Source of the DNA: a bacterium A37T11
GTDB lineage: Bacteria; Bacteroidota; Bacteroidia; Sphingobacteriales; Sphingobacteriaceae
NCBI GenBank assembly: GCA_900109895.1
Contig: FOBR01000002.1
Coordinates: 186,001-250,000, forward strand
Reading direction: 5' to 3'
DNA length: 64,000 nucleotides
Below the pieces are notes generated by a model that was not told the origin of the DNA, did no database searches, and saw nothing but the letters and a program-made list of their open reading frames with translations. Each line of letters opens with the position of its first letter. Position 1 is the first letter of the stretch. Made by a program: the position numbers and the translations under genes. Below are positions 1 to 64,000 of this stretch, in pieces.

Positions 1-490
1 TGCCCAAAAAACTAAATTCATTTGCACCCATCAAAGCCATACTCTCGATCCAGGGAGCGGCTGCAGGAATACATTCTTCTGCTATGAGCGATTGCCCGGA
101 CAATGATGCTTCTCCGTAGACCGTATAAAGAAATTTAACAGGGATGTTTTTAAAATGATAGGTATAGATGGGTTCTTCCTCATTATCCGTAAGCAACTGC
201 CGGTATAAGGCTGTTTGCGACTCGTCGTACAGTTCGTTGGGAATAAATGTCAGGCGTCGATGTGGTAGCAACACTTGGCGTTGGGCATAGGGCCATTGCA
301 GCAATTCATGCAGGTCATCCTGCTCCTGATCATCTTCCTTCCATTCGCGCAAGGCCCATAAGTCTCTGTCGGCTCCTAATATAGCTAGCTGGCCGTTCAT
401 GCCATCCTGATAGACATATAGCTTGCTGGCGGCCGCATGCGGTTCAGCAAATCCATCTTCCGTAAAATGTATATTAGTTCCTTCGCTCAT
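1..490 (-). CDS. DUF3822 family protein, C-terminal part beyond window edge
   Basis: An open frame of 163 codons runs from an ATG at 488-490 down to the window edge without a stop, so only the N-terminal part is present. The product begins MSEGTNIHFTEDGF and contains the stretch LLPHRRLTFIPNEL, which I recognise as the DUF3822 family, a Bacteroidota-restricted family of about 270 residues with a predicted actin-like fold and no proven function. It is divergent from the helicase gene, with only 48 bp between the two start codons. A minus-strand -7 motif TAGTTTTG (497-504) ends 6 nt before the ATG, which points to a very short or absent 5' leader. Family assignment is from memory of the conserved stretches. 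Confidence 0.75.
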   Translation of the reverse strand, partial: MSEGTNIHFTEDGFAEPHAAASKLYVYQDGMNGQLAILGADRDLWALREWKEDDQEQDDLHELLQWPYAQRQVLLPHRRLTFIPNELYDESQTALYRQLLTDNEEEPIYTYHFKNIPVKFLYTVYGEASLSGQSLIAEECIPAAAPWIESMALMGANEFSFLG

Positions 491-496
491 GGCTGA

Positions 497-504
497 CAAA
501 ACTA
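497..504 (-). promoter_or_regulatory. -7 promoter element of the DUF3822 gene
   Basis: The minus strand reads TAGTTTTG, matching TAnnTTTG, the -7 consensus of the Bacteroidota primary sigma factor. It is followed by six bases (TCAGCC) and then the ATG. No good TTTG element is visible at the -33 position. Confidence 0.5.
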
Positions 505-526
505 ACTAAAAATTGTTTATTATGCA

Positions 527-534
527 TAACTTTG
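527..534 (+). promoter_or_regulatory. -7 promoter element of the RecD-like helicase gene
   Basis: TAACTTTG matches TAnnTTTG exactly. Only four bases separate it from the GTG start codon at 539, so transcription would begin at or next to the start codon. No convincing -33 element is visible. Confidence 0.5.
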
Positions 535-538
535 AACG

Positions 539-1957
539 GTGCACATTCACGAGTTAATCCAACAGCGGTTCCCCGCACGTCCCACTCCCCAACAGGAGCA
601 GGTTTTTCTGGCCCTGGACCGTTTCTTGCGCAGTGGTAATCCCCTGGCCAGTTTTGTCCTTAAAGGCTATGCAGGTACAGGGAAAACCACCATTATCGGG
701 ACGCTGGTGAAGGTGCTGCCCTCGCTAAACATGCGTTCGGTGCTGCTGGCACCTACCGGACGTGCGGCCAAAGTGATCACTTCTTACTCGGGCCGGAAGG
801 CACTGACCATCCATAAAAAAATATACCGTAAAAAAGTGGCAGGTACTCCGGATATGAACTACGTCCTGGCTGATAATATGCATGAGCATACTTTGTTTAT
901 AGTAGATGAGGCTTCTATGATTTCAGATGAAGCAACCGGATTTGGAAGGAAAAGCCTGCTGGATGACCTGATCACGTATGTAGGATATGGAAAGAGCTGC
1001 CGTTTGCTGTTTGTGGGCGATACGGCTCAGTTGCCTCCGGTTGGCTTGGTTAACAGCCCGGCATTGGATCCGGCTAAGCTTGGTGCTGCTTTTGGCCTAA
1101 CGGTGTATCACTATGAGATGACCGATGTGGTGCGGCAGGAAAAGGCCTCGGGTATTTTATTTAATGCCACTGCTGTTAGGGAGCAGATTAGGCTGGATGC
1201 CAAAGAGGGGGAGAAGTTAATCTATCCGAAGATTTCGATACGTGGGTTTAAGGATGTGTTTCGCATGACGGGTGAAAAGCTGATAGAGGGCCTGAATTAT
1301 GCCTATGATAAATATGGCATGGAAAATACGTTGGTCATCTGCCGCTCTAACAAGAACGCAAATCTCTATAATCAGCACATCCGAAACCGTATTCTCTACA
1401 GGGAGGAGGAATTGACAGGTGGTGATTATGTGATGGTGGTGCGCAATAATTATTATTGGGCTGCAGAGAATGATCCTTCACAGGGTTTTATCGCGAATGG
1501 GGATATGGCCAAAGTGAGGCGTGTTCGTAATGTGCATGAGCAGTTTGGTTTTCGTTTTGCAGATGTAAGCCTGGAGTTTGCGGGCACGGAAGGAGAGGAG
1601 CCGCTGAGTTGCCGGGTACTGTTGGATGCGTTGTATGCTGAGGGGCCGAGTTTATCATATGATCAAAGCAAGAAGTTGTACGAGGCGGTTATGGAGGACT
1701 ATAAGCATATCCTGGATAAAAAGGAACGGATAGCCGCCATAAAAAATGATCCTTATTATAATGCCCTCCAAATAAAATTTGCCATGGCGGTCACTTGCCA
1801 TAAGGCGCAAGGTGGACAATGGGATGCTGTTTTTGTGGATCAGGGTTACCTGACGGAGGAAATGCTGAACCTGGAATTCATGCGTTGGCTGTATACGGCA
1901 TGTACTAGAGCGACTAAAGAGTTATTTTTCCTGAATTTCAGTAAGGAATTTTTTTAG
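539..1957 (+). CDS. RecD-like ATP-dependent DNA helicase (AAA family)
   Basis: Superfamily 1 helicase of 472 residues. Visible motifs in order are Walker A GYAGTGKTT (43-51), Walker B VDEAS (122-126), motif III GDTAQLPPVG (160-169), and near the C-terminus CHKAQGGQWDAVF (UvrD_C_2 type, about 419) followed by the motif VI region YTACTRATKELFF. It should act on DNA in replication or recombination repair. The start is GTG: the frame is closed by TGA at 533-535 and the first in-frame ATG lies after the Walker A motif, so a later start would destroy the ATPase. The GTG sits 4 nt behind a -7 promoter motif. It is divergent from the DUF3822 gene, a pairing I recall from related genomes. The specific pathway is not shown by the sequence. 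Confidence 0.9.
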   Translation: MHIHELIQQRFPARPTPQQEQVFLALDRFLRSGNPLASFVLKGYAGTGKTTIIGTLVKVLPSLNMRSVLLAPTGRAAKVITSYSGRKALTIHKKIYRKKVAGTPDMNYVLADNMHEHTLFIVDEASMISDEATGFGRKSLLDDLITYVGYGKSCRLLFVGDTAQLPPVGLVNSPALDPAKLGAAFGLTVYHYEMTDVVRQEKASGILFNATAVREQIRLDAKEGEKLIYPKISIRGFKDVFRMTGEKLIEGLNYAYDKYGMENTLVICRSNKNANLYNQHIRNRILYREEELTGGDYVMVVRNNYYWAAENDPSQGFIANGDMAKVRRVRNVHEQFGFRFADVSLEFAGTEGEEPLSCRVLLDALYAEGPSLSYDQSKKLYEAVMEDYKHILDKKERIAAIKNDPYYNALQIKFAMAVTCHKAQGGQWDAVFVDQGYLTEEMLNLEFMRWLYTACTRATKELFFLNFSKEFF

Positions 1958-1963
1958 ATTGAT

Positions 1964-2087
1964 TTAATTCGCATAGGCGTCGTGGCTCTGAGTGATGATA
2001 ACATGGTTGTCTGTTACCTCTGTAAACCGTAGACGGCGAGATTTGGAGTGCCTGTGCAATGTCTTTTAGGGTAATTGGCTTGAACAC
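1964..2087 (-). pseudogene. Relic of a LacI-type regulator (N-terminal helix-turn-helix only)
   Basis: Reading the minus strand from 2087 gives ITLKDIAQALQISPSTVY, a near-perfect LacI-family DNA-recognition helix-turn-helix. The frame then breaks: the expected continuation (TDNHVI, as in the usual RALTDNxxIS stretch) is found in a second frame at about 1997-2014, and that frame stops at 1964-1966. The remaining roughly 300 residues of a LacI regulator are absent. The call is a decayed fragment, probably of a former sugar-responsive repressor linked to the carbohydrate genes to its right. The 370-bp gap between flanking genes also contains the promoter region of the DUF6807 gene. Confidence 0.7.
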
Positions 2088-2231
2088 GTTCGTGGTTTTA
2101 AACCAGAGGTATAAAAAATTTCTTTCTGCAATGAATTCCGGTATCGATTCCGTGAATATTTACGGATGATGTATTGGATAAAGAAATCTTGATGCTTATT
2201 ATTGTAGCCTTATAAACTTAAAATTTATACT

Positions 2232-2250
2232 AATCGAGTAAAAATCGAGT
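2232..2250. repeat. Direct repeat AATCGAGT, possible operator
   Basis: Two perfect copies of AATCGAGT (2232-2239 and 2243-2250) are spaced 11 bp, one helical turn, about 58 bp upstream of the -7 element of the DUF6807 gene. Binding by a regulator is an inference only. Confidence 0.35.
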
Positions 2251-2285
2251 TTCATGGAAATGTACATACAAACTCCCGTAGTGAA

Positions 2286-2315
2286 TTTATCAACACTAAA
2301 ATAAAGTTACATTTG
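2286..2315 (+). promoter_or_regulatory. Promoter of the DUF6807 gene
   Basis: TTTA (2286-2289), 18 bp, then TACATTTG (2308-2315) fits the Bacteroidota -33/-7 pattern. Transcription would start near 2321, giving a leader of about 70 nt to the ATG at 2394. Confidence 0.5.
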
Positions 2316-2393
2316 ATGATGTGAAGTATGAAGTGGTGGTGGGATAATTTTAAAGCGGAAAGCTTAAAGTTTAAAATAAAAATTATAATTTAT

Positions 2394-3437
2394 ATGGTAG
2401 AAAGCAAATTAAAAACTGGGCTGATATGGGTACTGGCCTGCATGTCTGTGAATAGCTTTGCCCAGCATCGATTTAAAATTACAGCTGATGCTGCTAACCA
2501 TCGGGTGGATATTAGCGTGAATAGTAAACCATTTACTTCTTATATTTATCCGGACACCATTATGAAGCCGGTTTTATATCCATTACGGACCACGAAGGGT
2601 ACTTTGGTTACGCGGGGTTGGCCCATTGATCCGCGGCCGGGTGAACGCGTGGACCACCCGCACCATATTGGTTTGTGGTTTAATTATGGAAATGTCAATG
2701 GCCTGGATTTTTGGAATAATTCAACAGCTATCGCAGCGGAAAAGAAAGGTGGTTATGGCACCATCCGGCATGCGAGTGTTGACAAAATATTTACAGGCAA
2801 TGATAAGGCGGAGCTGGGAGTAACCATGTTTTGGCTTACACCTTCCTCAGATACACTATTACGTCAAAACTCAACCTATATTTTTCGTGAGGAGGGATCG
2901 GAACGAAGTATTGAGCTGGTCACAACCTTGACCGCGCTGAAGCAGGATGTGTCTTTTAAGGATAACAAAGAAGGTTTATTAGGTTTACGCCTTGCCCGCG
3001 AATTAGAACATCCATCAGATAAACCTGAAAAATTTACAGATGCAAATGGCTTGGCGACCAATGTTGCCAAACTGAATAACGATGGAGTGACAGGTAGTTA
3101 TCGGAGCAGTGAAGGGAAAGAGGGGGATGCGGTATGGGGAACCAGGGCAAAGTGGGTTAACCTCCGCGGAAAAATTAAAGAGGAGCAAATCTCGCTGGTC
3201 ATATTAGATCATCCTAAGAATATAGGTTATCCGACCTATTGGCATGCCAGAGGATATGGCCTCTATGCTGCCAATCCTTTGGGCCAGCATGAAATGAGCG
3301 GAGGTAAAGAAACCCTGGATTTCAAATTGCCAGCCGGCCATTCAGTAACTTTCAAATATAAAGTACTGATCCATTCTGGTGAACACCTAACCGATGAGCA
3401 GGTAAATACTGCGTTCACTGCTTTTAGTAAGGACTAA
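2394..3437 (+). CDS. Secreted DUF6807 (PmoA-like) family protein
   Basis: About 347 residues. The ATG at 2394 is preferred over one at 2328 because it gives a clean signal peptide (MVESKLKTGLIWVLACMSVN, then SFA before Q). The body carries the family hallmarks DHPHHIGLWFNYG and GYPTYWHARGYGLYAANPLG. The family is often annotated 'PmoA' or 'methane oxygenase', but that name is misleading; members are secreted proteins of Bacteroidota and Planctomycetes found near sugar oxidoreductases and hydrolases, with no firmly proven reaction. The LacI relic upstream and the DUF4350-like gene 49 bp downstream fit a small carbohydrate-use locus. Substrate and activity cannot be told from the sequence. Confidence 0.8.
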   Translation: MVESKLKTGLIWVLACMSVNSFAQHRFKITADAANHRVDISVNSKPFTSYIYPDTIMKPVLYPLRTTKGTLVTRGWPIDPRPGERVDHPHHIGLWFNYGNVNGLDFWNNSTAIAAEKKGGYGTIRHASVDKIFTGNDKAELGVTMFWLTPSSDTLLRQNSTYIFREEGSERSIELVTTLTALKQDVSFKDNKEGLLGLRLARELEHPSDKPEKFTDANGLATNVAKLNNDGVTGSYRSSEGKEGDAVWGTRAKWVNLRGKIKEEQISLVILDHPKNIGYPTYWHARGYGLYAANPLGQHEMSGGKETLDFKLPAGHSVTFKYKVLIHSGEHLTDEQVNTAFTAFSKD

Positions 3438-3486
3438 AAACAGCGAGTAAGTTTTTGCAAAGTGTGAAAATAAGATGCAGGATATT

Positions 3487-4278
3487 ATGAAAATAGCTTT
3501 TGGATTGCTAGTATTTTTTGCTTGCTTTAACATGAGTGTTATTAAAGGCCAGGAAAAACATAAGATGGTTTTTTTAGATTACTATTATAACCGGGAGTAT
3601 AGAAAAGATATAGACGGACACTTAAAACGCTACCATTATATTTGGGAAGAGACAGATGAGAGTGGCTATTCGGTATTGGGAAATATTTTCCGTGATCAGG
3701 GGGCTACCATTGATTCTTTAACTGAAAAACCTTCAGCTGTTAATTTGTCTAAAGCATCTGTGTATATCATAGTGGATCCAGACACAGAAAAAGAAACCCC
3801 CCATCCAAATAATCTGGAACCTTCAGAAATTGTGGTGCTCACAAATTGGGTGAAGCAAGGAGGTGTGCTGGTGTTGCTGGGAAATGACGCCGGGAATGCA
3901 GAGTTTGCCCACTTCAACCAACTTGCTAATCACTTTGGGATCCATTTTAACGAAGATAATGCCTTGATGGTAAAAAATAATCAGTTTGCTCAAGGAGCTG
4001 TCTATACGAAACAGGATAACGCTATATTTCATCATGCATATAAAATTTATCTGAAAGAAGTGAGTACCCTTAAAGTCAGTCCACCTGCAAAAGTGGTGCT
4101 TGCCCAAAAAGGATTAAACTTAATGGCCACAGCTCGTTATGGCAAAGGGACTGTTTTTGCCTTGGGTGACCCCTGGATTTATAATGAATACCTGGATGGA
4201 AACAAACTCCCTAAGGATTTTGAAAATTACCCGGCAGCCACCGCTTGGGTAAGCTGGTTATTAAAAAGATCCATTTGA
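3487..4278 (+). CDS. Secreted stand-alone DUF4350-like (glutamine amidotransferase-fold) protein
   Basis: About 263 residues from the ATG at 3487; an ATG four codons earlier is possible. A signal peptide (MKIAFGLLVFFACFNMSVIKG) is followed by VFLDYYYNREYRKD, IIVDPDTEKETPHPN, LTNWVKQGGVLVLLGND and YGKGTVFALGDPWIYNEYL. This sequence type is, from memory, usually a domain at the end of secreted family 88/105 unsaturated rhamnogalacturonyl hydrolases in Bacteroidota; here it stands alone without the catalytic barrel. The fold resembles ThuA/class I amidotransferases, but no catalytic triad is evident. It is probably co-transcribed with the DUF6807 gene, and a role in plant-polysaccharide breakdown is inferred from the family only. 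Confidence 0.7.
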   Translation: MKIAFGLLVFFACFNMSVIKGQEKHKMVFLDYYYNREYRKDIDGHLKRYHYIWEETDESGYSVLGNIFRDQGATIDSLTEKPSAVNLSKASVYIIVDPDTEKETPHPNNLEPSEIVVLTNWVKQGGVLVLLGNDAGNAEFAHFNQLANHFGIHFNEDNALMVKNNQFAQGAVYTKQDNAIFHHAYKIYLKEVSTLKVSPPAKVVLAQKGLNLMATARYGKGTVFALGDPWIYNEYLDGNKLPKDFENYPAATAWVSWLLKRSI

Positions 4279-4353
4279 ATGATAATATATTGTTTGACAA
4301 CCAAAGATAAATTTTTATAGGCTTGGCATGCCCTGGGGAGCAATTTATGATAG

Positions 4354-4361
4354 TATCTTTG
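4354..4361 (+). promoter_or_regulatory. -7 promoter element of the glyoxalase-esterase pair
   Basis: TATCTTTG matches TAnnTTTG and lies 22 nt before the ATG. An unusually purine-rich ribosome binding site (AAAAAGGAGAAA) sits between the two. Confidence 0.5.
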
Positions 4362-4383
4362 TATCCACAAAAAGGAGAAAATC

Positions 4384-5331
4384 ATGGAAAATCAAATTTT
4401 AGGCTTACACCACATTACTGCGATAGCTGGAGATGCCCGTAAGAACTACGATTTTTATACCCGTATACTGGGTTTACGACTGGTAAAAAAGACGGTTAAC
4501 TTTGACGACCCAAAAACTTATCACTTTTATTATGGTGATAAAATAGGTACCCCCGGCACCATACTTACCTTTTTTCCGTGGGGAAGCAGCATCGGCAGCG
4601 GGAGGCGCGGAACTCGTCAAGTTACCGAAATCGGCTATTCTGTACCTTCGGGAAGCTTGGATTTTTGGTTAAAAAGACTCGAAGACCACCATGTTATCTA
4701 TAATAAAGTTTCTGAGAAATTCGGAGAGCAGTACCTTACGTTTTTAGATAATGACGGTTTAAAATTTGAGCTGACAGTACCCAAGAATGCTGATACAAGA
4801 ATTCCTTGGGAGACCGATGCTATCAAAGCAGAAAACGCGTTGAAAGGCTTTCACCACATCACCATAACCTCTAATAAAATAGAAGCTACGGCAGCCATCC
4901 TGACTGAGGTATTTGGCTATAAATTATTGGAGCAGGAAGTAAACCGATACCGTTTTGTTACCGATACTGTTGAGCAAGCCAATGTGGTAGACTTAGTAGA
5001 AGCGCCTGGAGAACAAGTAGGACATGTGGCAGGAGGATCCGTTCATCATGTAGCTTTCCGGGTAAGAGATGAAAAAGTGCTAATGCACTTTCGGGCTATT
5101 ATACAGGATCGCGGATTGCAGATCACGGAAAAAATAGATCGCAATTATTTTTATTCCCTCTATTTCCGTGAGCCAGGAGGCGTTTTGTTTGAGCTGGCTA
5201 CTGACAACCCCGGATTTGCCATTGATGAGCCGGTAGAAGAACTTGGTCAAGGGTTAAAATTGCCAGCCCAATATGAATCTCACCGGGATGAGATTGAAAA
5301 GGTACTACCCAAGCTGAAAGCCGATGAGTAG
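4384..5331 (+). CDS. Ring-cleaving dioxygenase / glyoxalase superfamily protein (MhqO/MhqA type)
   Basis: A 315-residue protein made of two vicinal-oxygen-chelate halves. It opens with GLHHITAIAGDARKNYDFY, and the second half has GFHHITIT (His157-158), SVHHVAFRV (His221-222) and LFELATD (Glu270), giving the His/His/Glu metal site expected of extradiol-type dioxygenases. In Bacillus the MhqO relative is paired with the esterase MhqD and detoxifies hydroquinones. The same pair occurs here: the next gene starts 8 bp before this one stops. Reaction on quinone-like compounds is inferred from the family and the pairing; the natural substrate is unknown. Confidence 0.85.
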   Translation: MENQILGLHHITAIAGDARKNYDFYTRILGLRLVKKTVNFDDPKTYHFYYGDKIGTPGTILTFFPWGSSIGSGRRGTRQVTEIGYSVPSGSLDFWLKRLEDHHVIYNKVSEKFGEQYLTFLDNDGLKFELTVPKNADTRIPWETDAIKAENALKGFHHITITSNKIEATAAILTEVFGYKLLEQEVNRYRFVTDTVEQANVVDLVEAPGEQVGHVAGGSVHHVAFRVRDEKVLMHFRAIIQDRGLQITEKIDRNYFYSLYFREPGGVLFELATDNPGFAIDEPVEELGQGLKLPAQYESHRDEIEKVLPKLKADE

Positions 5332-5956
5332 CCATGATTTGCCTACACTGAAAGCTGGTAAACTGCTAAAAGAGGCTGAAAAAGCCATAATTCTGCTTCA
5401 TGGGCGGGGAGCTTCGGCCGAGGATATCCTTTCACTCAATACATATTTGCACCTGGGGGACATGGCCATTCTTGCCCCCCAGGCCAGCAGGAACAGCTGG
5501 TATCCTTACAGCTTTATGGCCCCCATGGACCAAAACCAACCAGCACTGGACAGCGCTTTGCACATTGTTGAATCGGCCGTTTCCGAAGTGCTGGCCGCAG
5601 GCATTCCACTATCCCGGCTTTATTTTGCCGGATTTTCACAGGGTGCGTGCCTGACCTTGGAGTATGTAGCCCGTCATGCCACTCTGTATGGAGGTGTGTT
5701 GGCTTTAACGGGAGGGTTGATTGGTGAGCAGTTACAAATGAGCAACTATCAGGGTGATTTTGCAGGTACGCCAATTTTGATAAGCACCGGAAATCCTGAC
5801 CCTCATGTACCGTTAAAAAGGGTAGAAGAAAGCGTAGAAGTGTTGCGTGCATTAAATGCCAAGGTCTCCTTTCATGTATTTCCCGGCAGGCCACATACCA
5901 TTAGCAAGGAAGAAATTGACGTGGCTAATAAATTGCTTTTTAAATCAGGCCTGTAA
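5324..5956 (+). CDS. Carboxylesterase / phospholipase-like alpha/beta hydrolase (MhqD type)
   Basis: 210 residues with the alpha/beta-hydrolase triad visible: nucleophile Ser105 in GFSQGA, Asp159 in GNPDPHVP and His191 in GRPHTI, with the oxyanion region LLHGRGA near residue 25. There is no signal peptide, so it is cytosolic. Its ATG overlaps the stop of the dioxygenase gene by 8 bp (ATGAGTAG), indicating translational coupling. The family includes YpfH and MhqD; the MhqO-MhqD pairing suggests a role in quinone or electrophile detoxification, but only the fold and catalytic residues are directly supported. Confidence 0.85.
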   Translation: MSSHDLPTLKAGKLLKEAEKAIILLHGRGASAEDILSLNTYLHLGDMAILAPQASRNSWYPYSFMAPMDQNQPALDSALHIVESAVSEVLAAGIPLSRLYFAGFSQGACLTLEYVARHATLYGGVLALTGGLIGEQLQMSNYQGDFAGTPILISTGNPDPHVPLKRVEESVEVLRALNAKVSFHVFPGRPHTISKEEIDVANKLLFKSGL

Positions 5957-6011
5957 CAATATAGCATTGTGAAAGTCTTAATTCAAAAAAAATATCCATC
6001 CAAAAATTAAA

Positions 6012-8711
6012 ATGAGAAAGACCCTATTCTTATCGGCTGTTGTAATTGGCGTAAGCTTCACAATGTCCGTTTCTGCTTCACCGATATATCGGTCAGCCTA
6101 TTTTTGGCAGCAGGACACCACCAAAAAGAAACTCTCTGCTGTATCTGCAGATAGTCTTAAAAAGCAAAAAACCGATTCTGCAAAAAAGAACATTCCGCCA
6201 AAGCCTGATATTAAAGACAAGGTTAAATCCAGTAAAAAAGTGGATGGACTGTTTACACTGTACCGGGATACGACTTCTGCTAGTCTTCAACTTTATGTTG
6301 GAAAGAACCAGTTGAATAAAGATTTTATCTATCAGAGCTTTTCAATGGGAGGTCCAACCACCTTATTCCTGAATGAAAATATGATCAGGACCACCTGGCT
6401 TTTTAGTATTCGCAAACATAATGACCGTATTGAGTTTGTGAAGAAGAATACGGCTTTTTATTATGATCCTGCGAATCCAGTTAGTAAAGCCGCCAATAAA
6501 GATGTGGCCGACGCGATATTTTATTCGGAAAAAATAGCTGCTTTTGATAGTGCAGGATACCTTATCCCAGTTGATGGATTGTTTATTAGTGATAAATTAG
6601 ATCCGGTGAAACCTAACATGCCTCCCGGTATTCCTCCTGGATTAATGTTCAATCTTGGAGGCCTTAACCCCGCTAAATCCAGTTACGATACCATTCGTTC
6701 GTTCCCTAAAAACACCGATATTGTGGTTAGTCTTGCTTACGACAACCCTACGCCATTTAATGATGGCGGAAAGGATATTACCGATGCCCGGTACGTGAGC
6801 ATTAAGATGCAGCATTCCTTTTTGGAAATACCACAAAACGATTTCCGCCCACGCAGGGATGACCCGCGAGTGGGATATTTCGGAGCCGAAGTTGATGACC
6901 TTACTTCTGCCTCGGCAACGCCTTACCGTGATTTCATCAGCCGATGGCACTTGGTTAAAAAAAATCCTTCTGCCAAGCTTAGTGAGCCAGTGGAACCCAT
7001 TGTATTTTGGATAGAGAATACCACACCACTAGAATACCGCCCGGTTATTAAAGAAGCAGGCGAAAAATGGAATGAGGCTTTTGAAGCGGCTGGATTTAAA
7101 AATGCCGTAGTGATGAAACAAATGCCCGATGATGCCACATGGGATCCCGCAGATATTTCTTATAATGTCATCCGCTGGAAATCATCCATCAGCCCAGGAT
7201 ATAGTGCTATAGGGCCGAGCTTTTTTAATCCGCTCACCGGTCAGATATTGGGAGCAGACATTACGGTTGAATGGCGGCCGGTGGCTAATTACTTGCGCAC
7301 CTATGACCTATTTACCAATAGTGCTGCTGCGAAGAGCCTACCTTGGGAGCCATCTGCCGGAACAGACGTAACCACTACACCAGCCATCGCAAACCACTCG
7401 AAAGAACCTTATGGCTGCCAGCTGGCCGACGCCCTGAGCATGCAGTTCCAAACGGGTGAAGCGGTAGTAGAAACCTTGGATGCCCGTTTGAGTGATGCTG
7501 AGCGTGCTGTGGAGGTTAAGGAGATACACAAGCAATTTTTATATTACCTAATATTGCACGAAATAGGTCATACGCTGGGATTGAACCATAATATGAAGGC
7601 TACCCAAATGCTTAGTCCTACAGAATTAAACGACACAAAAATCACGCATAAATTAGGTTTGCAGGGATCGGTGATGGACTATCCGTCTATCAATGTAAGC
7701 AGGGATCGTAGTAAACAGGGTGACTATTATACTACTAAAGTTGGGCCCTATGATACTTGGGCAATTGCTTATGGTTATACACCATTTACGGCAGCGAATG
7801 AAGAAAAGGGATTGGAAAACATCCTGAGCCGTAGTACTGACCCAAAACTAGCTTTTGGAAATGATGCGGACGACATGCGCTCTCCTGGGGCTGGAATAGA
7901 CCCTCGGGTGAATATTTTTGATCAATCCAACGATATGATGGTGTATGGTGAAGAGCGTCTTAAACTGGTCAATGAAGTTGTGCCAAAACTAAAAGAGCGC
8001 TTTGCCAAACCTAATCAGAGCTATCAGGAATTGCTGGCCCGTTATAGCCAGCTTAATGCGCAGCGTGCCGGAATGGCCAATGCCATCAGTCGATATATTG
8101 GCGGTATCTATGTGGACCGCAGCTACGTAGGTCAGGAAGAAACCGGACAACCATTTACCCCGGTACCCCTCGAAACCCAAAAGAAAGCCATGGCACTTCT
8201 CGGCAAATATCTTTACTCACCCAATGCCTTTTCAACAGATTATGCCTTATTTCCCTATTTACAACAACAGCGCCGCGGGTTTGGTTTCTTTGGCAATACC
8301 GAAGATTACAAGCCGCAAAATACATTTCGCGCCCTGCAAGTAAATACGCTGGCACAAATACTGCATCCCATTACCTTAGCACGTATCAACAATAGCAGTT
8401 TTTATGGCAACAATTATCCGGTGACGGACGTAATGGACGATCTCAGGTCCAATATCTTTGACGAAGACCTAAATGGAAATGTCAACCTGATTCGACAGAA
8501 CCTGCAAACTGAATTCGTCAGCGCACTGATCGGTATTCTGGATTCCCGGGCAGGATATGACTATGCCAGCCAATCGGCTTCTTTAGCTACCTTGAATGCC
8601 ATCAAGGCTAAATTGTCGCCCGTTGCTAGTACTGGAGATGCCCTCACACAAGCTCATCGCAAAAAGTTGCTATTTCTTGTCGATAAGGCATTGTCTGTAG
8701 ACAAAAGCTAG
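6012..8711 (+). CDS. Secreted zinc-dependent metalloprotease (DUF5117/DUF5118/metzincin)
   Basis: 899 residues with an N-terminal signal peptide (hydrophobic segment about 5-22). A charged Lys/Ser-rich linker leads to the DUF5118 and DUF5117 regions, then a metzincin catalytic domain with HEIGHTLGLNH at 516-526 (His516, Glu517, His520, His526) and the Met-turn SVMDYP with Met555. The family is widespread in Bacteroidota as 'zinc-dependent metalloprotease' and acts outside the cytoplasm; substrates are unknown. Length agrees with the family (800-900). The gene is monocistronic and converges on the DUF1501 gene, whose 3' end carries a hairpin that could terminate this transcript. Confidence 0.9.
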   Translation: MRKTLFLSAVVIGVSFTMSVSASPIYRSAYFWQQDTTKKKLSAVSADSLKKQKTDSAKKNIPPKPDIKDKVKSSKKVDGLFTLYRDTTSASLQLYVGKNQLNKDFIYQSFSMGGPTTLFLNENMIRTTWLFSIRKHNDRIEFVKKNTAFYYDPANPVSKAANKDVADAIFYSEKIAAFDSAGYLIPVDGLFISDKLDPVKPNMPPGIPPGLMFNLGGLNPAKSSYDTIRSFPKNTDIVVSLAYDNPTPFNDGGKDITDARYVSIKMQHSFLEIPQNDFRPRRDDPRVGYFGAEVDDLTSASATPYRDFISRWHLVKKNPSAKLSEPVEPIVFWIENTTPLEYRPVIKEAGEKWNEAFEAAGFKNAVVMKQMPDDATWDPADISYNVIRWKSSISPGYSAIGPSFFNPLTGQILGADITVEWRPVANYLRTYDLFTNSAAAKSLPWEPSAGTDVTTTPAIANHSKEPYGCQLADALSMQFQTGEAVVETLDARLSDAERAVEVKEIHKQFLYYLILHEIGHTLGLNHNMKATQMLSPTELNDTKITHKLGLQGSVMDYPSINVSRDRSKQGDYYTTKVGPYDTWAIAYGYTPFTAANEEKGLENILSRSTDPKLAFGNDADDMRSPGAGIDPRVNIFDQSNDMMVYGEERLKLVNEVVPKLKERFAKPNQSYQELLARYSQLNAQRAGMANAISRYIGGIYVDRSYVGQEETGQPFTPVPLETQKKAMALLGKYLYSPNAFSTDYALFPYLQQQRRGFGFFGNTEDYKPQNTFRALQVNTLAQILHPITLARINNSSFYGNNYPVTDVMDDLRSNIFDEDLNGNVNLIRQNLQTEFVSALIGILDSRAGYDYASQSASLATLNAIKAKLSPVASTGDALTQAHRKKLLFLVDKALSVDKS

Positions 8712-8730
8712 GCAGCAATATCCACACTCT

Positions 8731-10005
8731 CTATGCATTTTTCATAACTACACCCTGTTTTCCGTCCCAGCCGGGAAACAGGGTGTTTGTGTCTTTGATG
8801 TGTAAATGATGTTCTGCTACTGTGCTAAATACTGACCTAAAATCAGTAGTGACAGCCAGGTCTCGGCCGTCTTCGAGGTTTTCAGGAGCCAGTGGCTGCA
8901 CCTGGCCATGTACCAACCCTCCATTCACGTCATTGCCAAGGATAAAATTGCAGGAGGCTCGTCCATGATCGGTACCTCCAGTACCATTTTGATGGACGGT
9001 TCTGCCAAATTCCGTCATGGTCATAACGGTCACCTGATCTTGGTAAGCCTCCAGATCCTTCCAAAAAGCCATAATGCTGTTACTTAAATCGGCTACATTT
9101 CGCGCAAAGACTCCAGTATCAGTTCCCTGGTTAAAATGCGTATCCCACCCATTTGATTCTGCAAAAGCTACTTCCATGCCTACATCCATTTTGATGAGCT
9201 GGGCGACCTGTTTCAGTGAATTTCCCAGTGATGATGTCGGGTACACCACCTTATTGGCGGGCGTATAATTTTTGAGGTCTGTTTTTTGCAATAGCTTTAA
9301 CGCTTCAAAACTTTCCTTTCCAGTATCTTGCAGCAGGGAAGAAGCAGTCTGATCGTAGAGGTCTTCAAAACTTTTTGCGGCCAAGTTGGCCCCTGAGGGA
9401 TTTCCTCGCATTTGTATCGCAAAATCTTTCAAGTTACTGATGGATACCGTGGGGTTATCTCCATAGAATGATCGGGGCATGGCAGACGTAAGGCTCACTG
9501 CCGTAAAGGGGGTGAGGGCATCGTGCCCCAACAGTCCTACAGCCCTGTTTAACCAGCCGCTTGCTGTTCCTTTATTAAATGGGGTGCCTGATTCCATATA
9601 GTCTTGTGCATCAAAATGCGATCGGGTATTATTGGGTGAACCGATGCCATGGACAATGGCTAGCCGTTTTTCACGGAAGGCTTCTTCAAATGCCCTCATA
9701 GACGGATGCAGGCCAAATTGACCATCCAGATCTATCAGCGGGCTAGTTCTTTGCTGGCTGGCAGCAGACATGAATAAATTAGGTCTGGCTGACTTCAGGT
9801 ATGCATCTGTAAATGGAGTCACGGCCATAAGACCGTCCATCGCCCCACGTTGAAAAATACAGACCAATGTTTTGCGCTTTCCAAACAATTTAATGGTTTT
9901 TTCACGTGCAGCCGCTTCGGCCAAAAAACCTGGAATACCACCCATCAGACCTACACCAAAAAGGCTCAGTCCACCGGCTTTTAAAAATCCTCTTCTTGAC
10001 AACAT
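8731..10005 (-). CDS. DUF1501 family protein, Tat-exported
   Basis: 424 residues beginning MLSRRGFLKAGGLSLFGVGL, a twin-arginine signal with a hydrophobic core. Family stretches include RSHFDAQDYMESGT, SNGWDTHFNQGTD and MTEFGRTVHQNGTGGTDHG. DUF1501 has a sulfatase/alkaline-phosphatase-like fold and is nearly always found beside a DUF1800 gene, as here. The function of the pair is unknown. The DUF1800 gene lies upstream on the same strand with a 146-bp spacer that holds a long hairpin element. The last codons of this gene form a perfect-looking terminator hairpin for the opposite strand. Confidence 0.9.
   Translation of the reverse strand: MLSRRGFLKAGGLSLFGVGLMGGIPGFLAEAAAREKTIKLFGKRKTLVCIFQRGAMDGLMAVTPFTDAYLKSARPNLFMSAASQQRTSPLIDLDGQFGLHPSMRAFEEAFREKRLAIVHGIGSPNNTRSHFDAQDYMESGTPFNKGTASGWLNRAVGLLGHDALTPFTAVSLTSAMPRSFYGDNPTVSISNLKDFAIQMRGNPSGANLAAKSFEDLYDQTASSLLQDTGKESFEALKLLQKTDLKNYTPANKVVYPTSSLGNSLKQVAQLIKMDVGMEVAFAESNGWDTHFNQGTDTGVFARNVADLSNSIMAFWKDLEAYQDQVTVMTMTEFGRTVHQNGTGGTDHGRASCNFILGNDVNGGLVHGQVQPLAPENLEDGRDLAVTTDFRSVFSTVAEHHLHIKDTNTLFPGWDGKQGVVMKNA
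8750..8796 (+). terminator. Terminator-like hairpin inside the DUF1501 3' end
   Basis: ACACCCTGTTTTCC (8750-8763) pairs with GGGAAACAGGGTGT (8773-8786), 13 Watson-Crick pairs of 14 and one G-T, with a 9-nt loop and a T-rich tail (TTGTGTCTTT). It lies 38 bp after the stop of the plus-strand metalloprotease gene and inside the last codons of the minus-strand DUF1501 gene. Confidence 0.5.
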
Positions 10006-10045
10006 ATTAATTAGTTTTCTGTTCTTTTTTTAGACCCTTAAAGAA

Positions 10046-10142
10046 AAATGGGGTCTGTCCGACTGCGGTTAGGAAAAAAACGGAGAGAGACCGAGGCTCT
10101 CGAAGTGGATTTCCGTAGCCGCAGAGGGCTGATCCCATTTTT
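10046..10142. repeat. Intergenic hairpin element in the DUF1800-DUF1501 spacer
   Basis: The spacer folds as a long imperfect inverted repeat: AAAAATGGGGTC at 10046-10057 faces GATCCCATTTTT at 10131-10142, and the inner part ACTGCGGTTAGGA faces TCCGTAGCCGCAGAGGG. The segment 10111-10128 matches 17 of 18 bases of a segment at 27388-27405 in the hisD-hisC spacer. Confidence 0.6.
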
Positions 10143-10151
10143 CCGCTTTCC

Positions 10152-12008
10152 TTACCTTCGCTGAAACTCCGGAGATCCGATTATAATACCCACTACCTGT
10201 GCCAGCATCTGACTATCCTTCATGGGGACATTCCCTTTAGTGGTTTCCATCTCTGTCACCAGCCTTCTCCTGTTGCTCGCTTTGGCTACTTTTTCTGCCA
10301 ATGCCGGATCATTCAGCAAGGGTGCCAGACGCCCGATAGTCTTATTCACATCCCGATCAGGCAGGATCAATTTACTATAGATGGTTAAAGCGGCTTGCGA
10401 ACTTTCAGGTTCGTGATAATTATTGAGCTTAGCAAGATCAACCTTTACTCCAGGTATCCGCCCTGAAGCAAAGGCCAACCCAAAGTTCATGCGGCTGAGT
10501 AAAGAGCCAGTATTGATCCAATATTCCCCTTTGTCAGGAAAACCGGTTGGTGCTTGATAATAGTACATCCGTTCCCCCATTTTATTGATCCAGTTATAGA
10601 GCTGATAAGGTTCAGTGATCTGGGCATCCACATTTCGGGCAGCGCTTATGGCCAGTTCGAAAGGTGATTTGGTTTTTTCACGCACGGCCTCCTTGGCCCA
10701 AAACTCCGGAGCCGAAACCATTGTGATCATCACTTGTCGAATATCTCCGTTTTTCTCCAAAAAGGTATCGGACATTTTATCCACGAGCAATTGAGGAGGG
10801 TTGTCGTTGACAAATCGTACTGCAATCTTGCGCGCTATAAAAGCCGCAGTCGACCGATGGTGGGCCAGCATATTCAGCAACTGTACGCCCTCCTCGTAGC
10901 CATCTCTTTTAGTTAGGTCAGGCCCAAATGTCTTTCCCAGTATAGTTTTTTGTCCAGGGTCATGCCGATTTGGCGTAAATAAGAAATCCCCATCGTGCTT
11001 ATATCCTCGTTTTTCCAGCTGTGCCTCACTTGCTTGCCCCAGCTTTTGGGCCATATTTTTATTGTAATCCATCGGGTAGACTGACCAGCCAGTGAGTACA
11101 CGAGCAGCCTCGGTCACGTCCTGTTGATTATAACCCCCGTCAACGCCCAGCGTATGTAGTTCCATGACCTCCCGGGCATAATTCTCGTTAAGCCCACCCG
11201 TTTTTTTGTTATTGGATGCTTTAATTCTGGCCACCTTTGGTCCATCTTTGCGGGTATATTTTGCTATTGGTTTGGACCCAGTACTGCTAAAGTTATCCAA
11301 ATAATACAGCATGGCTGGTGATTTCGCGGTGGCAAGAAGCAGGTCGCTGAACTTACCCAATGCAAGCGGCCTGATCACATCCCGTTCATAGGCAGGTATA
11401 AAACGGGCGCAATCGCTTTTAGTGATAGATACATTAAAATGGTTCAGCCAAAAACTGGTCATTACTTCCTGTAGCTGGTTTTGGGCGTAAGCTGCCCGTA
11501 GGATCTTTTGACATACAAACTGGTGGAACAATTCTTTTTGATCCCTCAACCCTTTATTATTAAGATAATCCGCCAGCATCTTTTTATAACCAGGCATTTT
11601 AGAGTTGACCGAATCTTTTGAAATAATCCCTTCTTTAATGGCCATACGGACTGCCTGTCCTCCACGGGGAAAGATTCGTACCACATCTGCGTTCGATAAG
11701 TCGATTGCATCATATGCAGATAGCAGGTTATCCAGGGTATCTTCTGGCAAGGAAGCATTTAATTGGTCCATAAACCAGTTTTCTAAGCCTTGGTGTTTTA
11801 TCTGGGCCAAATCTCCAGGCCTTGCTCCATAAGTAAACCTACTGATAAGGTGAGAAGCAGCCTGATCTTCATCTAGCCCTTGCTGCTGATAAGGAAATTT
11901 AAAAGGTACCTTAACAGGCAGCGTTGCGGGGTTAAAAGCAGTTAAGGAAACCCAACTCACCAGGGGTAGTAAAATTAAGCCCAAAGAAATAATAGCCGAT
12001 TTAATCAT
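10152..12008 (-). CDS. DUF1800 family protein, exported
   Basis: 618 residues with an N-terminal hydrophobic export segment (AIISLGLILLPLVSWVSLTA). Conserved DUF1800 stretches are HLISRFTYGARPGDL near the N-terminus, NYAREVMELHTLGVDGGY and DVTEAARVLTGW in the middle, and [13 protein letters not shown] later. It precedes the DUF1501 gene on the same strand, the standard arrangement of this poorly understood pair in Bacteroidota and Planctomycetes. Length fits the family. Biochemical function is unknown; an extracytoplasmic location is supported by both signal sequences. Confidence 0.9.
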   Translation of the reverse strand: MIKSAIISLGLILLPLVSWVSLTAFNPATLPVKVPFKFPYQQQGLDEDQAASHLISRFTYGARPGDLAQIKHQGLENWFMDQLNASLPEDTLDNLLSAYDAIDLSNADVVRIFPRGGQAVRMAIKEGIISKDSVNSKMPGYKKMLADYLNNKGLRDQKELFHQFVCQKILRAAYAQNQLQEVMTSFWLNHFNVSITKSDCARFIPAYERDVIRPLALGKFSDLLLATAKSPAMLYYLDNFSSTGSKPIAKYTRKDGPKVARIKASNNKKTGGLNENYAREVMELHTLGVDGGYNQQDVTEAARVLTGWSVYPMDYNKNMAQKLGQASEAQLEKRGYKHDGDFLFTPNRHDPGQKTILGKTFGPDLTKRDGYEEGVQLLNMLAHHRSTAAFIARKIAVRFVNDNPPQLLVDKMSDTFLEKNGDIRQVMITMVSAPEFWAKEAVREKTKSPFELAISAARNVDAQITEPYQLYNWINKMGERMYYYQAPTGFPDKGEYWINTGSLLSRMNFGLAFASGRIPGVKVDLAKLNNYHEPESSQAALTIYSKLILPDRDVNKTIGRLAPLLNDPALAEKVAKASNRRRLVTEMETTKGNVPMKDSQMLAQVVGIIIGSPEFQRR

Positions 12009-12112
12009 AGTATTAAATTTTGATTATAAATTTTAGACGAGGAATTTAATGTAAAGTTTAATCAATGCTTCATAAAAATTGGTTAAGTTCGATTTCTGAA
12101 GCCAAAAAAAAT

Positions 12113-12120
12113 TACCTTTG
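12113..12120 (+). promoter_or_regulatory. -7 promoter element of the M16 peptidase operon
   Basis: TACCTTTG matches TAnnTTTG and lies 22 nt before the ATG at 12143. An in-frame ATG at 12065 is upstream of this promoter, which supports the later start. Confidence 0.5.
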
Positions 12121-12142
12121 CCTCCATTCAATCAAATTCACT

Positions 12143-13390
12143 TGCATGATACACTTTAGTCGATTTACTTTAGCCAATGGCTTGCGTTTTCTGGTACATG
12201 AAGATGCCGCAACGCCTATGGCTGTCCTTAATATATTGTATGATGTAGGTGCGCGGGATGAAGATCCGGAAAAGACCGGATTCGCACATTTATTTGAGCA
12301 TTTAATGTTTGGCGGTTCTGTCCATATCCCGCAGTTTGATACCCCCTTGCAAAGAGTAGGTGGCGAAAACAATGCATTTACAAGTAATGACATCACTAAT
12401 TATTACATTTCTCTGCCGGCAGTCAATCTGGAAACAGCCTTTTGGCTGGAAAGCGATCGGATGCTAAGCCTGGCATTTAGTGAAAAAAGCTTGGAAACCC
12501 AACGGCAAGTGGTTAGCGAGGAATTTAAGCAACGGTATTTAAACCAACCCTACGGCGACGTTTGGCTTAAGCTCAGGCCGCTGGCATACCAGGTGCATCC
12601 GTACCAGTGGGCTACCATAGGCAAAGAACTGGCACACATTGAAGACGCCAGTATGACTGATGTGAAGGCATTTTTCCATAAGCACTACTTACCAACAAAT
12701 GCCATTGTCGTAGTCGCTGGCAATGTAAAAGTTGAAGAAGTAAAATTGCTGGCTGAAAAATGGTTTGGTCCCATCCCTTTTGCCCCGAAGCCCGACCGAT
12801 TGCTACCAGCAGAGCCGGAACAGATCAGTGCCCGCCGCCAGATTGTTCAGGCAGACGTCCCACTTAAAAGCTTGTATATTGCATTTCACATCCCAGGCCG
12901 TCTGGATCCGGCTTACTATACCATTGATCTAATCACCGATCTATTTTCACGTGGGCAGTCTTCCAGGCTATACCGGCACTTGGTAAAGGACCTCGGCATT
13001 TTTACGGAGATACATGCTTATCAGTTAGGGAGCCTGGACCCAGGCCTGTTTGTTATTGAAGGCAAACCGGCACCACAGGTACCGTTAGAAGATGCTGAAG
13101 CCGCTATTTGGCAAGAATTGGAATCTCTTAAAAGCGAACTTGTACCAGATGAGGAATTGCAAAAAGTGAAAAATAAAATAGAATCTACGCTGATATTCTC
13201 TCAGATGAACATCATGGAAAAGGCCATGAGCCTTGCGTTTTATGAACTGCTGGGCGATGGAAGCCAGATCAATCAGGAGGCTGGACATTATTTGGCAGTG
13301 AGTAATGCTTCCATTCAGGAGCAGGCGCGCCAAATCTTTCGTAAGGAAAATTCATCAACACTCATTTACTTACCCCTTCAACATGCTTAA
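12143..13390 (+). CDS. M16 family zinc peptidase, catalytic subunit
   Basis: About 415 residues from the ATG at 12143. The inverted zinc motif HXXEH is HLFEH (His48, Glu51, His52) within FAHLFEHLMFGGS, and the distal metal-ligand region is QVVSEEFKQRY. Homologues begin with the equivalent of FTLANGLRFLVHED, which supports this start, as does the promoter motif just upstream. There is no signal peptide, so a cytosolic location is suggested. The next gene encodes the partner subunit and overlaps by 8 bp; together they form the classic two-gene M16B heterodimer. Substrate unknown. Confidence 0.92.
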   Translation, partial: CMIHFSRFTLANGLRFLVHEDAATPMAVLNILYDVGARDEDPEKTGFAHLFEHLMFGGSVHIPQFDTPLQRVGGENNAFTSNDITNYYISLPAVNLETAFWLESDRMLSLAFSEKSLETQRQVVSEEFKQRYLNQPYGDVWLKLRPLAYQVHPYQWATIGKELAHIEDASMTDVKAFFHKHYLPTNAIVVVAGNVKVEEVKLLAEKWFGPIPFAPKPDRLLPAEPEQISARRQIVQADVPLKSLYIAFHIPGRLDPAYYTIDLITDLFSRGQSSRLYRHLVKDLGIFTEIHAYQLGSLDPGLFVIEGKPAPQVPLEDAEAAIWQELESLKSELVPDEELQKVKNKIESTLIFSQMNIMEKAMSLAFYELLGDGSQINQEAGHYLAVSNASIQEQARQIFRKENSSTLIYLPLQHA

Positions 13391-14660
13391 CAGAAACGAC
13401 GCACCCGCATTTCGCCCTATCGATGGGCTGCATATCATACAACCCGAAAAGCATCAACTGCCAAATGGTATTTCTCTATTTGTCATCAATGGCGGGAATG
13501 AGGATTTAGTACGTATGGAGTGGATTTTTGACAATGCCGGCTTTGACCTGCAAAAGCCCCTTCTTAATTTGGCCGTAAGCGGTATGTTGCTGGAAGGGAA
13601 CCGGGTTTATACCGCCGCACAATTGGCAGAAAAAATAGATTTTTATGGTGCCTTTTTACAGCCGGAATTCAGTGCTGACCATACATCCCTGGCACTGTAT
13701 TCTTTAAACCGCCATTTGCCCCAATTATTGCCTTTGGTAAAAGAGGTGCTTACGGGATCTGTATTTCCACAGAAAGAGTTGGATACGTATATTCGAAATC
13801 ACAAACAGAAATTACAGGTCTCGCTCCGGAAAAATGATTTTGTAGCGCGGCGCACCTTTAATAGTTACCTTTTTGGCAGGAGCCCTTATGGATATGTACC
13901 GCTTATGGAAGATTACGACCAGCTGGCGCGCGAAGATTTATTGAATACGTATCACCGGAATTTGATCTCTTCCAATTGTACCATACTTCTCAGTGGTAAG
14001 GTAAATGACCATATGATCGAACGCATCCGCCAAATTTTTGGGGATGAATGGCCAGCAACTACGACGACCCTCGAGATAGAAAAACCGGATTTGTCTGTTC
14101 CAACGGCGACATTGCTCTATGAGGAACGCGCCGGGGCGTTGCAGTCAGCCATACGGTTAGGAAACCAAGCCATCCAGAGAAATCATCCTGATTTTCCTGC
14201 GCTGCAGTTTGTCAATACCTTGCTTGGCGGATACTTTGGATCGCGCCTCATGACGAATATCCGGGAAGATAAAGGATATACCTATGGCATTGGATCTGGG
14301 ATAGCTTCTTTGAAATATGCGGCTTTTTTTACGATCGCAACAGAAGTAGGGGTAGATGTTACGGCTGCTACCCTTGCTGAAATAGAAAAGGAAATAAATG
14401 CGTTACGAACCGAACCTGTGAAAAGTGATGAGCTTGAGCTGGTACGTAATTACATGCTGGGGTCGTTATTGGGTAGCTTAGAGAATATTTTTTCTCATGC
14501 TGACAAGTTTAAACAGCTCTATTTTTCAGGACTGGATGCAGGCTATTATCAAAGGTACAGTGCTGTCATAAAAGCAATGACAGCTGAGGATGTGCATAAT
14601 ATTGCCAATAAATACCTAAACTATGACCGGATGGTAAAAGTAGTGATCGGCAAATTGTGA
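13383..14660 (+). CDS. M16 family peptidase, non-catalytic partner subunit
   Basis: About 425 residues from the ATG at 13383, which overlaps the stop of the catalytic subunit by 8 bp. The M16 fold is evident (LPNGISLFVINGG at the start, GGYFGSRLMTNIREDKGYTY in the C-terminal half), but the zinc-binding HXXEH is replaced by a sequence around AVSGMLLEG, so it cannot bind the metal. The Arg/Tyr stretch RLMTNIREDKGYTYG, which contacts substrate in heterodimeric M16B enzymes, is kept. A start further upstream at 13305 would overlap the first gene deeply and is rejected. Confidence 0.9.
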   Translation: MLNRNDAPAFRPIDGLHIIQPEKHQLPNGISLFVINGGNEDLVRMEWIFDNAGFDLQKPLLNLAVSGMLLEGNRVYTAAQLAEKIDFYGAFLQPEFSADHTSLALYSLNRHLPQLLPLVKEVLTGSVFPQKELDTYIRNHKQKLQVSLRKNDFVARRTFNSYLFGRSPYGYVPLMEDYDQLAREDLLNTYHRNLISSNCTILLSGKVNDHMIERIRQIFGDEWPATTTTLEIEKPDLSVPTATLLYEERAGALQSAIRLGNQAIQRNHPDFPALQFVNTLLGGYFGSRLMTNIREDKGYTYGIGSGIASLKYAAFFTIATEVGVDVTAATLAEIEKEINALRTEPVKSDELELVRNYMLGSLLGSLENIFSHADKFKQLYFSGLDAGYYQRYSAVIKAMTAEDVHNIANKYLNYDRMVKVVIGKL

Positions 14661-14692
14661 CACCGGCATTATGTTTATTCATTTATTTAGCG

Positions 14693-14700
14693 TACCTTTG
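14693..14700 (+). promoter_or_regulatory. -7 promoter element of guaB
   Basis: TACCTTTG matches TAnnTTTG, 34 nt before the guaB ATG. Confidence 0.5.
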
Positions 14701-14722
14701 CCCGGCAAATAGGATATCTTAA

Positions 14723-16207
<1,485 letters not shown>

Positions 16208-16211
16208 CTAT

Positions 16212-16242
16212 TTTGAATTGTTAAAATTTAATAGTAAATTTG
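16212..16242 (+). promoter_or_regulatory. Promoter of the single-domain response regulator
   Basis: TTTG (16212-16215), exactly 19 bp, then TAAATTTG (16235-16242) is the best full -33/-7 match in the window. The predicted transcript starts about 10 nt before the TTG start codon. Confidence 0.65.
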
Positions 16243-16258
16243 TATAAAGAAAGATCCA

Positions 16259-16618
16259 TTGAAGAAGATACTGTACATAGAAGATGATGCAGCAGTTGCC
16301 GAGGTGGTGTTGGAAATTCTTGAATTCGAGGATTATGATGTCATTACAGATTCTGGGAAGTTTCTACATTCACACCTTAAAAATCATCAAATTGGGCTTG
16401 TTCTCGTGGATGAAGGATTGTCTTGGTGCTGGGGCAGTGATCTGGTAAAAGAGATTAAAGCCAATCCGGACACTGCTGGGATACCAGTTGTTATGATCTC
16501 TTCAGCGAATGAAATTGATAAGATAGCCGAACGTTGCGGAGCCAATGCTTTTGTCCGTAAACCTTTTGATATGTATGATGTGATTGACATTGTCAATGAA
16601 TATTATAAGGAAGCTTAA
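16259..16618 (+). CDS. Single-domain response regulator (CheY-like receiver)
   Basis: 119 residues containing only a receiver domain: acidic pair Asp9-Asp10, phosphoacceptor Asp51 in LVLVDEG, Ser81 in MISSAN and Lys101 in VRKPF. There is no output domain and no kinase gene nearby, so it probably relays phosphate to, or is read by, a partner elsewhere. The start is TTG at 16259-16261, which gives the canonical KKILYIEDDAAV opening; no ATG exists near this position. A strong promoter precedes it and a clear terminator follows, so it is a single-gene unit. Confidence 0.88.
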   Translation: MKKILYIEDDAAVAEVVLEILEFEDYDVITDSGKFLHSHLKNHQIGLVLVDEGLSWCWGSDLVKEIKANPDTAGIPVVMISSANEIDKIAERCGANAFVRKPFDMYDVIDIVNEYYKEA

Positions 16619-16648
16619 AGCTTGTGTCATAAAGCTAAAAAATAAAAA

Positions 16649-16687
16649 AAAGAGGGTTTCCAATACTGGGAAACCTCTTTTTTTTAT
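16649..16687 (+). terminator. Rho-independent terminator after the response regulator
   Basis: AGAGGGTTTCC pairs with GGGAAACCTCT around a short loop, followed by a run of eight or more T. Because an A-run precedes the stem, it can also work for the convergent DUF1080 gene. Confidence 0.85.
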
Positions 16688-16728
16688 TGAAACGTACTAC
16701 TTATAATCTAAAATTATAATTCCGAAAA

Positions 16729-17442
16729 TTACAGTAGTTTAATTTTGATATCGCGATAAGCAACGATGTGGCCATGATCCTGTAGGGAGATCTTACCAGT
16801 AGGGTATTTAGCGAAATTAGGCCAGGTCTTAAATTTGCTTTTGTTTAATAATGTATTCCATTCTTCCGATCCGATTTTTACATGGGCGGTTTGAATACCG
16901 TTTAGCCAAAGGGTAATTTCTCCGTTTTTTTTCAGGATTCGCGCCTTATTCCATTCGCCAACTGCCTTGGGTTTTGATACTTCACGACTTCCTATTAAGT
17001 CATACAGGGTCCCGGCCAGATGATTGGGAAGCTTATTGTCACTAGCACCAATATTGTCCAAGACTTGCATTTCAATACCAGTATCATAAGTTTGTCCAAA
17101 TTTTGGGTCTTCTTTGATTCCGAAAATAATACCACTATTGCCTTCAGGGGAGATTTTCCATTCCAATTGCAGATCGTAGTTTTCGTATTCACTATTGGTG
17201 ACCAAGTCGCCATGGTCTGCCTGTGGGGCATCCGGGTTAAAGGTTAGTGCGCCGTCTTTCACAATCCATGCCGATCCGGCTTTGTCTTTTTGATAAGTGT
17301 GCCATCCATTGGTGGTGGTACCGTCAAATAATAGTTTCCACCCTTGTTGCTTTTCCTTTTTGCTGAGAACATTTTGGCCATGTACGGGCAAGAGACTTGT
17401 TATCAACAATCCGGCGCAGCACAACAATGCATTTTTTTTCAT
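16729..17442 (-). CDS. Secreted DUF1080 (3-keto-disaccharide hydrolase-like) protein
   Basis: 237 residues with a signal peptide (MKKNALLCCAGLLITSLLPVHG). The family stretches GWKLLFDGTTTNGWHTY, EWKISPEGNSGIIFGI, YDTGIEMQVLDN and the closing IVAYRDIKIKLL are all present. DUF1080 is a concanavalin-like fold found in secreted or lipid-anchored proteins of Bacteroidota; some members hydrolyse 3-keto-glycosides. A second member lies at 33378-34103. The gene converges on the response regulator and shares its terminator. Catalytic residues cannot be assigned by eye. Confidence 0.88.
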   Translation of the reverse strand: MKKNALLCCAGLLITSLLPVHGQNVLSKKEKQQGWKLLFDGTTTNGWHTYQKDKAGSAWIVKDGALTFNPDAPQADHGDLVTNSEYENYDLQLEWKISPEGNSGIIFGIKEDPKFGQTYDTGIEMQVLDNIGASDNKLPNHLAGTLYDLIGSREVSKPKAVGEWNKARILKKNGEITLWLNGIQTAHVKIGSEEWNTLLNKSKFKTWPNFAKYPTGKISLQDHGHIVAYRDIKIKLL

Positions 17443-17568
17443 GATCTTGTAATTATTGATTTAAAAATTTGTCTAAAATACAAAACAATTATTTAGCGCC
17501 AGATAATTTTAACTTTTAGCGGCATTTTAGCTGGAATGTTTATCTTTACGACCACACAAATAATCGGT

Positions 17569-19908
17569 ATGCCGCTTAAAGACGCCAATATAAGATTTTT
17601 ATTATGCATAACAGTAGCCATCCTTTACACCATACCGGTCTTCTCCCAACAGACATATATTATTAGCGGTACACTTCGTGACGGTGGAAGCGGTGAAAAA
17701 TTGGTAGGCGCTACCATTCGTACGGATAAGCCTGTTTCAGGCTCCAGTACCAGCAACAATTATGGGTTTTATTCCCTGAGCCTGCCTCAAGACGCATATG
17801 ACTTGCAGATTTCGTATGTCGGTTATCAGACGGTAACCCTTAGGGTCAGCTTAGACAGCAATATCCGGCTGGATATCGAATTGTTTCGTGGCGAGGTACT
17901 GAACGAAGTGGTAGTCAACGCCGTGAATCGCAAAGAGCAGCTGGAAACACCACAAATGGGAGTCGCCAAACTATCCATCAAAGAGATTAACCAGGTTCCG
18001 GTATTATTGGGAGAAAAAGATGTCATGAAAACCATCCAACTGATGCCTGGGGTATTGTCTGGAGGGGAGGGCAGCAGCGGTTTTTTTGTTAGGGGAGGAT
18101 CTGCCGATCAAAACCTCATTTTACTGGACGAAGCGACGGTATATAATGCATCACACCTGTTGGGATTTTTTTCTACTTTTAATTCAGATGCCATCAAAGA
18201 CGTGAATTTGTATAAAGGAAGCATGCCGGCACAATATGGCGGGCGACTAGCATCCGTATTGGATGTGAGCATGCTGGACGGTAACAACAAAAAATTTACG
18301 GCGGAAGGTGGTGTTGGCTTAATCGCATCAAGGCTGAAAGTGGAAGGGCCAATAGTTAGGAATAAAGGTTCTTTCATGATCAGCGGCCGTCGGACTTATG
18401 CTGACCTATTTCTTAAACTATCTTCTGATAGTTCAGTAAATAATAGCAGGTTATACTTTTATGATTTAAACCTAAAAGCAAATTATCAAATCAATGTGGA
18501 TAATACGTTGTATGCTTCCGGTTATTTTGGAAAAGATGTGCTCGGTTATGCCGATGAGTTTGGCTTTGACTGGGGCAATGCTACCGCGACCGTGCGATTA
18601 AACCATGTATTCAATAGCAAGCTCTTCTCTAATACCACGTTAATATATAGCGATTTTAAATATAATGTACATATCAATAACGACGACAATAATTTTAAGG
18701 TCGCCTCCCGCATACGCAATTTTAACCTAAAAGAAGACTTTCAGAATTTTGCGGGCAACAGGAGCATGGTCCGTTTTGGCGTAAATGTGCTTCAACAGCA
18801 GATTTCGCCGGCGGGAATCGATGCCGATGAAAATTCAACCATTAACAGCCTGAATATTGAAGACCGCAAAGCAGTCGAAGTAGCCGCTTATGTTTCCCAC
18901 GAATGGAAGCCATTGGATCAGCTAAGCTTAATCTATGGGGTGAGGTTAAACAGCTTTCTGCTTTTGGGTCCCGGCACTTTTCGTACATATGATGCTGACG
19001 GGGATGTAGCTACCGAAAAAAATTACGCGAGTGGACGGTTGGTTAAACAATATTATACACCGGAGCCTCGTATTTCGCTTAACTACCGATTAAATGAGAT
19101 GAGCAGCGTGAAGGCTGCCTACAACCGTACATCACAAAATTTACATCAGTTATCTAATTCAACTACTTCCTTACCTACAGATGCCTGGGTCATGAGTAGC
19201 AACAACATTAAACCCGAAACAGCAAACCAGGGATCTATGGGCTATTACCGTAATTTCAGCCATGATCGCTATGAGTTTTCTGCAGAAGTCTATTATAAGG
19301 ATATGAAGAATCAAATTGACTATCGTAGCGGGGCAGACCTACAGGCCAATGAATATGTTGAAGCAGACTTGGTGTACGGACGGGGAAGAGCTTATGGGTT
19401 AGAATTATACCTAAAAAAGCGGGAAGGGCGTTTTAATGGATGGATCAGTTATACCTTATCGCGCAGTGAGCGCCAATTTGATGCGATCGATAAGGGTGCT
19501 TGGTTTGTAGCAAGACAAGACCGCATACACGACGTAGACATAGTGGGTATCTATAAATTGTCCTCACGTTGGAGTTTTTCTGGCACTTTTGTCTACAGCA
19601 CAGGCAACGCAGCCACATTCCCCAGCGGTAAGTATGTGGTAGGAGGGCTTACTACCTGGTACTATACCGAGCGTAACGGCTACCGTATGCCCGCCTACAA
19701 CCGGCTGGACCTGGGTGCCACACTTGAGTCAAAACCGGGCAAAAAATTTCAGTCAAGCTGGACCTTTGGCCTGTACAATGTCTACAACCGTAAAAACGCT
19801 TACGTAATTGAATTCCGCGAGAATGAAAATAACGCAAATATCACCGAGGCAAACCGCATAGCGCTTTTTGGCATCATCCCTTCGGTTACCTGGAACTTTA
19901 AATTTTAA
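17569..19908 (+). CDS. TonB-dependent outer-membrane receptor with carboxypeptidase-like domain
   Basis: About 779 residues from the ATG at 17569; an ATG at 17536 is less likely because a TATCTTTA promoter-like motif (17541-17548) lies between them. A signal peptide ends near VFSQ. A carboxypeptidase-regulatory-like domain follows (ISGTLRDGGSGEKLVGATI to the YVGYQTVTL region), then the plug (GGEGSSGFFVRGGSADQNLILLD cut here into conserved segments around RGGSADQN and YGGRLASVLDV) and a C-terminal beta-barrel ending WNFKF. It imports an unknown ligand in a TonB-driven way. The DUF4249 gene begins 3 bp after its stop, the usual FecA-type receptor/lipoprotein pair of Bacteroidota; no anti-sigma/sigma pair is adjacent. 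Confidence 0.93.
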   Translation: MPLKDANIRFLLCITVAILYTIPVFSQQTYIISGTLRDGGSGEKLVGATIRTDKPVSGSSTSNNYGFYSLSLPQDAYDLQISYVGYQTVTLRVSLDSNIRLDIELFRGEVLNEVVVNAVNRKEQLETPQMGVAKLSIKEINQVPVLLGEKDVMKTIQLMPGVLSGGEGSSGFFVRGGSADQNLILLDEATVYNASHLLGFFSTFNSDAIKDVNLYKGSMPAQYGGRLASVLDVSMLDGNNKKFTAEGGVGLIASRLKVEGPIVRNKGSFMISGRRTYADLFLKLSSDSSVNNSRLYFYDLNLKANYQINVDNTLYASGYFGKDVLGYADEFGFDWGNATATVRLNHVFNSKLFSNTTLIYSDFKYNVHINNDDNNFKVASRIRNFNLKEDFQNFAGNRSMVRFGVNVLQQQISPAGIDADENSTINSLNIEDRKAVEVAAYVSHEWKPLDQLSLIYGVRLNSFLLLGPGTFRTYDADGDVATEKNYASGRLVKQYYTPEPRISLNYRLNEMSSVKAAYNRTSQNLHQLSNSTTSLPTDAWVMSSNNIKPETANQGSMGYYRNFSHDRYEFSAEVYYKDMKNQIDYRSGADLQANEYVEADLVYGRGRAYGLELYLKKREGRFNGWISYTLSRSERQFDAIDKGAWFVARQDRIHDVDIVGIYKLSSRWSFSGTFVYSTGNAATFPSGKYVVGGLTTWYYTERNGYRMPAYNRLDLGATLESKPGKKFQSSWTFGLYNVYNRKNAYVIEFRENENNANITEANRIALFGIIPSVTWNFKF

Positions 19909-19911
19909 ACT

Positions 19912-20739
19912 ATGAAACTTCCCTTTCGATCAATTGGGTATTTATTAGCATCGCTTGTGATGACATTATTGCAATCTTCCTGTGAAGACGTCATCGACTT
20001 GGGCCTGAACAATGCTGCGCCAAAACTGGTCATCGAAGGTTGGGTTGATGATGTGGCAGGCCCCTCGGTTACCATTTCTAAAACAACGGCATTCACTGCA
20101 GACCTGAGCGAAAATCCGCAGCAGGTTTTATCAGGTGCCACAGTGACCCTCACAGATAATTATGGACATACTGCTGTGCTGACCGATAAGGTGACCCCTG
20201 GACAGTATAGGGTAGAGGAAGCTGCAAATTTCCTCGGCAAACCAGGAAGAACGTATACCCTGAAGGTTGAGGCAGATAGCCAGACCTATCAGGCGGTTTC
20301 TACCATGCCCATACCTGTCCCTATTGACTCGGTTGGCACAGTCACCTCCGACATTTTTGATGGGGAGCGCAAAGGGGCGGGTTTGTTGTTTACTGACCCC
20401 CCGGGGGTTAAAAATCAATACCGCTATGAGGTTTGGGTCAATGATGTATTTCTTAAAACGATCTTTATTTACAATGACAAGTACAATGATGGAAAAACCA
20501 TCACCCGTGAACTGATCGACTTTGAAGAAGATGACGATGATAAAAAAATTGTGATCGGTGATAGGGTACGGGTAAATATATACAATATCGATGAAGCGGT
20601 CTACAAATATTGGTTTTCGTTGGATGAAAACAATCCTGGAAGCGCGGCCCCAGGCAATCCGGTATCCAATATTAGCAATGGCGCACTTGGGTATTTTAGT
20701 GCACAAACTTCACAACAGGTGGAGTTAATTATCCAATAA
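19912..20739 (+). CDS. DUF4249 family lipoprotein, partner of the TonB receptor
   Basis: 275 residues with a lipoprotein signal: a hydrophobic stretch leads to the lipobox LQSSC, followed by EDVIDL, the typical DUF4249 opening. Further family stretches are KLVIEGWVDD, LSGATVTLTDNYG and YTLKVEADSQTYQAV. It starts 3 bp after the receptor stop, so the two are co-transcribed; the lipoprotein is expected on the outer-membrane surface assisting ligand capture. An acidic stretch (FEEDDDDKK, about 203-212) is notable. It converges on yceH with 9 bp between stops. Ligand unknown. Confidence 0.85.
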   Translation: MKLPFRSIGYLLASLVMTLLQSSCEDVIDLGLNNAAPKLVIEGWVDDVAGPSVTISKTTAFTADLSENPQQVLSGATVTLTDNYGHTAVLTDKVTPGQYRVEEAANFLGKPGRTYTLKVEADSQTYQAVSTMPIPVPIDSVGTVTSDIFDGERKGAGLLFTDPPGVKNQYRYEVWVNDVFLKTIFIYNDKYNDGKTITRELIDFEEDDDDKKIVIGDRVRVNIYNIDEAVYKYWFSLDENNPGSAAPGNPVSNISNGALGYFSAQTSQQVELIIQ

Positions 20740-20748
20740 TTAGGTGTT

Positions 20749-21405
20749 TTAACCCAACAATTCCTTCATGAGCTTTTCAAAAGCCTCTTTTAGTTCGGCT
20801 AGTTCCTGTTCCAGTACTATTACCCGTTGCTCCAATGCCCCGTGGTGAACAGATTGAGAACCTTCCGCATCATCGAAGAAATCTTCAGGATTGGGCATAC
20901 CTCCCAGCAAATGGATGTAACGAACTTCCTTTTGCCCGGGTCTCTTTGGTAATTGTGCAATAAGTACAGGGTCTTCGGTGGCTAGTTTGTCCAAATGTAC
21001 TTGAACTTCTTCCAACGTCTCAAAATTGAACATGCGGCCAGAGTTTGTATTAATTTCACCGACAGTAAGAGGCCCTCTTAGTAACAATAGGCCAATTATG
21101 GCTAGTTCGGCAGGGATAAGTGGATAGACCACTGCAAGGTTATGCTTGTATTTTACCACACGGCTTGATCCACCTGTTGCAGTAGCAATGAGCCCTTTTT
21201 TTTTCAGCAGGTCAAGCGTTTCGATGATAATATTTTCGTCATAATTGACCACAGGTTTTCGGCTGGTCTTTTGATTACAGGCGGCCTGCAGGCTATTTAA
21301 TGTTAACGGATAATATTCCGGCGTTGTGCGGCTTTTCTCAATAAGTGCACCAAGCACCCGTATTTCCTCCGGGTTTAACACCGGAATGGGTTTTTTATCT
21401 TCCAT
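20749..21405 (-). CDS. yceH: YceH family (DUF480) winged-helix protein
   Basis: 218 residues. Family stretches include LNPEEIRVLGALIEKSRTTPEYYPLTLN near the start (seen as RVLGALIEKS and PEYYPLTLN), AACNQKTSR, LLLRGPLTVGEI and KLATEDPVLIAQLPKRPGQKE in part. Two winged-helix domains are followed by a C-terminal coiled coil (EQRVIVLEQELAELKEAFEK region). The family is broadly conserved but has no agreed function. It lies 59 bp after the WD40 gene at the far end of the histidine cluster and may be read from the same transcript. Confidence 0.88.
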   Translation of the reverse strand: MEDKKPIPVLNPEEIRVLGALIEKSRTTPEYYPLTLNSLQAACNQKTSRKPVVNYDENIIIETLDLLKKKGLIATATGGSSRVVKYKHNLAVVYPLIPAELAIIGLLLLRGPLTVGEINTNSGRMFNFETLEEVQVHLDKLATEDPVLIAQLPKRPGQKEVRYIHLLGGMPNPEDFFDDAEGSQSVHHGALEQRVIVLEQELAELKEAFEKLMKELLG

Positions 21406-21464
21406 TTTTATTAGAGTTGTCTCTTCTTTATAAGGTCCATTGCCTTCTTTAACTATGGAGCTTT

Positions 21465-22397
21465 TCAGCCAATGTTCAGGTCCACATTCCAGACCATGGC
21501 CTTTTTATCATCACTTACTGAAACCAATTGCTGGCGGTACGGGTTCCAGATAATGTTATTAATGGAAAGGAGGTGACTGTCAAAGCCCTTTTCAAAACTT
21601 ATAATCCGCAAAAGGCGAAAGTCAAACGAACTCCACAGTTTAATGCTTTTATCCCGGCTGGCGGTGGCAAAAATAGGAAGCACCGGATGATAACTTAGGC
21701 CATAAATACTAAAAAGGTGTGCCACGATATTTTTTTGTAGTGAAAAGTTAATGGTGTCAAAGGCATTAAGCTGCGCATCCCTGCCCCCTGAAAGTAAAAA
21801 ATGCCCGTCGGGTGAAAAGCAAAGCGAGGTAATGCCCATTTGATGGTTCCAGATACAGCGGATATGGCTATAATCATGCGCGTGGTAAAGATTGATTTCT
21901 CCCTTTTTGTCGCCAAAGGCCAGGTACCGCTCGTCCATGCTAATAGCTATGTTGCGAACAGTTTGTGTTGACACGCGGAAATGATATACTAATTTAAAAT
22001 TGGCCAGGTCCCAAACGGAAATGGTACCGTCTTCAGACGAAACCAATAGCTCTGGCTTATTTTTGAATGATTTTATGGAAAAGACCGGAAGCTGGTGGTG
22101 AGTTAGGCGGGCAACCGCCATTCCCGTTCCGGTATCTATGACACTCACCAAACCGCTGCGCTCACCTACGGCCAATAAATGGGTGCCTTCAATGTGATGC
22201 AGGGAATAAACTGACGAACGGACAGGGCATAGTACCCGTTGAAATTTCAAGGTTTGCATGTTCCATTCTACCACCCCTTTGTCATTCCCGGCTGTGTATA
22301 ATTGGGTTACTTCCGGACCATTTTCAACCGCGAATATTGGGTTTTGATGGCCTTCTAATGATGCTGCCCTTTCAATGTTCCAGGGGTTTGCTTCCAT
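21465..22397 (-). CDS. WD40 repeat protein
   Basis: 310 residues without signal peptide. Successive WD40 blades are visible by their closing motifs: VVEWNMQ, ISVWDLA, IKLWSSF and AMVWNVD, with GH/GG-D spacing such as SPDGHFLLSGGRDAQLNAF; about seven blades are expected, forming one beta-propeller. It starts 5 bp after the hisIE stop, so it is very likely in the histidine transcript. Such a gene is not part of the histidine pathway; a scaffold role is possible but nothing in the sequence shows a partner. Confidence 0.88.
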   Translation of the reverse strand: MEANPWNIERAASLEGHQNPIFAVENGPEVTQLYTAGNDKGVVEWNMQTLKFQRVLCPVRSSVYSLHHIEGTHLLAVGERSGLVSVIDTGTGMAVARLTHHQLPVFSIKSFKNKPELLVSSEDGTISVWDLANFKLVYHFRVSTQTVRNIAISMDERYLAFGDKKGEINLYHAHDYSHIRCIWNHQMGITSLCFSPDGHFLLSGGRDAQLNAFDTINFSLQKNIVAHLFSIYGLSYHPVLPIFATASRDKSIKLWSSFDFRLLRIISFEKGFDSHLLSINNIIWNPYRQQLVSVSDDKKAMVWNVDLNIG

Positions 22398-22402
22398 GCG
22401 CC

Positions 22403-22987
22403 TTATTGATGTCTTTTTTCCAAGTTGGCGGCTATACTTGCCAGGGGTATGTTTTTTTCCCTTAACAAAACAAGCAGGTGGAACAGGAGGTCTGATGACT
22501 CATCAATCAAACGCTCTTTAGTCTCGGACAAAGCCGCGATCACCGTTTCAACCCCTTCTTCCCCCACTTTTTGAGCAATCTTATTTAGTCCTTTTTTGCG
22601 CAGCGCATCTACATAAGATCCTTCTTTAGGCTGAACATAGCGGTCATTGACAATGCCCTCCAGCTTAAAAATAAAATTTTGGTCATATTCGGTATTAAAA
22701 CAGCTTCTGGAGCCGGTGTGGCAGGTAGGGCCCGCTGGCTTAGCTTTTATTAGTATAGTATCTTGATCACAGTCTATAAAAGTATTCACTACTTCCAGAA
22801 AATGGCCACTTTCTTCCCCTTTAGTCCAGAGACGCTGTTTGGAACGGGAGAAAAATGTAACCCGTTTTTCAGCCTGCGTTTTGGTCCATGCCTCTTCATT
22901 CATAAATCCCAGCATCAGTACTTCCAGGGTTTGATGATCCTGTATGATAACCGGCACCAATCCATTATCTTTATTAAAATCAATCAT
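22403..22987 (-). CDS. hisIE: Bifunctional phosphoribosyl-AMP cyclohydrolase / phosphoribosyl-ATP pyrophosphatase
   Basis: 194 residues catalysing the second and third steps of histidine synthesis. The N-terminal HisI domain (about 1-100) has the zinc and active-site region DCDQDTILIKAKPAGPTCH and GSRSCF; the C-terminal HisE domain (about 110-194) has YVDALRKKGLNKIAQKVGEE and the metal-binding helix around ESSDLLFHLLVLL. The order HisI-HisE in one chain is usual in Bacteroidota. It follows hisF with 14 bp between them and is the last pathway gene of the operon. Confidence 0.95.
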   Translation of the reverse strand: MIDFNKDNGLVPVIIQDHQTLEVLMLGFMNEEAWTKTQAEKRVTFFSRSKQRLWTKGEESGHFLEVVNTFIDCDQDTILIKAKPAGPTCHTGSRSCFNTEYDQNFIFKLEGIVNDRYVQPKEGSYVDALRKKGLNKIAQKVGEEGVETVIAALSETKERLIDESSDLLFHLLVLLREKNIPLASIAANLEKRHQ

Positions 22988-23001
22988 TATAGTCTTTTCT
23001 A

Positions 23002-23793
23002 TTATAACCGTACATCTATTCCATGATTATTGAGCTCCTTTTTTAATTCGGGAATTAAAATTTCGCCGTAGTGAAATACCGAGGCCGCCAAAGCGGCATC
23101 CACACCGGCTTCCTTAAACACATCAATGAAGTGCTCTACACTGCCAGCACCACCAGAAGCGATTAAGGGTATATGAAGCTCGTCATTGATTTTCTTTAAC
23201 AACTGAAGATCAAACCCATTTTTCGTTCCGTCGTGGTCCATGGACGTAAGCAATATCTCTCCGGCACCACGGCTTTCGGCCTCCCTGATCCAATGTTCGG
23301 TCTCCAAGTCTGTCTTAAGACGTCCACCATTCAGGTGCACATAGTTCCGGCCATCTATCAGGCGTGTATCTACAGCCACTACTACAAATTGAACCCCAAA
23401 AGCATTTGCCAGATCATTAATAAGCCCAGGATTCCGGACAGCAGCAGAATTGATGGAAATTTTATCGGCCCCCGAATTCAGCAGTATATCCGCATCTGCC
23501 AATTCATTAATGCCGCCACCAATGGTAAAGGGTATATTGATCTCCCTGGCGACAGCTTTGACCAGTTCCACCATGGTTTTGCGGCGTTCATGCGTGGCCG
23601 TGATATCCAGAAAAACCAATTCATCTGCGCCATTTCGGGAATATTGCCAGGCCAGTTCTACAGGGTCGCCTGCATCACGCAGATCGACAAAATTTACCCC
23701 CTTTACGGTGCGGCCGTTTTTGACATCCAGGCAGGGAATAATGCGTTTTGCTACGCCGCGGTCTAAAAACTGATCAGTGAGCGAAGGTTCCAT
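23002..23793 (-). CDS. hisF: Imidazole glycerol phosphate synthase cyclase subunit
   Basis: 263 residues, about 10 more than usual. The (beta/alpha)8 barrel has the first catalytic Asp in [17 protein letters not shown] and the second in [15 protein letters not shown]. It converts PRFAR with ammonia from HisH into IGP and AICAR. The ATG at 23793 lies inside the hisA 3' end, giving a 31-bp overlap; the extra residues [14 protein letters not shown] precede the normal AKRIIPCLD opening, and no better start codon is available between them. Confidence 0.95.
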
Positions 23794-24512
23794 TGCTGTA
23801 TTTCTTCGATGCTGATACGGTTTTCGTAAATAGCCTTTCCAACTACACAGGCTTCAACACGGATCTTATCAAGCGCTTCAATGTCTTCCATCGAACTGAT
23901 GCCCCCGGAAGCAATTAATTTGATAATGGGGGAATGGTCCAGCAATTTCTGGTATAAATCAACGCCAGCCCCTCCCAGTTTGCCATCTTTATTAATATCA
24001 GTACATAAAAAGCGGAAGAAGCCCAGAGATAAGCAACGGTCGATGTAATCCATTAACTTTACGGGAGAACTTTCCACCCAACCTGAATATTTGATCACTT
24101 CATCCAACACATCAATGGCGATGACGATATGATCGGCATATTTTTGTTTACCATAATTCAGTTCGCTCAGCTCATCCAAAAACTCAGGGTTAGTAATAGC
24201 TTGTGTGCCAACAATGACCCGATGAATACCGGCATCGATCAGTTCTTTAACCTTTTCTATACTTCGTACGCCGCCACCATACTGCACTTTCATTTCTGTT
24301 TTGCGCGCCACATCAAAAAGATGTTCTTGATTACTAAAATCGCCTTTTGCGCCATTCAGGTCAATGATATGAACCAGCTCAGTTCCATTAGCCTGGTATT
24401 TTTCAATCACATCTTCCAGGTTTACACCATAGTTAGTGACTTCATTATAGTTGCCTTCGCGCAGCCTGACCACCTGTTTATCGAGAATGTCGATTGCCGG
24501 AATGATATACAT
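23763..24512 (-). CDS. hisA: ProFAR isomerase
   Basis: About 249 residues from the ATG at 24512, which gives the standard opening [17 protein letters not shown]; an in-frame ATG at 24554 would overlap hisH and is rejected. The barrel carries the catalytic Asp pair in AIDILD and [11 protein letters not shown] and the phosphate loop ASGGISS. It isomerises ProFAR to PRFAR, the substrate of HisF-HisH, whose genes flank it. It starts 16 bp after hisH and its 3' end overlaps hisF by 31 bp. Confidence 0.95.
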
Positions 24513-24528
24513 ATTTCTATCCTTAATT

Positions 24529-25137
24529 TTACTGGTTGACTGATAAATTTGCAAAATTCATTAATAATTGCTCCCCTGTTGTTCCTGATTTTTCGGGGTG
24601 AAATTGCACTCCGAAAAAATTATCCCGGTGCAATGCCGCAGAAAACCTGATTCCGTATACAGCAAAAGCGGCCGTAAATTTAGGATTATATTCTATAAAA
24701 TAGGAATGTACAAAATAAAAGTATGCATCTTTTTTTATATCCTTGAATAAAGGGTTGTTATCAAGTGGGGAAATCCGGTTCCAACCCATATGAGGCACCT
24801 TGTGTTGGATCCTTCCCTTGAAATTTAACGTGTCAAGAGGTGCAATGTTTAATAAATTTTTATTTCCTTCTTCCGAAAACGCCGTTAATAGCTGCATTCC
24901 TACACAGATACCCAATACAGGTTTGGTGATTTTGGGTATCTCATCGGCCAATCCGCTAGCCACTAATTTGTCCATTGCCACACCTGCGTGCCCTACACCC
25001 GGGATGATGATGTGGCTATAAAGGTTAAAATCGGGTATGTTGTTGATCATACCAAATTCGAGGCCAAGACGTTTCAGTGCTGCCGTTAAGGAAAAAATAT
25101 TCCCCGCCCCATAGTTTACTATTCCTATGTTAGCCAT
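24529..25137 (-). CDS. hisH: Imidazole glycerol phosphate synthase glutaminase subunit
   Basis: 202 residues, a class I glutamine amidotransferase. The nucleophile is Cys78 in LGICVGMQLL and the His-Glu pair is in GVQFHPEKSG. The opening IGIVNYGAGNIFSL is typical. It supplies ammonia to HisF. Its start overlaps the hisB stop by one base (TAATG), indicating translational coupling. Confidence 0.95.
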   Translation of the reverse strand: MANIGIVNYGAGNIFSLTAALKRLGLEFGMINNIPDFNLYSHIIIPGVGHAGVAMDKLVASGLADEIPKITKPVLGICVGMQLLTAFSEEGNKNLLNIAPLDTLNFKGRIQHKVPHMGWNRISPLDNNPLFKDIKKDAYFYFVHSYFIEYNPKFTAAFAVYGIRFSAALHRDNFFGVQFHPEKSGTTGEQLLMNFANLSVNQ

Positions 25138-26267
25138 TATAAAACCCCCTTTGTACTGGGCAACTGCATTTTTTCGACGTCGCGCTTTACAGCCATTTTG
25201 ATTGCTTTGGCAAAGGCCTTAAAGATCGCTTCGATCTTATGGTGCTCATTGGTACCCTCTGCTTTGATATTCAGGTTGCATTTTGCTGCGTCAGAAAAGG
25301 ATTTAAAAAAATGATAAAACATTTCCGTAGGCATGTCGCCCACCTTCTCCCTATGAAACTCAGCTTGCCAAACCAACCAATTTCGTCCACCAAAATCTAT
25401 ACCTACCTGCGCCAGACAGTCATCCATGGGCAGGCAAAATCCATACCGCTCAATGCCGCGTTTATCCCCAAGCGCACCAGCAAAGATCTCCCCTAAGGCG
25501 ATACCCGTATCCTCAATGGTATGGTGTTCATCGATATGCAGGTCGCCCTTAGCCCTTATAAACAGGTCCATGCTGCCATGCCGGGCCAACTGATCGAGCA
25601 TGTGATCAAAAAAGGGTAATCCGGTCTGGATATCGGCTTTTCCGGTCCCATCCAGGTTTAGCGTGATGGCGATGTCCGTTTCGTTAGTCTTACGTCGGTG
25701 CTCTGCATAGCGAGCTCCTAGTTTCAGGAACTCATAGATTTTTTGCCAGTCGGGTGTTTCAAGCGCTACTGTTTTTTGGTCTATCTCGTGGTTTTCTGCA
25801 GCACCCAGCTGGTCGTTGTTGCGCAGCCAAATGGCCTTTGCTCCCAGGTTTTGCGCCAGTTTCACATCATTCACGCGATCGCCGATTACGTAAGATCCCT
25901 CCAAATCGTAGCTATCCGTATTATAATAACCCGTCAGCATAGCCGTTCCAGGTTTTCGGGTAGGTGCATTTTCATGTGGAAAAGTACGGTCAATATGTTC
26001 CGCAGCAAAGACCACCCCTTCCCCGGCAAAAGTGTCTAATATGAACCGATGTACGGGCCAAAAATTGGCTTCCGGATGTGAATCCGTACCCAAGCCGTCC
26101 TGATTACTCACCAATACCAGCTCGTAATCCAGTTCACGGGCTATGCGCGGTAGGTATTGCAATGCACCGGGATAAAACTTCAATTTGGCAAAAGAATCGA
26201 TTTGCTCGTCTTCAGGCTCCTGGATCAGGGTGCCATCCCTGTCAATGAATAAAACTTTTTTGTGCAT
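25137..26267 (-). CDS. hisB: Bifunctional histidinol-phosphatase / imidazoleglycerol-phosphate dehydratase
   Basis: 376 residues. The N-terminal HAD phosphatase domain (about 1-165) begins [14 protein letters not shown] with the nucleophile Asp9 and acid/base Asp11; the C-terminal dehydratase domain (about 185-376) has [30 protein letters not shown] and [15 protein letters not shown] with the metal-binding histidines. This fusion covers two separated steps of histidine synthesis and is found in Enterobacteria and Bacteroidota. It starts one base before the hisC stop region ends (1-bp gap) and overlaps hisH by one base. Confidence 0.96.
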
Positions 26268-26268
26268 G

Positions 26269-27324
26269 CTAGCTATTTCCTTTAAACGCGGTCAACGCAT
26301 GTATTAATGCTGTATTTTCTGTCGGGGTACCTATCGTAATCCGAAGGCAGCCTTCACACAACTCCACTTTTGAACGATCGCGTACCACAATCCCCTTATC
26401 CACCAGGTAGCCATAAATTCTTTTGGGGTCACTGGTTTGGGCAAGGATAAAATTAGCATCCGAAGGATAAATATACGAAATACATTCCAATTTTAAAAGT
26501 TGAGCACTCAACTTGTCCCTTTCGCCCACGATTTCGCGGATCCACCCGTTTACCTGCTCTACATTTTCCAGCGCCTTTAGCGCCAGTTCTTGCGAAGCTT
26601 GGTTAATATTATAAGGGGGTTTAATCTTGTTAAATACCTCGATAATCTCTTCGCTGGCAAATGCCATTCCCACACGCAGCGCGGCCAGGCCCCATGCCTT
26701 TGAAAGTGTCTGCAGGACCACCAGGTTAGCATATTCGGTCAATTCCTGGATAAACGTTTTCTGGCGTGAAAAGTTGATATACGCTTCATCCACCACCACA
26801 ATGCCATTAAAATTGGCTAGTAGCGTCTCTATATCCGACCTATTTATGGAGTTTCCGGTTGGGTTATTGGGAGAGCAGATAAAGATTAGTTTAGTATTGG
26901 TGTCTATAGCTTCGGCTATTCCTTCCAGGTTGAGCTGAAATCCTGGAGTCAGGTTGACCCGTTTGATAGCGATATCGTTAATGTTGGCCGATACTTCATA
27001 CATGCCATACGTAGGAGGAACGATGATCACATTATCTATACCGGGGCGGCAAAAGGCGCGGTACAGAATATCAATGGCCTCGTCACTACCATTTCCAAGG
27101 AAAATATTGCGTGCAGGCACTCCTTTTATCCCACTGATCTTTAATTTCAGTTCATGCTGTAAAGGGTCTGGATAGCGGTTGTAATTTTTATCTAATGGCG
27201 ACCCAAACGCATTTTCATTAGCATCCAGCAGTACTTGAGCCTCCCCTTTAAACTCGTCCCTGGCAGAGGAGTAGGGGGTAAGTGTTTTAATGTTTTCTCG
27301 TAGAATATTAGTTAAATTAAACAT
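26269..27324 (-). CDS. hisC: Histidinol-phosphate aminotransferase
   Basis: 351 residues, a fold-type I PLP enzyme. The PLP lysine is Lys209 in [13 protein letters not shown]; other features are [11 protein letters not shown] near the N-terminus, [19 protein letters not shown] and the C-terminal [10 protein letters not shown]. It transfers an amino group from glutamate to imidazoleacetol phosphate. It is separated from hisD by a 114-bp spacer containing tandem repeats and a hairpin element, while hisB follows immediately. Confidence 0.96.
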
Positions 27325-27330
27325 CTTTCT

Positions 27331-27358
27331 ATTTACGATTTACGGTTTACGATTTATG
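27331..27358. repeat. Short tandem repeat (7 bp, about 4 copies) before hisC
   Basis: ATTTACG, ATTTACG, GTTTACG and ATTTATG follow one another directly upstream of the hisC start. This is a simple repeat inside the operon spacer; no function is evident. Confidence 0.6.
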
Positions 27359-27372
27359 AATGAACCCTCCTT

Positions 27373-27423
27373 TTAAAAAATTAAATTTTCCGTATCCGCA
27401 GAGGGATAAATTGATTTTTTTAA
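27373..27423. repeat. Intergenic hairpin element in the hisD-hisC spacer
   Basis: AT-rich arms (TTAAAAAATTAAATTT and AAATTGATTTTTTTAA) enclose TCCGTATCCGCAGAGGGAT. The inner TATCC-GCAGAG-GGATA forms a small hairpin. The segment 27388-27405 matches 17 of 18 bases of the element at 10111-10128, and the single difference is compensated across the stem. Confidence 0.6.
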
Positions 27424-27438
27424 TAATTTAAACATATT

Positions 27439-28743
27439 TTAATGATCTCGATAAATATTACTTAACCGGAGCGTGACTGCATTTTTATGACCTTGGAGTC
27501 CCTCTAATTCAGCCAGAATCTCTACCGTAGATCCAATGTTTTGAATGCCTTCTGCGGTCAGTTGTTGAAAGGTGATTTTTTTGATAAAGGAATCGACCGA
27601 GACACCAGAGTAGGAGCGGGCATATCCGCTTGTTGGCAGAGTATGATTAGTTCCTGAAGCATAGTCGCCCACACTTTCCGGGGTCAGGTGGCCCAAAAAG
27701 ACCGAGCCCGCGTTGATGATTTTCCGGGTCAGGGTAGCAGGCTCATTGACCGCCAGGATCAGGTGTTCCGGAGCATACACATTGCTAAAGGTTATCGCTT
27801 CCTCAAGCGTTACACATAAGATAGCGTAAGAATTGGCTATCGCTTTGGCGGCTATTGCTGCCCGGGGTAGCTGTGCCAGTTGCCCTCGGAGTTGCTCCTG
27901 AACCCCGTTTATCAAGGCGTTGCTTGTACTCACGAGTACCGCCTGGCTATCGGGTCCATGTTCAGCCTGAGCCAGCAAGTCGGCTGCGACAAAAGCCGGA
28001 TTAGCCGATTCGTCGGCTATGATCAAAACCTCCGAAGGCCCGGCAGGCATATCGATAGCTGTATTGGTACTACTTTGAATCAAACTTTTGGCTTTGGTGA
28101 CGTATTGGTTGCCCGGACCAAAAATCTTATCGACTTTTGGAATGGACTCCGTACCATAGGCCATAGCAGCAACCGCTTGCGCACCCCCTACCAAGTATAC
28201 CCGCTCAATTTTGAGTAAATGGGCGCAATAGGCGATAAACCCATTGATAAGGCCGTTTTCTTGTGGTGGCGAACATACGACGATCTCTTTACATCTGGCT
28301 ATCCTTGCCGGAATTCCCAGCATAAGGAACGTACTGGGCAGCACAGCTGAACCACCTGGTATATATAAGCCCACCCGTTCTATAGGTCTGGACTCCCGCC
28401 AGCACGACACACCCGGCATGGTCTGCACCATTTTTTCACGACGTAGCTGCCCCTGATGAAATCGATATATATTATTAAAGGCGATTTCTAAGGCTCTTTG
28501 CTGTTCACGACCAATAGATAAAACCAATTCCGCCAGCTCATTTGCATCCAAATATAGTTTATCAAGCTTGACGCGGTCAAACTTCAGCGCATAATCTTTT
28601 AAGGATTCATCCCCACGGTTTCGAACCTCATCGATCACCTGTTCTACAACAGCCTGTATTGCATTTCCCGGATCAGTGTTGCGTGCTATCAGCTGGTTAA
28701 TGTCCCCTAAAGAAAGTTCGTTGTAATTATAAGTCTTTAACAT
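27439..28743 (-). CDS. hisD: Histidinol dehydrogenase
   Basis: 434 residues, the usual length. It oxidises histidinol to histidine in two NAD+-dependent steps. Recognisable stretches are GLYIPGGSAVLPSTFLM, IFGPGNQYVTKAK, DMPAGPSEVLIIADE, LLAQAEHGPDSQAVL and YAPEHLIL, which include the zinc and catalytic Glu/His residues; the C-terminal SVGDYASGTNHTLPTSG is also typical. It is the second gene of the operon; spacers on both sides contain short repeats. Confidence 0.96.
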   Translation of the reverse strand: MLKTYNYNELSLGDINQLIARNTDPGNAIQAVVEQVIDEVRNRGDESLKDYALKFDRVKLDKLYLDANELAELVLSIGREQQRALEIAFNNIYRFHQGQLRREKMVQTMPGVSCWRESRPIERVGLYIPGGSAVLPSTFLMLGIPARIARCKEIVVCSPPQENGLINGFIAYCAHLLKIERVYLVGGAQAVAAMAYGTESIPKVDKIFGPGNQYVTKAKSLIQSSTNTAIDMPAGPSEVLIIADESANPAFVAADLLAQAEHGPDSQAVLVSTSNALINGVQEQLRGQLAQLPRAAIAAKAIANSYAILCVTLEEAITFSNVYAPEHLILAVNEPATLTRKIINAGSVFLGHLTPESVGDYASGTNHTLPTSGYARSYSGVSVDSFIKKITFQQLTAEGIQNIGSTVEILAELEGLQGHKNAVTLRLSNIYRDH

Positions 28744-28768
28744 ATAATTCTGAATTTATAATAAGCCA

Positions 28769-28800
28769 TGCTTTTCGCTTTCTGCTTCGTGCTTTTCGCT
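28769..28800. repeat. Direct repeat TGCTTTTCGCT in the hisG-hisD spacer
   Basis: Two perfect 11-bp copies (28769-28779 and 28790-28800) occur with a 21-bp period in the 60-bp gap between hisG and hisD. Confidence 0.5.
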
Positions 28801-28803
28801 CTT

Positions 28804-29655
28804 CTAAAGAATAATTTTCTCTATCGGCATCACCACGATGCCCTGTGATCCGGCAGCTTTGAGTTGATTGATCTTGCCCCAGAAGTCTTGCTCGGTGATG
28901 ACCGTATGCACGGCTACCCATTCTTCCTCTGCTAAGGGTACTACCGTAGGACTTTTGACCCCAGGCAACAAAGAAAGAATGGTCTCAAGATTTTTCTTTT
29001 CGGCATTTAGTACTACATATTTAGTCTCTTTGGCTCTCAGAACCGACTGGATGCGTTGCAGTAATTCAGCGACCACGGGCTCTTTAGCAATGCCATTCAT
29101 ACCAATAAGGATGGCCTCTGAGGAAATCACATCGGTAAACGGTTTCAGCCCATTGCTTTTTAAGGTTCCCCCAGTAGACACGATATCAAAGATGGCGTCG
29201 CTCAGTCCAAGTCCGGGTGAGATCTCTACTGATCCCGAAATGGTACGGATATCAGCACTAATCTGCTGTTCGTCCAGAAATTTTTGAAGGATGACCGGAT
29301 AGGAGGTAGCAATGGCTTTGCCATTTAGGTCCTCAAGGGTAGTTATTGGGCTATTGTTAGGGATGGCGATTTTTAGGGAACACTTACCAAAACCCAATCG
29401 TTGCAGGTAGGTCACGTCGGCATTGGTTTCCATGATCACATTCTCACCAACAATTCCCAGGTCCGCTATTCCGTCTTGTACATATTCCGGAATGTCGTCG
29501 TCGCGCAAAAAAAGAATTTCTAGTGGAAAATTAGCTGCAGAGGTAATGAGAGAACTTTTATAGTTTTCAAAACCCAGTCCACAATTTTTAAGAAGTTCTA
29601 CTGATTTTTCATTGAGCCTGCCAGATTTCTGGATGGCGATTTTTAGTTTTTTCAA
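28804..29655 (-). CDS. hisG: ATP phosphoribosyltransferase (long form)
   Basis: 283 residues, the long form with a C-terminal regulatory domain (about 210-283), so no HisZ is needed. It joins ATP and PRPP, the committed and feedback-inhibited step. Recognisable stretches are KIAIQKSGRLNEKSVELL, DIPEYVQDGIADLGIVGEN, the PRPP loop region DIVSTGGTLKSNGL and the C-terminal GVKSPTVVPLAEEEWVAVH. It is the first structural gene, about 62 nt after the stop of a histidine-rich leader ORF. Confidence 0.95.
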   Translation of the reverse strand: MKKLKIAIQKSGRLNEKSVELLKNCGLGFENYKSSLITSAANFPLEILFLRDDDIPEYVQDGIADLGIVGENVIMETNADVTYLQRLGFGKCSLKIAIPNNSPITTLEDLNGKAIATSYPVILQKFLDEQQISADIRTISGSVEISPGLGLSDAIFDIVSTGGTLKSNGLKPFTDVISSEAILIGMNGIAKEPVVAELLQRIQSVLRAKETKYVVLNAEKKNLETILSLLPGVKSPTVVPLAEEEWVAVHTVITEQDFWGKINQLKAAGSQGIVVMPIEKIIL

Positions 29656-29693
29656 GTTTGTTTATTATTAAGTAAGAAAAATGATGGGGGGTC

Positions 29694-29712
29694 ATGTTTC
29701 ACGTAGAAACAT
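29694..29712 (-). promoter_or_regulatory. Stem-loop between the his leader ORF and hisG
   Basis: ATGTTTC-TACGT-GAAACAT is a perfect 7-bp stem with a 5-nt loop on the minus strand, starting 5 nt after the leader ORF stop. The part TACGTGA can instead pair with TCACGTA inside the leader's histidine codons (plus 29751-29757). A U-rich stretch (CATCATTTTTCTT) follows about 10 nt later, so it could be part of an attenuator, though it is not a textbook terminator. Confidence 0.45.
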
Positions 29713-29717
29713 ACAAG

Positions 29718-29777
29718 TTACATATCGCCGCAATGGCGATGGTGGAAATGTACGTGATGGGTGAAAACAATGTTCAT
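29718..29777 (-). CDS. hisL: Histidine operon leader peptide
   Basis: A 19-codon ORF directly upstream of hisG encodes MNIVFTHHVHFHHRHCGDM. Six of nine residues from position 7 to 15 are histidine (7, 8, 10, 12, 13, 15), written with both CAT and CAC codons. This is the hallmark of a ribosome-stalling leader peptide for the histidine operon that follows. It lies downstream of a promoter motif (29812-29819) and upstream of a stem-loop; its own 3' end folds as ATCGCC-ATTGC-GGCGAT (29723-29739). Too short for normal gene finders. The symbol is by analogy with the enterobacterial leader; homology is not implied. Confidence 0.75.
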   Translation of the reverse strand: MNIVFTHHVHFHHRHCGDM

Positions 29778-29811
29778 TTAACGATGCTTACTTATAAGTT
29801 TTAATGCGGGG

Positions 29812-29819
29812 CAAACGTA
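29812..29819 (-). promoter_or_regulatory. -7 promoter element of the his operon
   Basis: The minus strand reads TACGTTTG, matching TAnnTTTG, 34 nt upstream of the leader ORF; a TTTTC about 20 bp further upstream may be a weak -33. The leader transcript would be about 150 nt. Confidence 0.5.
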
Positions 29820-29904
29820 CTATTTATTTACGATAATTGAAAATAAATCTTTTCATTTTGTTGACCTTTGCCTCAAAATATAAGTTAATTGGATTAATTG
29901 AACC

Positions 29905-30561
29905 ATGACAAAAAGTGAAGAGAATTTTTTTCAAAGGCTAAAGCCCCTGCCGAGAACATTTATTTCTTTGGCCGCAGGATTAGTGGTATTCCTGGCTTTG
30001 CCGCAAACCATGTCACTTCTGGTTAAAATCATGTTAGGGTGGGGTAGCTTGGCAATGATATACCTTATATTATGCTATTTGGTGATCAGCTCGCTCGATG
30101 CTTCATCCATAAAACGAAAAGCGGCAGCGGAAGATGGTAACCGGGTTTTTGTACTGATTTTAATACTTATATCGGCTTTTGCCAGTTTTTTAGGTGTCTT
30201 TTCTTTAATTGTAAGTGATGAGGCCAGCAAATCCAAATCATTTATCGTAGTTTTATCCATTAGCGTGACCGTATTGTCATGGCTTCTTATCCATACCGCA
30301 TTTATTTTTCACTATGCCTATTTGTACTATCGTAGTGGCAAGAACGGTAGCGGGCTTAAATTTCCGGATGATGGTGAATTGGATTATCTGGATTTTGCCT
30401 ATTACTCTTTTTGCATGGGATGTACCTTTCAGGTATCAGACGTGTCGGTTACATCCAAAGAGATCCGTCTGGTAACGATGTTGCATGGGTTGCTGGCATT
30501 CGTACTAAATACCTTTGTATTGGCATTGGCTATTAATATTGCAGCGGGGATGAATCATTAA
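29905..30561 (+). CDS. DUF1345 family integral membrane protein
   Basis: 218 residues with about five hydrophobic membrane segments (roughly 20-36, 42-62, 82-104, 114-136 and 190-213). The stretch DFAYYSFCMGCTFQVSDVSVTSKEIRLVTMLHGLL, recognisable as YYSFCMGCTFQVSDV and RLVTMLHGLLAFVLNT, identifies DUF1345, an inner-membrane family of unknown function whose tail resembles two-pore channel loops. It is divergent from the his operon. A TGACCTTTG (29862-29870) may be its -7 element. Confidence 0.85.
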   Translation: MTKSEENFFQRLKPLPRTFISLAAGLVVFLALPQTMSLLVKIMLGWGSLAMIYLILCYLVISSLDASSIKRKAAAEDGNRVFVLILILISAFASFLGVFSLIVSDEASKSKSFIVVLSISVTVLSWLLIHTAFIFHYAYLYYRSGKNGSGLKFPDDGELDYLDFAYYSFCMGCTFQVSDVSVTSKEIRLVTMLHGLLAFVLNTFVLALAINIAAGMNH

Positions 30562-30640
30562 ATTACCTTGCTTCGCCCGGTGAGCCTGGAGGGGATGATA
30601 GACGACAACGAAAGCGAACTTGGATCCGCCACTCTTAAAT

Positions 30641-30667
30641 AAAAAAAACCCTGCTTACGCAAGGGTT
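30641..30667 (-). terminator. Rho-independent terminator of the tRNA-Pro gene
   Basis: On the minus strand AACCCTT-GCGTAAGC-AGGGTT is followed by eight T. It begins 13 nt after the tRNA 3' end. Confidence 0.8.
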
Positions 30668-30680
30668 GCTGTTGTTGATG

Positions 30681-30754
30681 TCGGGGTGGCAGGATTCGAA
30701 CCTACGACCTCCTGGTCCCAAACCAGGCGCGATACCGGGCTACGCTACACCCCG
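30681..30754 (-). tRNA. tRNA-Pro (anticodon TGG)
   Basis: 74 nt on the minus strand fold as a full cloverleaf. The acceptor stem is CGGGGTG with CACCCCG plus discriminator A; the anticodon arm is CCTGG-TTTGGGA-CCAGG with anticodon TGG; the T arm contains GGTTCGAATCC. The CCA end is not encoded. It has its own promoter motif upstream and a terminator downstream. Confidence 0.95.
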
Positions 30755-30794
30755 AACGGTATCTTTTATTTCCATCCTTATTTGGATGAGGCTG

Positions 30795-30802
30795 CAAAGG
30801 TA
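30795..30802 (-). promoter_or_regulatory. -7 promoter element of tRNA-Pro
   Basis: The minus strand reads TACCTTTG, 40 nt before the tRNA 5' end; ATTG lies 18 bp further upstream near the -33 position. Confidence 0.5.
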
Positions 30803-30962
30803 AATAAAGAATTGATATTTCAATAAAATTTATGAAATATTTTTAATCCATTAAATTTAGTTCAAATAATAGGTTACCTCCAAGAATTGATACAAATAGA
30901 CTAATGATTGAATAGGCTCACTATCCAACACACTTGCTGCTTTAGGAAAATGAATCGCTAAA

Positions 30963-31424
30963 TCATTGTTCTTTTTTGTAATTGCTGGCAGATGAACAGT
31001 CAATGTGTCGAGGTAGAAAAAAGCCGATAAGCCATTTCAGAGGTGCCAAAAAATTCCAAAACCAGCGGTTGCTGTCTTTACCTTTTTCACCACAATCTAT
31101 AATTTGCGAAGGTCTGACCATCTCATTTAATTTTTTATGCAGGAAAGAAATGGGTATTGCGTGTTTTAGCGACAGAATGAGCCATTCATAGTATACATGC
31201 CCCCAAATTTCAACAATTAATGACGCATGGCTGATAGCCAGTGGATGCTGAAAAAATTGAAGATAAACCAATAGTGCGGTGTCTACCAATATAGAAGTAT
31301 GCAAACGTGGATGGGTACCCAGCAGCTTCCAAAGTTCAAAGTCGTTGATAATTCGTAACACACCTGGTTCCATACGGATGCAGATGTGGCATTTCTGCAC
31401 TATCAAGGTTCTTTCTATAACCAT
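30963..31424 (-). CDS. Hypothetical protein, 153 aa
   Basis: I do not recognise this protein. The frame is open for 153 codons in a region with no competing gene. The product is rich in aromatic and hydrophobic residues in its centre (ILVDTALLVYLQFFQHPL, LIVEIWGHVYYEWLIL), has a basic stretch about 97-122, and ends in a short charged tail. There is no clear signal peptide; the central hydrophobic parts look like amphipathic helices rather than confident membrane spans. It is divergent from the HipA-like kinase gene with 50 bp between starts. Codon use looks like its neighbours, which supports a real gene. Confidence 0.55.
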   Translation of the reverse strand: MVIERTLIVQKCHICIRMEPGVLRIINDFELWKLLGTHPRLHTSILVDTALLVYLQFFQHPLAISHASLIVEIWGHVYYEWLILSLKHAIPISFLHKKLNEMVRPSQIIDCGEKGKDSNRWFWNFLAPLKWLIGFFLPRHIDCSSASNYKKEQ

Positions 31425-31461
31425 TCCTTTCTTCTAGATTCCTAATTCATCCTCCATTTCC

Positions 31462-31469
31462 TATATTTG
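31462..31469 (+). promoter_or_regulatory. -7 promoter element of the HipA-like gene
   Basis: TATATTTG matches TAnnTTTG; five bases (ACGCC) separate it from the ATG at 31475, implying a leaderless or nearly leaderless transcript. Confidence 0.5.
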
Positions 31470-31474
31470 ACGCC

Positions 31475-32254
31475 ATGATACCTGATAAGTTACGCACGGT
31501 GAACGTGACCCGCTATGTGACCCCGCTCCGCGAAGGCGGATCTATGCCTGCCATTGCAGAAGCGGATGATGATTTCTTATACGTTTTAAAATTCCGTGGG
31601 GCAGGACAAGGGGTTAAATCACTCATTGCAGAGCTTGTAGGGTGTGAAATAGCCCGGATATTGGGCTTCAAAGTTCCGGAAGTCGTATTTGCCCTGGTAG
31701 ACGAAGCATTTGGTAGAACAGAAGCGGATGAGGAAATACAGGATCTGCTTCGTGCCAGTCAGGGGCTTAACCTTGCCCTTCATTACCTGCAGGGGGCTAA
31801 AACTTTTGATCCCTTAGTTAGCCCGATAGAAGCAAAACTGGCCTCGCAAATTGTCTGGCTGGATGCCTTTATAATGAATGTGGACCGCACTGTCCGCAAT
31901 ACCAATATGCTCATGTGGCATCAGGAACTCTGGCTCATCGACCAGGGCGCGTCCCTATACTTTCATCATTCCTGGAATAATTGGGAGCAGCAGGCGCTCA
32001 GCCCGTTCCCGCAGATCAAAAACCATGTACTGCTGAAACAAGCTACAGAATTGGATGCGGTAAGTTTGGCTTTTACGCAGCTTTTAACCGCAGAAGCTAT
32101 CCAGTCGGTCATAGCACTGATTCCCGAAGCCTGGCTGCTGGTAGATGCCCCGTTTGGGACAGCGGAGGAACATCGCCAAGCCTATCGGCATTTCTTTGAA
32201 ACCCGCCTGGTTCATGCCGGTAATTTCATTAAGGAGGCCCAGAATGCCCGATAG
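31475..32254 (+). CDS. HipA-like kinase family protein, short form
   Basis: 259 residues, much shorter than true HipA toxins (about 440). It has the nucleotide-binding region VLKFRGAGQGVKSLIAELVGCEIAR, a catalytic loop-like segment MNVDRTVRNTNML with Asp137 and Asn142, and a metal-binding Asp156 in LIDQGAS. These are the HipA/PI3-kinase-like signature positions. No HipB-type antitoxin is adjacent. Instead a DUF3037 gene starts 11 bp before its stop, an association I recall as recurrent across bacteria. Substrate unknown; toxin activity should not be assumed. Confidence 0.8.
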   Translation: MIPDKLRTVNVTRYVTPLREGGSMPAIAEADDDFLYVLKFRGAGQGVKSLIAELVGCEIARILGFKVPEVVFALVDEAFGRTEADEEIQDLLRASQGLNLALHYLQGAKTFDPLVSPIEAKLASQIVWLDAFIMNVDRTVRNTNMLMWHQELWLIDQGASLYFHHSWNNWEQQALSPFPQIKNHVLLKQATELDAVSLAFTQLLTAEAIQSVIALIPEAWLLVDAPFGTAEEHRQAYRHFFETRLVHAGNFIKEAQNAR

Positions 32255-32645
32255 TTATCTATATGAATATGCTGTTATCCGCGTGGTACCCCGGGTAGAG
32301 CGCGAGGAATTCATGAATGTAGGTGTAATCCTCTATTGCAGGGACAAAAAATTCCTACAGGCTCGTATTGATTTTCAGGAAGAACGGCTACGCTGCTTTT
32401 CAGGGCTGGATGAAGCCGGCCTACAAGAAATTAATACTTACCTTCAGAGCTTCAACCATATTTGCGCCGGAGGTAAAATGGGTGGGCCGATCGGTGATTA
32501 TCCTTTGGCTGAACGTTTCCGGTGGCTCACCGCTGCCCGCAGTACCGTCGTCCAGACCTCTGCCACTCATCCGGGCTTTAGCAAAGATCCGCAGGACACA
32601 CTGATCCATTTGCATCGCTCATTGGTGATGATGGATTATGAATGA
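32244..32645 (+). CDS. DUF3037 family protein
   Basis: 133 residues from the ATG at 32244, which overlaps the kinase stop by 11 bp. The opening YEYAVIRVVPRVEREEFMNVGVILYC is the DUF3037 signature (seen as YAVIRVVPRVEREEFMNVGV). The C-terminal half has HPGFSKDPQDTLIHLHRSLV. Function is unknown, but the family is found next to HipA-like kinases, and the overlap implies coupled translation and probably a joint function. An upstream in-frame ATG at 32145 lies deep within the kinase gene and is rejected. Confidence 0.8.
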   Translation: MPDSYLYEYAVIRVVPRVEREEFMNVGVILYCRDKKFLQARIDFQEERLRCFSGLDEAGLQEINTYLQSFNHICAGGKMGGPIGDYPLAERFRWLTAARSTVVQTSATHPGFSKDPQDTLIHLHRSLVMMDYE

Positions 32646-32691
32646 AGGATGAAAACCAGGCCAACTTAAAACGTATAAATTAAAACTAAAG

Positions 32692-33363
32692 ATGAGAGCA
32701 GTAATTTTTGATATGGACGGCGTCATTGCCGATACTAACCCTTACCATTCCGAAGCATTTAAACAATTTTTTGATAAATATCATGTGCCCTATACCATGG
32801 CTGAATTTGCTGACCACATGTATGGCAAGCACAACAGCTATATTATGAAATACTTTTTCAAAAAGGACCTATCGCCGGAAGAGATCCGGTCATTGGAAGA
32901 AGAGAAAGAGCGCTTATTCCGTAAGATCTATGCCCTTGTCGCAAAACCCATTGATGGACTAATGCCTTTTATCAAGGAACTGCGGCAAATTGGATTTAAA
33001 ACAGCCATTGCTACTTCGGCCCCAAAAGCCAATCTGGATCTCATCGTTGAAAAATTAGATCTCCGCGATAAGATGGATTCCCTGCTTTCCAGTGAAGACG
33101 TTACCAAACACAAACCTGATCCGGAAGTCTACCTGAATACGGCGTCTGCCCTTGGGGTAGATCCGGGTCAGTGTGTGGTTTTTGAGGATTCCTTTTCCGG
33201 TGTTTCGGCCGGGTTGAATGCCGGTATGAAGGTGGTGGGTGTATTAACCTCCCATAACAAAGAAGAACTGCCACCATGCCAATTATATATAAAGGACTTC
33301 CGGGAAATAACAGCTCAAGATATAGAGCGGTTGCTGGTTAAATTTAATGTTAATTTGCAATAG
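32692..33363 (+). CDS. HAD superfamily phosphatase (beta-phosphoglucomutase-like)
   Basis: 223 residues. The motif I is FDMDGVIADTNPYHSEAF with nucleophile Asp7 and Asp9; motif II is ATSAPKANLDL, motif III includes KHKPDPEVYL, and motif IV is VFEDSFSGVSAG. An alpha-helical cap sits between motif I and II, as in subfamily I enzymes such as beta-phosphoglucomutase and phosphoglycolate phosphatase. The specific sugar phosphate is not revealed. It lies 46 bp after the DUF3037 gene and 14 bp before a DUF1080 gene, so a shared transcript is plausible. Confidence 0.88.
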   Translation: MRAVIFDMDGVIADTNPYHSEAFKQFFDKYHVPYTMAEFADHMYGKHNSYIMKYFFKKDLSPEEIRSLEEEKERLFRKIYALVAKPIDGLMPFIKELRQIGFKTAIATSAPKANLDLIVEKLDLRDKMDSLLSSEDVTKHKPDPEVYLNTASALGVDPGQCVVFEDSFSGVSAGLNAGMKVVGVLTSHNKEELPPCQLYIKDFREITAQDIERLLVKFNVNLQ

Positions 33364-33377
33364 ATAACAATACTGTT

Positions 33378-34103
33378 ATGTCAAAAATAAATAGCCTCGC
33401 CGTCATCATTCTTATGGCCGCTGTTTGCTGTACCCATCAAACAACCGGCCCCAATACCTTATCAAACCAGGAAATCAAAGAAGGGTGGAAGTTGCTGTTT
33501 GACGGGAAGAGCACTCAAGGCTGGCACATTTACAATTTAGGCGATACTGCCTCTTGTTGGCAAGTAGCCGATGGCACATTGTGGTGCAATCCCCACGCAA
33601 AAAATGCCCTGCATGGAGACCTGGTCACCGATAGCGCCTATCATGACTTTGAGCTCATCCTAGAGTGGAAGATCGCCAAAGGTGGCAACAGCGGTGTGCT
33701 GATTAACGTGCAGGAACAGCCCCAATATGGCACTTCCTTTGCCACTGGCCCCGAATATCAATTGCTGGACAATGCCAATGCCGAAGAGCGGCACCGTACA
33801 AACCCGACACACTATGCCGGGGCCATCTATGACGTATTAGGTACTATCCAACAATCGCATCCGCAACCCTTTGGTCAGTGGAACCAGTCGCGCATCCAGC
33901 AACAAGGCGGTAAGCTCACCTTTTGGCTGAACGGCACCAAAACTGCGGAGGTACAACTAGGCACCCCAACCTGGGACAGCCTGGTGGGCAAAAGCAACCT
34001 CCACAACTTTTCTGATTTTGGTAAAGCAAAAAACGGCAAAATAGCCTTACAGGATCATACCGATGAGGTCTTTTTTAGAAATATTAAAATAAAAGAACTA
34101 TAA
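33378..34103 (+). CDS. Exported DUF1080 (3-keto-disaccharide hydrolase-like) protein
   Basis: 241 residues. The N-terminus is a hydrophobic export signal ending AAVCCTH, which may be a lipoprotein signal although the residue before Cys is unusual. Family stretches GWKLLFDGKSTQGWHIY, EWKIAKGGNSGVLINV, GPEYQLLDNAN and VFFRNIKIKEL match the other member at 16729-17442, of nearly the same length, so the two are paralogues. A HAD phosphatase gene ends 14 bp upstream. Sugar-related activity is inferred from the family. Confidence 0.87.
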   Translation: MSKINSLAVIILMAAVCCTHQTTGPNTLSNQEIKEGWKLLFDGKSTQGWHIYNLGDTASCWQVADGTLWCNPHAKNALHGDLVTDSAYHDFELILEWKIAKGGNSGVLINVQEQPQYGTSFATGPEYQLLDNANAEERHRTNPTHYAGAIYDVLGTIQQSHPQPFGQWNQSRIQQQGGKLTFWLNGTKTAEVQLGTPTWDSLVGKSNLHNFSDFGKAKNGKIALQDHTDEVFFRNIKIKEL

Positions 34104-34154
34104 AAGGTCATTTTTTAAAAAATACTCCCTGAAAGATCCACTAAATTCATAAAT

Positions 34155-35336
34155 ATGATTCCCTGGCGTTATCGAGTCAATACCTCATCTTTTACCCATT
34201 ATTGGACGGCTGGTGTTGGCGCAGAATTGCTAAAAAAACTTGACAGGCATCCCGATCTCGCCAGGGCCGATCTCTTCATCCCGTATTTATTTAAACAGGA
34301 CGATGCAGGCGACGCGGTGGTGCAGGCACTTCACCAACAGATGGGATTTGCCGCAGCGCAGCAAATGATTGAGGAATTTCTGCAAGGAAATGAGGTGCCA
34401 AAGGCTTATAGCACCACATTGAACACCTTCTTTGCTCCTATTAATTTCGAGCCGGCCTGGCTAAACCGTGAGCTGATGCAAAAAGGCGTGGAATTAAGCC
34501 AGCGCAGCGGCATATCAGGGTTGGTATCCCTGCGTGACTATTGCCTGATGGGAGGCTATGAATCAGCGGCCATTAACAAACCTCTTATCTATACCGGAGC
34601 CCTGAAAAAAGGAGCCGTAAAACGCCTGGCAGAAACCGTCGAGTTTTGGGTGGATATCACCGGAGATGGTGCTTTGGCCTATGGCGAGATTGGCTTTCGT
34701 GGCATCATCAAAACCCGGATGATCCATTCCTTTGCAAGGATCAATATTCTGAAATCAACCGATTGGGACAATCACAAATGGGGAATCCCTTTAAACTCCT
34801 GGGATATGCTGGCCACCAACCTCGGCTTTTCCCTCGTATACCTGGTCGGTCTCAGAAAGCTGGGTATCGTGCCATTGGCAGACGAGATCAGCGGCTTGTT
34901 CCATCTTTGGAAATACGTGGGTTATTTATTGGGTGTACCATTAGAACTGATTCCCGAAAACGAACAACAGGCCATCGAAGCGCTTTATTTCTGGACCATG
35001 ACCCAGGCTGATGGTGATGACGACTCCAAGGCCATGGCCCACGCCCTGCAGGAAGAATCGCTCCAGTCTCACTATCCTCCATCCAAATTTGGACGGAAGA
35101 TGATGCGGGAAATTCATCTGTATTACAACCATTACCTGCTGGGCAATTATTCCTGCGATCTGCTGAAGCTAGATACCACCTGGGTGGGAAAAGTGGCTCA
35201 CCTAAATATCTGGAAGAACCGGCTTGAAAACCGGCGTGTGAATGATGATGTACATCGGCAAAGACTCGTAAAAAAAGGAAGAAAGCTGCATGAAAGGATA
35301 AAACGGATCTATTTATTAGCACCGTACGGCCGGTAG
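34155..35336 (+). CDS. Oxygenase MpaB family protein (DUF2236)
   Basis: 393 residues. The stretches EFWVDITGDGALAYGEIGFRGIIKTRMIHSFAR (seen as GDGALAYGEIGFRG and TRMIHSFAR), NSWDMLATNLGFSLVYLVGLRKLG and FHLWKYVGYLLGVPLELIP identify DUF2236, the family that contains the rubber oxygenase Lcp and MpaB. These are haem proteins in characterised members; the conserved His of RMIHSFAR is a candidate ligand. There is no signal peptide. It stands alone: 51 bp follow the DUF1080 gene and a 250-bp non-coding stretch follows it. Substrate unknown. Confidence 0.85.
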   Translation: MIPWRYRVNTSSFTHYWTAGVGAELLKKLDRHPDLARADLFIPYLFKQDDAGDAVVQALHQQMGFAAAQQMIEEFLQGNEVPKAYSTTLNTFFAPINFEPAWLNRELMQKGVELSQRSGISGLVSLRDYCLMGGYESAAINKPLIYTGALKKGAVKRLAETVEFWVDITGDGALAYGEIGFRGIIKTRMIHSFARINILKSTDWDNHKWGIPLNSWDMLATNLGFSLVYLVGLRKLGIVPLADEISGLFHLWKYVGYLLGVPLELIPENEQQAIEALYFWTMTQADGDDDSKAMAHALQEESLQSHYPPSKFGRKMMREIHLYYNHYLLGNYSCDLLKLDTTWVGKVAHLNIWKNRLENRRVNDDVHRQRLVKKGRKLHERIKRIYLLAPYGR

Positions 35337-35409
35337 GTATCCGGTGCAGATAAATTGCTTAATAATTAAATTTAGAGTGAACTTTTTTCGTCTATTTGTA
35401 ATCATAAAA

Positions 35410-35515
35410 AGTACTTAACTCTTTTTTAAAAGCACTTAAGTGACTTTCCAAACTCACCAAAGCTAGTTTTTAAAGTCACTTTGGTCATTTTTTATTTCAC
35501 TTAAGTCATTTTGGG
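35410..35515. repeat. AT-rich inverted and direct repeats
   Basis: AAGTGACTTT (35438-35447) and AAAGTCACTT (35472-35481) form a perfect 10-bp inverted repeat with a 24-nt spacer; CACTTAAGT occurs at 35433-35441 and again near 35498, and related ACTTAA/GTCATTTT words recur. No coding sequence is present. Nature unknown. Confidence 0.55.
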
Positions 35516-35520
35516 CCAAA

Positions 35521-35556
35521 AAAAAGCAAAAAAGCCGAGCTTCCCGAAGGAAACCC
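35521..35556 (-). terminator. Terminator after the HU-like mini-gene
   Basis: On the minus strand GTTTCC-TTCG-GGAAGC is a UUCG-capped stem, followed by TCGGCTTTTTTGCTTTTTTTT. It is about 35 nt downstream of the stop of the small gene at 35590. Confidence 0.6.
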
Positions 35557-35589
35557 TGCTGTGATACCATGGTATGCTTAACTGGCTGA

Positions 35590-35748
35590 TCAGGCCACTT
35601 TCTCGAAAGTTAAATTTTCCTGAACGGTCTTGATCTGTTTGCCTGGGTTAAACAATAATCTGAAATGTAACAGTTTTGTGGGCGAAACCTCTTCCGCCAA
35701 TTCGCTTCCTTCGCTGTTGCTGTCCGGAACTTTGTACTTAATTGCCAT
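35590..35748 (-). CDS. Abridged HU-like (Bacteroidota HU-HIG) protein, 52 aa
   Basis: A 52-codon ORF starts MAIKYKVPDSNSEGSELAEE and ends with FRLLFNPGKQIK and LTFEKVA. The start matches the N-terminus (MAIKYKV) and the end matches the C-terminus (F-R-PGK-L-K ... FEKV/A) of the roughly 125-150 aa HU-type DNA-binding proteins of Bacteroidota, from memory of that family; the DNA-binding core in between is missing. It looks like an in-frame internal deletion. A promoter motif (35828-35835) and a terminator frame it, so it may still be expressed. It could also be an unrelated small protein. Confidence 0.5.
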   Translation of the reverse strand: MAIKYKVPDSNSEGSELAEEVSPTKLLHFRLLFNPGKQIKTVQENLTFEKVA

Positions 35749-36062
35749 AACTTTATAAATTAAAATAGTTAAACCATCTGCGAATCATTACCGGGCCCGG
35801 GCGGAACCCCGACCTGATTCAACGATACAAAGGTAGCGGCATCGAAGCCGGCATTTTGGTATATTCTGGTAAACTTGATGGCAAACGGAAACTTTTTTGT
35901 CCTATTTTTTACCAAACAGGTATTTTCGGTAGATACCATCCGCGCTTTTGGCTAGACTGCGGTAAATGCCAAGCAACTCGTTTTTGATTGCGTAGAGTTA
36001 CACGGAGCACAGACCTATCTGCGGGAAAATTTTTTCAATAAGGAGGCTCTTGGGTAGCTTAT
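35749..36062. other. Non-coding stretch between HU-like mini-gene and aldo/keto reductase
   Basis: It holds the promoter of the mini-gene and otherwise no supported gene. A minus-strand frame at 35902-35997 reads like protein (LLGIYRSLAKSADGIYRKY) but has no start codon, with a stop directly upstream; it may be a gene remnant. Confidence 0.4.
35828..35835 (-). promoter_or_regulatory. -7 promoter element of the HU-like mini-gene
   Basis: The minus strand reads TACCTTTG, 79 nt before the ATG at 35748. No clear -33 element. Confidence 0.45.
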
Positions 36063-36908
36063 TTAAGACAACGCTTCAAATTCAGCATCCGTCAATTCAA
36101 TCGATGCCGCACCCAGATTCTCCTGCAAATGTTTAATAGATTTGGTGCCCGGAATCAGCAAAATATTACTAGCCCGCTTTAGCAACCACGCCAGTGCAAT
36201 CTGTGCGGTGGTGGCTTGATGTTCCTTTGCAATTTTATCGATCTTATCCGCAAGTTTATGTGGCCCAGAGGCCAGGGGGAACCACGGAATAAAAGCCAGA
36301 CCATTTTTCGTAGTGTAGTCCAGTACGTCTTCCCACTGCCGGTTTCCCAGGTTATATAAATTTTGAACAGATACAATGGGCAGGATATCCGATACTTCTT
36401 TAATTTGCTTTACACTGACTTCTGAAAGTCCCACATATTTGATCTTCCCTTCTTTTACAGCTTTAATGACCGGCTTAAACGTTTGCTTAACAGGGATATT
36501 TGGATCAATACGGTGCAATTGCCAGAGATCTATTTGGTTTACACCCAGACGTTCCAAACTTCCATCTATATTGGACTGAATATAGTCAGGATTTCCGTTT
36601 GGCACCCAAACATTAGGCCCAGGCCGGTTAAAACCACCTTTTGTAGCGATGAAAAGCCCTTTTTTATACGGGTGCAGCGCATCATGGATCAGGCTTTCGT
36701 TAAATTTAGGACCGTAAGCCTCTGCTGTGTCAATAAAGTTAACACCCGCTTCTACCGCGGCACGCAGCACGGCAATTGCATTTTCCCGATCCTCTACTTC
36801 GCCAAAAACACCAAACCCAGCCAATTGCATAGAGCCATATCCTAGCCGGTTTACAGTAATGTCTTTCCCAAAGGTATAGGTTGATGCTATTTCAGATACA
36901 GTTCCCAT
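36063..36908 (-). CDS. Aldo/keto reductase
   Basis: 281 residues, NADPH-dependent reductase of carbonyl compounds. The catalytic tetrad is visible: Asp60 and Tyr65 in FIDTAEAYGP, Lys90 in FIATKGG and His132 in LWQLHRID. The NADP-binding end AWLLKRASNILLIPGTKSIKHLQEN is typical. It resembles the YajO/Tas-type oxidoreductases that lack a known substrate. It is divergent from the AraC-MGMT gene, with nothing else between them. Confidence 0.92.
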   Translation of the reverse strand: MGTVSEIASTYTFGKDITVNRLGYGSMQLAGFGVFGEVEDRENAIAVLRAAVEAGVNFIDTAEAYGPKFNESLIHDALHPYKKGLFIATKGGFNRPGPNVWVPNGNPDYIQSNIDGSLERLGVNQIDLWQLHRIDPNIPVKQTFKPVIKAVKEGKIKYVGLSEVSVKQIKEVSDILPIVSVQNLYNLGNRQWEDVLDYTTKNGLAFIPWFPLASGPHKLADKIDKIAKEHQATTAQIALAWLLKRASNILLIPGTKSIKHLQENLGAASIELTDAEFEALS

Positions 36909-37037
36909 ATGATTTTTTATATTTGTTGCATGTTGTAAAGTTCAAAGTTCGTATATTCCGCATGAACAATTGTCACCTCTTTCCCATTAAACACGAAATT
37001 TCGCAAGATTCGGGTTTTAGCCTTGGGGAGACGCCCT

Positions 37038-37045
37038 TAATTTTG
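37038..37045 (+). promoter_or_regulatory. -7 promoter element of the AraC-MGMT gene
   Basis: TAATTTTG matches TAnnTTTG with a TTTT at 37015-37018, 19 bp upstream. It lies 21 nt before the ATG at 37067 and excludes the upstream in-frame start at 36881. Confidence 0.5.
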
Positions 37046-37066
37046 CCGTATCAAAAAGAAAAAACA

Positions 37067-37912
37067 ATGACTACGCAAGACCAGATTAATTTCGATCGCA
37101 TTGCCCAGGCAATTGGCTTCATCCAATCCAATTTTAAGCTGCAGCCCCAACTGGAAGAAGTAGCAGAGAAAGTACACATGAGTCCGTTCCACTTTCAGCG
37201 GATGTTTACCGAATGGGCTGGGGTGAGTCCTAAAAAATTCTTGCAATATATCAGTGTGCAGTATGCCAAGCAGGTATTAAAAGACCAGCAAGCTACCCTG
37301 TTTGATGCAGCTTTTTATACAGGGTTATCGGGTACAGGCAGGCTACACGATCTTTTTGTTCAAATTGAAGGAATGACGCCCGGCGAATATAAGCATGGCG
37401 GTCAGGACCTTCAAATCAACTATAGTTATTTTGAAAGCCCTTTTGGGCCTTTACTGGTCGCCTCGACAGCCAAGGGTATCTGTTATATTGCCTTCGCAGA
37501 TGATCTGGAAGTTGCCTACGCTGCGTTGGCGCACCATTTTCCAAGGGCCCGGTTCACACAAATGGCCGACCTTCTGCAGCAAAATGCCATGAAGATATTT
37601 ACGGATGATTGGGAGTCGCTGTCGAAGGTCAAATTGCACCTAAAAGGAACCGAATTTCAGCTAAAAGTCTGGGAAGCCTTGCTAAAAGTACCCAAGGGGG
37701 GCTTGTCTACCTATGGCACGATTGCCGCAAGTATCCAACAGCCCAGTGCCTCCAGAGCAGTAGGAACAGCCATCGGAAGCAATCCGGTTGCCTACCTGAT
37801 CCCTTGCCACCGTGTCATCCAATCGACAGGGGTGATAGGGGGGTATATGTGGGGTACACCCCGAAAATCAGCCATCATCGGATGGGAAGCGGCGCAAGTT
37901 AATGCCATTTGA
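37067..37912 (+). CDS. AraC-type regulator fused to O6-methylguanine-DNA methyltransferase (Ada-like)
   Basis: About 281 residues. The N-terminal half (about 5-100) is an AraC helix-turn-helix pair (LEEVAEKVHMSPFHFQRMF, and PGEYK at its end). The C-terminal half is a suicide DNA methyltransferase with the alkyl-acceptor Cys247 in IPCHRVIQSTG and the loop GGYMWG. The Ada N-terminal zinc domain that senses methylphosphotriesters is absent, so this is the AdaB-with-AraC arrangement common in Bacteroidota. It repairs O6-alkylguanine and may regulate transcription. A start at 36881 would overlap the divergent reductase and precede the promoter. Confidence 0.9.
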   Translation: MTTQDQINFDRIAQAIGFIQSNFKLQPQLEEVAEKVHMSPFHFQRMFTEWAGVSPKKFLQYISVQYAKQVLKDQQATLFDAAFYTGLSGTGRLHDLFVQIEGMTPGEYKHGGQDLQINYSYFESPFGPLLVASTAKGICYIAFADDLEVAYAALAHHFPRARFTQMADLLQQNAMKIFTDDWESLSKVKLHLKGTEFQLKVWEALLKVPKGGLSTYGTIAASIQQPSASRAVGTAIGSNPVAYLIPCHRVIQSTGVIGGYMWGTPRKSAIIGWEAAQVNAI

Positions 37913-37989
37913 TTTTACCTATTAGATCCGTTTTTGTCATGTGGGTGTATATTTCAAGGTTTAATAGGTCAGCATGCTGCAAACCTGTT

Positions 37990-37997
37990 TATATTTG
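37990..37997 (+). promoter_or_regulatory. -7 promoter element of the nitroreductase-DsbA pair
   Basis: TATATTTG matches TAnnTTTG, 39 nt before the ATG at 38037; this argues against the in-frame ATG at 37974. Confidence 0.45.
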
Positions 37998-38036
37998 TTT
38001 GAACATTTATTCTTTTTTCAGCTATTATCAGATTAT

Positions 38037-38669
38037 ATGCAACTTTTAGAATCCCTGAAATGGCGTTATGCCACCAAGAAAATGAACGGCCAGCGCGTTC
38101 CGCAAGAAAAAATAGATTACATACTGGAAGCCGCGTATTTAGCGCCTACTTCTTCGGGCACACAACCCTACCGTGTGATTGTGGTGACTAACCGCGAGCT
38201 ATTGGAAAAAATCAAGGTAGTCGCCAATAATCAGCCTCAAATTACCGATTGCTCGCATCTGTTGATCTTTGCTGCCTGGGATAATTATACCGCAGAGCGG
38301 ATCAGCCATATCTTTCAAATCACTGAACAGGAACGTGGTGTACCTACTGGCACGATGGAAAATTACAAGAATATGCTGATCGGTGCATATACCAGCCGTT
38401 CTGCCGAAGAAAATTTTGCCCATACCGCCCGCCAGGCATATATTGGTTTTGGGCTGGCGATTGCTGCAGCAGCAGAGCAACAAGTGGACGCTACACCCAT
38501 GGAAGGTTTTGATAATGCTGCGCTTGACCAACTATTGGGCCTTCCCGAAAAAGGCTTGAAAAGCGTAACGTTATTACCAATTGGGTACCGGGATGCCGAA
38601 AACGATTGGCTGGTAAATCTGAAAAAGGTGCGCACACCCAAAGAAGAATTTTTTATTCATTACGACTAA
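38037..38669 (+). CDS. Nitroreductase family NAD(P)H oxidoreductase
   Basis: About 210 residues. The opening LLESLKWRYATKKMNGQRV, the FMN-contacting APTSSGTQPYRVIVV and the C-terminal ATPMEGFDNAALDQLLGL and LLPIGYRD identify an NfsB-type flavin reductase, a homodimer reducing nitro or quinone compounds. The DsbA-type gene begins one base after its stop, so the two are co-transcribed. The ATG at 38037 gives the family's normal length. Confidence 0.9.
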   Translation: MQLLESLKWRYATKKMNGQRVPQEKIDYILEAAYLAPTSSGTQPYRVIVVTNRELLEKIKVVANNQPQITDCSHLLIFAAWDNYTAERISHIFQITEQERGVPTGTMENYKNMLIGAYTSRSAEENFAHTARQAYIGFGLAIAAAAEQQVDATPMEGFDNAALDQLLGLPEKGLKSVTLLPIGYRDAENDWLVNLKKVRTPKEEFFIHYD

Positions 38670-38670
38670 C

Positions 38671-39381
38671 ATGAAAGTAGAGGTTTGGTCAGACATCATG
38701 TGTCCATTTTGTTATATTGGTAAACGCCATTATGAGGCAGCTCTTGGACAGTTTGGTGAAGCAGACAATGTGGAGCTGGAATGGAAAAGTTTTCAGTTAG
38801 ACCCTTGTATTCCTGCAGAAGGCCAGCAACTAACGGTCTATCAGTACATGGCTGAACGAAAAGGCTTCAGTGTAGACCAAGCAAAAGAGATGGTCGGAAA
38901 TGTGGCCAGCATGGCGTTGCAGGCAGGCTTGGTACTGGATTTTGACCATGCCATTGTAGCCAATTCCTTTGATGCACATCGGCTTATCCACCTGGCCAAG
39001 ACCCACAATTTGGGAAATGTGGTCAAGGAAAAATTGTTTCGGGCGCACTTCAATGAGGGAAAAGACATTGCAGATGCTACCGTCCTTCAGCAAATTGGCA
39101 TGGAGGCAGGCCTTGGGGCCGCTTACGTTGAGGCAATGCTTGGTAGCGATCAATATGCGCACGAGGTAGCGCAAGATATCGAACAAGCGCGGAAAATTGG
39201 TGTACGCGGTGTACCTTTTTTTGTGTTTAATGACAAGTATGCCATATCCGGCGCACAGCCGGTTGAAAATTTCCGCCAAACGCTGGAAAAATCGTTTGCT
39301 GAGTGGCGTGCCGAGCACCCCGAGCGTAAGCTGGATGTCTCTGAAGGACCTTCGTGCAGCGCCGATGGCGTCTGCGATTAA
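38671..39381 (+). CDS. DsbA family oxidoreductase (FrnE-like)
   Basis: 236 residues with a thioredoxin-fold active site CPFC at 11-14 (SDIMCPFCYIGKRHYE), an inserted helical domain, and the cis-Pro region VRGVPFFVFNDKYAISGAQP. There is no signal peptide, so it is a cytosolic FrnE/DsbA relative, probably a thiol-disulfide isomerase in stress defence. A C-terminal CSADGVCD adds two more cysteines. It follows the nitroreductase gene by one base and converges on rimK with an 11-bp gap. Confidence 0.9.
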   Translation: MKVEVWSDIMCPFCYIGKRHYEAALGQFGEADNVELEWKSFQLDPCIPAEGQQLTVYQYMAERKGFSVDQAKEMVGNVASMALQAGLVLDFDHAIVANSFDAHRLIHLAKTHNLGNVVKEKLFRAHFNEGKDIADATVLQQIGMEAGLGAAYVEAMLGSDQYAHEVAQDIEQARKIGVRGVPFFVFNDKYAISGAQPVENFRQTLEKSFAEWRAEHPERKLDVSEGPSCSADGVCD

Positions 39382-39392
39382 TTTTGAAGTTC

Positions 39393-40322
39393 CTACAATT
39401 TCTCCCCGGCCTTTGTCTTTTTCCGTTCTTTTTTGTTTTGCTGTTTCAGGAAGAACTGCTTTTCCAGAAACTCAATCACTTTTCCAGCAATATCTTTATT
39501 AGTAGCGCGTTCAATGCCTTCCAGCCCTGGGGACGAATTGACCTCCAGCACCAGAGGGCCGCGTTCAGAGGGTAAAATATCCACGCCGCAAACTGTAAGT
39601 CCCAATTCTGCTGCGGCACGAATAGCGGTTTCTTTTTCTTCTTTACTCAAGCGGATAACCGTGGCGGTACCTCCGCGGTGAATGTTTGAGCGGAATTCGC
39701 CTTCTTTGGCTGTTCGTTTCATGGCACCCACTACCTTTCCATCCACCACAAAGGCGCGGATATCTGTGCCGCGGGCTTCTTTGATGTATTCTTGGATCAG
39801 GATATTATTGCCGAGCCCATAGAATGCTTCGATTACCGATGAGGCTGCTTTTTTGGTCTCAGCTAATACGACGCCAATGCCCTGTGTGCCTTCCAGTAAT
39901 TTAATGACTAAAGGCGCGCCGCCTACCATACGGATCAGGTCGTCTACATCCCGCGTGTGCTTTGCAAACCCAGTTGTTGGTAAACCGATGCCGGCGCCTG
40001 ACAGGATTTGCAGGCAACGAAGTTTGTCGCGAGAACGGGTAATGGCCTGGCTGGGATTGGCTGATACAACACCCATCACCTCAAACTGCCTAACAATGGC
40101 GGATCCATAAAAGGTGATTGAGGCACCGATACGGGGGATGATGGCATCAATGTCAGATATGTCCTGGCCTTTATAATGAATACTGGGTAGACCCTGCTGG
40201 ATGCCCACATAACATTGCCGATGATCAATGATAACACACTCATGCCCACGTAAATGAGCAGCATCAACAAAACGTTTGGTTGAATATAAATTCCTATTGG
40301 TGGATAAGACAGCTATCTTCAC
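39393..40322 (-). CDS. rimK: Alpha-L-glutamate ligase RimK
   Basis: 309 residues, an ATP-grasp ligase. Visible are the N-terminal domain opening [17 protein letters not shown], the ATP-binding [19 protein letters not shown], and the metal-binding [14 protein letters not shown]. RimK adds glutamates to the C-terminus of ribosomal protein S6 in E. coli. The C-terminus here is lysine-rich ([13 protein letters not shown]), beyond the usual end. An aspartic-type protease of the RimB family is encoded 77 bp upstream, a known pairing. Confidence 0.92.
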
Positions 40323-40399
40323 AAAAATTAATTAAAATAAGTGATCCTTGTTTTTTGCAGCAACAGCAATGAAGACTCTTTTGTTTACTTAGGTGGTGT

Positions 40400-40840
40400 T
40401 TAGTTGGTTTTAGCAGTTTTCTGCTTTTTTGATACATTGCTTTTTGACACATCAACCAGAAATTTGCGCCGTATAAAACTCCTGCCGAGCAACACGGGAA
40501 ATTCCATGCCCGCACGGTCACGTAGTGAAAGTTCAATATCGAACGTTTGATTGAAAAGCACGATCTTCGTTTTTATTATATAGCGATTCTCCTCTTGGCC
40601 GAATGAATTTCTGATCTTCCTTTCGCTATAAAAAGGTAAAATATAAACCTTATCCGAACAGCCGAACCGATCGTCCAAAGGTACGAATCTTACAAATTGT
40701 TTTCTGCCTTTTTTTATTAATTCTACTTGGCGGCAATGCAATACGGAAGTCTTTGCGCCTGTATCAATTTTGGCCGGAATATCCATTAAAACAAATTCTG
40801 GCAAGTCGATGTGATCTTTCCATCCTATAAGTTGCGTCAT
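40400..40840 (-). CDS. rimB: RimB-type retropepsin-like protease (ATP-dependent zinc protease family)
   Basis: About 146 residues from the ATG at 40840, which starts 16 bp after purM; an in-frame ATG at 40930 lies inside purM and is rejected. The active-site motif is AKIDTGAKTSVLHC, with the catalytic Asp in DTGA, and FPVLLGRSFI near the C-terminus, as in retroviral-type aspartic proteases. Although the family is labelled 'zinc protease', characterised RimB removes glutamates added by RimK. It is next to rimK, supporting that role. Confidence 0.82.
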   Translation of the reverse strand: MTQLIGWKDHIDLPEFVLMDIPAKIDTGAKTSVLHCRQVELIKKGRKQFVRFVPLDDRFGCSDKVYILPFYSERKIRNSFGQEENRYIIKTKIVLFNQTFDIELSLRDRAGMEFPVLLGRSFIRRKFLVDVSKSNVSKKQKTAKTN

Positions 40841-40856
40841 ATACGGTTCACTAATT

Positions 40857-42035
40857 TTAAAAATAATTAAATGTACCGTGATCTGAAGAAACCGTGACTT
40901 GTTTTTTCTCAGCAGATTCAACGCGGCCAATGACTTGTGCGGCTACCCCAAAACTTTGGGATATCGAAATCATCTCCGCTGCGATGGCTTCGGGTACATA
41001 AAGCTCCATACGGTGCCCCATGTTAAATACTTTGTACATTTCCTGCCAGTCGGTCCCTGACTCTTCCTGTATGAGCCTGAACAGGGGTGGGGTAGGGAAT
41101 AGATGATCTTTGATCACATGCAAGCCCTCTATAAAATGCAGTACTTTTGTCTGTGCGCCGCCGCTGCAATGCACCATGCCATGAATTTGGGGGCGGAATG
41201 TATCCAGTACCTCCTTAATAATAGGGGCATACGTACGGGTAGGTGACAAAACTAATTTTCCGGCGGTAACTTTCTGGTTATTACCAATATCAATGAGTTC
41301 GGTTAAACGTTTGCTTCCAGAAAAAACCAGATCGTAAGGAACGGCCGGATCATAACTTTCCGGAAACTTTTTGGCAAGATCTTTACTAAACACATCGTGC
41401 CGGGCAGAAGTCAGCCCGTTTGAACCCATGCCGCCATTATAAGAACGTTCATAAGTGGCTTTTCCTGAAGAGGCAAGCCCCACGATCACATCGCCGGCCT
41501 GTATACGATGGTTGCTGATGACATCCTCCCGTTTCATGCGACAGGTCACGGTACTGTCAACGATAAGGGTGCGCACCAAGTCGCCCACATCGGCTGTTTC
41601 ACCGCCGGTGGAATAGATACCAATACCCAGGTCCCGAAGTTCTGAAAGGATTTCTTCGGTGCCGTTGATCAGTTCGGCAATAACCTCGCCCGGTATCAGA
41701 TTTTTGTTGCGGCCAATGGTTGAAGAAAGCAGGATATTGTTAAAGGCCCCTACACACAGCAAGTCGTCCAGGTTCATGATAATGGCATCCTGGGCAATGT
41801 CGCGCCAAACGGAAAGATCGCCGGTTTCTTTCCAATACATATAGGCCAAGGATGATTTGGTGCCTGCCCCGTCGGCGTGCATAATATTACACCAGGCAGC
41901 GTCTCCTCCTAAAATGTCTGGAATGATCTTGCAAAAAGCTTTTGGATATAAGCCCTTGTCGATATGTTTTATGGCGTTGTGCACATCTTCCTTACCGGCC
42001 GATACGCCACGCTGGTTATATTTTAAATCAGCCAT
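40857..42035 (-). CDS. purM: Phosphoribosylformylglycinamidine cyclo-ligase (AIR synthetase)
   Basis: About 392 residues from the ATG at 42035 (a start three codons earlier precedes the promoter). It forms AIR from FGAM with ATP in purine synthesis. Family stretches are KYNQRGVSAGKED, ADGAGTKSSLAYMYW, YSTGGETADVGDLVRT, VGLASSGKATYERS and FNMGHRMELYV. The length is above that of E. coli PurM (345) and fits the Bacteroidota form. A -7 motif ends 6 nt upstream of the ATG, so the mRNA may be leaderless. rimB and rimK follow and may be co-transcribed. Confidence 0.93.
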   Translation of the reverse strand: MADLKYNQRGVSAGKEDVHNAIKHIDKGLYPKAFCKIIPDILGGDAAWCNIMHADGAGTKSSLAYMYWKETGDLSVWRDIAQDAIIMNLDDLLCVGAFNNILLSSTIGRNKNLIPGEVIAELINGTEEILSELRDLGIGIYSTGGETADVGDLVRTLIVDSTVTCRMKREDVISNHRIQAGDVIVGLASSGKATYERSYNGGMGSNGLTSARHDVFSKDLAKKFPESYDPAVPYDLVFSGSKRLTELIDIGNNQKVTAGKLVLSPTRTYAPIIKEVLDTFRPQIHGMVHCSGGAQTKVLHFIEGLHVIKDHLFPTPPLFRLIQEESGTDWQEMYKVFNMGHRMELYVPEAIAAEMISISQSFGVAAQVIGRVESAEKKQVTVSSDHGTFNYF

Positions 42036-42041
42036 CGCCTG

Positions 42042-42049
42042 CAAAAGTA
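42042..42049 (-). promoter_or_regulatory. -7 promoter element of purM
   Basis: The minus strand reads TACTTTTG, matching TAnnTTTG, with CAGGCG between it and the ATG at 42035. Confidence 0.5.
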
Positions 42050-42080
42050 AGGATAAGATTTCAAAATTATGCCTCCATGG

Positions 42081-42112
42081 GTTGTGTATACGGGTATATT
42101 ATTATACATTTG
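42081..42112 (+). promoter_or_regulatory. Promoter of the methyltransferase gene
   Basis: GTTG (42081-42084), 20 bp, then TACATTTG (42105-42112); the ATG is 30 nt further downstream. Confidence 0.5.
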
Positions 42113-42142
42113 AATGGATAGACGATTACAGACGATGTACGC

Positions 42143-42871
42143 ATGATTTCAGAAAATATAAAAGTTTCTTATTCGGAGCAATACGACGATTCTTCCATCG
42201 CCTGGCGCATGCAGGGTGCTCGCTATAAAGCCCAGAATATTGTGAATATCTGCAAAGGTAGGACTTTTGAGCGTGTTTTGGAAGTGGGTGCAGGTGAGGG
42301 CAGTATTTTAAAATGCTTGTCTGACTGGGAATTTGGAGTTCATTTGCATGGCATAGAAATTTCGGAAAGCGGTATTGAGATGATCCGGAAAAAACAGATT
42401 GCCCGATTAAAGGAAGTCTTGTTGTTTGATGGATACCAAATTCCGTATCCGGATGCTTATTTTGACTTAGTGATTTGTTCGCACGTGATGGAACATGTGG
42501 AGCATGAACGCCTGTTATTACGGGAGATAAAGCGGGTTTCAAAACAGCAAATATTTGAAGTACCCATTGACTTTAGCTTTTATGTTGACCGTAAGATAAA
42601 ACATTTTCTGGACTACGGGCATATCAACATTTATACACCGGCCTTGTTCCGGTTTCTGTTAAAGTCAGAGCATTTCAGTATAGAGAAGGATTGTTGCTAC
42701 CATTATGAAAATGCTATGCTTGAACAGATCTTCAAAGGAAACCGCAAGGCCTTGCTCATGGCCAAATTAAAACGGTTTGTGCTAAAAAAAATTCCCTACC
42801 TGGGGGGCATTAAGCCCAATTCGTACGTGGTGTTAACCAGTGCCGACGAAGGGTCACTGCATATTTTTTAA
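42143..42871 (+). CDS. Class I SAM-dependent methyltransferase
   Basis: 242 residues. The SAM-binding motif I is RVLEVGAGEGSILKCL, the acidic motif II is HGIEISESGIEMI, and the post-II region is YFDLVICSHVMEHVEHERLLL. The substrate is unknown; the C-terminal basic part (FVLKKIPYLGG) resembles methyltransferases acting on lipids or sugars, but this is weak. There is no signal peptide. It is a single gene between purM (divergent) and the SNF2 helicase (convergent, 7-bp gap). Confidence 0.88.
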   Translation: MISENIKVSYSEQYDDSSIAWRMQGARYKAQNIVNICKGRTFERVLEVGAGEGSILKCLSDWEFGVHLHGIEISESGIEMIRKKQIARLKEVLLFDGYQIPYPDAYFDLVICSHVMEHVEHERLLLREIKRVSKQQIFEVPIDFSFYVDRKIKHFLDYGHINIYTPALFRFLLKSEHFSIEKDCCYHYENAMLEQIFKGNRKALLMAKLKRFVLKKIPYLGGIKPNSYVVLTSADEGSLHIF

Positions 42872-42878
42872 CCGGTAT

Positions 42879-45800
42879 TCACTGCAGTAGTTGCAGGAGG
42901 TCTTCCCGTGTCAGCGAGCTAAAAAACGAAGCATCGTTGCGCACGAGGTCTTGTGCAAGCTGGCGTTTGGATTGTTGCAACGGAATCATTTTTTCTTCTA
43001 CCGTATCCGGGCAAATGAGGCGCACGGCTACCACCTTTTTTTGCTGTCCAATGCGATGGGCACGGTCTATAGCCTGGTTTTCCACCGCTGGATTCCACCA
43101 GGGGTCTACCAAATAAATGTAATCGGCTTCGGTGAGGTTCAATCCGGTTCCGCCGGCCTTCAGGCTGATCAGGAACACCCGCGTTTGGGGGTCATTTTGG
43201 AACTGCTGCACAGCCTGTTCGCGGTCCCTGCTTTGGCCGGTTAGCCAGGCATAACGAATTCCTTGCTGCTGCAGGGCTTTTTTAATCAGTTCAAGCATGG
43301 AGACAAATTGGGAAAAGACCAGGATTTTATGCTGGCCAGCCTTGGCCCCGATCTCTTCCAGCAGCATCCGCAATTTGGAGGAGGCAATCTTTTCCATGCC
43401 CTGGTCGCCCAGCAGGGCAGGTGCATCGCATATTTGGCGCAGGCGCGTGAGCCCCCGAAGGACATAAATGGGATTTTTTTTGGTTCCATCCTTCAGGTTT
43501 TCCTCCATATATATACGCAGTTCTTCTTCGTAACGATCATAGAGCGCGCGCTGAGGGGATTCCATGGGGCAATAAAGCACCATTTCGGTTTTTTCCGGAA
43601 GCTCCCTGGCGACTTCTTGTTTGCTGCGGCGAAGGATGAAGGGCTGGAGGCGCTGCCGTAGTTCCTTTGCGCGTTTGCTGTTTTTAAACTGGTCTATGGG
43701 CTGGGCATAGATGTCCCTGAAATACCGTTTACTGCCCAGAAGCCCCGGGCAGGCAAATGAAAACTGGCTGTAAAGGTCGTAACTATTGTTTTCCATGGGC
43801 GTACCGCTCATAAGTAGTTTATTGCGCGACTGCAGTAAACGTACGGCCTTATATCGTTGCGAATCGGGATTCTTTATTTGCTGGGATTCATCCAGCACGA
43901 TGTAGTTAAAAGTATAGCTCTTTATAAAATTAACATCACTAAGCAAGGAACTGTAAGAGGTGAGGATAATCTCGTATAGATGAAAGTTATCGGTATTTTT
44001 GGCCCGCTCCGGTCCGTAAAGTGTATAGAGACGCAGGCTGGGTGCAAATTTAGCCAGCTCGTCCTGCCAATTGAAAATTAGGGTGGCAGGCACAACCACC
44101 AGGTTGGTATTTTGCTTCACTTTACGGCGTTGTCCTAATAAAAAAGCAATTACCTGAATGGTCTTGCCAAGCCCCATATCGTCGGCCAGGCAACCTCCAA
44201 AGTTAAAATCATCCAGAAAATTGAGCCAATTTAGCCCTTCTTGCTGATAGGGGCGGAGTGTGGCGAGCAGACCCTTTGGTATGGGTACGGATGCCAGCTG
44301 CTTAAAGCTTTCCAGTTTTTCCCGAAATCCCCGCAGTTCTGCCCGGACGGGCTCGTCCAGCGACTGTTCTTCAAACAATTCCTGTAAGGTCATAAAATTG
44401 ATTTTCGGGATTTGCAGCGTGTCGTCGTCTGTAATTTCGCCGGCCTCAAAATATTTCCGGAATTTTTCGATCCATTCTGCCGGCAGGATGCCCAGTGTTC
44501 CATCACCCAGCTGAACGTATTTGCTTTTGTTGCGCAGGGCTGTAAATACATCTTTCAGTTTGGCTATTTTTTTTCCGTAACGCACGTTAATCTTTGCATT
44601 AAACCAATTAATGCCACTCAATACCCTGACGGTGATGTTTACGGGTTCGGGATTAAGTTTATTGCCTTCCAGCTCGTCAAATCCTAATACCGTTAGTCCC
44701 TGCTGCAGCCATTCGGCAAAAACAGGCTGGAACCATTCTTCGTTCAGGAAATGCTTTTTGTGCAGGTCCAGGAACGCATGGCCATACTCGAGCTGTTCTT
44801 CGAAATAAGGGTGTTGTTTAACGATCAGCGATACAAGCTGCAGTTCGGCGGCTTTGTCGCGTTGCACGAGGAACGTATTGCCTTCCCCGTCCAGGGCATG
44901 GATCTGTTTTTTGCTCAGCACGGGCACTTCTGCTTCCCCATAGCGCATGACGGGAATGAGCATGACGTAACTCCCAAAGTCCGAAAGGTAAATAAGCCTT
45001 TCCGGAGGCTGGTCAAAACCCTCCAATGCCAGCTGTACAGGGGTCGCTGGCTGGATATGACGATAATGGACATCGGCCATTTCTTCCAATTTTTCAAGTA
45101 TCTGCCTGCGGAAAGCCCGGAAATGCGGCCGGGAGATAAGCAGGTTGTCCTTTTTATTTTTCAGCAGCTCGATCAGTGCAATCAGCGGCAGGTGCTCCAG
45201 CAGATACAGGGTGCCTTCATGCTCGACGAAATAAGTATAGCAGATGCGTAATTCTGTTAAGGGCAAGGCTACATTGCCCAGTTGGAGGATTCCGGAAAGT
45301 TCCAGGAAATTTCCAGCAGGGGTGACTTGCAGCTGTACGGGCTTTTCGACCAAAGATAGCCGGACTGGCCGGAGGGAGGCGGCAGTTACTTTTTCACCCA
45401 GCGATTCCTCATGCCGGTATACCGGCAGCCCAAGCGGGTTGCTAACAAGAGCTTTAAGCGCCAGTATGTCAGTTTCCGACCGTTTAAAATCGTGACGGGA
45501 CTGAAAATAGCGCACCGCGCTGTAAAATTTTAAGCTGTCCGGATGTTCTGCGTGTAATAAAAAGTTATCTGGTAATAAGTTTTGCACGGGGTTTTTCAGT
45601 GCGGACTGTTTTGTCAGCGGGGCTTCGGCCAGTTCAGCGATGAGGTGTTTATCATATTTATGATGTTTAATCAGGAGGAACCGTTGCCGTTCATCGTTAT
45701 CACCAATCCTACGCTGGGGTGTTATGGCCGTTCCGGAAAAAAGTTGCTGGCTGAGCGACTGAAGTTGCTGGCCTGAGGTAGACAAAAGCCCAGGCCGGGA

Positions 45801-46238
45801 CGGAAAAACGGATACCTGCCCGTCGTGGTAAGTCAGCTCGAAAAGGCTGGACAGGCTCGGATCGTCTTCCAGGCCATAAGCGGCAGCGGCAGACCGGATC
45901 TTTTCCAAGCGTTTGATATCGTCAAAAAACAGCATATAGTCTGGTTTGCGGAGCAGGCCGGATAACACGGCGGCTTCCGTATGGTTAAGCAATCCCGGGC
46001 TTCCCGGGCCGTCAGAACGAATGCTGAATGCTTCATTTTCCAAGTGAAGTGTAACTGGTGCAAAATGTTCTAAATCGGGGCCAAACACAAATACGCCCCG
46101 GTTAACAGCCAGTTCCAATGGGATCAGCTGCCGAATGTCTGGCTGATCCCCAAAATCACTGCCATCCATATAACGGATGATCCAACTGGTTGAAAGCTGT
46201 CCAAAGCGAAAGGGATGGAAAACGACCTCGTGAATCAC
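42879..46238 (-). CDS. SNF2-family DEAD/DEAH-box helicase
   Basis: 1119 residues. The N-terminal about 620 residues are a poorly conserved SNF2-associated region. The ATPase core follows: motif I DDMGLGKTIQVIAFLLGQ (Lys692), the box DESQ in IVLDESQQIKN, LMSGTPMENNSYDLYSQF, then the C-terminal lobe with KILVFSQFVSMLELI and motif VI IDRAHRIGQQKKV. Such bacterial SNF2 proteins are linked to transcription recycling or DNA repair (RapA/HepA relatives). It begins 29 bp after the DPP III-type gene, so they share a strand and perhaps a transcript. Confidence 0.93.
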   Translation of the reverse strand: MIHEVVFHPFRFGQLSTSWIIRYMDGSDFGDQPDIRQLIPLELAVNRGVFVFGPDLEHFAPVTLHLENEAFSIRSDGPGSPGLLNHTEAAVLSGLLRKPDYMLFFDDIKRLEKIRSAAAAYGLEDDPSLSSLFELTYHDGQVSVFPSRPGLLSTSGQQLQSLSQQLFSGTAITPQRRIGDNDERQRFLLIKHHKYDKHLIAELAEAPLTKQSALKNPVQNLLPDNFLLHAEHPDSLKFYSAVRYFQSRHDFKRSETDILALKALVSNPLGLPVYRHEESLGEKVTAASLRPVRLSLVEKPVQLQVTPAGNFLELSGILQLGNVALPLTELRICYTYFVEHEGTLYLLEHLPLIALIELLKNKKDNLLISRPHFRAFRRQILEKLEEMADVHYRHIQPATPVQLALEGFDQPPERLIYLSDFGSYVMLIPVMRYGEAEVPVLSKKQIHALDGEGNTFLVQRDKAAELQLVSLIVKQHPYFEEQLEYGHAFLDLHKKHFLNEEWFQPVFAEWLQQGLTVLGFDELEGNKLNPEPVNITVRVLSGINWFNAKINVRYGKKIAKLKDVFTALRNKSKYVQLGDGTLGILPAEWIEKFRKYFEAGEITDDDTLQIPKINFMTLQELFEEQSLDEPVRAELRGFREKLESFKQLASVPIPKGLLATLRPYQQEGLNWLNFLDDFNFGGCLADDMGLGKTIQVIAFLLGQRRKVKQNTNLVVVPATLIFNWQDELAKFAPSLRLYTLYGPERAKNTDNFHLYEIILTSYSSLLSDVNFIKSYTFNYIVLDESQQIKNPDSQRYKAVRLLQSRNKLLMSGTPMENNSYDLYSQFSFACPGLLGSKRYFRDIYAQPIDQFKNSKRAKELRQRLQPFILRRSKQEVARELPEKTEMVLYCPMESPQRALYDRYEEELRIYMEENLKDGTKKNPIYVLRGLTRLRQICDAPALLGDQGMEKIASSKLRMLLEEIGAKAGQHKILVFSQFVSMLELIKKALQQQGIRYAWLTGQSRDREQAVQQFQNDPQTRVFLISLKAGGTGLNLTEADYIYLVDPWWNPAVENQAIDRAHRIGQQKKVVAVRLICPDTVEEKMIPLQQSKRQLAQDLVRNDASFFSSLTREDLLQLLQ

Positions 46239-46267
46239 AGTAAAAATCAGCAGATTTCCGGGATTAC

Positions 46268-48334
46268 CTAATTGACAGCAGGCAAAAAGGAATAAGCTTT
46301 TGCATATTCCAGCATCTGCCCGTAAAAGTCATCCGGATATTCCAGTTTGACATCGGTAATCTGTCCGTCTTTTTCCACGGCTGTGAGCCTTGGCTGGATA
46401 AACCCTTTATAGGGTTTCAGGTTCAGCTTGGCATACCGTTCCAGGACTTCCTTGTGCAGGACCGGGTCGACTTTAACGCCATAAGTTTCCACCAGGCTTT
46501 TCCCGGCTTGATAGTCGCCTTCCGACTTAACGCGCTGAATCTCGCGTAGCAGGTCGCCGAACAATACCCGTAACTTTTCATAGTCATTGATCTGCACGTA
46601 GGTCTTTCCGTCTTTCTTTATAAACTCAACTACCTTGTCCTTTTTCCCTTTTTCAAACACCCAATAAGCATTTAGCGCCCGGTTGCGCATGTGCGCCTCT
46701 TCGATTTGGTCGCCCGGCTTGATGCGGGTAAGTTGGGTCATCAGGCCATTCATTAAATAGCTATCGTATTCGGCTTTGCCTACTTCCAGTGAAGGCATCA
46801 CGCCGATCTCCACCAGCTTCGGATCAAGTATATAATATAAGGCTACCAGATCTGCCCGCGCTTCTTCCAGGCAGGAGCCATAGTTTTTCAGGGTTTTGTC
46901 GGTGGTGCCTACACCGGGATTAATCTGCCCGGAAGCATGGCCAATGCATTCGTGCATGTCTGTGTGCAGGTCGCTTCCCAGGTTGCCATATTTTTTCATC
47001 CGTTCCAGCTTCTCTCTATCACCCACAAATTCTTCCAGAAAACCGCTATTGGCGCTGCTTTCATTATAGGCATGGACAATATTGCTCAGGGAAACGGATT
47101 TTGAGCCGAAATCCTTACGCAACCAGTCTGAATTAGGCAGGTTAATGCCAATGGGCGTGCTGGGTGCCGCATCGCCAGCTTCTACAATGGCTGTAATGGC
47201 TTTGGCGCTGATGCCTTTTACTACCTTTTTTTTGTGTGCAGGCATCAGCGGCGAGTGGTCCTCAAACCACTGAGCTTCGTCAGCAATCGCCTTAATCCGT
47301 ATGGTACTTTCCAGGTCTTTCAACGAAAGGACAGCCTCATAACTACCTTTAATACCGATCGCATCGTTATAAACCTCAATAAAGCCATTGGCAAAATCGA
47401 TGGTGCCGGTGGTATCTTGTACCCAAGCTTTATTATATGCATCCCAAGCTTTCAGATCGCCCGTTTGATAATATTGGCTGAGCAGGGTTAGCGCATTTTT
47501 TTGTTGTGGATTTTCTGCCAGGGGAATGGCTTTGCCCAGCCAGGAACAAATCTGGTCGATAGCTTTCCCATACATGCCTCCGGATTTCCAGGTTTTTTCA
47601 GTCAGCTTTCCGTTTTCTTTCACGACCTTGCTGTTTAAGCCCCATTCCGGATCCTGGCCCGTGTGGGGAAAGGCAGCATAAAAGGCCTCAACTTCGGGTT
47701 GGGTGACCCCTTCGTAAAAATTGTTGAATGACTGGGCTACGTGGTCAACACCATCGGTAAGATTAACCATTTTGGGTTCCACTTTAGGGTCAAAAATCAG
47801 TGGACTTACCCGTGACAGGAAGGTTTCCGTATTTTCACCATCAAGCATAGGTAGTGCAGCTGGATCGCAGGCTTTCACAAGACCGGCAAAATATGCTAGG
47901 CTGCATTCAGGAATGAATTTATCGTTTGAGTAGTGGTGATGGATGCCATTGCTGAACCAAAATCGGCCGGCATAAACCTTCAATTTTTCCCATTCTTCAC
48001 CGGTCTTCTCCGTTTTGGGGCTGTTCCAGATGGCCTCCAGGGTTTTTCGGATGGTCAGGTTGTATTTGCCTCGCTGGTCGTAAATAATGTCGCGGCCAGA
48101 AAGAGCAGCCTGATAGAGGTAGTAAGCCAGTTTTTTCTTTTCCAGGCTTAGATTCTCCCAGCCCGGCACTTGATAACGCAGAATTTCCAGATCACCAAAT
48201 TCATCGGCTTTCACCTGAAAAGGTTTATTACCGCTTTTACTTGTATTTTTTTCGGGGGATTGGCAGGAATTAAACCCGGCCGTACCCACCGATATGGCCA
48301 GAATCATTATTGGTAATTTATGGAAAGTCTTCAT
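46268..48334 (-). CDS. Dipeptidyl peptidase III family (M49) lipoprotein
   Basis: 688 residues. The zinc motif HEXXGH is HECIGHASG (His461, Glu462, His466) and the second motif is LEEARADLVALY, which carries the third zinc ligand; together they define M49. The N-terminus is a lipoprotein signal (LAISVGTAGFNSC), so the enzyme is anchored outside the cytoplasm. It removes dipeptides from oligopeptide N-termini in characterised relatives. The A in HECIGHASG replaces the usual G. Often mis-annotated as 'dihydrofolate reductase'. It follows manC by 14 bp. Confidence 0.88.
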   Translation of the reverse strand: MKTFHKLPIMILAISVGTAGFNSCQSPEKNTSKSGNKPFQVKADEFGDLEILRYQVPGWENLSLEKKKLAYYLYQAALSGRDIIYDQRGKYNLTIRKTLEAIWNSPKTEKTGEEWEKLKVYAGRFWFSNGIHHHYSNDKFIPECSLAYFAGLVKACDPAALPMLDGENTETFLSRVSPLIFDPKVEPKMVNLTDGVDHVAQSFNNFYEGVTQPEVEAFYAAFPHTGQDPEWGLNSKVVKENGKLTEKTWKSGGMYGKAIDQICSWLGKAIPLAENPQQKNALTLLSQYYQTGDLKAWDAYNKAWVQDTTGTIDFANGFIEVYNDAIGIKGSYEAVLSLKDLESTIRIKAIADEAQWFEDHSPLMPAHKKKVVKGISAKAITAIVEAGDAAPSTPIGINLPNSDWLRKDFGSKSVSLSNIVHAYNESSANSGFLEEFVGDREKLERMKKYGNLGSDLHTDMHECIGHASGQINPGVGTTDKTLKNYGSCLEEARADLVALYYILDPKLVEIGVMPSLEVGKAEYDSYLMNGLMTQLTRIKPGDQIEEAHMRNRALNAYWVFEKGKKDKVVEFIKKDGKTYVQINDYEKLRVLFGDLLREIQRVKSEGDYQAGKSLVETYGVKVDPVLHKEVLERYAKLNLKPYKGFIQPRLTAVEKDGQITDVKLEYPDDFYGQMLEYAKAYSFLPAVN

Positions 48335-48348
48335 ATATGCTATATAAC

Positions 48349-49431
48349 TTAAACATAATCTGCTCCGTATTTATTTTTAACATCCCCAACAATCTTCTTG
48401 ACATCCTGTTCCTGGTTTCGCGGGCAGATCAATAAGGTATTATTGGATTCAACCACAATGTAGTCCCTCAGGCCTTGCAGGATCACCAGCTTGTCATCAG
48501 GTACATTCACCATGCAATTGGAAGAGTCGTAGATGATAACATTATCAGACGGTATAACGGCATTTCCCAAATAATCTTTCTCGGCCAGCTCATAAACAGA
48601 TGACCAGGTTCCAAGATCTGACCAGCCAAAATCGGAAGGCAATACATATACATTATCCGCTTTTTCCATGATGGCAAAATCAATGGAAATATTTGGGCTC
48701 CGCACAAAGGCGCTGGCTATGAACTTTAGCTCTTCCGGTGTATTAAAAGCAGCCGATCCTTCCAGAAAGACCTCGTTCATTTCAGGCTGTAGTTGGGCAA
48801 AAGCATCCAGAATAGCGTTGGCCGACCAAATAAAAATTCCGGCATTCCATAAAAAATCGCCGCTGCGAATAAACGTTTTGGCTAGTTCCAGGTCGGGTTT
48901 CTCCGTAAAGGTTTTGACCTCTTTAAATTCACCTTCAATCGTTTTTTCATTGAACTGGATATAGCCATAACCCGTATCCGGACGGGAAGGTTTTATGCCA
49001 AGCGTAATGAGAAAGGGGTGTTTACTGGCTACTTCCAGTGCATGACTAATATCTTTTAAAAAGGTAGGGGTGTCAAGGATCAAATGGTCGGCAGGAGCAA
49101 CCACAATCGTCGCGTCCGGATTCAGGTTTTTAAGTTTATGACAGGCATAAGCAATGCAGGGAGCCGTATTTCGCATAACCGGTTCTGCCAAAATACAATT
49201 GTCGGGAATTTCAGGTAATTGTTCTTTCAGGAGATCAACGTAGAGCTCATTGGTTACAATAAATATATTTTCCTTGGGTATAATTTGAAGGAAACGATGA
49301 TAGGTGCTTTGTATGAGTGTTCTTCCGGTACCGAGAATATCAAGGAACTGTTTTGGATAGGCGGTGCGGCTTACTGGCCAAAAGCGGCTGCCAATGCCCC
49401 CAGCCATGATGACTGCAAAATAATTGTTCAT
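48349..49431 (-). CDS. manC: Mannose-1-phosphate guanylyltransferase
   Basis: 360 residues. The nucleotidyltransferase signature AVIMAGGIGSRFWPVSR is at 8-24, with AEPVMRNTAPCIAYA, APADHLIL, TGYGYIQF and FTEKPDLE following; the C-terminal left-handed helix region includes WSDLGTWSSVYELA. It makes GDP-mannose from mannose-1-phosphate and GTP for surface glycans. It lacks the fused mannose-6-phosphate isomerase domain of long ManC/AlgA. kdsD lies 109 bp upstream, consistent with an envelope-sugar group. A TAACTTTG motif precedes it. Confidence 0.92.
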   Translation of the reverse strand: MNNYFAVIMAGGIGSRFWPVSRTAYPKQFLDILGTGRTLIQSTYHRFLQIIPKENIFIVTNELYVDLLKEQLPEIPDNCILAEPVMRNTAPCIAYACHKLKNLNPDATIVVAPADHLILDTPTFLKDISHALEVASKHPFLITLGIKPSRPDTGYGYIQFNEKTIEGEFKEVKTFTEKPDLELAKTFIRSGDFLWNAGIFIWSANAILDAFAQLQPEMNEVFLEGSAAFNTPEELKFIASAFVRSPNISIDFAIMEKADNVYVLPSDFGWSDLGTWSSVYELAEKDYLGNAVIPSDNVIIYDSSNCMVNVPDDKLVILQGLRDYIVVESNNTLLICPRNQEQDVKKIVGDVKNKYGADYV

Positions 49432-49491
49432 TTATCTTCTTATCTTTAAGATGGGTATATGATTTATAATGTTGTTATCTATCATAACCGT

Positions 49492-49499
49492 CAAAGTTA
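49492..49499 (-). promoter_or_regulatory. -7 promoter element of manC
   Basis: The minus strand reads TAACTTTG, 60 nt before the ATG at 49431. Confidence 0.45.
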
Positions 49500-49540
49500 T
49501 TTTTTATTTTAAATTTACGGGACTAAGTTAGCACTTAATT

Positions 49541-50506
49541 TTAAATAATACCTTCTTTCAGCAAATCATGCAAGTGTAAGATGCCAAAAAAACGCCCTTC
49601 GTCGGTCACTAGCAGTTGTGTAATGTTATTTGAGCGAATTAGTTCTAAAGCTTGTACCGCCAACGCTCTGCGGTCAATAGTTTTTGGAGAGGTGCCCATA
49701 ATGTTTGCTGCATGAAGGTTGCTGAAATCTGTGTGATTTTCAAGCATACGACGGATGTCCCCGTCGGTAACAATTCCCCTAATTTTATCATCTTCAATTA
49801 CCGCTACCGCACCGAGCCGATGCCTTGTTATTGTAATGATGACTTCTTTAATGGTAGCAGTGGGTGAAATAAACGGTATTTCATTAGAAAGTGCAAGATC
49901 ACCTGCAGTCAGGAACAATTGTTTTCCTAATATGCCACCGGGATGGTAACGGGCAAAATCCTGATCATTAAATGAACGGCATTCCAATAAACACATGGCA
50001 AGGGCATCTCCCATTGCAAGCTGCGCGGTGGTACTGCTGGTGGGGGCCAGATTAAACGGACAGGCCTCTATCGCTACCGAAGCATCTAATATATAATTTG
50101 CATGTTTAGCCAGAAACGATTGACGATTGCCTACCAAGGCAACGAGTAGGTGAGATGATTGTTTAAGCAATGTCACCAACACCTTAATTTCAGCAGTATC
50201 CCCGCTTTTAGATAAAACCATAACCAGATCATCCGGTTGTATCATCCCCAGATCGCCATGAATAGCATCGGCTGCATGCATAAAACTGGAAGGTGTGCCA
50301 GTTGAATTTAACGTGGCTACGATTTTCTGGGCGATAATTGCGCTTTTTCCAATCCCGGCAACGATAACCCGTCCAGATATATTTAGAATAACTTTTACTA
50401 CACCAATAAACTCATCATCAATACGTTCAGCTAAATTTGAGATGGCTTCTGATTCTTTTAGAAGTGTATTTATTGCAATATTTTTTATTTCGGAGTTGCT
50501 TTTCAC
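49541..50506 (-). CDS. kdsD: Arabinose-5-phosphate isomerase (KpsF/GutQ family)
   Basis: 321 residues. An SIS domain (about 35-170) has [37 protein letters not shown] and [11 protein letters not shown]; two CBS domains follow (about 205-321, with [12 protein letters not shown]). It converts ribulose-5-phosphate to arabinose-5-phosphate, the precursor of KDO in lipopolysaccharide. kdsA, the next enzyme of the pathway, lies at 52829-53647. A -7 motif precedes the gene; it is divergent from recQ. Confidence 0.93.
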
Positions 50507-50540
50507 AAAAATAATTTATAATTTTAGTACGCCATTACGG

Positions 50541-50548
50541 CAAAAATA
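50541..50548 (-). promoter_or_regulatory. -7 promoter element of kdsD
   Basis: The minus strand reads TATTTTTG, matching TAnnTTTG, 34 nt before the kdsD ATG. Confidence 0.45.
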
Positions 50549-50603
50549 TGTTATTTTGAACATTGAATACACCAACCGCACAGATAAATTTCCGAAAGGA
50601 GAC

Positions 50604-52811
50604 ATGGAAATAGAAAAAACATTATTTGATAATTTGCAAAATTTCTTCGGCTTTGACAAGTTTAAAGGCGAACAGGAAGCAATTATCACCAATGTCCTGG
50701 AGAAAAAGGACACTTTTGTAATCATGCCGACAGGCGGAGGGAAATCCGTTTGTTATCAACTACCAGCCTTAATGAGCGAAGGAACTGCTATTGTGATCTC
50801 ACCACTTATTGCACTCATGAAAAACCAGGTAGATCAATTACGGGCATTTGGAGGTTCAGAAAGCATTGCGCATTTTCTAAATTCTTCCTTAAACAAAAGC
50901 GACATTGCTCGGGTTAAGCAAGACGTGCTTGACCGGAAAACAAAACTATTGTATGTGGCCCCAGAGTCATTGGGTAAAGCAGACAATGTAGAATTCCTAA
51001 AACTGATCACCGTGTCCTTTGTAGCCGTAGATGAAGCCCATTGTATATCTGAGTGGGGTCATGATTTCAGGCCGGAATACCGGAAAATAAGACAAGTGAT
51101 TAATGCCATTGGTGATGATATTCCGGTTATAGCACTTACCGCGACGGCCACACCAAAAGTACAATCAGACATTCGCAAAAATTTGCAGATGAACGATGCT
51201 GCCTTGTTTAAATCGTCGTTTAACAGGCCTAATTTATACTACGAAGTACGCGTAAAGCGCAACGTGGTTAAAGAGATCGTGCGATTTATTAAAAACAACG
51301 CCGGGAAATCCGGGATTATTTATTGTCTGAGCCGCAAAAAGGTGGAGGAGATCGCAGAGGTGCTCAATCTAAACGGTATTCGTGCACTTCCATATCATGC
51401 CGGCCTGGATGCCAAGACCCGGGCTGATACCCAAGACAAATTTCTCATGGAAGATGTGGAGGTCATTGTGGCTACCATCGCCTTTGGAATGGGAATCGAT
51501 AAGCCTGACGTACGGTATGTGATCCACCACGATATCCCTAAGAGCATGGAGGGTTACTATCAGGAAACCGGAAGGGCAGGGCGCGATGGGGGAGAAGGGC
51601 ATTGCCTGGCTTTCTATTCTGAAAAGGATATTGAAAAACTCACCAAGTTTATGAAGGATAAACCGGTTTCTGAACGGGAAATTGGCACGCAAATACTGAA
51701 GGAGGTCATCGATTATTCAGAATCGTCTGTTTGCCGCCGAAAACAGATCCTGCATTATTTTGGAGAAAACTTTGACGACAGCCAGTGCCATGAGATGTGT
51801 GATAACTGCGCAGGTGAAAAGGAATATTTTGATGCCAAAGAGAACCTGTTGGGTGTGCTTAAATTTATTAAAATTCAGGGAGAGAAATTTGACGACCAGC
51901 ATATCATCAATGTGATGATTGGGCAGAATAATCAGCCAGTATCATCTTATAAACACGATAGCCATCCATTATTTGGCTCCGGTAAGGAGCTTGGAATAAT
52001 CTATTGGAAATCCTTATTACGGCAGTCTGTACTGAATAATTTCCTGGCAAAGGATATTGACAATTACGGCTTATTGAAAATGACTGAAACCGGTCTGAAT
52101 TTCATTAAAAATCCATATCCGATTAAATTTGTCATGAATAAGCCCCTGGCACTGACCGAAGAAGAAAGTTCAGACGAATCAGCGCAGCAAGCTGCCGGAA
52201 ATGGTGGGGGAGGTGCTCTTGACAATGAATTGCTGAAGATGTTGAAGGATCTCCGTAAAAAGATATCCAAATCTAAAAAACTTCCACCTTTTGTCATCTT
52301 TCAGGATCCGTCGCTGGAAGAAATGTGCATCCACTATCCGATTAATATGGATGAGCTGAGGCAAATTCACGGAGTTGGAAATGGTAAGGCGGTTAAATTT
52401 GGGTCACAATTTATCGACCTGATTAAAAAATATGTAGAGGAAAATGAGATAGAACGCCCAGTTGATCTTGTTATTAAAAGTACGGCCAATAAATCGGCAT
52501 TGAAAGTATCCATTATCCAGAATATTGACCGAAAAATAGGTTTGGAGGATATTGCCAATTCAAAAGGACTGGCTTATGAGGATATTCTACGGGAAGTTGA
52601 ATCCATTGTCAATTCCGGAACAAAGCTGAATTTGAATTATTTTATCGATGAAATGATCGATGTGGATCGACAGGATGAAGTGTTTGATTATTTCCGAAAT
52701 GCCGAAGTGGATTCCATTGAGCAAGCTTTGCGCGACCTGGGTTCTGATGATTATACATTTGAAGAGATCCAGTTGATGCGCATTAAATTTATGTCAGAAT
52801 TGGGCAATTAA
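50604..52811 (+). CDS. recQ: ATP-dependent DNA helicase RecQ
   Basis: About 735 residues from the ATG at 50604, chosen because of a strong AAAGGAG ribosome binding site 5 nt upstream and the normal RecQ N-terminus; a longer frame from 50295 runs back through kdsD. Motif I is [14 protein letters not shown] (Lys47), motif II is DEAH (143-146), motif VI is [10 protein letters not shown]. The RQC zinc cysteines are in [13 protein letters not shown] and CHEMCDNC, and an HRDC domain includes [13 protein letters not shown]. The C-terminal extension beyond HRDC (about 110 residues) is usual in Bacteroidota. It unwinds DNA in recombination repair. kdsA follows 17 bp later. Confidence 0.95.
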
Positions 52812-52828
52812 TAGTTTTCGCAAATTTT

Positions 52829-53647
52829 ATGATTCAACATTTACTGCCGGATATTAAAAATACCGGCTCGAATAATTTTTTCCTGATGGCGGGACCTTGT
52901 GTAATCGAAGGCGAAGAAATTGCTTTACGGATTGCTGAAAAGATTGTGCAGATCACCGACCGATTGAGCATACCTTATATATATAAAGGTTCGTATCGCA
53001 AAGCAAACAGATCGCGCAAAGATTCGTTTACAGGTATTGGCGACGAGAAGGCGCTAAAAATTCTGGAGAAGGTTCGCGTTACATTTGGTGTGCCAGTTGT
53101 TACCGATATTCACGAATCGCACGAGGCGGCTATGGCAGCAGCATTTGTTGACGTATTACAAATTCCGGCATTTTTATGCCGTCAAACTGAATTATTGGCC
53201 GCAGCAGCAGTAACAGGAAAAGTGGTCAATATTAAAAAGGGTCAATTTTTGTCAGCAGGATCCATGAAATTTGCCGTAGAAAAAGTATTTGAAGGCGGAA
53301 ATCAGAAAGTGATCCTAACCGATCGCGGAAATTCATTTGGATACCAAGACCTGATCGTTGATTTTCGGGGAATTCCTGAAATGCGTGATTTTGGTGTTCC
53401 AGTTGTTATGGATTGTACGCATTCCTTACAACAACCCAATCAAACTTCCGGTGTCACTGGCGGTAAACCTGCACTCATTAGCACAATCGCCAAAGCGGCC
53501 ATAGCCGTCGGCGCCGATGGTTTATTTATCGAAACACACCCTGATCCAGCCCATGCCAAATCAGATGGAGCCAATATGTTACATTTAGATTATTTGGAGG
53601 ATTTACTGATCAAGTTGGTTCGACTTCGAGAAGCCGTTGTGCAATAA
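52829..53647 (+). CDS. kdsA: 3-deoxy-8-phosphooctulonate synthase (KDO-8-phosphate synthase)
   Basis: 272 residues. It condenses arabinose-5-phosphate with phosphoenolpyruvate to KDO-8-phosphate for lipopolysaccharide. Family stretches are FLMAGPCVIEGEE, YKGSYRKANRSRKDSF, VTDIHESHEA, LQIPAFLCRQTELL, KKGQFLSAGSM, LTDRGNSFGYQDLIVDF and the C-terminal FIETHPDPAHAKSDG. kdsD, which makes its substrate, is about 2.3 kb away on the other strand. It follows recQ closely, likely sharing a transcript. Confidence 0.95.
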   Translation: MIQHLLPDIKNTGSNNFFLMAGPCVIEGEEIALRIAEKIVQITDRLSIPYIYKGSYRKANRSRKDSFTGIGDEKALKILEKVRVTFGVPVVTDIHESHEAAMAAAFVDVLQIPAFLCRQTELLAAAAVTGKVVNIKKGQFLSAGSMKFAVEKVFEGGNQKVILTDRGNSFGYQDLIVDFRGIPEMRDFGVPVVMDCTHSLQQPNQTSGVTGGKPALISTIAKAAIAVGADGLFIETHPDPAHAKSDGANMLHLDYLEDLLIKLVRLREAVVQ

Positions 53648-53768
53648 TTATCGGTGTACCATCCGTATTTGTCCACTGGTCATCCTGCTTCGATTAAGTA
53701 TCCATAATTGATCATTATAATTTATATTATGTTAAGTAGGAATTAATAAACTTAAAAAAGAAAAATCG

Positions 53769-53776
53769 TACATTTG
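53769..53776 (+). promoter_or_regulatory. -7 promoter element of gpmI
   Basis: TACATTTG matches TAnnTTTG; five bases (TTCCT) separate it from the GTG start at 53782, implying a leaderless transcript. Confidence 0.5.
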
Positions 53777-53781
53777 TTCCT

Positions 53782-55302
53782 GTGAAAAATAAGAAAGTAA
53801 TGCTCATGATCCTGGATGGTTTGGGTTATGGCAAAAATGATGAATCAAATGCAGTGCTAGCTGCCAATACGCCATTTCTGGATGCTAGCCTAAAAATTTA
53901 TCCGAATTCAAAATTAGAAGCTTCGGGTTTGGCTGTTGGATTGCCTGCCGGACAAATGGGAAATTCAGAAGTCGGTCACATGAACTTAGGTGCTGGCAGA
54001 ATTGTTTACCAGGAACTCGGACGCATACATAAAGCCGTCGATGATGGGGAACTTCATACAAATCCTATTTTACAAGATGCCTTTTCATATGCCAAATCTT
54101 CCGGAAAATCAGTTCATTTTATTGGTCTACTTTCTGATGGTGGTGTCCACGCGCATACGAAACATTTGCGCGGCCTTTGTGATGCTGCACAATTGGCAGG
54201 CTTAACGAATGTATTTGTGCATGCTTTTTTGGACGGTCGGGATACTGATCCCAATTCAGGCATCCAATACGTCCGTGACCTGGAAAGTTATCTCCTGAAT
54301 AAACCTGTTAAACTGGCATCTGCCATTGGACGCTATTATGCCATGGATCGTGATAATCGGTGGGAACGCGTAAAACAAGCCTATGATTTGTTGGTTCATG
54401 GGCAGGGAATCCCCTCCCCTGACTTGATTACTGCTATACAGCATTCTTATGATCAAGGAGTAACTGATGAATTTGTAAAACCCATTGTTAAAACAGGGGA
54501 AAACGGGCTGCCTACAGCAACTTTACAGCAGGGTGACGTGGTTATCTGCTTTAATTTCCGCACAGATCGCGGACGGGAAATTACTGCTGCATTAACCCAA
54601 AAAGCGTTTCCTGAATATCAAATGGAACCTTTAGCGTTACGTTATATCACCATGACAATTTATGATGAAACTTTTCAGGATGTACAAGTCATTTTCCGAA
54701 AGGACGACGTAACGCGAACGCTGGGTGAAGTCCTGGAAGAAAATAACAAAACACAGGTCAGAATTGCAGAAACCGAAAAATATCCGCATGTTACCTTTTT
54801 CTTTTCGGGAGGCCGGGAAAAAGAATTTATGGGCGAACGAAGGTTGCTTGTCCCCTCCCCTAAAGTAGCCACTTATGACCTTCAACCTGAAATGAGTGCC
54901 CAGGGAATTGCCGATGCTATCTGTACGGATATGCAATTAAACCACCCCGATTTTATTTGTTTAAACTTTGCCAATCCGGATATGGTAGGCCATACTGGAG
55001 TGTTTCAGGCTGTTGTCAAAGCAGTAGAAACGGCTGATCGCTGTGCACAGCAAGTGGTAGAGTGTGGACTAAAAGAAGGATATTCCTTCATTATTATTGC
55101 TGACCATGGAAATTCGGAATACATGCTCAATGAAGATGGATCTGTAAACACGGCCCATACAACCAATTTAGTTCCGTGTATCCTAATTGACAACGATTAT
55201 AAAACAATTAAAGACGGAAAATTGGGCGATATTGCTCCAACCATACTAAAGTTGTTGCAAATACCAAATCCTCCTCAAATGACAGGAAATTCCCTGATCT
55301 GA
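53782..55302 (+). CDS. gpmI: 2,3-bisphosphoglycerate-independent phosphoglycerate mutase
   Basis: 506 residues, a two-metal phosphatase-fold enzyme interconverting 3- and 2-phosphoglycerate in glycolysis. Metal ligands begin with Asp12 in LMILDGLGYGKN; the phosphoserine nucleophile is Ser62 in GQMGNSEVGHMNLGAGR. Further stretches are HAFLDGRDTDPNSG, FNFRTDRGREI, NFANPDMVGHTG and IIIADHGNSEYM. The start is GTG; an ATG six codons later (53800) would remove the residues before MLMILDG but remains possible. It has its own promoter motif and ends at a strong terminator. Confidence 0.94.
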   Translation: MKNKKVMLMILDGLGYGKNDESNAVLAANTPFLDASLKIYPNSKLEASGLAVGLPAGQMGNSEVGHMNLGAGRIVYQELGRIHKAVDDGELHTNPILQDAFSYAKSSGKSVHFIGLLSDGGVHAHTKHLRGLCDAAQLAGLTNVFVHAFLDGRDTDPNSGIQYVRDLESYLLNKPVKLASAIGRYYAMDRDNRWERVKQAYDLLVHGQGIPSPDLITAIQHSYDQGVTDEFVKPIVKTGENGLPTATLQQGDVVICFNFRTDRGREITAALTQKAFPEYQMEPLALRYITMTIYDETFQDVQVIFRKDDVTRTLGEVLEENNKTQVRIAETEKYPHVTFFFSGGREKEFMGERRLLVPSPKVATYDLQPEMSAQGIADAICTDMQLNHPDFICLNFANPDMVGHTGVFQAVVKAVETADRCAQQVVECGLKEGYSFIIIADHGNSEYMLNEDGSVNTAHTTNLVPCILIDNDYKTIKDGKLGDIAPTILKLLQIPNPPQMTGNSLI

Positions 55303-55310
55303 TAATAAAA

Positions 55311-55350
55311 TAAGCCAATTAGCTTGAAATTGCTAATTGGCTTATTTATT
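55311..55350. terminator. Bidirectional terminator between gpmI and the TPR gene
   Basis: TAAGCCAATTAGC (55311-55323) pairs perfectly with GCTAATTGGCTTA (55332-55344), a 13-bp stem with an 8-nt loop and T-rich flanks in both directions. It serves both convergent genes. Confidence 0.85.
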
Positions 55351-56030
55351 TACTTAATGTTATCCCGGTAAATTTTGGCTTTCTTTAATTCAGCAGCGAC
55401 ATCTTTACGTCCGGGGCTTTGAGCTAATACGTATTCAAGATCTTTAATACTAGCATTATAAGCGCCTGCGGCATCTTCTTTATTGTAATTTGACAATCCT
55501 TTTGTACCTAGTAAATTCCCCAAATCACGATAAGAAATAGCACGGTTCTGGTAAAAATTCAAATTAGTGCTATCCAATTCAATAGCTTTTGAAAAATCAT
55601 CAATACTGCCTTTAAGTAATTTTTCGCGTTCTCCATCACTCATTTTGTCAGAAGATTGGGATAAGGTGTTTCTTGTCTTACCGCGGTAGTAATAAGCCGT
55701 ACCATAGTCAGGTTTCAGACCAATTACTTTTGAAAAGGATGACACAGCTTTTGAATAGGCTTGTGAATGATACTGTGAATAACCCAGCATATACAATACA
55801 TTTGGATTTCCACTTTCCGAAGGCATAGCTTTTTGAAGATGACTGGCCGCAGCCTTAAAATCACCATCCATAAGGGCCTTTTGTCCTAAACGAACATTTG
55901 GATTGCTGGATTCAGTCTGTGTAGAATTTTGCTGTCCCTTTACCAAAAAGGTTGTTCCAAGGATAATAGCAAGCATTAAACATGTTTTTAAAACCTGTAA
56001 AACAGGCACTCCGTTTTTGTTAACTTTCAT
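55350..56030 (-). CDS. Exported tetratricopeptide repeat protein
   Basis: 226 residues with an N-terminal export segment (LKTCLMLAIILGTTFLVKGQ). TPR units follow: RLGQKALMDGDFKAAASHLQKAM (about 47-69), LYMLGYSQYHSQAYSKAVSSFSKVIGLKP (recognisable from its YSKAVSSFSKVIGLKP half), YYYRGKTRNTL with DDFSKAIELD, and YNASIKDLEYVLAQSPG. It is a periplasmic protein-interaction module of unknown partner. It is a single gene, convergent with gpmI and divergent from lon. Confidence 0.85.
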   Translation of the reverse strand: MKVNKNGVPVLQVLKTCLMLAIILGTTFLVKGQQNSTQTESSNPNVRLGQKALMDGDFKAAASHLQKAMPSESGNPNVLYMLGYSQYHSQAYSKAVSSFSKVIGLKPDYGTAYYYRGKTRNTLSQSSDKMSDGEREKLLKGSIDDFSKAIELDSTNLNFYQNRAISYRDLGNLLGTKGLSNYNKEDAAGAYNASIKDLEYVLAQSPGRKDVAAELKKAKIYRDNIK

Positions 56031-56211
56031 AAAATTGACGAAATATGATTCGTAATATCTTTTAAAATTAGCAATATGTATGCTATACCTGCAACTATTT
56101 AATTGAAAAAATAAAATCGTGTCCTTTTTTAGTTGAATATCAAGTATATAATAATTTAAAATATTCTTTGCTGATTGGCTTACGCCATTCTACAAACTGA
56201 CGAATTTACAG

Positions 56212-56219
56212 TACATTTG
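56212..56219 (+). promoter_or_regulatory. -7 promoter element of lon (housekeeping type)
   Basis: TACATTTG matches TAnnTTTG, giving an mRNA leader of about 165 nt to the lon ATG. Confidence 0.4.
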
Positions 56220-56284
56220 TCCTTCGGCAGGTTTGTGGCATACAATTTTAAAAAGACATCCTACAAGGTCCTGTTTAAAACAAT

Positions 56285-56301
56285 TTGGCATAAGCCTTGC
56301 A
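56285..56301 (+). promoter_or_regulatory. Sigma-54-like promoter upstream of lon
   Basis: TTGGCATAAGCCTTGCA has GG and GC exactly 10 bp apart and fits the -24/-12 consensus TGGCAC-N5-TTGCA with one mismatch. It is 87 nt before the lon ATG. A chance match is possible. Confidence 0.4.
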
Positions 56302-56388
56302 ACTAGTGCCATCATATTAATTTAACATAAATAAGGCCGAGAAGTCTGCCAATGTGGCGTTGTTAGCATTATTAACACATCTTATTAA

Positions 56389-58866
56389 ATGAGCAAATTT
56401 GATCTTTTTGACGATTTAAGTCAAGCGATTCCCGTAATAAATGAAGATACAGAGTTTTTTCCACTTTTGTCTGCCCAGGATGAAGACGAGATGAGTCAGG
56501 CTGAAATACCGGAAACCTTATCCATACTTCCTTTAAGAAATACCGTTTTATTTCCCGGAGTGGTCATACCAATCACAGTTGGCAGGGACAAATCCATCAA
56601 ATTAATTAAGGAGGCTTATAAGAGCAGCAGGACCATAGGTGTTGTCGCCCAACAGGACATGAGCATTGAAGATCCGGCTTATGAACAACTGAATAAGGTG
56701 GGCACCGTTGCCATGATCATTAAAATGCTGCAAATGCCGGATGGAAATACCACGGTAATCATCCAGGGTAAGCAACGCTTTATATTGAAAGAAGTTCAAC
56801 AAACAGAACCTTATATTAAAGCCTATGTGGATCGATTTGATGAAAAACGTCATAAAAAAAGCAAGGAGTTTAATGCCCTGCTTTCTTCCATCAAGGAAAT
56901 GGCTCTTCAAATTATTCAGCTATCCCCCCACATTCCCAGCGAAGCCGGTATCGCCATTAAAAACATCGAAAGCCCGGTATTTCTGATCAATTTTATCTCC
57001 TCAAATCTAAATACAGAATTAATTGTTAAGCAGGAGTTATTAGAAACTGCCGATTTAAGTGATCGTGCCAGGCGTGTGCTTGAACAGTTGACGGTTGAAC
57101 TGCAAATGCTGGAGCTCAAGAATCAGATCCAGAATAAAGTTCGGGTTGACCTGGATAAACAGCAGCGTGATTATTTTCTGAACCAGCAACTGAAAACCAT
57201 TCAGGAAGAATTAGGCGGAAGCTCACCTGACCTGGAAGTAGAAGAATTGCGGAAGAAAGGTAAACTTAAAAAATGGGGCAAAGTTGTTGCCGATCATTTT
57301 AAAAAAGAACTTGACAAATTGGCCCGTATCAATCCTGCGGCTGCCGATTATTCTGTGCAGATTAACTATCTGGAGCTATTGGTTGATCTACCTTGGAATG
57401 AATATACTACAGATAATTTTGACTTAAAAAGAGCTGAAAAAATTCTGGATAGAGACCATTACGGGCTTGAAAAGGTTAAGCAACGCATCATAGAATACCT
57501 CGCTGTGCTGAAACTTAAAAGTAATATGAAAGCCCCTATTTTATGTTTGGTTGGCCCTCCGGGGGTAGGAAAAACCTCTTTGGGCAAATCAGTGGCAAAA
57601 GCACTGGGCAGAAAATATGTGCGAATGGCCTTAGGGGGTATACGTGATGAAGCGGAAATTAGAGGACACCGTAAAACCTATATTGGTGCTATGCCAGGAA
57701 GGATCATACAGTCTTTAAAAAAAGCAGACAGCGCCAACCCTGTATTTGTGCTTGATGAGATCGATAAAGTAGGCACCGACTTTAGAGGAGACCCATCCTC
57801 TGCCCTGCTTGAAGTTTTAGATCCGGAACAGAACAGCGCCTTTTATGATCATTATGTAGAAATGGATTTTGATTTATCCAACGTTATGTTTATAGCTACG
57901 GCCAATTCGCTGAACAATATACAGCCAGCCTTGCTTGACCGTATGGAAATCATTGAGGTGAACGGTTATACCATCGAAGAAAAAATTGCGATCGCCAAAA
58001 AACACCTTCTTCCCAAACAGCGGGAACAGCATGGATTAAAAGCAAAAGAGATAAACCTGAAAAGCCCCATAATAGAAAGGGTTATTGAAGGATACACCCG
58101 TGAATCAGGTGTGCGAGGTCTGGAGAAAAAAATTGGTTCTCTAGTTAGGGGCCAGGCTACCCGCATTGTTATGGAAAAACCGCATATTCCGGAGCTTACC
58201 ATGACTGACGTGGAAGAAATGCTGGGAGCCCCCCTGTTTGATAAAGACCTGTATGAAGATAATGAAGTCGCTGGTGTTGTAACTGGTTTAGCCTGGACTC
58301 CAGTTGGTGGCGATATTCTATATATTGAATCAAGCTTAAGCCCTGGCAAAGGTAAGCTTTCCATCACAGGCAATTTGGGCGATGTAATGAAAGAATCTGC
58401 CAGTATTGCTATGGCATTCCTTCGGGCGCACGCTGCCGATTTCGGCATAGACCACCGTTTATTTGACCAATGGGATGTTCACATCCATGTTCCAGCAGGC
58501 GCAACCCCAAAAGATGGCCCTTCAGCCGGGGTCACTATGTTAACGGCATTAGCATCCAACTTTACCCAGCGTAAAGTCAAAGAGAAGCTGGCAATGACGG
58601 GGGAGATTACACTACGTGGCAAGGTGCTTCCTGTAGGAGGAATAAAAGAAAAAATCCTCGCAGCTAAACGTGCCAATATTAAAGAGATAATCCTTTGTCA
58701 GGCAAATCGTAAAGATATTTTGGAAATTAAAGAACATTACATCAAGGATTTGACTTTTCACTATGTCACTAAAATGAGTGAGGTAATCGATTTGGCTCTG
58801 TTGGCAAAAAAAGTAAAAAATCCGTTAGCGTTAGTTATTCGGGAACAGGAAGCTGCCATTATTTAA
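56389..58866 (+). CDS. lon: ATP-dependent protease Lon
   Basis: 825 residues. The N-terminal substrate-binding domain begins around [18 protein letters not shown]; the AAA+ module has Walker [13 protein letters not shown] (from 389, Lys395) and Walker [12 protein letters not shown]; the protease domain has the Ser-Lys dyad Ser712 in [11 protein letters not shown] and Lys755 in [12 protein letters not shown]. It degrades misfolded and regulatory proteins in the cytosol. The acidic N-terminal extension (about 40 residues) is common in Bacteroidota. Two candidate promoters lie in the long upstream region. Confidence 0.97.
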
Positions 58867-58913
58867 CGTAGAATAAAATAAGGCAACGGAAAAAGAAAGC
58901 GAATAGGCCCTCC

Positions 58914-59603
58914 TTAAAAGGAATTAAACTTATAGCCCACTCCTTTTACCGTTGCTACATAATCCTCACCTATTTTTTCCCGCAATTTGCGGATGTGCAC
59001 ATCAATGGTACGATTGGTCACCACGACGGAGTCTTCCCATATATTTTTTAAGATGACCTCACGCGTATATACTTTACCGGGTTTGGAAGCCAGTAGATAA
59101 AGTAGCTCAAATTCCTTTTTGGCCAGGATCACTTTTGCACCGTTTTTAAATACCAAAAATGCCTCGCGGTCTATAACCAGATCGGCAATTTCCAATTTAT
59201 TCACCACCTCATCATCACTTGACGCATTCCTGCGCATTATCGCATTAATGCGGCTCACCAGCGCACGCGGTTTAATGGGTTTTGCTATATAATCGTCGGC
59301 ACCCACGTTGAAACCCGCTATTTCCGAATACTCTTCGCTGCGGGCAGTTAAAAAAACCATAAATGTGTTTTTAAATTCGGGCATGGATCGCAAGATGCGG
59401 CAAGCTTCTATGCCGTCCATCTTAGGCATCATAATGTCCAGGATGATCAGGTCTGGTTGCTGCTTCTTGGCAGTTGTCACGGCTTCCTGGCCGTTAGTAG
59501 CCGTATACACTTGGTAACCCTCTTTTTTCAGGTTATATTCAATCAGTTCTAAAATATCTGGTTCATCATCGACGATCAGTATCTTGTGCTTAGCTATGCT
59601 CAT
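58914..59603 (-). CDS. OmpR/PhoB-family response regulator
   Basis: 229 residues. The receiver domain has the acidic pair Asp12-Asp13 (VDDEPDI), phosphoacceptor Asp56 in LIILDIMMPKMDG, Thr86 in FLTARS and Lys108 in IAKPIKP. The C-terminal winged helix is seen in LLYLLASKPGKVYTREVILKNIW and TIDVHIRKLREKIG. No histidine kinase is adjacent, so the partner is elsewhere; in Bacteroidota this form is often the phosphate or envelope regulator, but that cannot be settled here. It converges on lon. Confidence 0.9.
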   Translation of the reverse strand: MSIAKHKILIVDDEPDILELIEYNLKKEGYQVYTATNGQEAVTTAKKQQPDLIILDIMMPKMDGIEACRILRSMPEFKNTFMVFLTARSEEYSEIAGFNVGADDYIAKPIKPRALVSRINAIMRRNASSDDEVVNKLEIADLVIDREAFLVFKNGAKVILAKKEFELLYLLASKPGKVYTREVILKNIWEDSVVVTNRTIDVHIRKLREKIGEDYVATVKGVGYKFNSF

Positions 59604-59670
59604 CCCTTTAATTTTTTTGCTAAAGTATGTACTTTAAGGTAACTTGTAGTTAACTATATATTACCAAATT

Positions 59671-59693
59671 GTTAAGTTTCACAAAAACTTAAC
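59671..59693. repeat. Inverted repeat between tlpA-like and response regulator genes
   Basis: GTTAAGTTT (59671-59679) and AAACTTAAC (59685-59693) form a perfect 9-bp inverted repeat with a 5-nt loop, 68 bp upstream of the response regulator start. It could be a weak terminator of the upstream gene or an operator; no T-run follows. Confidence 0.4.
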
Positions 59694-59706
59694 AGGAAAC
59701 ACACCC

Positions 59707-60807
59707 TTAGTTTACCAGGTTTTTTTGCAAAAAATCGCCCAGCTGCTCGCCCCTCAGATTTTTGGCAACGATCTTGCCGCTGGGATCAATGATAAAACTA
59801 GCAGGGATAGCTGTAACCTGATACAACTGCGCCGGCTTGCTATTCCAAAACGCCAGATCAGACACCTGCGTCCACTTTAGCCCATCCGTCTTAATCGCCT
59901 GCAACCACTCCGAGCGGCTGCGATCCAACGATACCCCCAATATGTCAAACCCTTTACCATTATACTTCTCAAATTGTTTCACCACGTTGGGGTTTTCCTG
60001 CCGGCAAGGCCCGCACCAGGACGCCCAGAAGTCAAGCAGAACATACTTGCCTTTAAAATCAGATAATTTTACCGGCTTACCCTCCGTATTTGCCAGCTCA
60101 AAATCTGGCGCTTGCTGGCCTATACCCACCTTTTTAAGCGAAGCCGCCTGTTTAACAAACGCCGCTACCTCCGCATTACCGTTAAACTTATTTTTTATGG
60201 CATCCGCATACGCGATGATCTGCTCCTCATACTGGGCAGGGTCCAGGGTACTCACCGCATAGAAACCAGCCAGGTTATCGGTATTTTTTTTAGCAAAGGC
60301 CAATGCAGCCTCTGAAAAATCTGTTACGTTCTGTTGAAATTTGGGTAAATATTCTAGTCTGAGTGAATCAACTTTAGCAGGTTCAGCCGTAGACTTACCC
60401 CTAAAATCATCCTGAATTTGCCTGGATATAGCCAGGTGGTGATTATTGATCTCGCTAAATTCCTTAATTTTTTTTGAAACTTCAGATCCACTCACCTCAT
60501 ATTTGGCATCCTTATCAGTCATATCCGCATTCAGCGTTACCTCATCCCCATTCTGTAACACCACAAAATAACTGTTTTCTCCGGCAGACACCGTATAAAA
60601 ATGAGGCTCCGGAGCCGATCCCGTAAATTTAAATTCACCATCCTCATTAATAAAAGCCGAATCCACGGCATTTTCCCCCTCATACAGTTTGATCATTTTG
60701 ATACCTACTGCCTGCTTTAATTTACCTTTTAGCAAAAACTCGTCTTTATTGGTGCAGGCAGCCAATAAAAGCACCCCCATCCCAATACACCATAGCTTAC
60801 CCATCAT
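59707..60807 (-). CDS. TlpA-like thioredoxin-family lipoprotein with DUF4369 domain
   Basis: 366 residues. The lipobox is LLAAC, giving a lipid-anchored periplasmic protein. An N-terminal DUF4369 domain (about 25-115, LLKGKLKQAVGIKMIKLYE and FTGSAPEPHFYTV) precedes a helical linker and a C-terminal thioredoxin fold with the redox pair Cys265-Cys268 in WASWCGPCRQENPNV and the cis-Pro region AIPASFIIDPSG. It probably reduces or oxidises exported thiol proteins, for example in cytochrome maturation. alaS ends 6 bp upstream, so the two are co-transcribed. Confidence 0.9.
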   Translation of the reverse strand: MMGKLWCIGMGVLLLAACTNKDEFLLKGKLKQAVGIKMIKLYEGENAVDSAFINEDGEFKFTGSAPEPHFYTVSAGENSYFVVLQNGDEVTLNADMTDKDAKYEVSGSEVSKKIKEFSEINNHHLAISRQIQDDFRGKSTAEPAKVDSLRLEYLPKFQQNVTDFSEAALAFAKKNTDNLAGFYAVSTLDPAQYEEQIIAYADAIKNKFNGNAEVAAFVKQAASLKKVGIGQQAPDFELANTEGKPVKLSDFKGKYVLLDFWASWCGPCRQENPNVVKQFEKYNGKGFDILGVSLDRSRSEWLQAIKTDGLKWTQVSDLAFWNSKPAQLYQVTAIPASFIIDPSGKIVAKNLRGEQLGDFLQKNLVN

Positions 60808-60813
60808 ATTCCA

Positions 60814-63432
60814 TTAATTAGTTATCAATTTTTTTGCTTTTTCAAGCACCTTATCCAAACCTTTGAGATCTTTACCACCCGCCGTTGCAAAAAAAGGCTG
60901 GCCTCCGCCCCCACCTCCTATCTCTTTGGCCCATTCACGCACCAGATTTCCTGCGTGCCATTTCTTCTCCTGCACCACCGCATCGTCAATCATAATCGTA
61001 ATGCCCGGCTTGCCATTATAGTCTGCGGCCAGCACCAAAAATAAATGCGGCACGCTGTCTTTTAGTGCATAAGCCAGATTTTTTGCCGCTTCAGCACCGG
61101 GTAGACTGACCTTCTCAACAATCATGTTAACACCATCTATCTGAATCGATTTGTTGATCAGTTCCTGCTTATGACTCAGCGTCTTTTCAAGTTCTGCTTT
61201 GGTAAGCTCCCTTTTCAGCCGGTCGCTATCTTCTATGAGCGCTCTGACCGCCCCAACAACTTCTTTGGGGTTATTTAACAGGTCAGCCACCTGATGCATT
61301 AAGTCCATTTGCTCGCGCATATACGCTTCGGCCCTACGCCCCGTGATGGCTTCAATACGGCGCACCCCCGCTGCCACCGCACTTTCAGCCACGATTTGAA
61401 AAAAACCAAGCTGACCCGTAGCCTTCACATGCGTTCCACCGCACAGTTCTTTGGAGTATAGGTCGTCAAAAGTGATGACCCGCACAAAATCTCCATACTT
61501 TTCCCCAAATAAGGCAGTCACCCCAGATGCCAAGGCCTGTTGATAAGGTACATTCCGCTCTTCTTTCAATGGGATATTCGCCCGAATTTTCTCATTGACC
61601 AGCAAGCCGATCTGCTCCAGCTCCTCTTTGGTAACACGGGCATAATGCGAAAAGTCAAACCGCAGGTAATCCGCGTTTACTAACGACCCCTTTTGGTTCA
61701 CATGGCTGCCAAGCACCTGCTTAAGAGCTGCGTGCAATAAATGCGTAGCTGAGTGATTACTTTCCGTATCCCGGCGTCGGCCAGCATCCACCTGCGCCAC
61801 AAATTCAGCTTCCAAATCGGCAGGAAGGCTGTCAGTATAGTGAATAAACAACCCATTTTCTTTTTTAGTGTCGGTGATGACTATCCGGCTTCCATCCGTT
61901 TGGGAGACCAGTACACCGGTATCCCCTACCTGTCCCCCACCCTCTGCATAAAAAGGGGTGTCAGCCAATACCAACTGATAGGCATCCTTCCCCTGCTTAG
62001 AAACCTTGCGATAGCGGAGGATGTGGGTAAGGCTATCCAAGCGGTCATAACCCACAAAGTTACTAGGTTCCTCCTCCCCTACAATTACCCAGTCGCCCGT
62101 ATCCACACTCGTTGCTGCCCTTGAACGCGACTTTTGTTCCTGCAAAGCCACATCAAAACCCTTCCGATCTACCAGCAACCCCTTTTCACGGGCCAGCAAT
62201 TCGGTCAGATCTATCGGGAAGCCAAACGTATCATACAGTTCAAAGGCAAACGAGCCTGCTACCTCCTCCTTACCTTCGGTATATTGCTCAAACCGGCTGA
62301 TGCCCGTCACCAACGTACGTAAAAATGACTGCTCTTCCTCCAGCACCACCCGCTGCACAAAATCTTGCTGCGAGATCAGCTCATCAAAAACCCCTTCAAA
62401 CTGCTTTGCCAATATAGGCACCAGCTCGTGGATAAACGGGTCTTTAAAATGTAGAAACGTATAAGCGTACCGTACCGCCCGCCTTAAAATACGACGAATA
62501 ACGTACCCTGCCTTATTATTAGCAGGCAGTTGCCCATCCGCAATCGCAAAACTAATTGCGCGGATATGGTCGGCTAAAACCCGCATCGCGATATCCGTTT
62601 CTTCAGCGGCACCATAAGGTATAACCGCTTTATTACTTATATAGGTTATAAGAGGCTGAAAAACATCCGTATCATAATTAGAACTTTTTCCCTGTATCAC
62701 GCGCACCAGCCGTTCAAACCCCATCCCCGTATCTACGTGCTTGGCAGGCAGCGGTACCAATGAACGGTCCTTTTGGCGGTTAAACTGCATAAACACATTA
62801 TTCCATATCTCTATAACCTGTGGGTGGTCGGCATTAACCAGCGTTTTGCCATCCACCAGCTTGCGCTCATTGTCGGGGCGGCAATCTACATGGATCTCCG
62901 AGCACGGACCACAAGGCCCCGTCTCCCCCATTTCCCAGAAATTGTCCTTTTTATTACCAAACAAAATTCTGCTTTCATCAATATGTTGTTTCCAAAAATC
63001 AAGTGCTTCTGTATCCAAAGGCAGCCCATCTTTTTCATCCCCTTCAAAAACTGTTACATATAACCGGTCCTTATCCAGCCCATATACTTCTGTCAATAGC
63101 TCCCAGCTCCAAGCTATCGCTTCCTTTTTAAAATAGTCTCCAAAGCTCCAGTTGCCCAGCATCTCAAACATGGTATGGTGGTAAGTATCTATACCCACCT
63201 CCTCCAGGTCATTATGCTTGCCAGACACCCGCAGGCAACGTTGGGTATCTGCCACGCGCGGGTAGGGAGCGGCAGCCTCCCCCAAAAAAAGCTCCTTAAA
63301 TTGATTCATTCCTGCATTCGTAAACATCAGCGTAGGGTCATTTTTCACCACAATGGGTGCTGATGGCACTATTTGGTGGCCCTTACTCTTAAAAAAAGCC
63401 AAAAATTGCTGTCTAATCTCCTGACTGGTCAT
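60814..63432 (-). CDS. alaS: Alanine--tRNA ligase
   Basis: 872 residues, full length. The class II catalytic core opens with IRQQFLAFFKSKGHQIVPSAP, and TGMGFERLVRVIQGKSS follows; the editing domain has SNHSATHLLHAALKQVLG and the zinc-site region LCGGTHVKATGQLGFF; the C-terminal DHHA1 domain ends with GGGGGGQPFFATAGGKD. It charges tRNA-Ala and clears mischarged Ser/Gly. A -7 motif TAACTTTG lies 19 nt upstream of the ATG. The tlpA-like gene follows by 6 bp. Confidence 0.97.
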   Translation of the reverse strand: MTSQEIRQQFLAFFKSKGHQIVPSAPIVVKNDPTLMFTNAGMNQFKELFLGEAAAPYPRVADTQRCLRVSGKHNDLEEVGIDTYHHTMFEMLGNWSFGDYFKKEAIAWSWELLTEVYGLDKDRLYVTVFEGDEKDGLPLDTEALDFWKQHIDESRILFGNKKDNFWEMGETGPCGPCSEIHVDCRPDNERKLVDGKTLVNADHPQVIEIWNNVFMQFNRQKDRSLVPLPAKHVDTGMGFERLVRVIQGKSSNYDTDVFQPLITYISNKAVIPYGAAEETDIAMRVLADHIRAISFAIADGQLPANNKAGYVIRRILRRAVRYAYTFLHFKDPFIHELVPILAKQFEGVFDELISQQDFVQRVVLEEEQSFLRTLVTGISRFEQYTEGKEEVAGSFAFELYDTFGFPIDLTELLAREKGLLVDRKGFDVALQEQKSRSRAATSVDTGDWVIVGEEEPSNFVGYDRLDSLTHILRYRKVSKQGKDAYQLVLADTPFYAEGGGQVGDTGVLVSQTDGSRIVITDTKKENGLFIHYTDSLPADLEAEFVAQVDAGRRRDTESNHSATHLLHAALKQVLGSHVNQKGSLVNADYLRFDFSHYARVTKEELEQIGLLVNEKIRANIPLKEERNVPYQQALASGVTALFGEKYGDFVRVITFDDLYSKELCGGTHVKATGQLGFFQIVAESAVAAGVRRIEAITGRRAEAYMREQMDLMHQVADLLNNPKEVVGAVRALIEDSDRLKRELTKAELEKTLSHKQELINKSIQIDGVNMIVEKVSLPGAEAAKNLAYALKDSVPHLFLVLAADYNGKPGITIMIDDAVVQEKKWHAGNLVREWAKEIGGGGGGQPFFATAGGKDLKGLDKVLEKAKKLITN

Positions 63433-63451
63433 CCGTGTATATTAATGCCTG

Positions 63452-63459
63452 CAAAGTTA
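63452..63459 (-). promoter_or_regulatory. -7 promoter element of alaS
   Basis: The minus strand reads TAACTTTG, matching TAnnTTTG, 19 nt before the alaS ATG; a short leader is expected. Confidence 0.45.
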
Positions 63460-63673
63460 ATGGAATAATGCAAATTATTAAGCATTATCGCCAAGCCATT
63501 TATGCACTGGTATAGCAATATGTATATTAAATTAAACAGGGATAAGAAAAACATAAATTACCACATAAAACATTAAATAATAGTAGTTTATATCCAAATT
63601 TCCAATTGCTATTTTTATTTGGTTCGCAAATTGCACAGTGGGGTTCACAGCAATAGCTGTAAAATTTATAAAA

Positions 63674-64000
63674 ATGTTTATAAAACAAATGAAATCGACA
63701 ACAAGCATTACCAAACCAACGGGATTGAAAAACCTGAGCAAATCCCTGCTTTTAGGCGCAGGCCTGGGTATCATGGCCCTTCCAGCTGCAGCACAAACAA
63801 CAAACGATTATGTACCTCCGTTCTCTCCAATCAGTGAGTTCAGAACCTGGTCTATCGGACTAAATGCTGGCGTATTGAATACCTTCAATATCCTGGGAAT
63901 TGACCGTGACTACTCAAAAATTAAACAAAATTTAGGGTATAGCGGTTACATCAAAAAGCAAATTTCACCTGCATTTGGCATTCAGGCAACCTACATGGGT
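63674..64000 (+). CDS. OmpA-family outer-membrane protein, N-terminal part
   Basis: 109 codons are present before the window edge. After a basic start and a long hydrophobic signal (LLLGAGLGIMALPAAAQ), the mature part opens FSPISEFRTWSIGLNAGVLNTFNILG, recognisable as SEFRTWSIGLNAGVL, the beginning of an eight-stranded beta-barrel of the OmpA-family proteins of Sphingobacteriaceae; the peptidoglycan-binding domain would lie beyond the window. The ATG at 63674 is used; one five codons later (63689) is also possible. The 241 bp before it are AT-rich and contain no gene. Confidence 0.75.
   Translation, partial: MFIKQMKSTTSITKPTGLKNLSKSLLLGAGLGIMALPAAAQTTNDYVPPFSPISEFRTWSIGLNAGVLNTFNILGIDRDYSKIKQNLGYSGYIKKQISPAFGIQATYMG

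Follow-up and report, generated by a model that had tools for sequence, protein, structure and literature searches.

Attenuation by histidine-rich leaders is textbook biology. In translational attenuation of the ermC type, known from erm and cat genes, a ribosome that stalls on the leader peptide releases a downstream ribosome binding site from sequestration, and control of leaders that depends on Rho and NusG exists in other systems. To our knowledge, Bacteroidota do not use Shine-Dalgarno sequences, and we are aware of little work on how translation is regulated in cis in bacteria that do without them. For the 5' UTR of hisD in Corynebacterium glutamicum, which has no histidine leader peptide, a T-box-like or translational control with sequestration of the Shine-Dalgarno sequence and binding of tRNA has been proposed (PMC3896937). 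Another report describes a conserved structured element 5' of hisG in Flavobacteriaceae, including Flavobacterium psychrophilum, for which it gives no Rfam match, and, for F. psychrophilum, clues to leader peptides 5' of operons for amino acids (PMC9723704). An earlier description of a his attenuator in Sphingobacteriaceae was not found in the open-licence literature.

The locus analyzed here belongs to bacterium A37T11 (Sphingobacteriaceae) and lies in a contiguous stretch of 64,000 nucleotides, all of which is referred to as the window. It carries a leader followed by a his operon in the order hisGDCBHAF(IE) (Table 1). An earlier note made from the sequence had placed a 19-codon ORF with six histidines among nine residues between a -7 promoter motif and hisG. 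Both elements were confirmed on the minus strand, the motif being located 5' of the first base of the ORF. The histidines occupy codons 7, 8, 10, 12, 13 and 15 (HHVHFHHRH), a density reached by the leader alone among 1,138 short ATG ORFs of the window, the runners-up having four histidines in nine residues. Judged from the position of the motif, transcription is expected to start a few bases 3' of it, at about 29805-29810. The stop codon of the leader is separated from the UUG start of hisG by 62 bases of AU-rich sequence. The leader RNA is more stable than its dinucleotide shuffles, with a z of -2.9 in the window and a median z of -4.1 in 30 relatives. A scan of positions 28500-31000 with Rfam covariance models returned neither His_leader nor another leader family or a T-box, but only a tRNA and one match at chance level. 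The intergenic region of the his promoter is shared with a divergent, membrane-protein-like ORF of 218 amino acids, which has no NCBIfam match.

Table 1. Positions of the leader elements and of the his operon in the 64,000-nucleotide window.
Feature	Positions	Strand	Details	Basis
Divergent ORF	29905-30561	+	membrane-protein-like, 218 aa	
Promoter -7 motif	29812..29819	-	Bacteroidota-type TAnnTTTG (TACGTTTG, TAcgTTTG)	sequence match
P1 5' arm	29774..29794	-	UAAGUAAG (29794-29787) + AAAUGA (29779-29774, includes leader AUG)	minimum-energy helices; coevolution with 3' arm
Leader ORF	29718..29777	-	MNIVFTHHVHFHHRHCGDM, 19 codons, ATG start, TAA stop; codons ATG AAC ATT GTT TTC ACC CAT CAC GTA CAT TTC CAC CAT CGC CAT TGC GGC GAT ATG TAA	read from sequence
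P2 left arm	29749..29768	-	GUU, UUCAC, ACGUACA; in leader codons 4-10, including His codons 7, 8 and 10	predicted fold; coevolution
P3 hairpin	29724..29740	-	AUCGCC(auugc)GGCGAU, 3' end of the His run; arms 29740-29735 / 29729-29724	predicted fold
P2 right arm	29691..29715	-	UGUAUGU, GUGAA, GAC; holds conserved block GUUUCUACGUGAAAC (29710-29696)	predicted fold; coevolution
P4 hairpin	29695..29711	-	UGUUUC(uacgu)GAAACA, mutually exclusive with P2	predicted fold, family alignment
P1 3' arm	29669..29684	-	UCAUUU (29684-29679) + CUUACUUA (29676-29669), about 14-29 bases 5' of the hisG UUG	minimum-energy helices; coevolution
hisG	28804..29655	-	ATP phosphoribosyltransferase, UUG start at 29655, first gene of the operon	TIGR00070, E 4.9e-57
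Remaining his operon	22403..28743	-	hisD-hisIE	
hisD	27439-28743	-		NCBIfam equivalog
hisC	26269-27324	-		NCBIfam equivalog
hisB	25137-26267	-		named from translation
hisH	24529-25137	-		named from translation
hisA	23763-24554	-		named from translation
hisF	23002-23793	-		named from translation
hisIE	22403-22987	-		named from translation

Within the GTDB family of the host, hisG is present in 232 of 251 genomes. When 110 hisG upstream regions of Sphingobacteriaceae were searched for a conserved histidine run, a short histidine-rich ORF was found 5' of hisG in 108 of them. One of the two exceptions (L067) shows a degenerate leader with three histidines when its sequence is read. The histidine positions are constant across the family at codons 7, 8, 10, 12 and 13, and the TAnnTTTG motif is located shortly 5' of the leader in all 91 Sphingobacteriaceae elements analyzed. 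A scan of named genomes contributed just three loci with more than 80% identity, including those of Parapedobacter and Olivibacter. The comparison was extended to 59 hisG loci from other families spread over the class, and an order-level search added no sister family. A histidine-rich leader precedes hisG in most of these 59 loci and in most other families of the Bacteroidia. The idea that the leader is a chance ORF without function is refuted by this conservation of the histidine run across the class, together with the coevolution of the helices described below, and can practically be dismissed. The proposal of the earlier note that a leader of histidine codons would control hisG is thus strongly supported by conservation. 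Neither of the two refuting observations named there was obtained: relatives retain the histidine run, and a promoter motif, from which transcription is expected to begin, is placed 5' of position 29777. Two loci of one genus (L036, L037) harbor a longer leader (MITKKHIALHHRTHHHGHHHHCA) and lack the conserved downstream block. In three genomes (L006, L007, L020), the margin of the hisG locus shows a partial match to tmRNA (ssrA).

In the other families, a GC-rich hairpin and a T-run come after the leader, for example GGCTTACC-GGTAAGCC-TTTTTT. An automatic scan returned terminator matches in 52 of the 59 loci, a few of which are clearly not attenuators, and an HH leader and an intrinsic terminator occur together in 47. 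The stretch between the histidine codons and the terminator pairs best with the left arm of its own terminator (none of 5,000 permutations was as good). These features indicate that leader and terminator constitute a classical transcription attenuator in other Bacteroidia, and attenuation of his by a terminator is presumably the ancestral state in the class. In Sphingobacteriaceae, the same scan yielded an intrinsic terminator match in one of 108 loci; this match is weak and is identical to hairpin P4. Between leader and hisG in the window no intrinsic terminator was found, in agreement with the earlier remark that the stem after the ORF is no textbook terminator. Upstream of trpE in the host genome (L212 / L236), a tryptophan leader (VKLIHTTFGNWWWPLEKSAGSCYI, GTG start, WWW) precedes a GC-rich intrinsic terminator, and among the trp leader regions of 30 Sphingobacteriaceae members a tryptophan leader was present in 28 and a strong terminator in all 30. 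As far as tested, the loss of the terminator is therefore specific to his. This makes it very improbable that the locus is a classical his/trp-type transcription attenuator whose intrinsic terminator is simply weak or unusual: a leader of the same kind does operate with coevolving terminators and antiterminators in other Bacteroidia, but the single match in Sphingobacteriaceae lacks the form of a GC-rich, U-tailed hairpin. Outside Sphingobacteriaceae, the isolated hisG leaders of L144, L148, L150 and L129 seemingly lack a strong U-tailed terminator, and L150 also has UUG as the start codon of hisG. Comparison of these loci suggests that the terminator losses outside Sphingobacteriaceae were independent.

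Folding of the leader RNA revealed a long-range helix, P1, which joins the start region of the leader to the region just 5' of hisG and was not described in the earlier note. It was predicted in the minimum-energy fold of all 91 family loci tested. Relative to the leader AUG, which is inside the helix in 71 of these loci, its 5' arm extends from -15 to +2, and its 3' arm has a median position of -37 to -15 relative to the hisG start, the start codon itself usually remaining outside. The arms are very different between genera, as illustrated by AAUCAGGAACCAA/UUGGUCUGAUU, AAUCGGG/CCGAUU and AAAGACA/UGUCUUU. Native and swapped arm pairs were compared for nine mutually dissimilar representatives with 5,000 permutations. 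The native pairs were better in 35 of 36 comparisons, with one against, and no permutation was as good. Three controls, in which the 3' arms were reversed or coding sequence was set against the 5' arm or the 3' arm, were flat. RNAalifold applied to a plain MAFFT alignment recovered only P3 and P4; P1 was missed because its arms do not align across genera.

The start codon of hisG is weak in most of the family. It differs from AUG in 93 of the 110 Sphingobacteriaceae loci (UUG in 76, GUG in 17); AUG is used in at least 51 of the 59 loci of other families, and by hisD in all 33 Sphingobacteriaceae loci. In the predicted default fold, the coevolving P1 would sequester the putative hisG initiation region at every one of the 91 loci, which is a feature of translational attenuators. 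In Flavobacterium johnsoniae, a relative that likewise lacks Shine-Dalgarno sequences, initiation is tuned by mRNA structure and needs low structure from about -20 to +20 (PMC6847099). A helix ending near -15 is thus a plausible block. As the terminator hairpin has been replaced by a helix that joins the start sites of leader and hisG, histidine probably controls translation. The suggestion in the earlier note that the mechanism might be translational rather than terminator-based is supported by the absence of the terminator throughout the family and by a helix that coevolves and overlies the initiation region of hisG.

The apparent start of hisG is displaced at 16 of 108 loci, to an ATG located 100-319 nt past the leader stop. 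P1 cannot work in the same way there, and the model leaves these loci unexplained. An ATG start 140-319 nt past the leader stop was recorded for L003, L004, L006, L007, L018, L020, L021, L092, L101 and L104. In several of these, the interval from the former start to the ATG holds an additional inverted repeat (GCATGAA...TTCATGC-like) and, after it, AAGCTTCATTGCC; this sequence may represent a second regulatory element. For L004, the stretch that separates the leader from the displaced start was also considered as a dispersed repeat and rejected, as it occurs in a single copy in its own genome and has no match in four others.

Inside P1, the leader can form further pairings. The complementarity reported earlier between TCACGTA in the histidine codons (29757-29751) and TACGTGA downstream of the ORF (29705-29699) is exact, and the small hairpin seen at the 3' end of the ORF was recovered as P3, for which the family alignment contains one pair with compensatory G-C/A-U changes. 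The pairing of leader codons with the downstream block, P2, gave 31 comparisons for the native arms, one against and four ties in the arm-swap test. The local hairpin P4, absent from the earlier note, is conserved and competes with the pairing between leader and downstream sequence. P2 and P4 are predicted to be mutually exclusive, and the former, which coevolves, involves the histidine codons. Across many genera the block GUUUCUACGUGAAAC hardly varies and is conserved beyond the need of a simple hairpin, hinting at an unrecognised factor. Its interpretation as a dispersed element was rejected, since the genome contains one exact copy.

The conserved alternative pairing of P2 and P4 could also serve a leader that acts on transcription, via Rho-dependent termination or pausing of RNA polymerase before hisG, with the two pairings exposing or hiding a site for Rho or NusG. 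Such a mechanism would be in line with the transcriptional nature of the ancestral system in the class, and the block GUUUCUACGUGAAAC could serve as a pause or protein site. However, it explains neither the coevolution of P1 nor the UUG or GUG start of hisG but not of hisD, and the AU-rich gap of about 60 nt between leader and hisG offers little space for a C-rich Rho site. We therefore consider it unlikely, although it retains some weight. Leader genes that raise downstream translation by reinitiation, at distances of 11-14 bp, have been proposed for Bacteroidetes (PMC4833913). By analogy, ribosome traffic on the leader might shield the mRNA or feed reinitiation at hisG, with P1 as a stability clamp between 5' and 3' ends and histidine codons that respond mildly to starvation. 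This role is improbable, as the distance from stop to start at this locus is far off the 11-14 bp peak, and the conserved positions of the histidine codons and the switch between P2 and P4 would be needless.

Ribosome-mediated translational attenuation of hisG by histidine is the best explanation of the locus, and we regard it as somewhat probable. The leader peptide would be the sensor, on which ribosomes would slow down at the conserved histidine codons when charged His-tRNA is scarce, as is established for attenuation elsewhere. P1 would be the actuator. It would bind the start region of the leader (approximately -15 to +2) to the region where hisG is initiated (approximately -37 to -15), and P2 and P3, located between its arms, would assist. 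With plentiful histidine, ribosomes would clear the leader, P2, P3 and P1 would close and initiation at the weak UUG or GUG start of hisG would be blocked. With scarce histidine, stalling of a ribosome at the first or middle histidine codons would break P2 and allow P4 to form, while the next ribosome, waiting in line at the leader AUG, would hold P1 open, so that hisG would be translated. The conserved histidine codons 12 and 13 are separated from the AUG by roughly the length of one ribosome, and a ribosome stalled there could thus hold a second one over the 5' arm of P1.

This scheme was examined by constrained thermodynamic folding, in which ribosome footprints were masked and pairs of P1, P2 and P4 were counted for each state. 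P1 and P2 were formed when the RNA was free and when a ribosome occupied the leader stop codon. With a ribosome stalled so that the first or middle histidine codon is in the empty A site, P2 largely gave way to P4, and this switch was weaker with a ribosome at the last histidine codon. P1 was lost only in states with a ribosome on the leader AUG, whether by itself or waiting behind a stalled one, the mean number of pairs falling from 19 to about 3. A lone ribosome halted at middle or late histidine codons leaves P1 closed in the model, and the additional ribosome at the AUG is an assumption. Pair counts by state told stalled from finished ribosomes apart for P2 and P4 but not for P1, and the accessibility of hisG from -35 to -8 did not separate these two states. 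The terminators found across the class, folded with the ribosome stalled or at the stop codon, also showed little difference, as a kinetic switch would be expected to do, and were not counted as evidence. This result also implies that folding of such a static kind has little resolving power for P1. For the broader proposition that the his switch of the whole family has passed from termination to translational control by pairing of the leader and hisG start regions, with queuing reporting the shortage and the trp leader still transcriptional, we see the chances as even.

Leader and P1 together form a candidate histidine-responsive translational switch. The same sensor peptide is combined with a terminator in most Bacteroidia and with a helix at the initiation region in Sphingobacteriaceae, which provides a natural comparison with the trp leader as internal control. 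The system thereby makes the evolutionary swapping of regulatory outputs directly testable with simple reporters. The histidine-rich leaders of other Bacteroidia (loci L115-L173), likewise located 5' of hisG, likely represent the ancestral form; they differ by a coevolving antiterminator and a strong GC-rich intrinsic terminator, the latter having been lost in Sphingobacteriaceae. The enterobacterial his attenuator (hisL) resembles the locus in its short leader with a run of histidine codons directly 5' of hisG and in mutually exclusive pairings that involve these codons, but here, in place of the intrinsic terminator, hisG has a weak start codon and an initiation region overlain by a long-range helix. 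Measured against his/trp-type transcription attenuators in general, the codon run and the exclusive pairings are present, whereas the terminator, a defining feature, is not. The hisD locus of C. glutamicum shares with the present one a his operon whose 5' UTR has been proposed to sequester the initiation region; in the present case, however, the putative sensor is a translated peptide. The likeness to erm and cat attenuators is one of logic only, since amino-acid shortage takes the place of a drug as the predicted signal, sequestration would be by the start region of the leader itself and the host lineage does without Shine-Dalgarno pairing.
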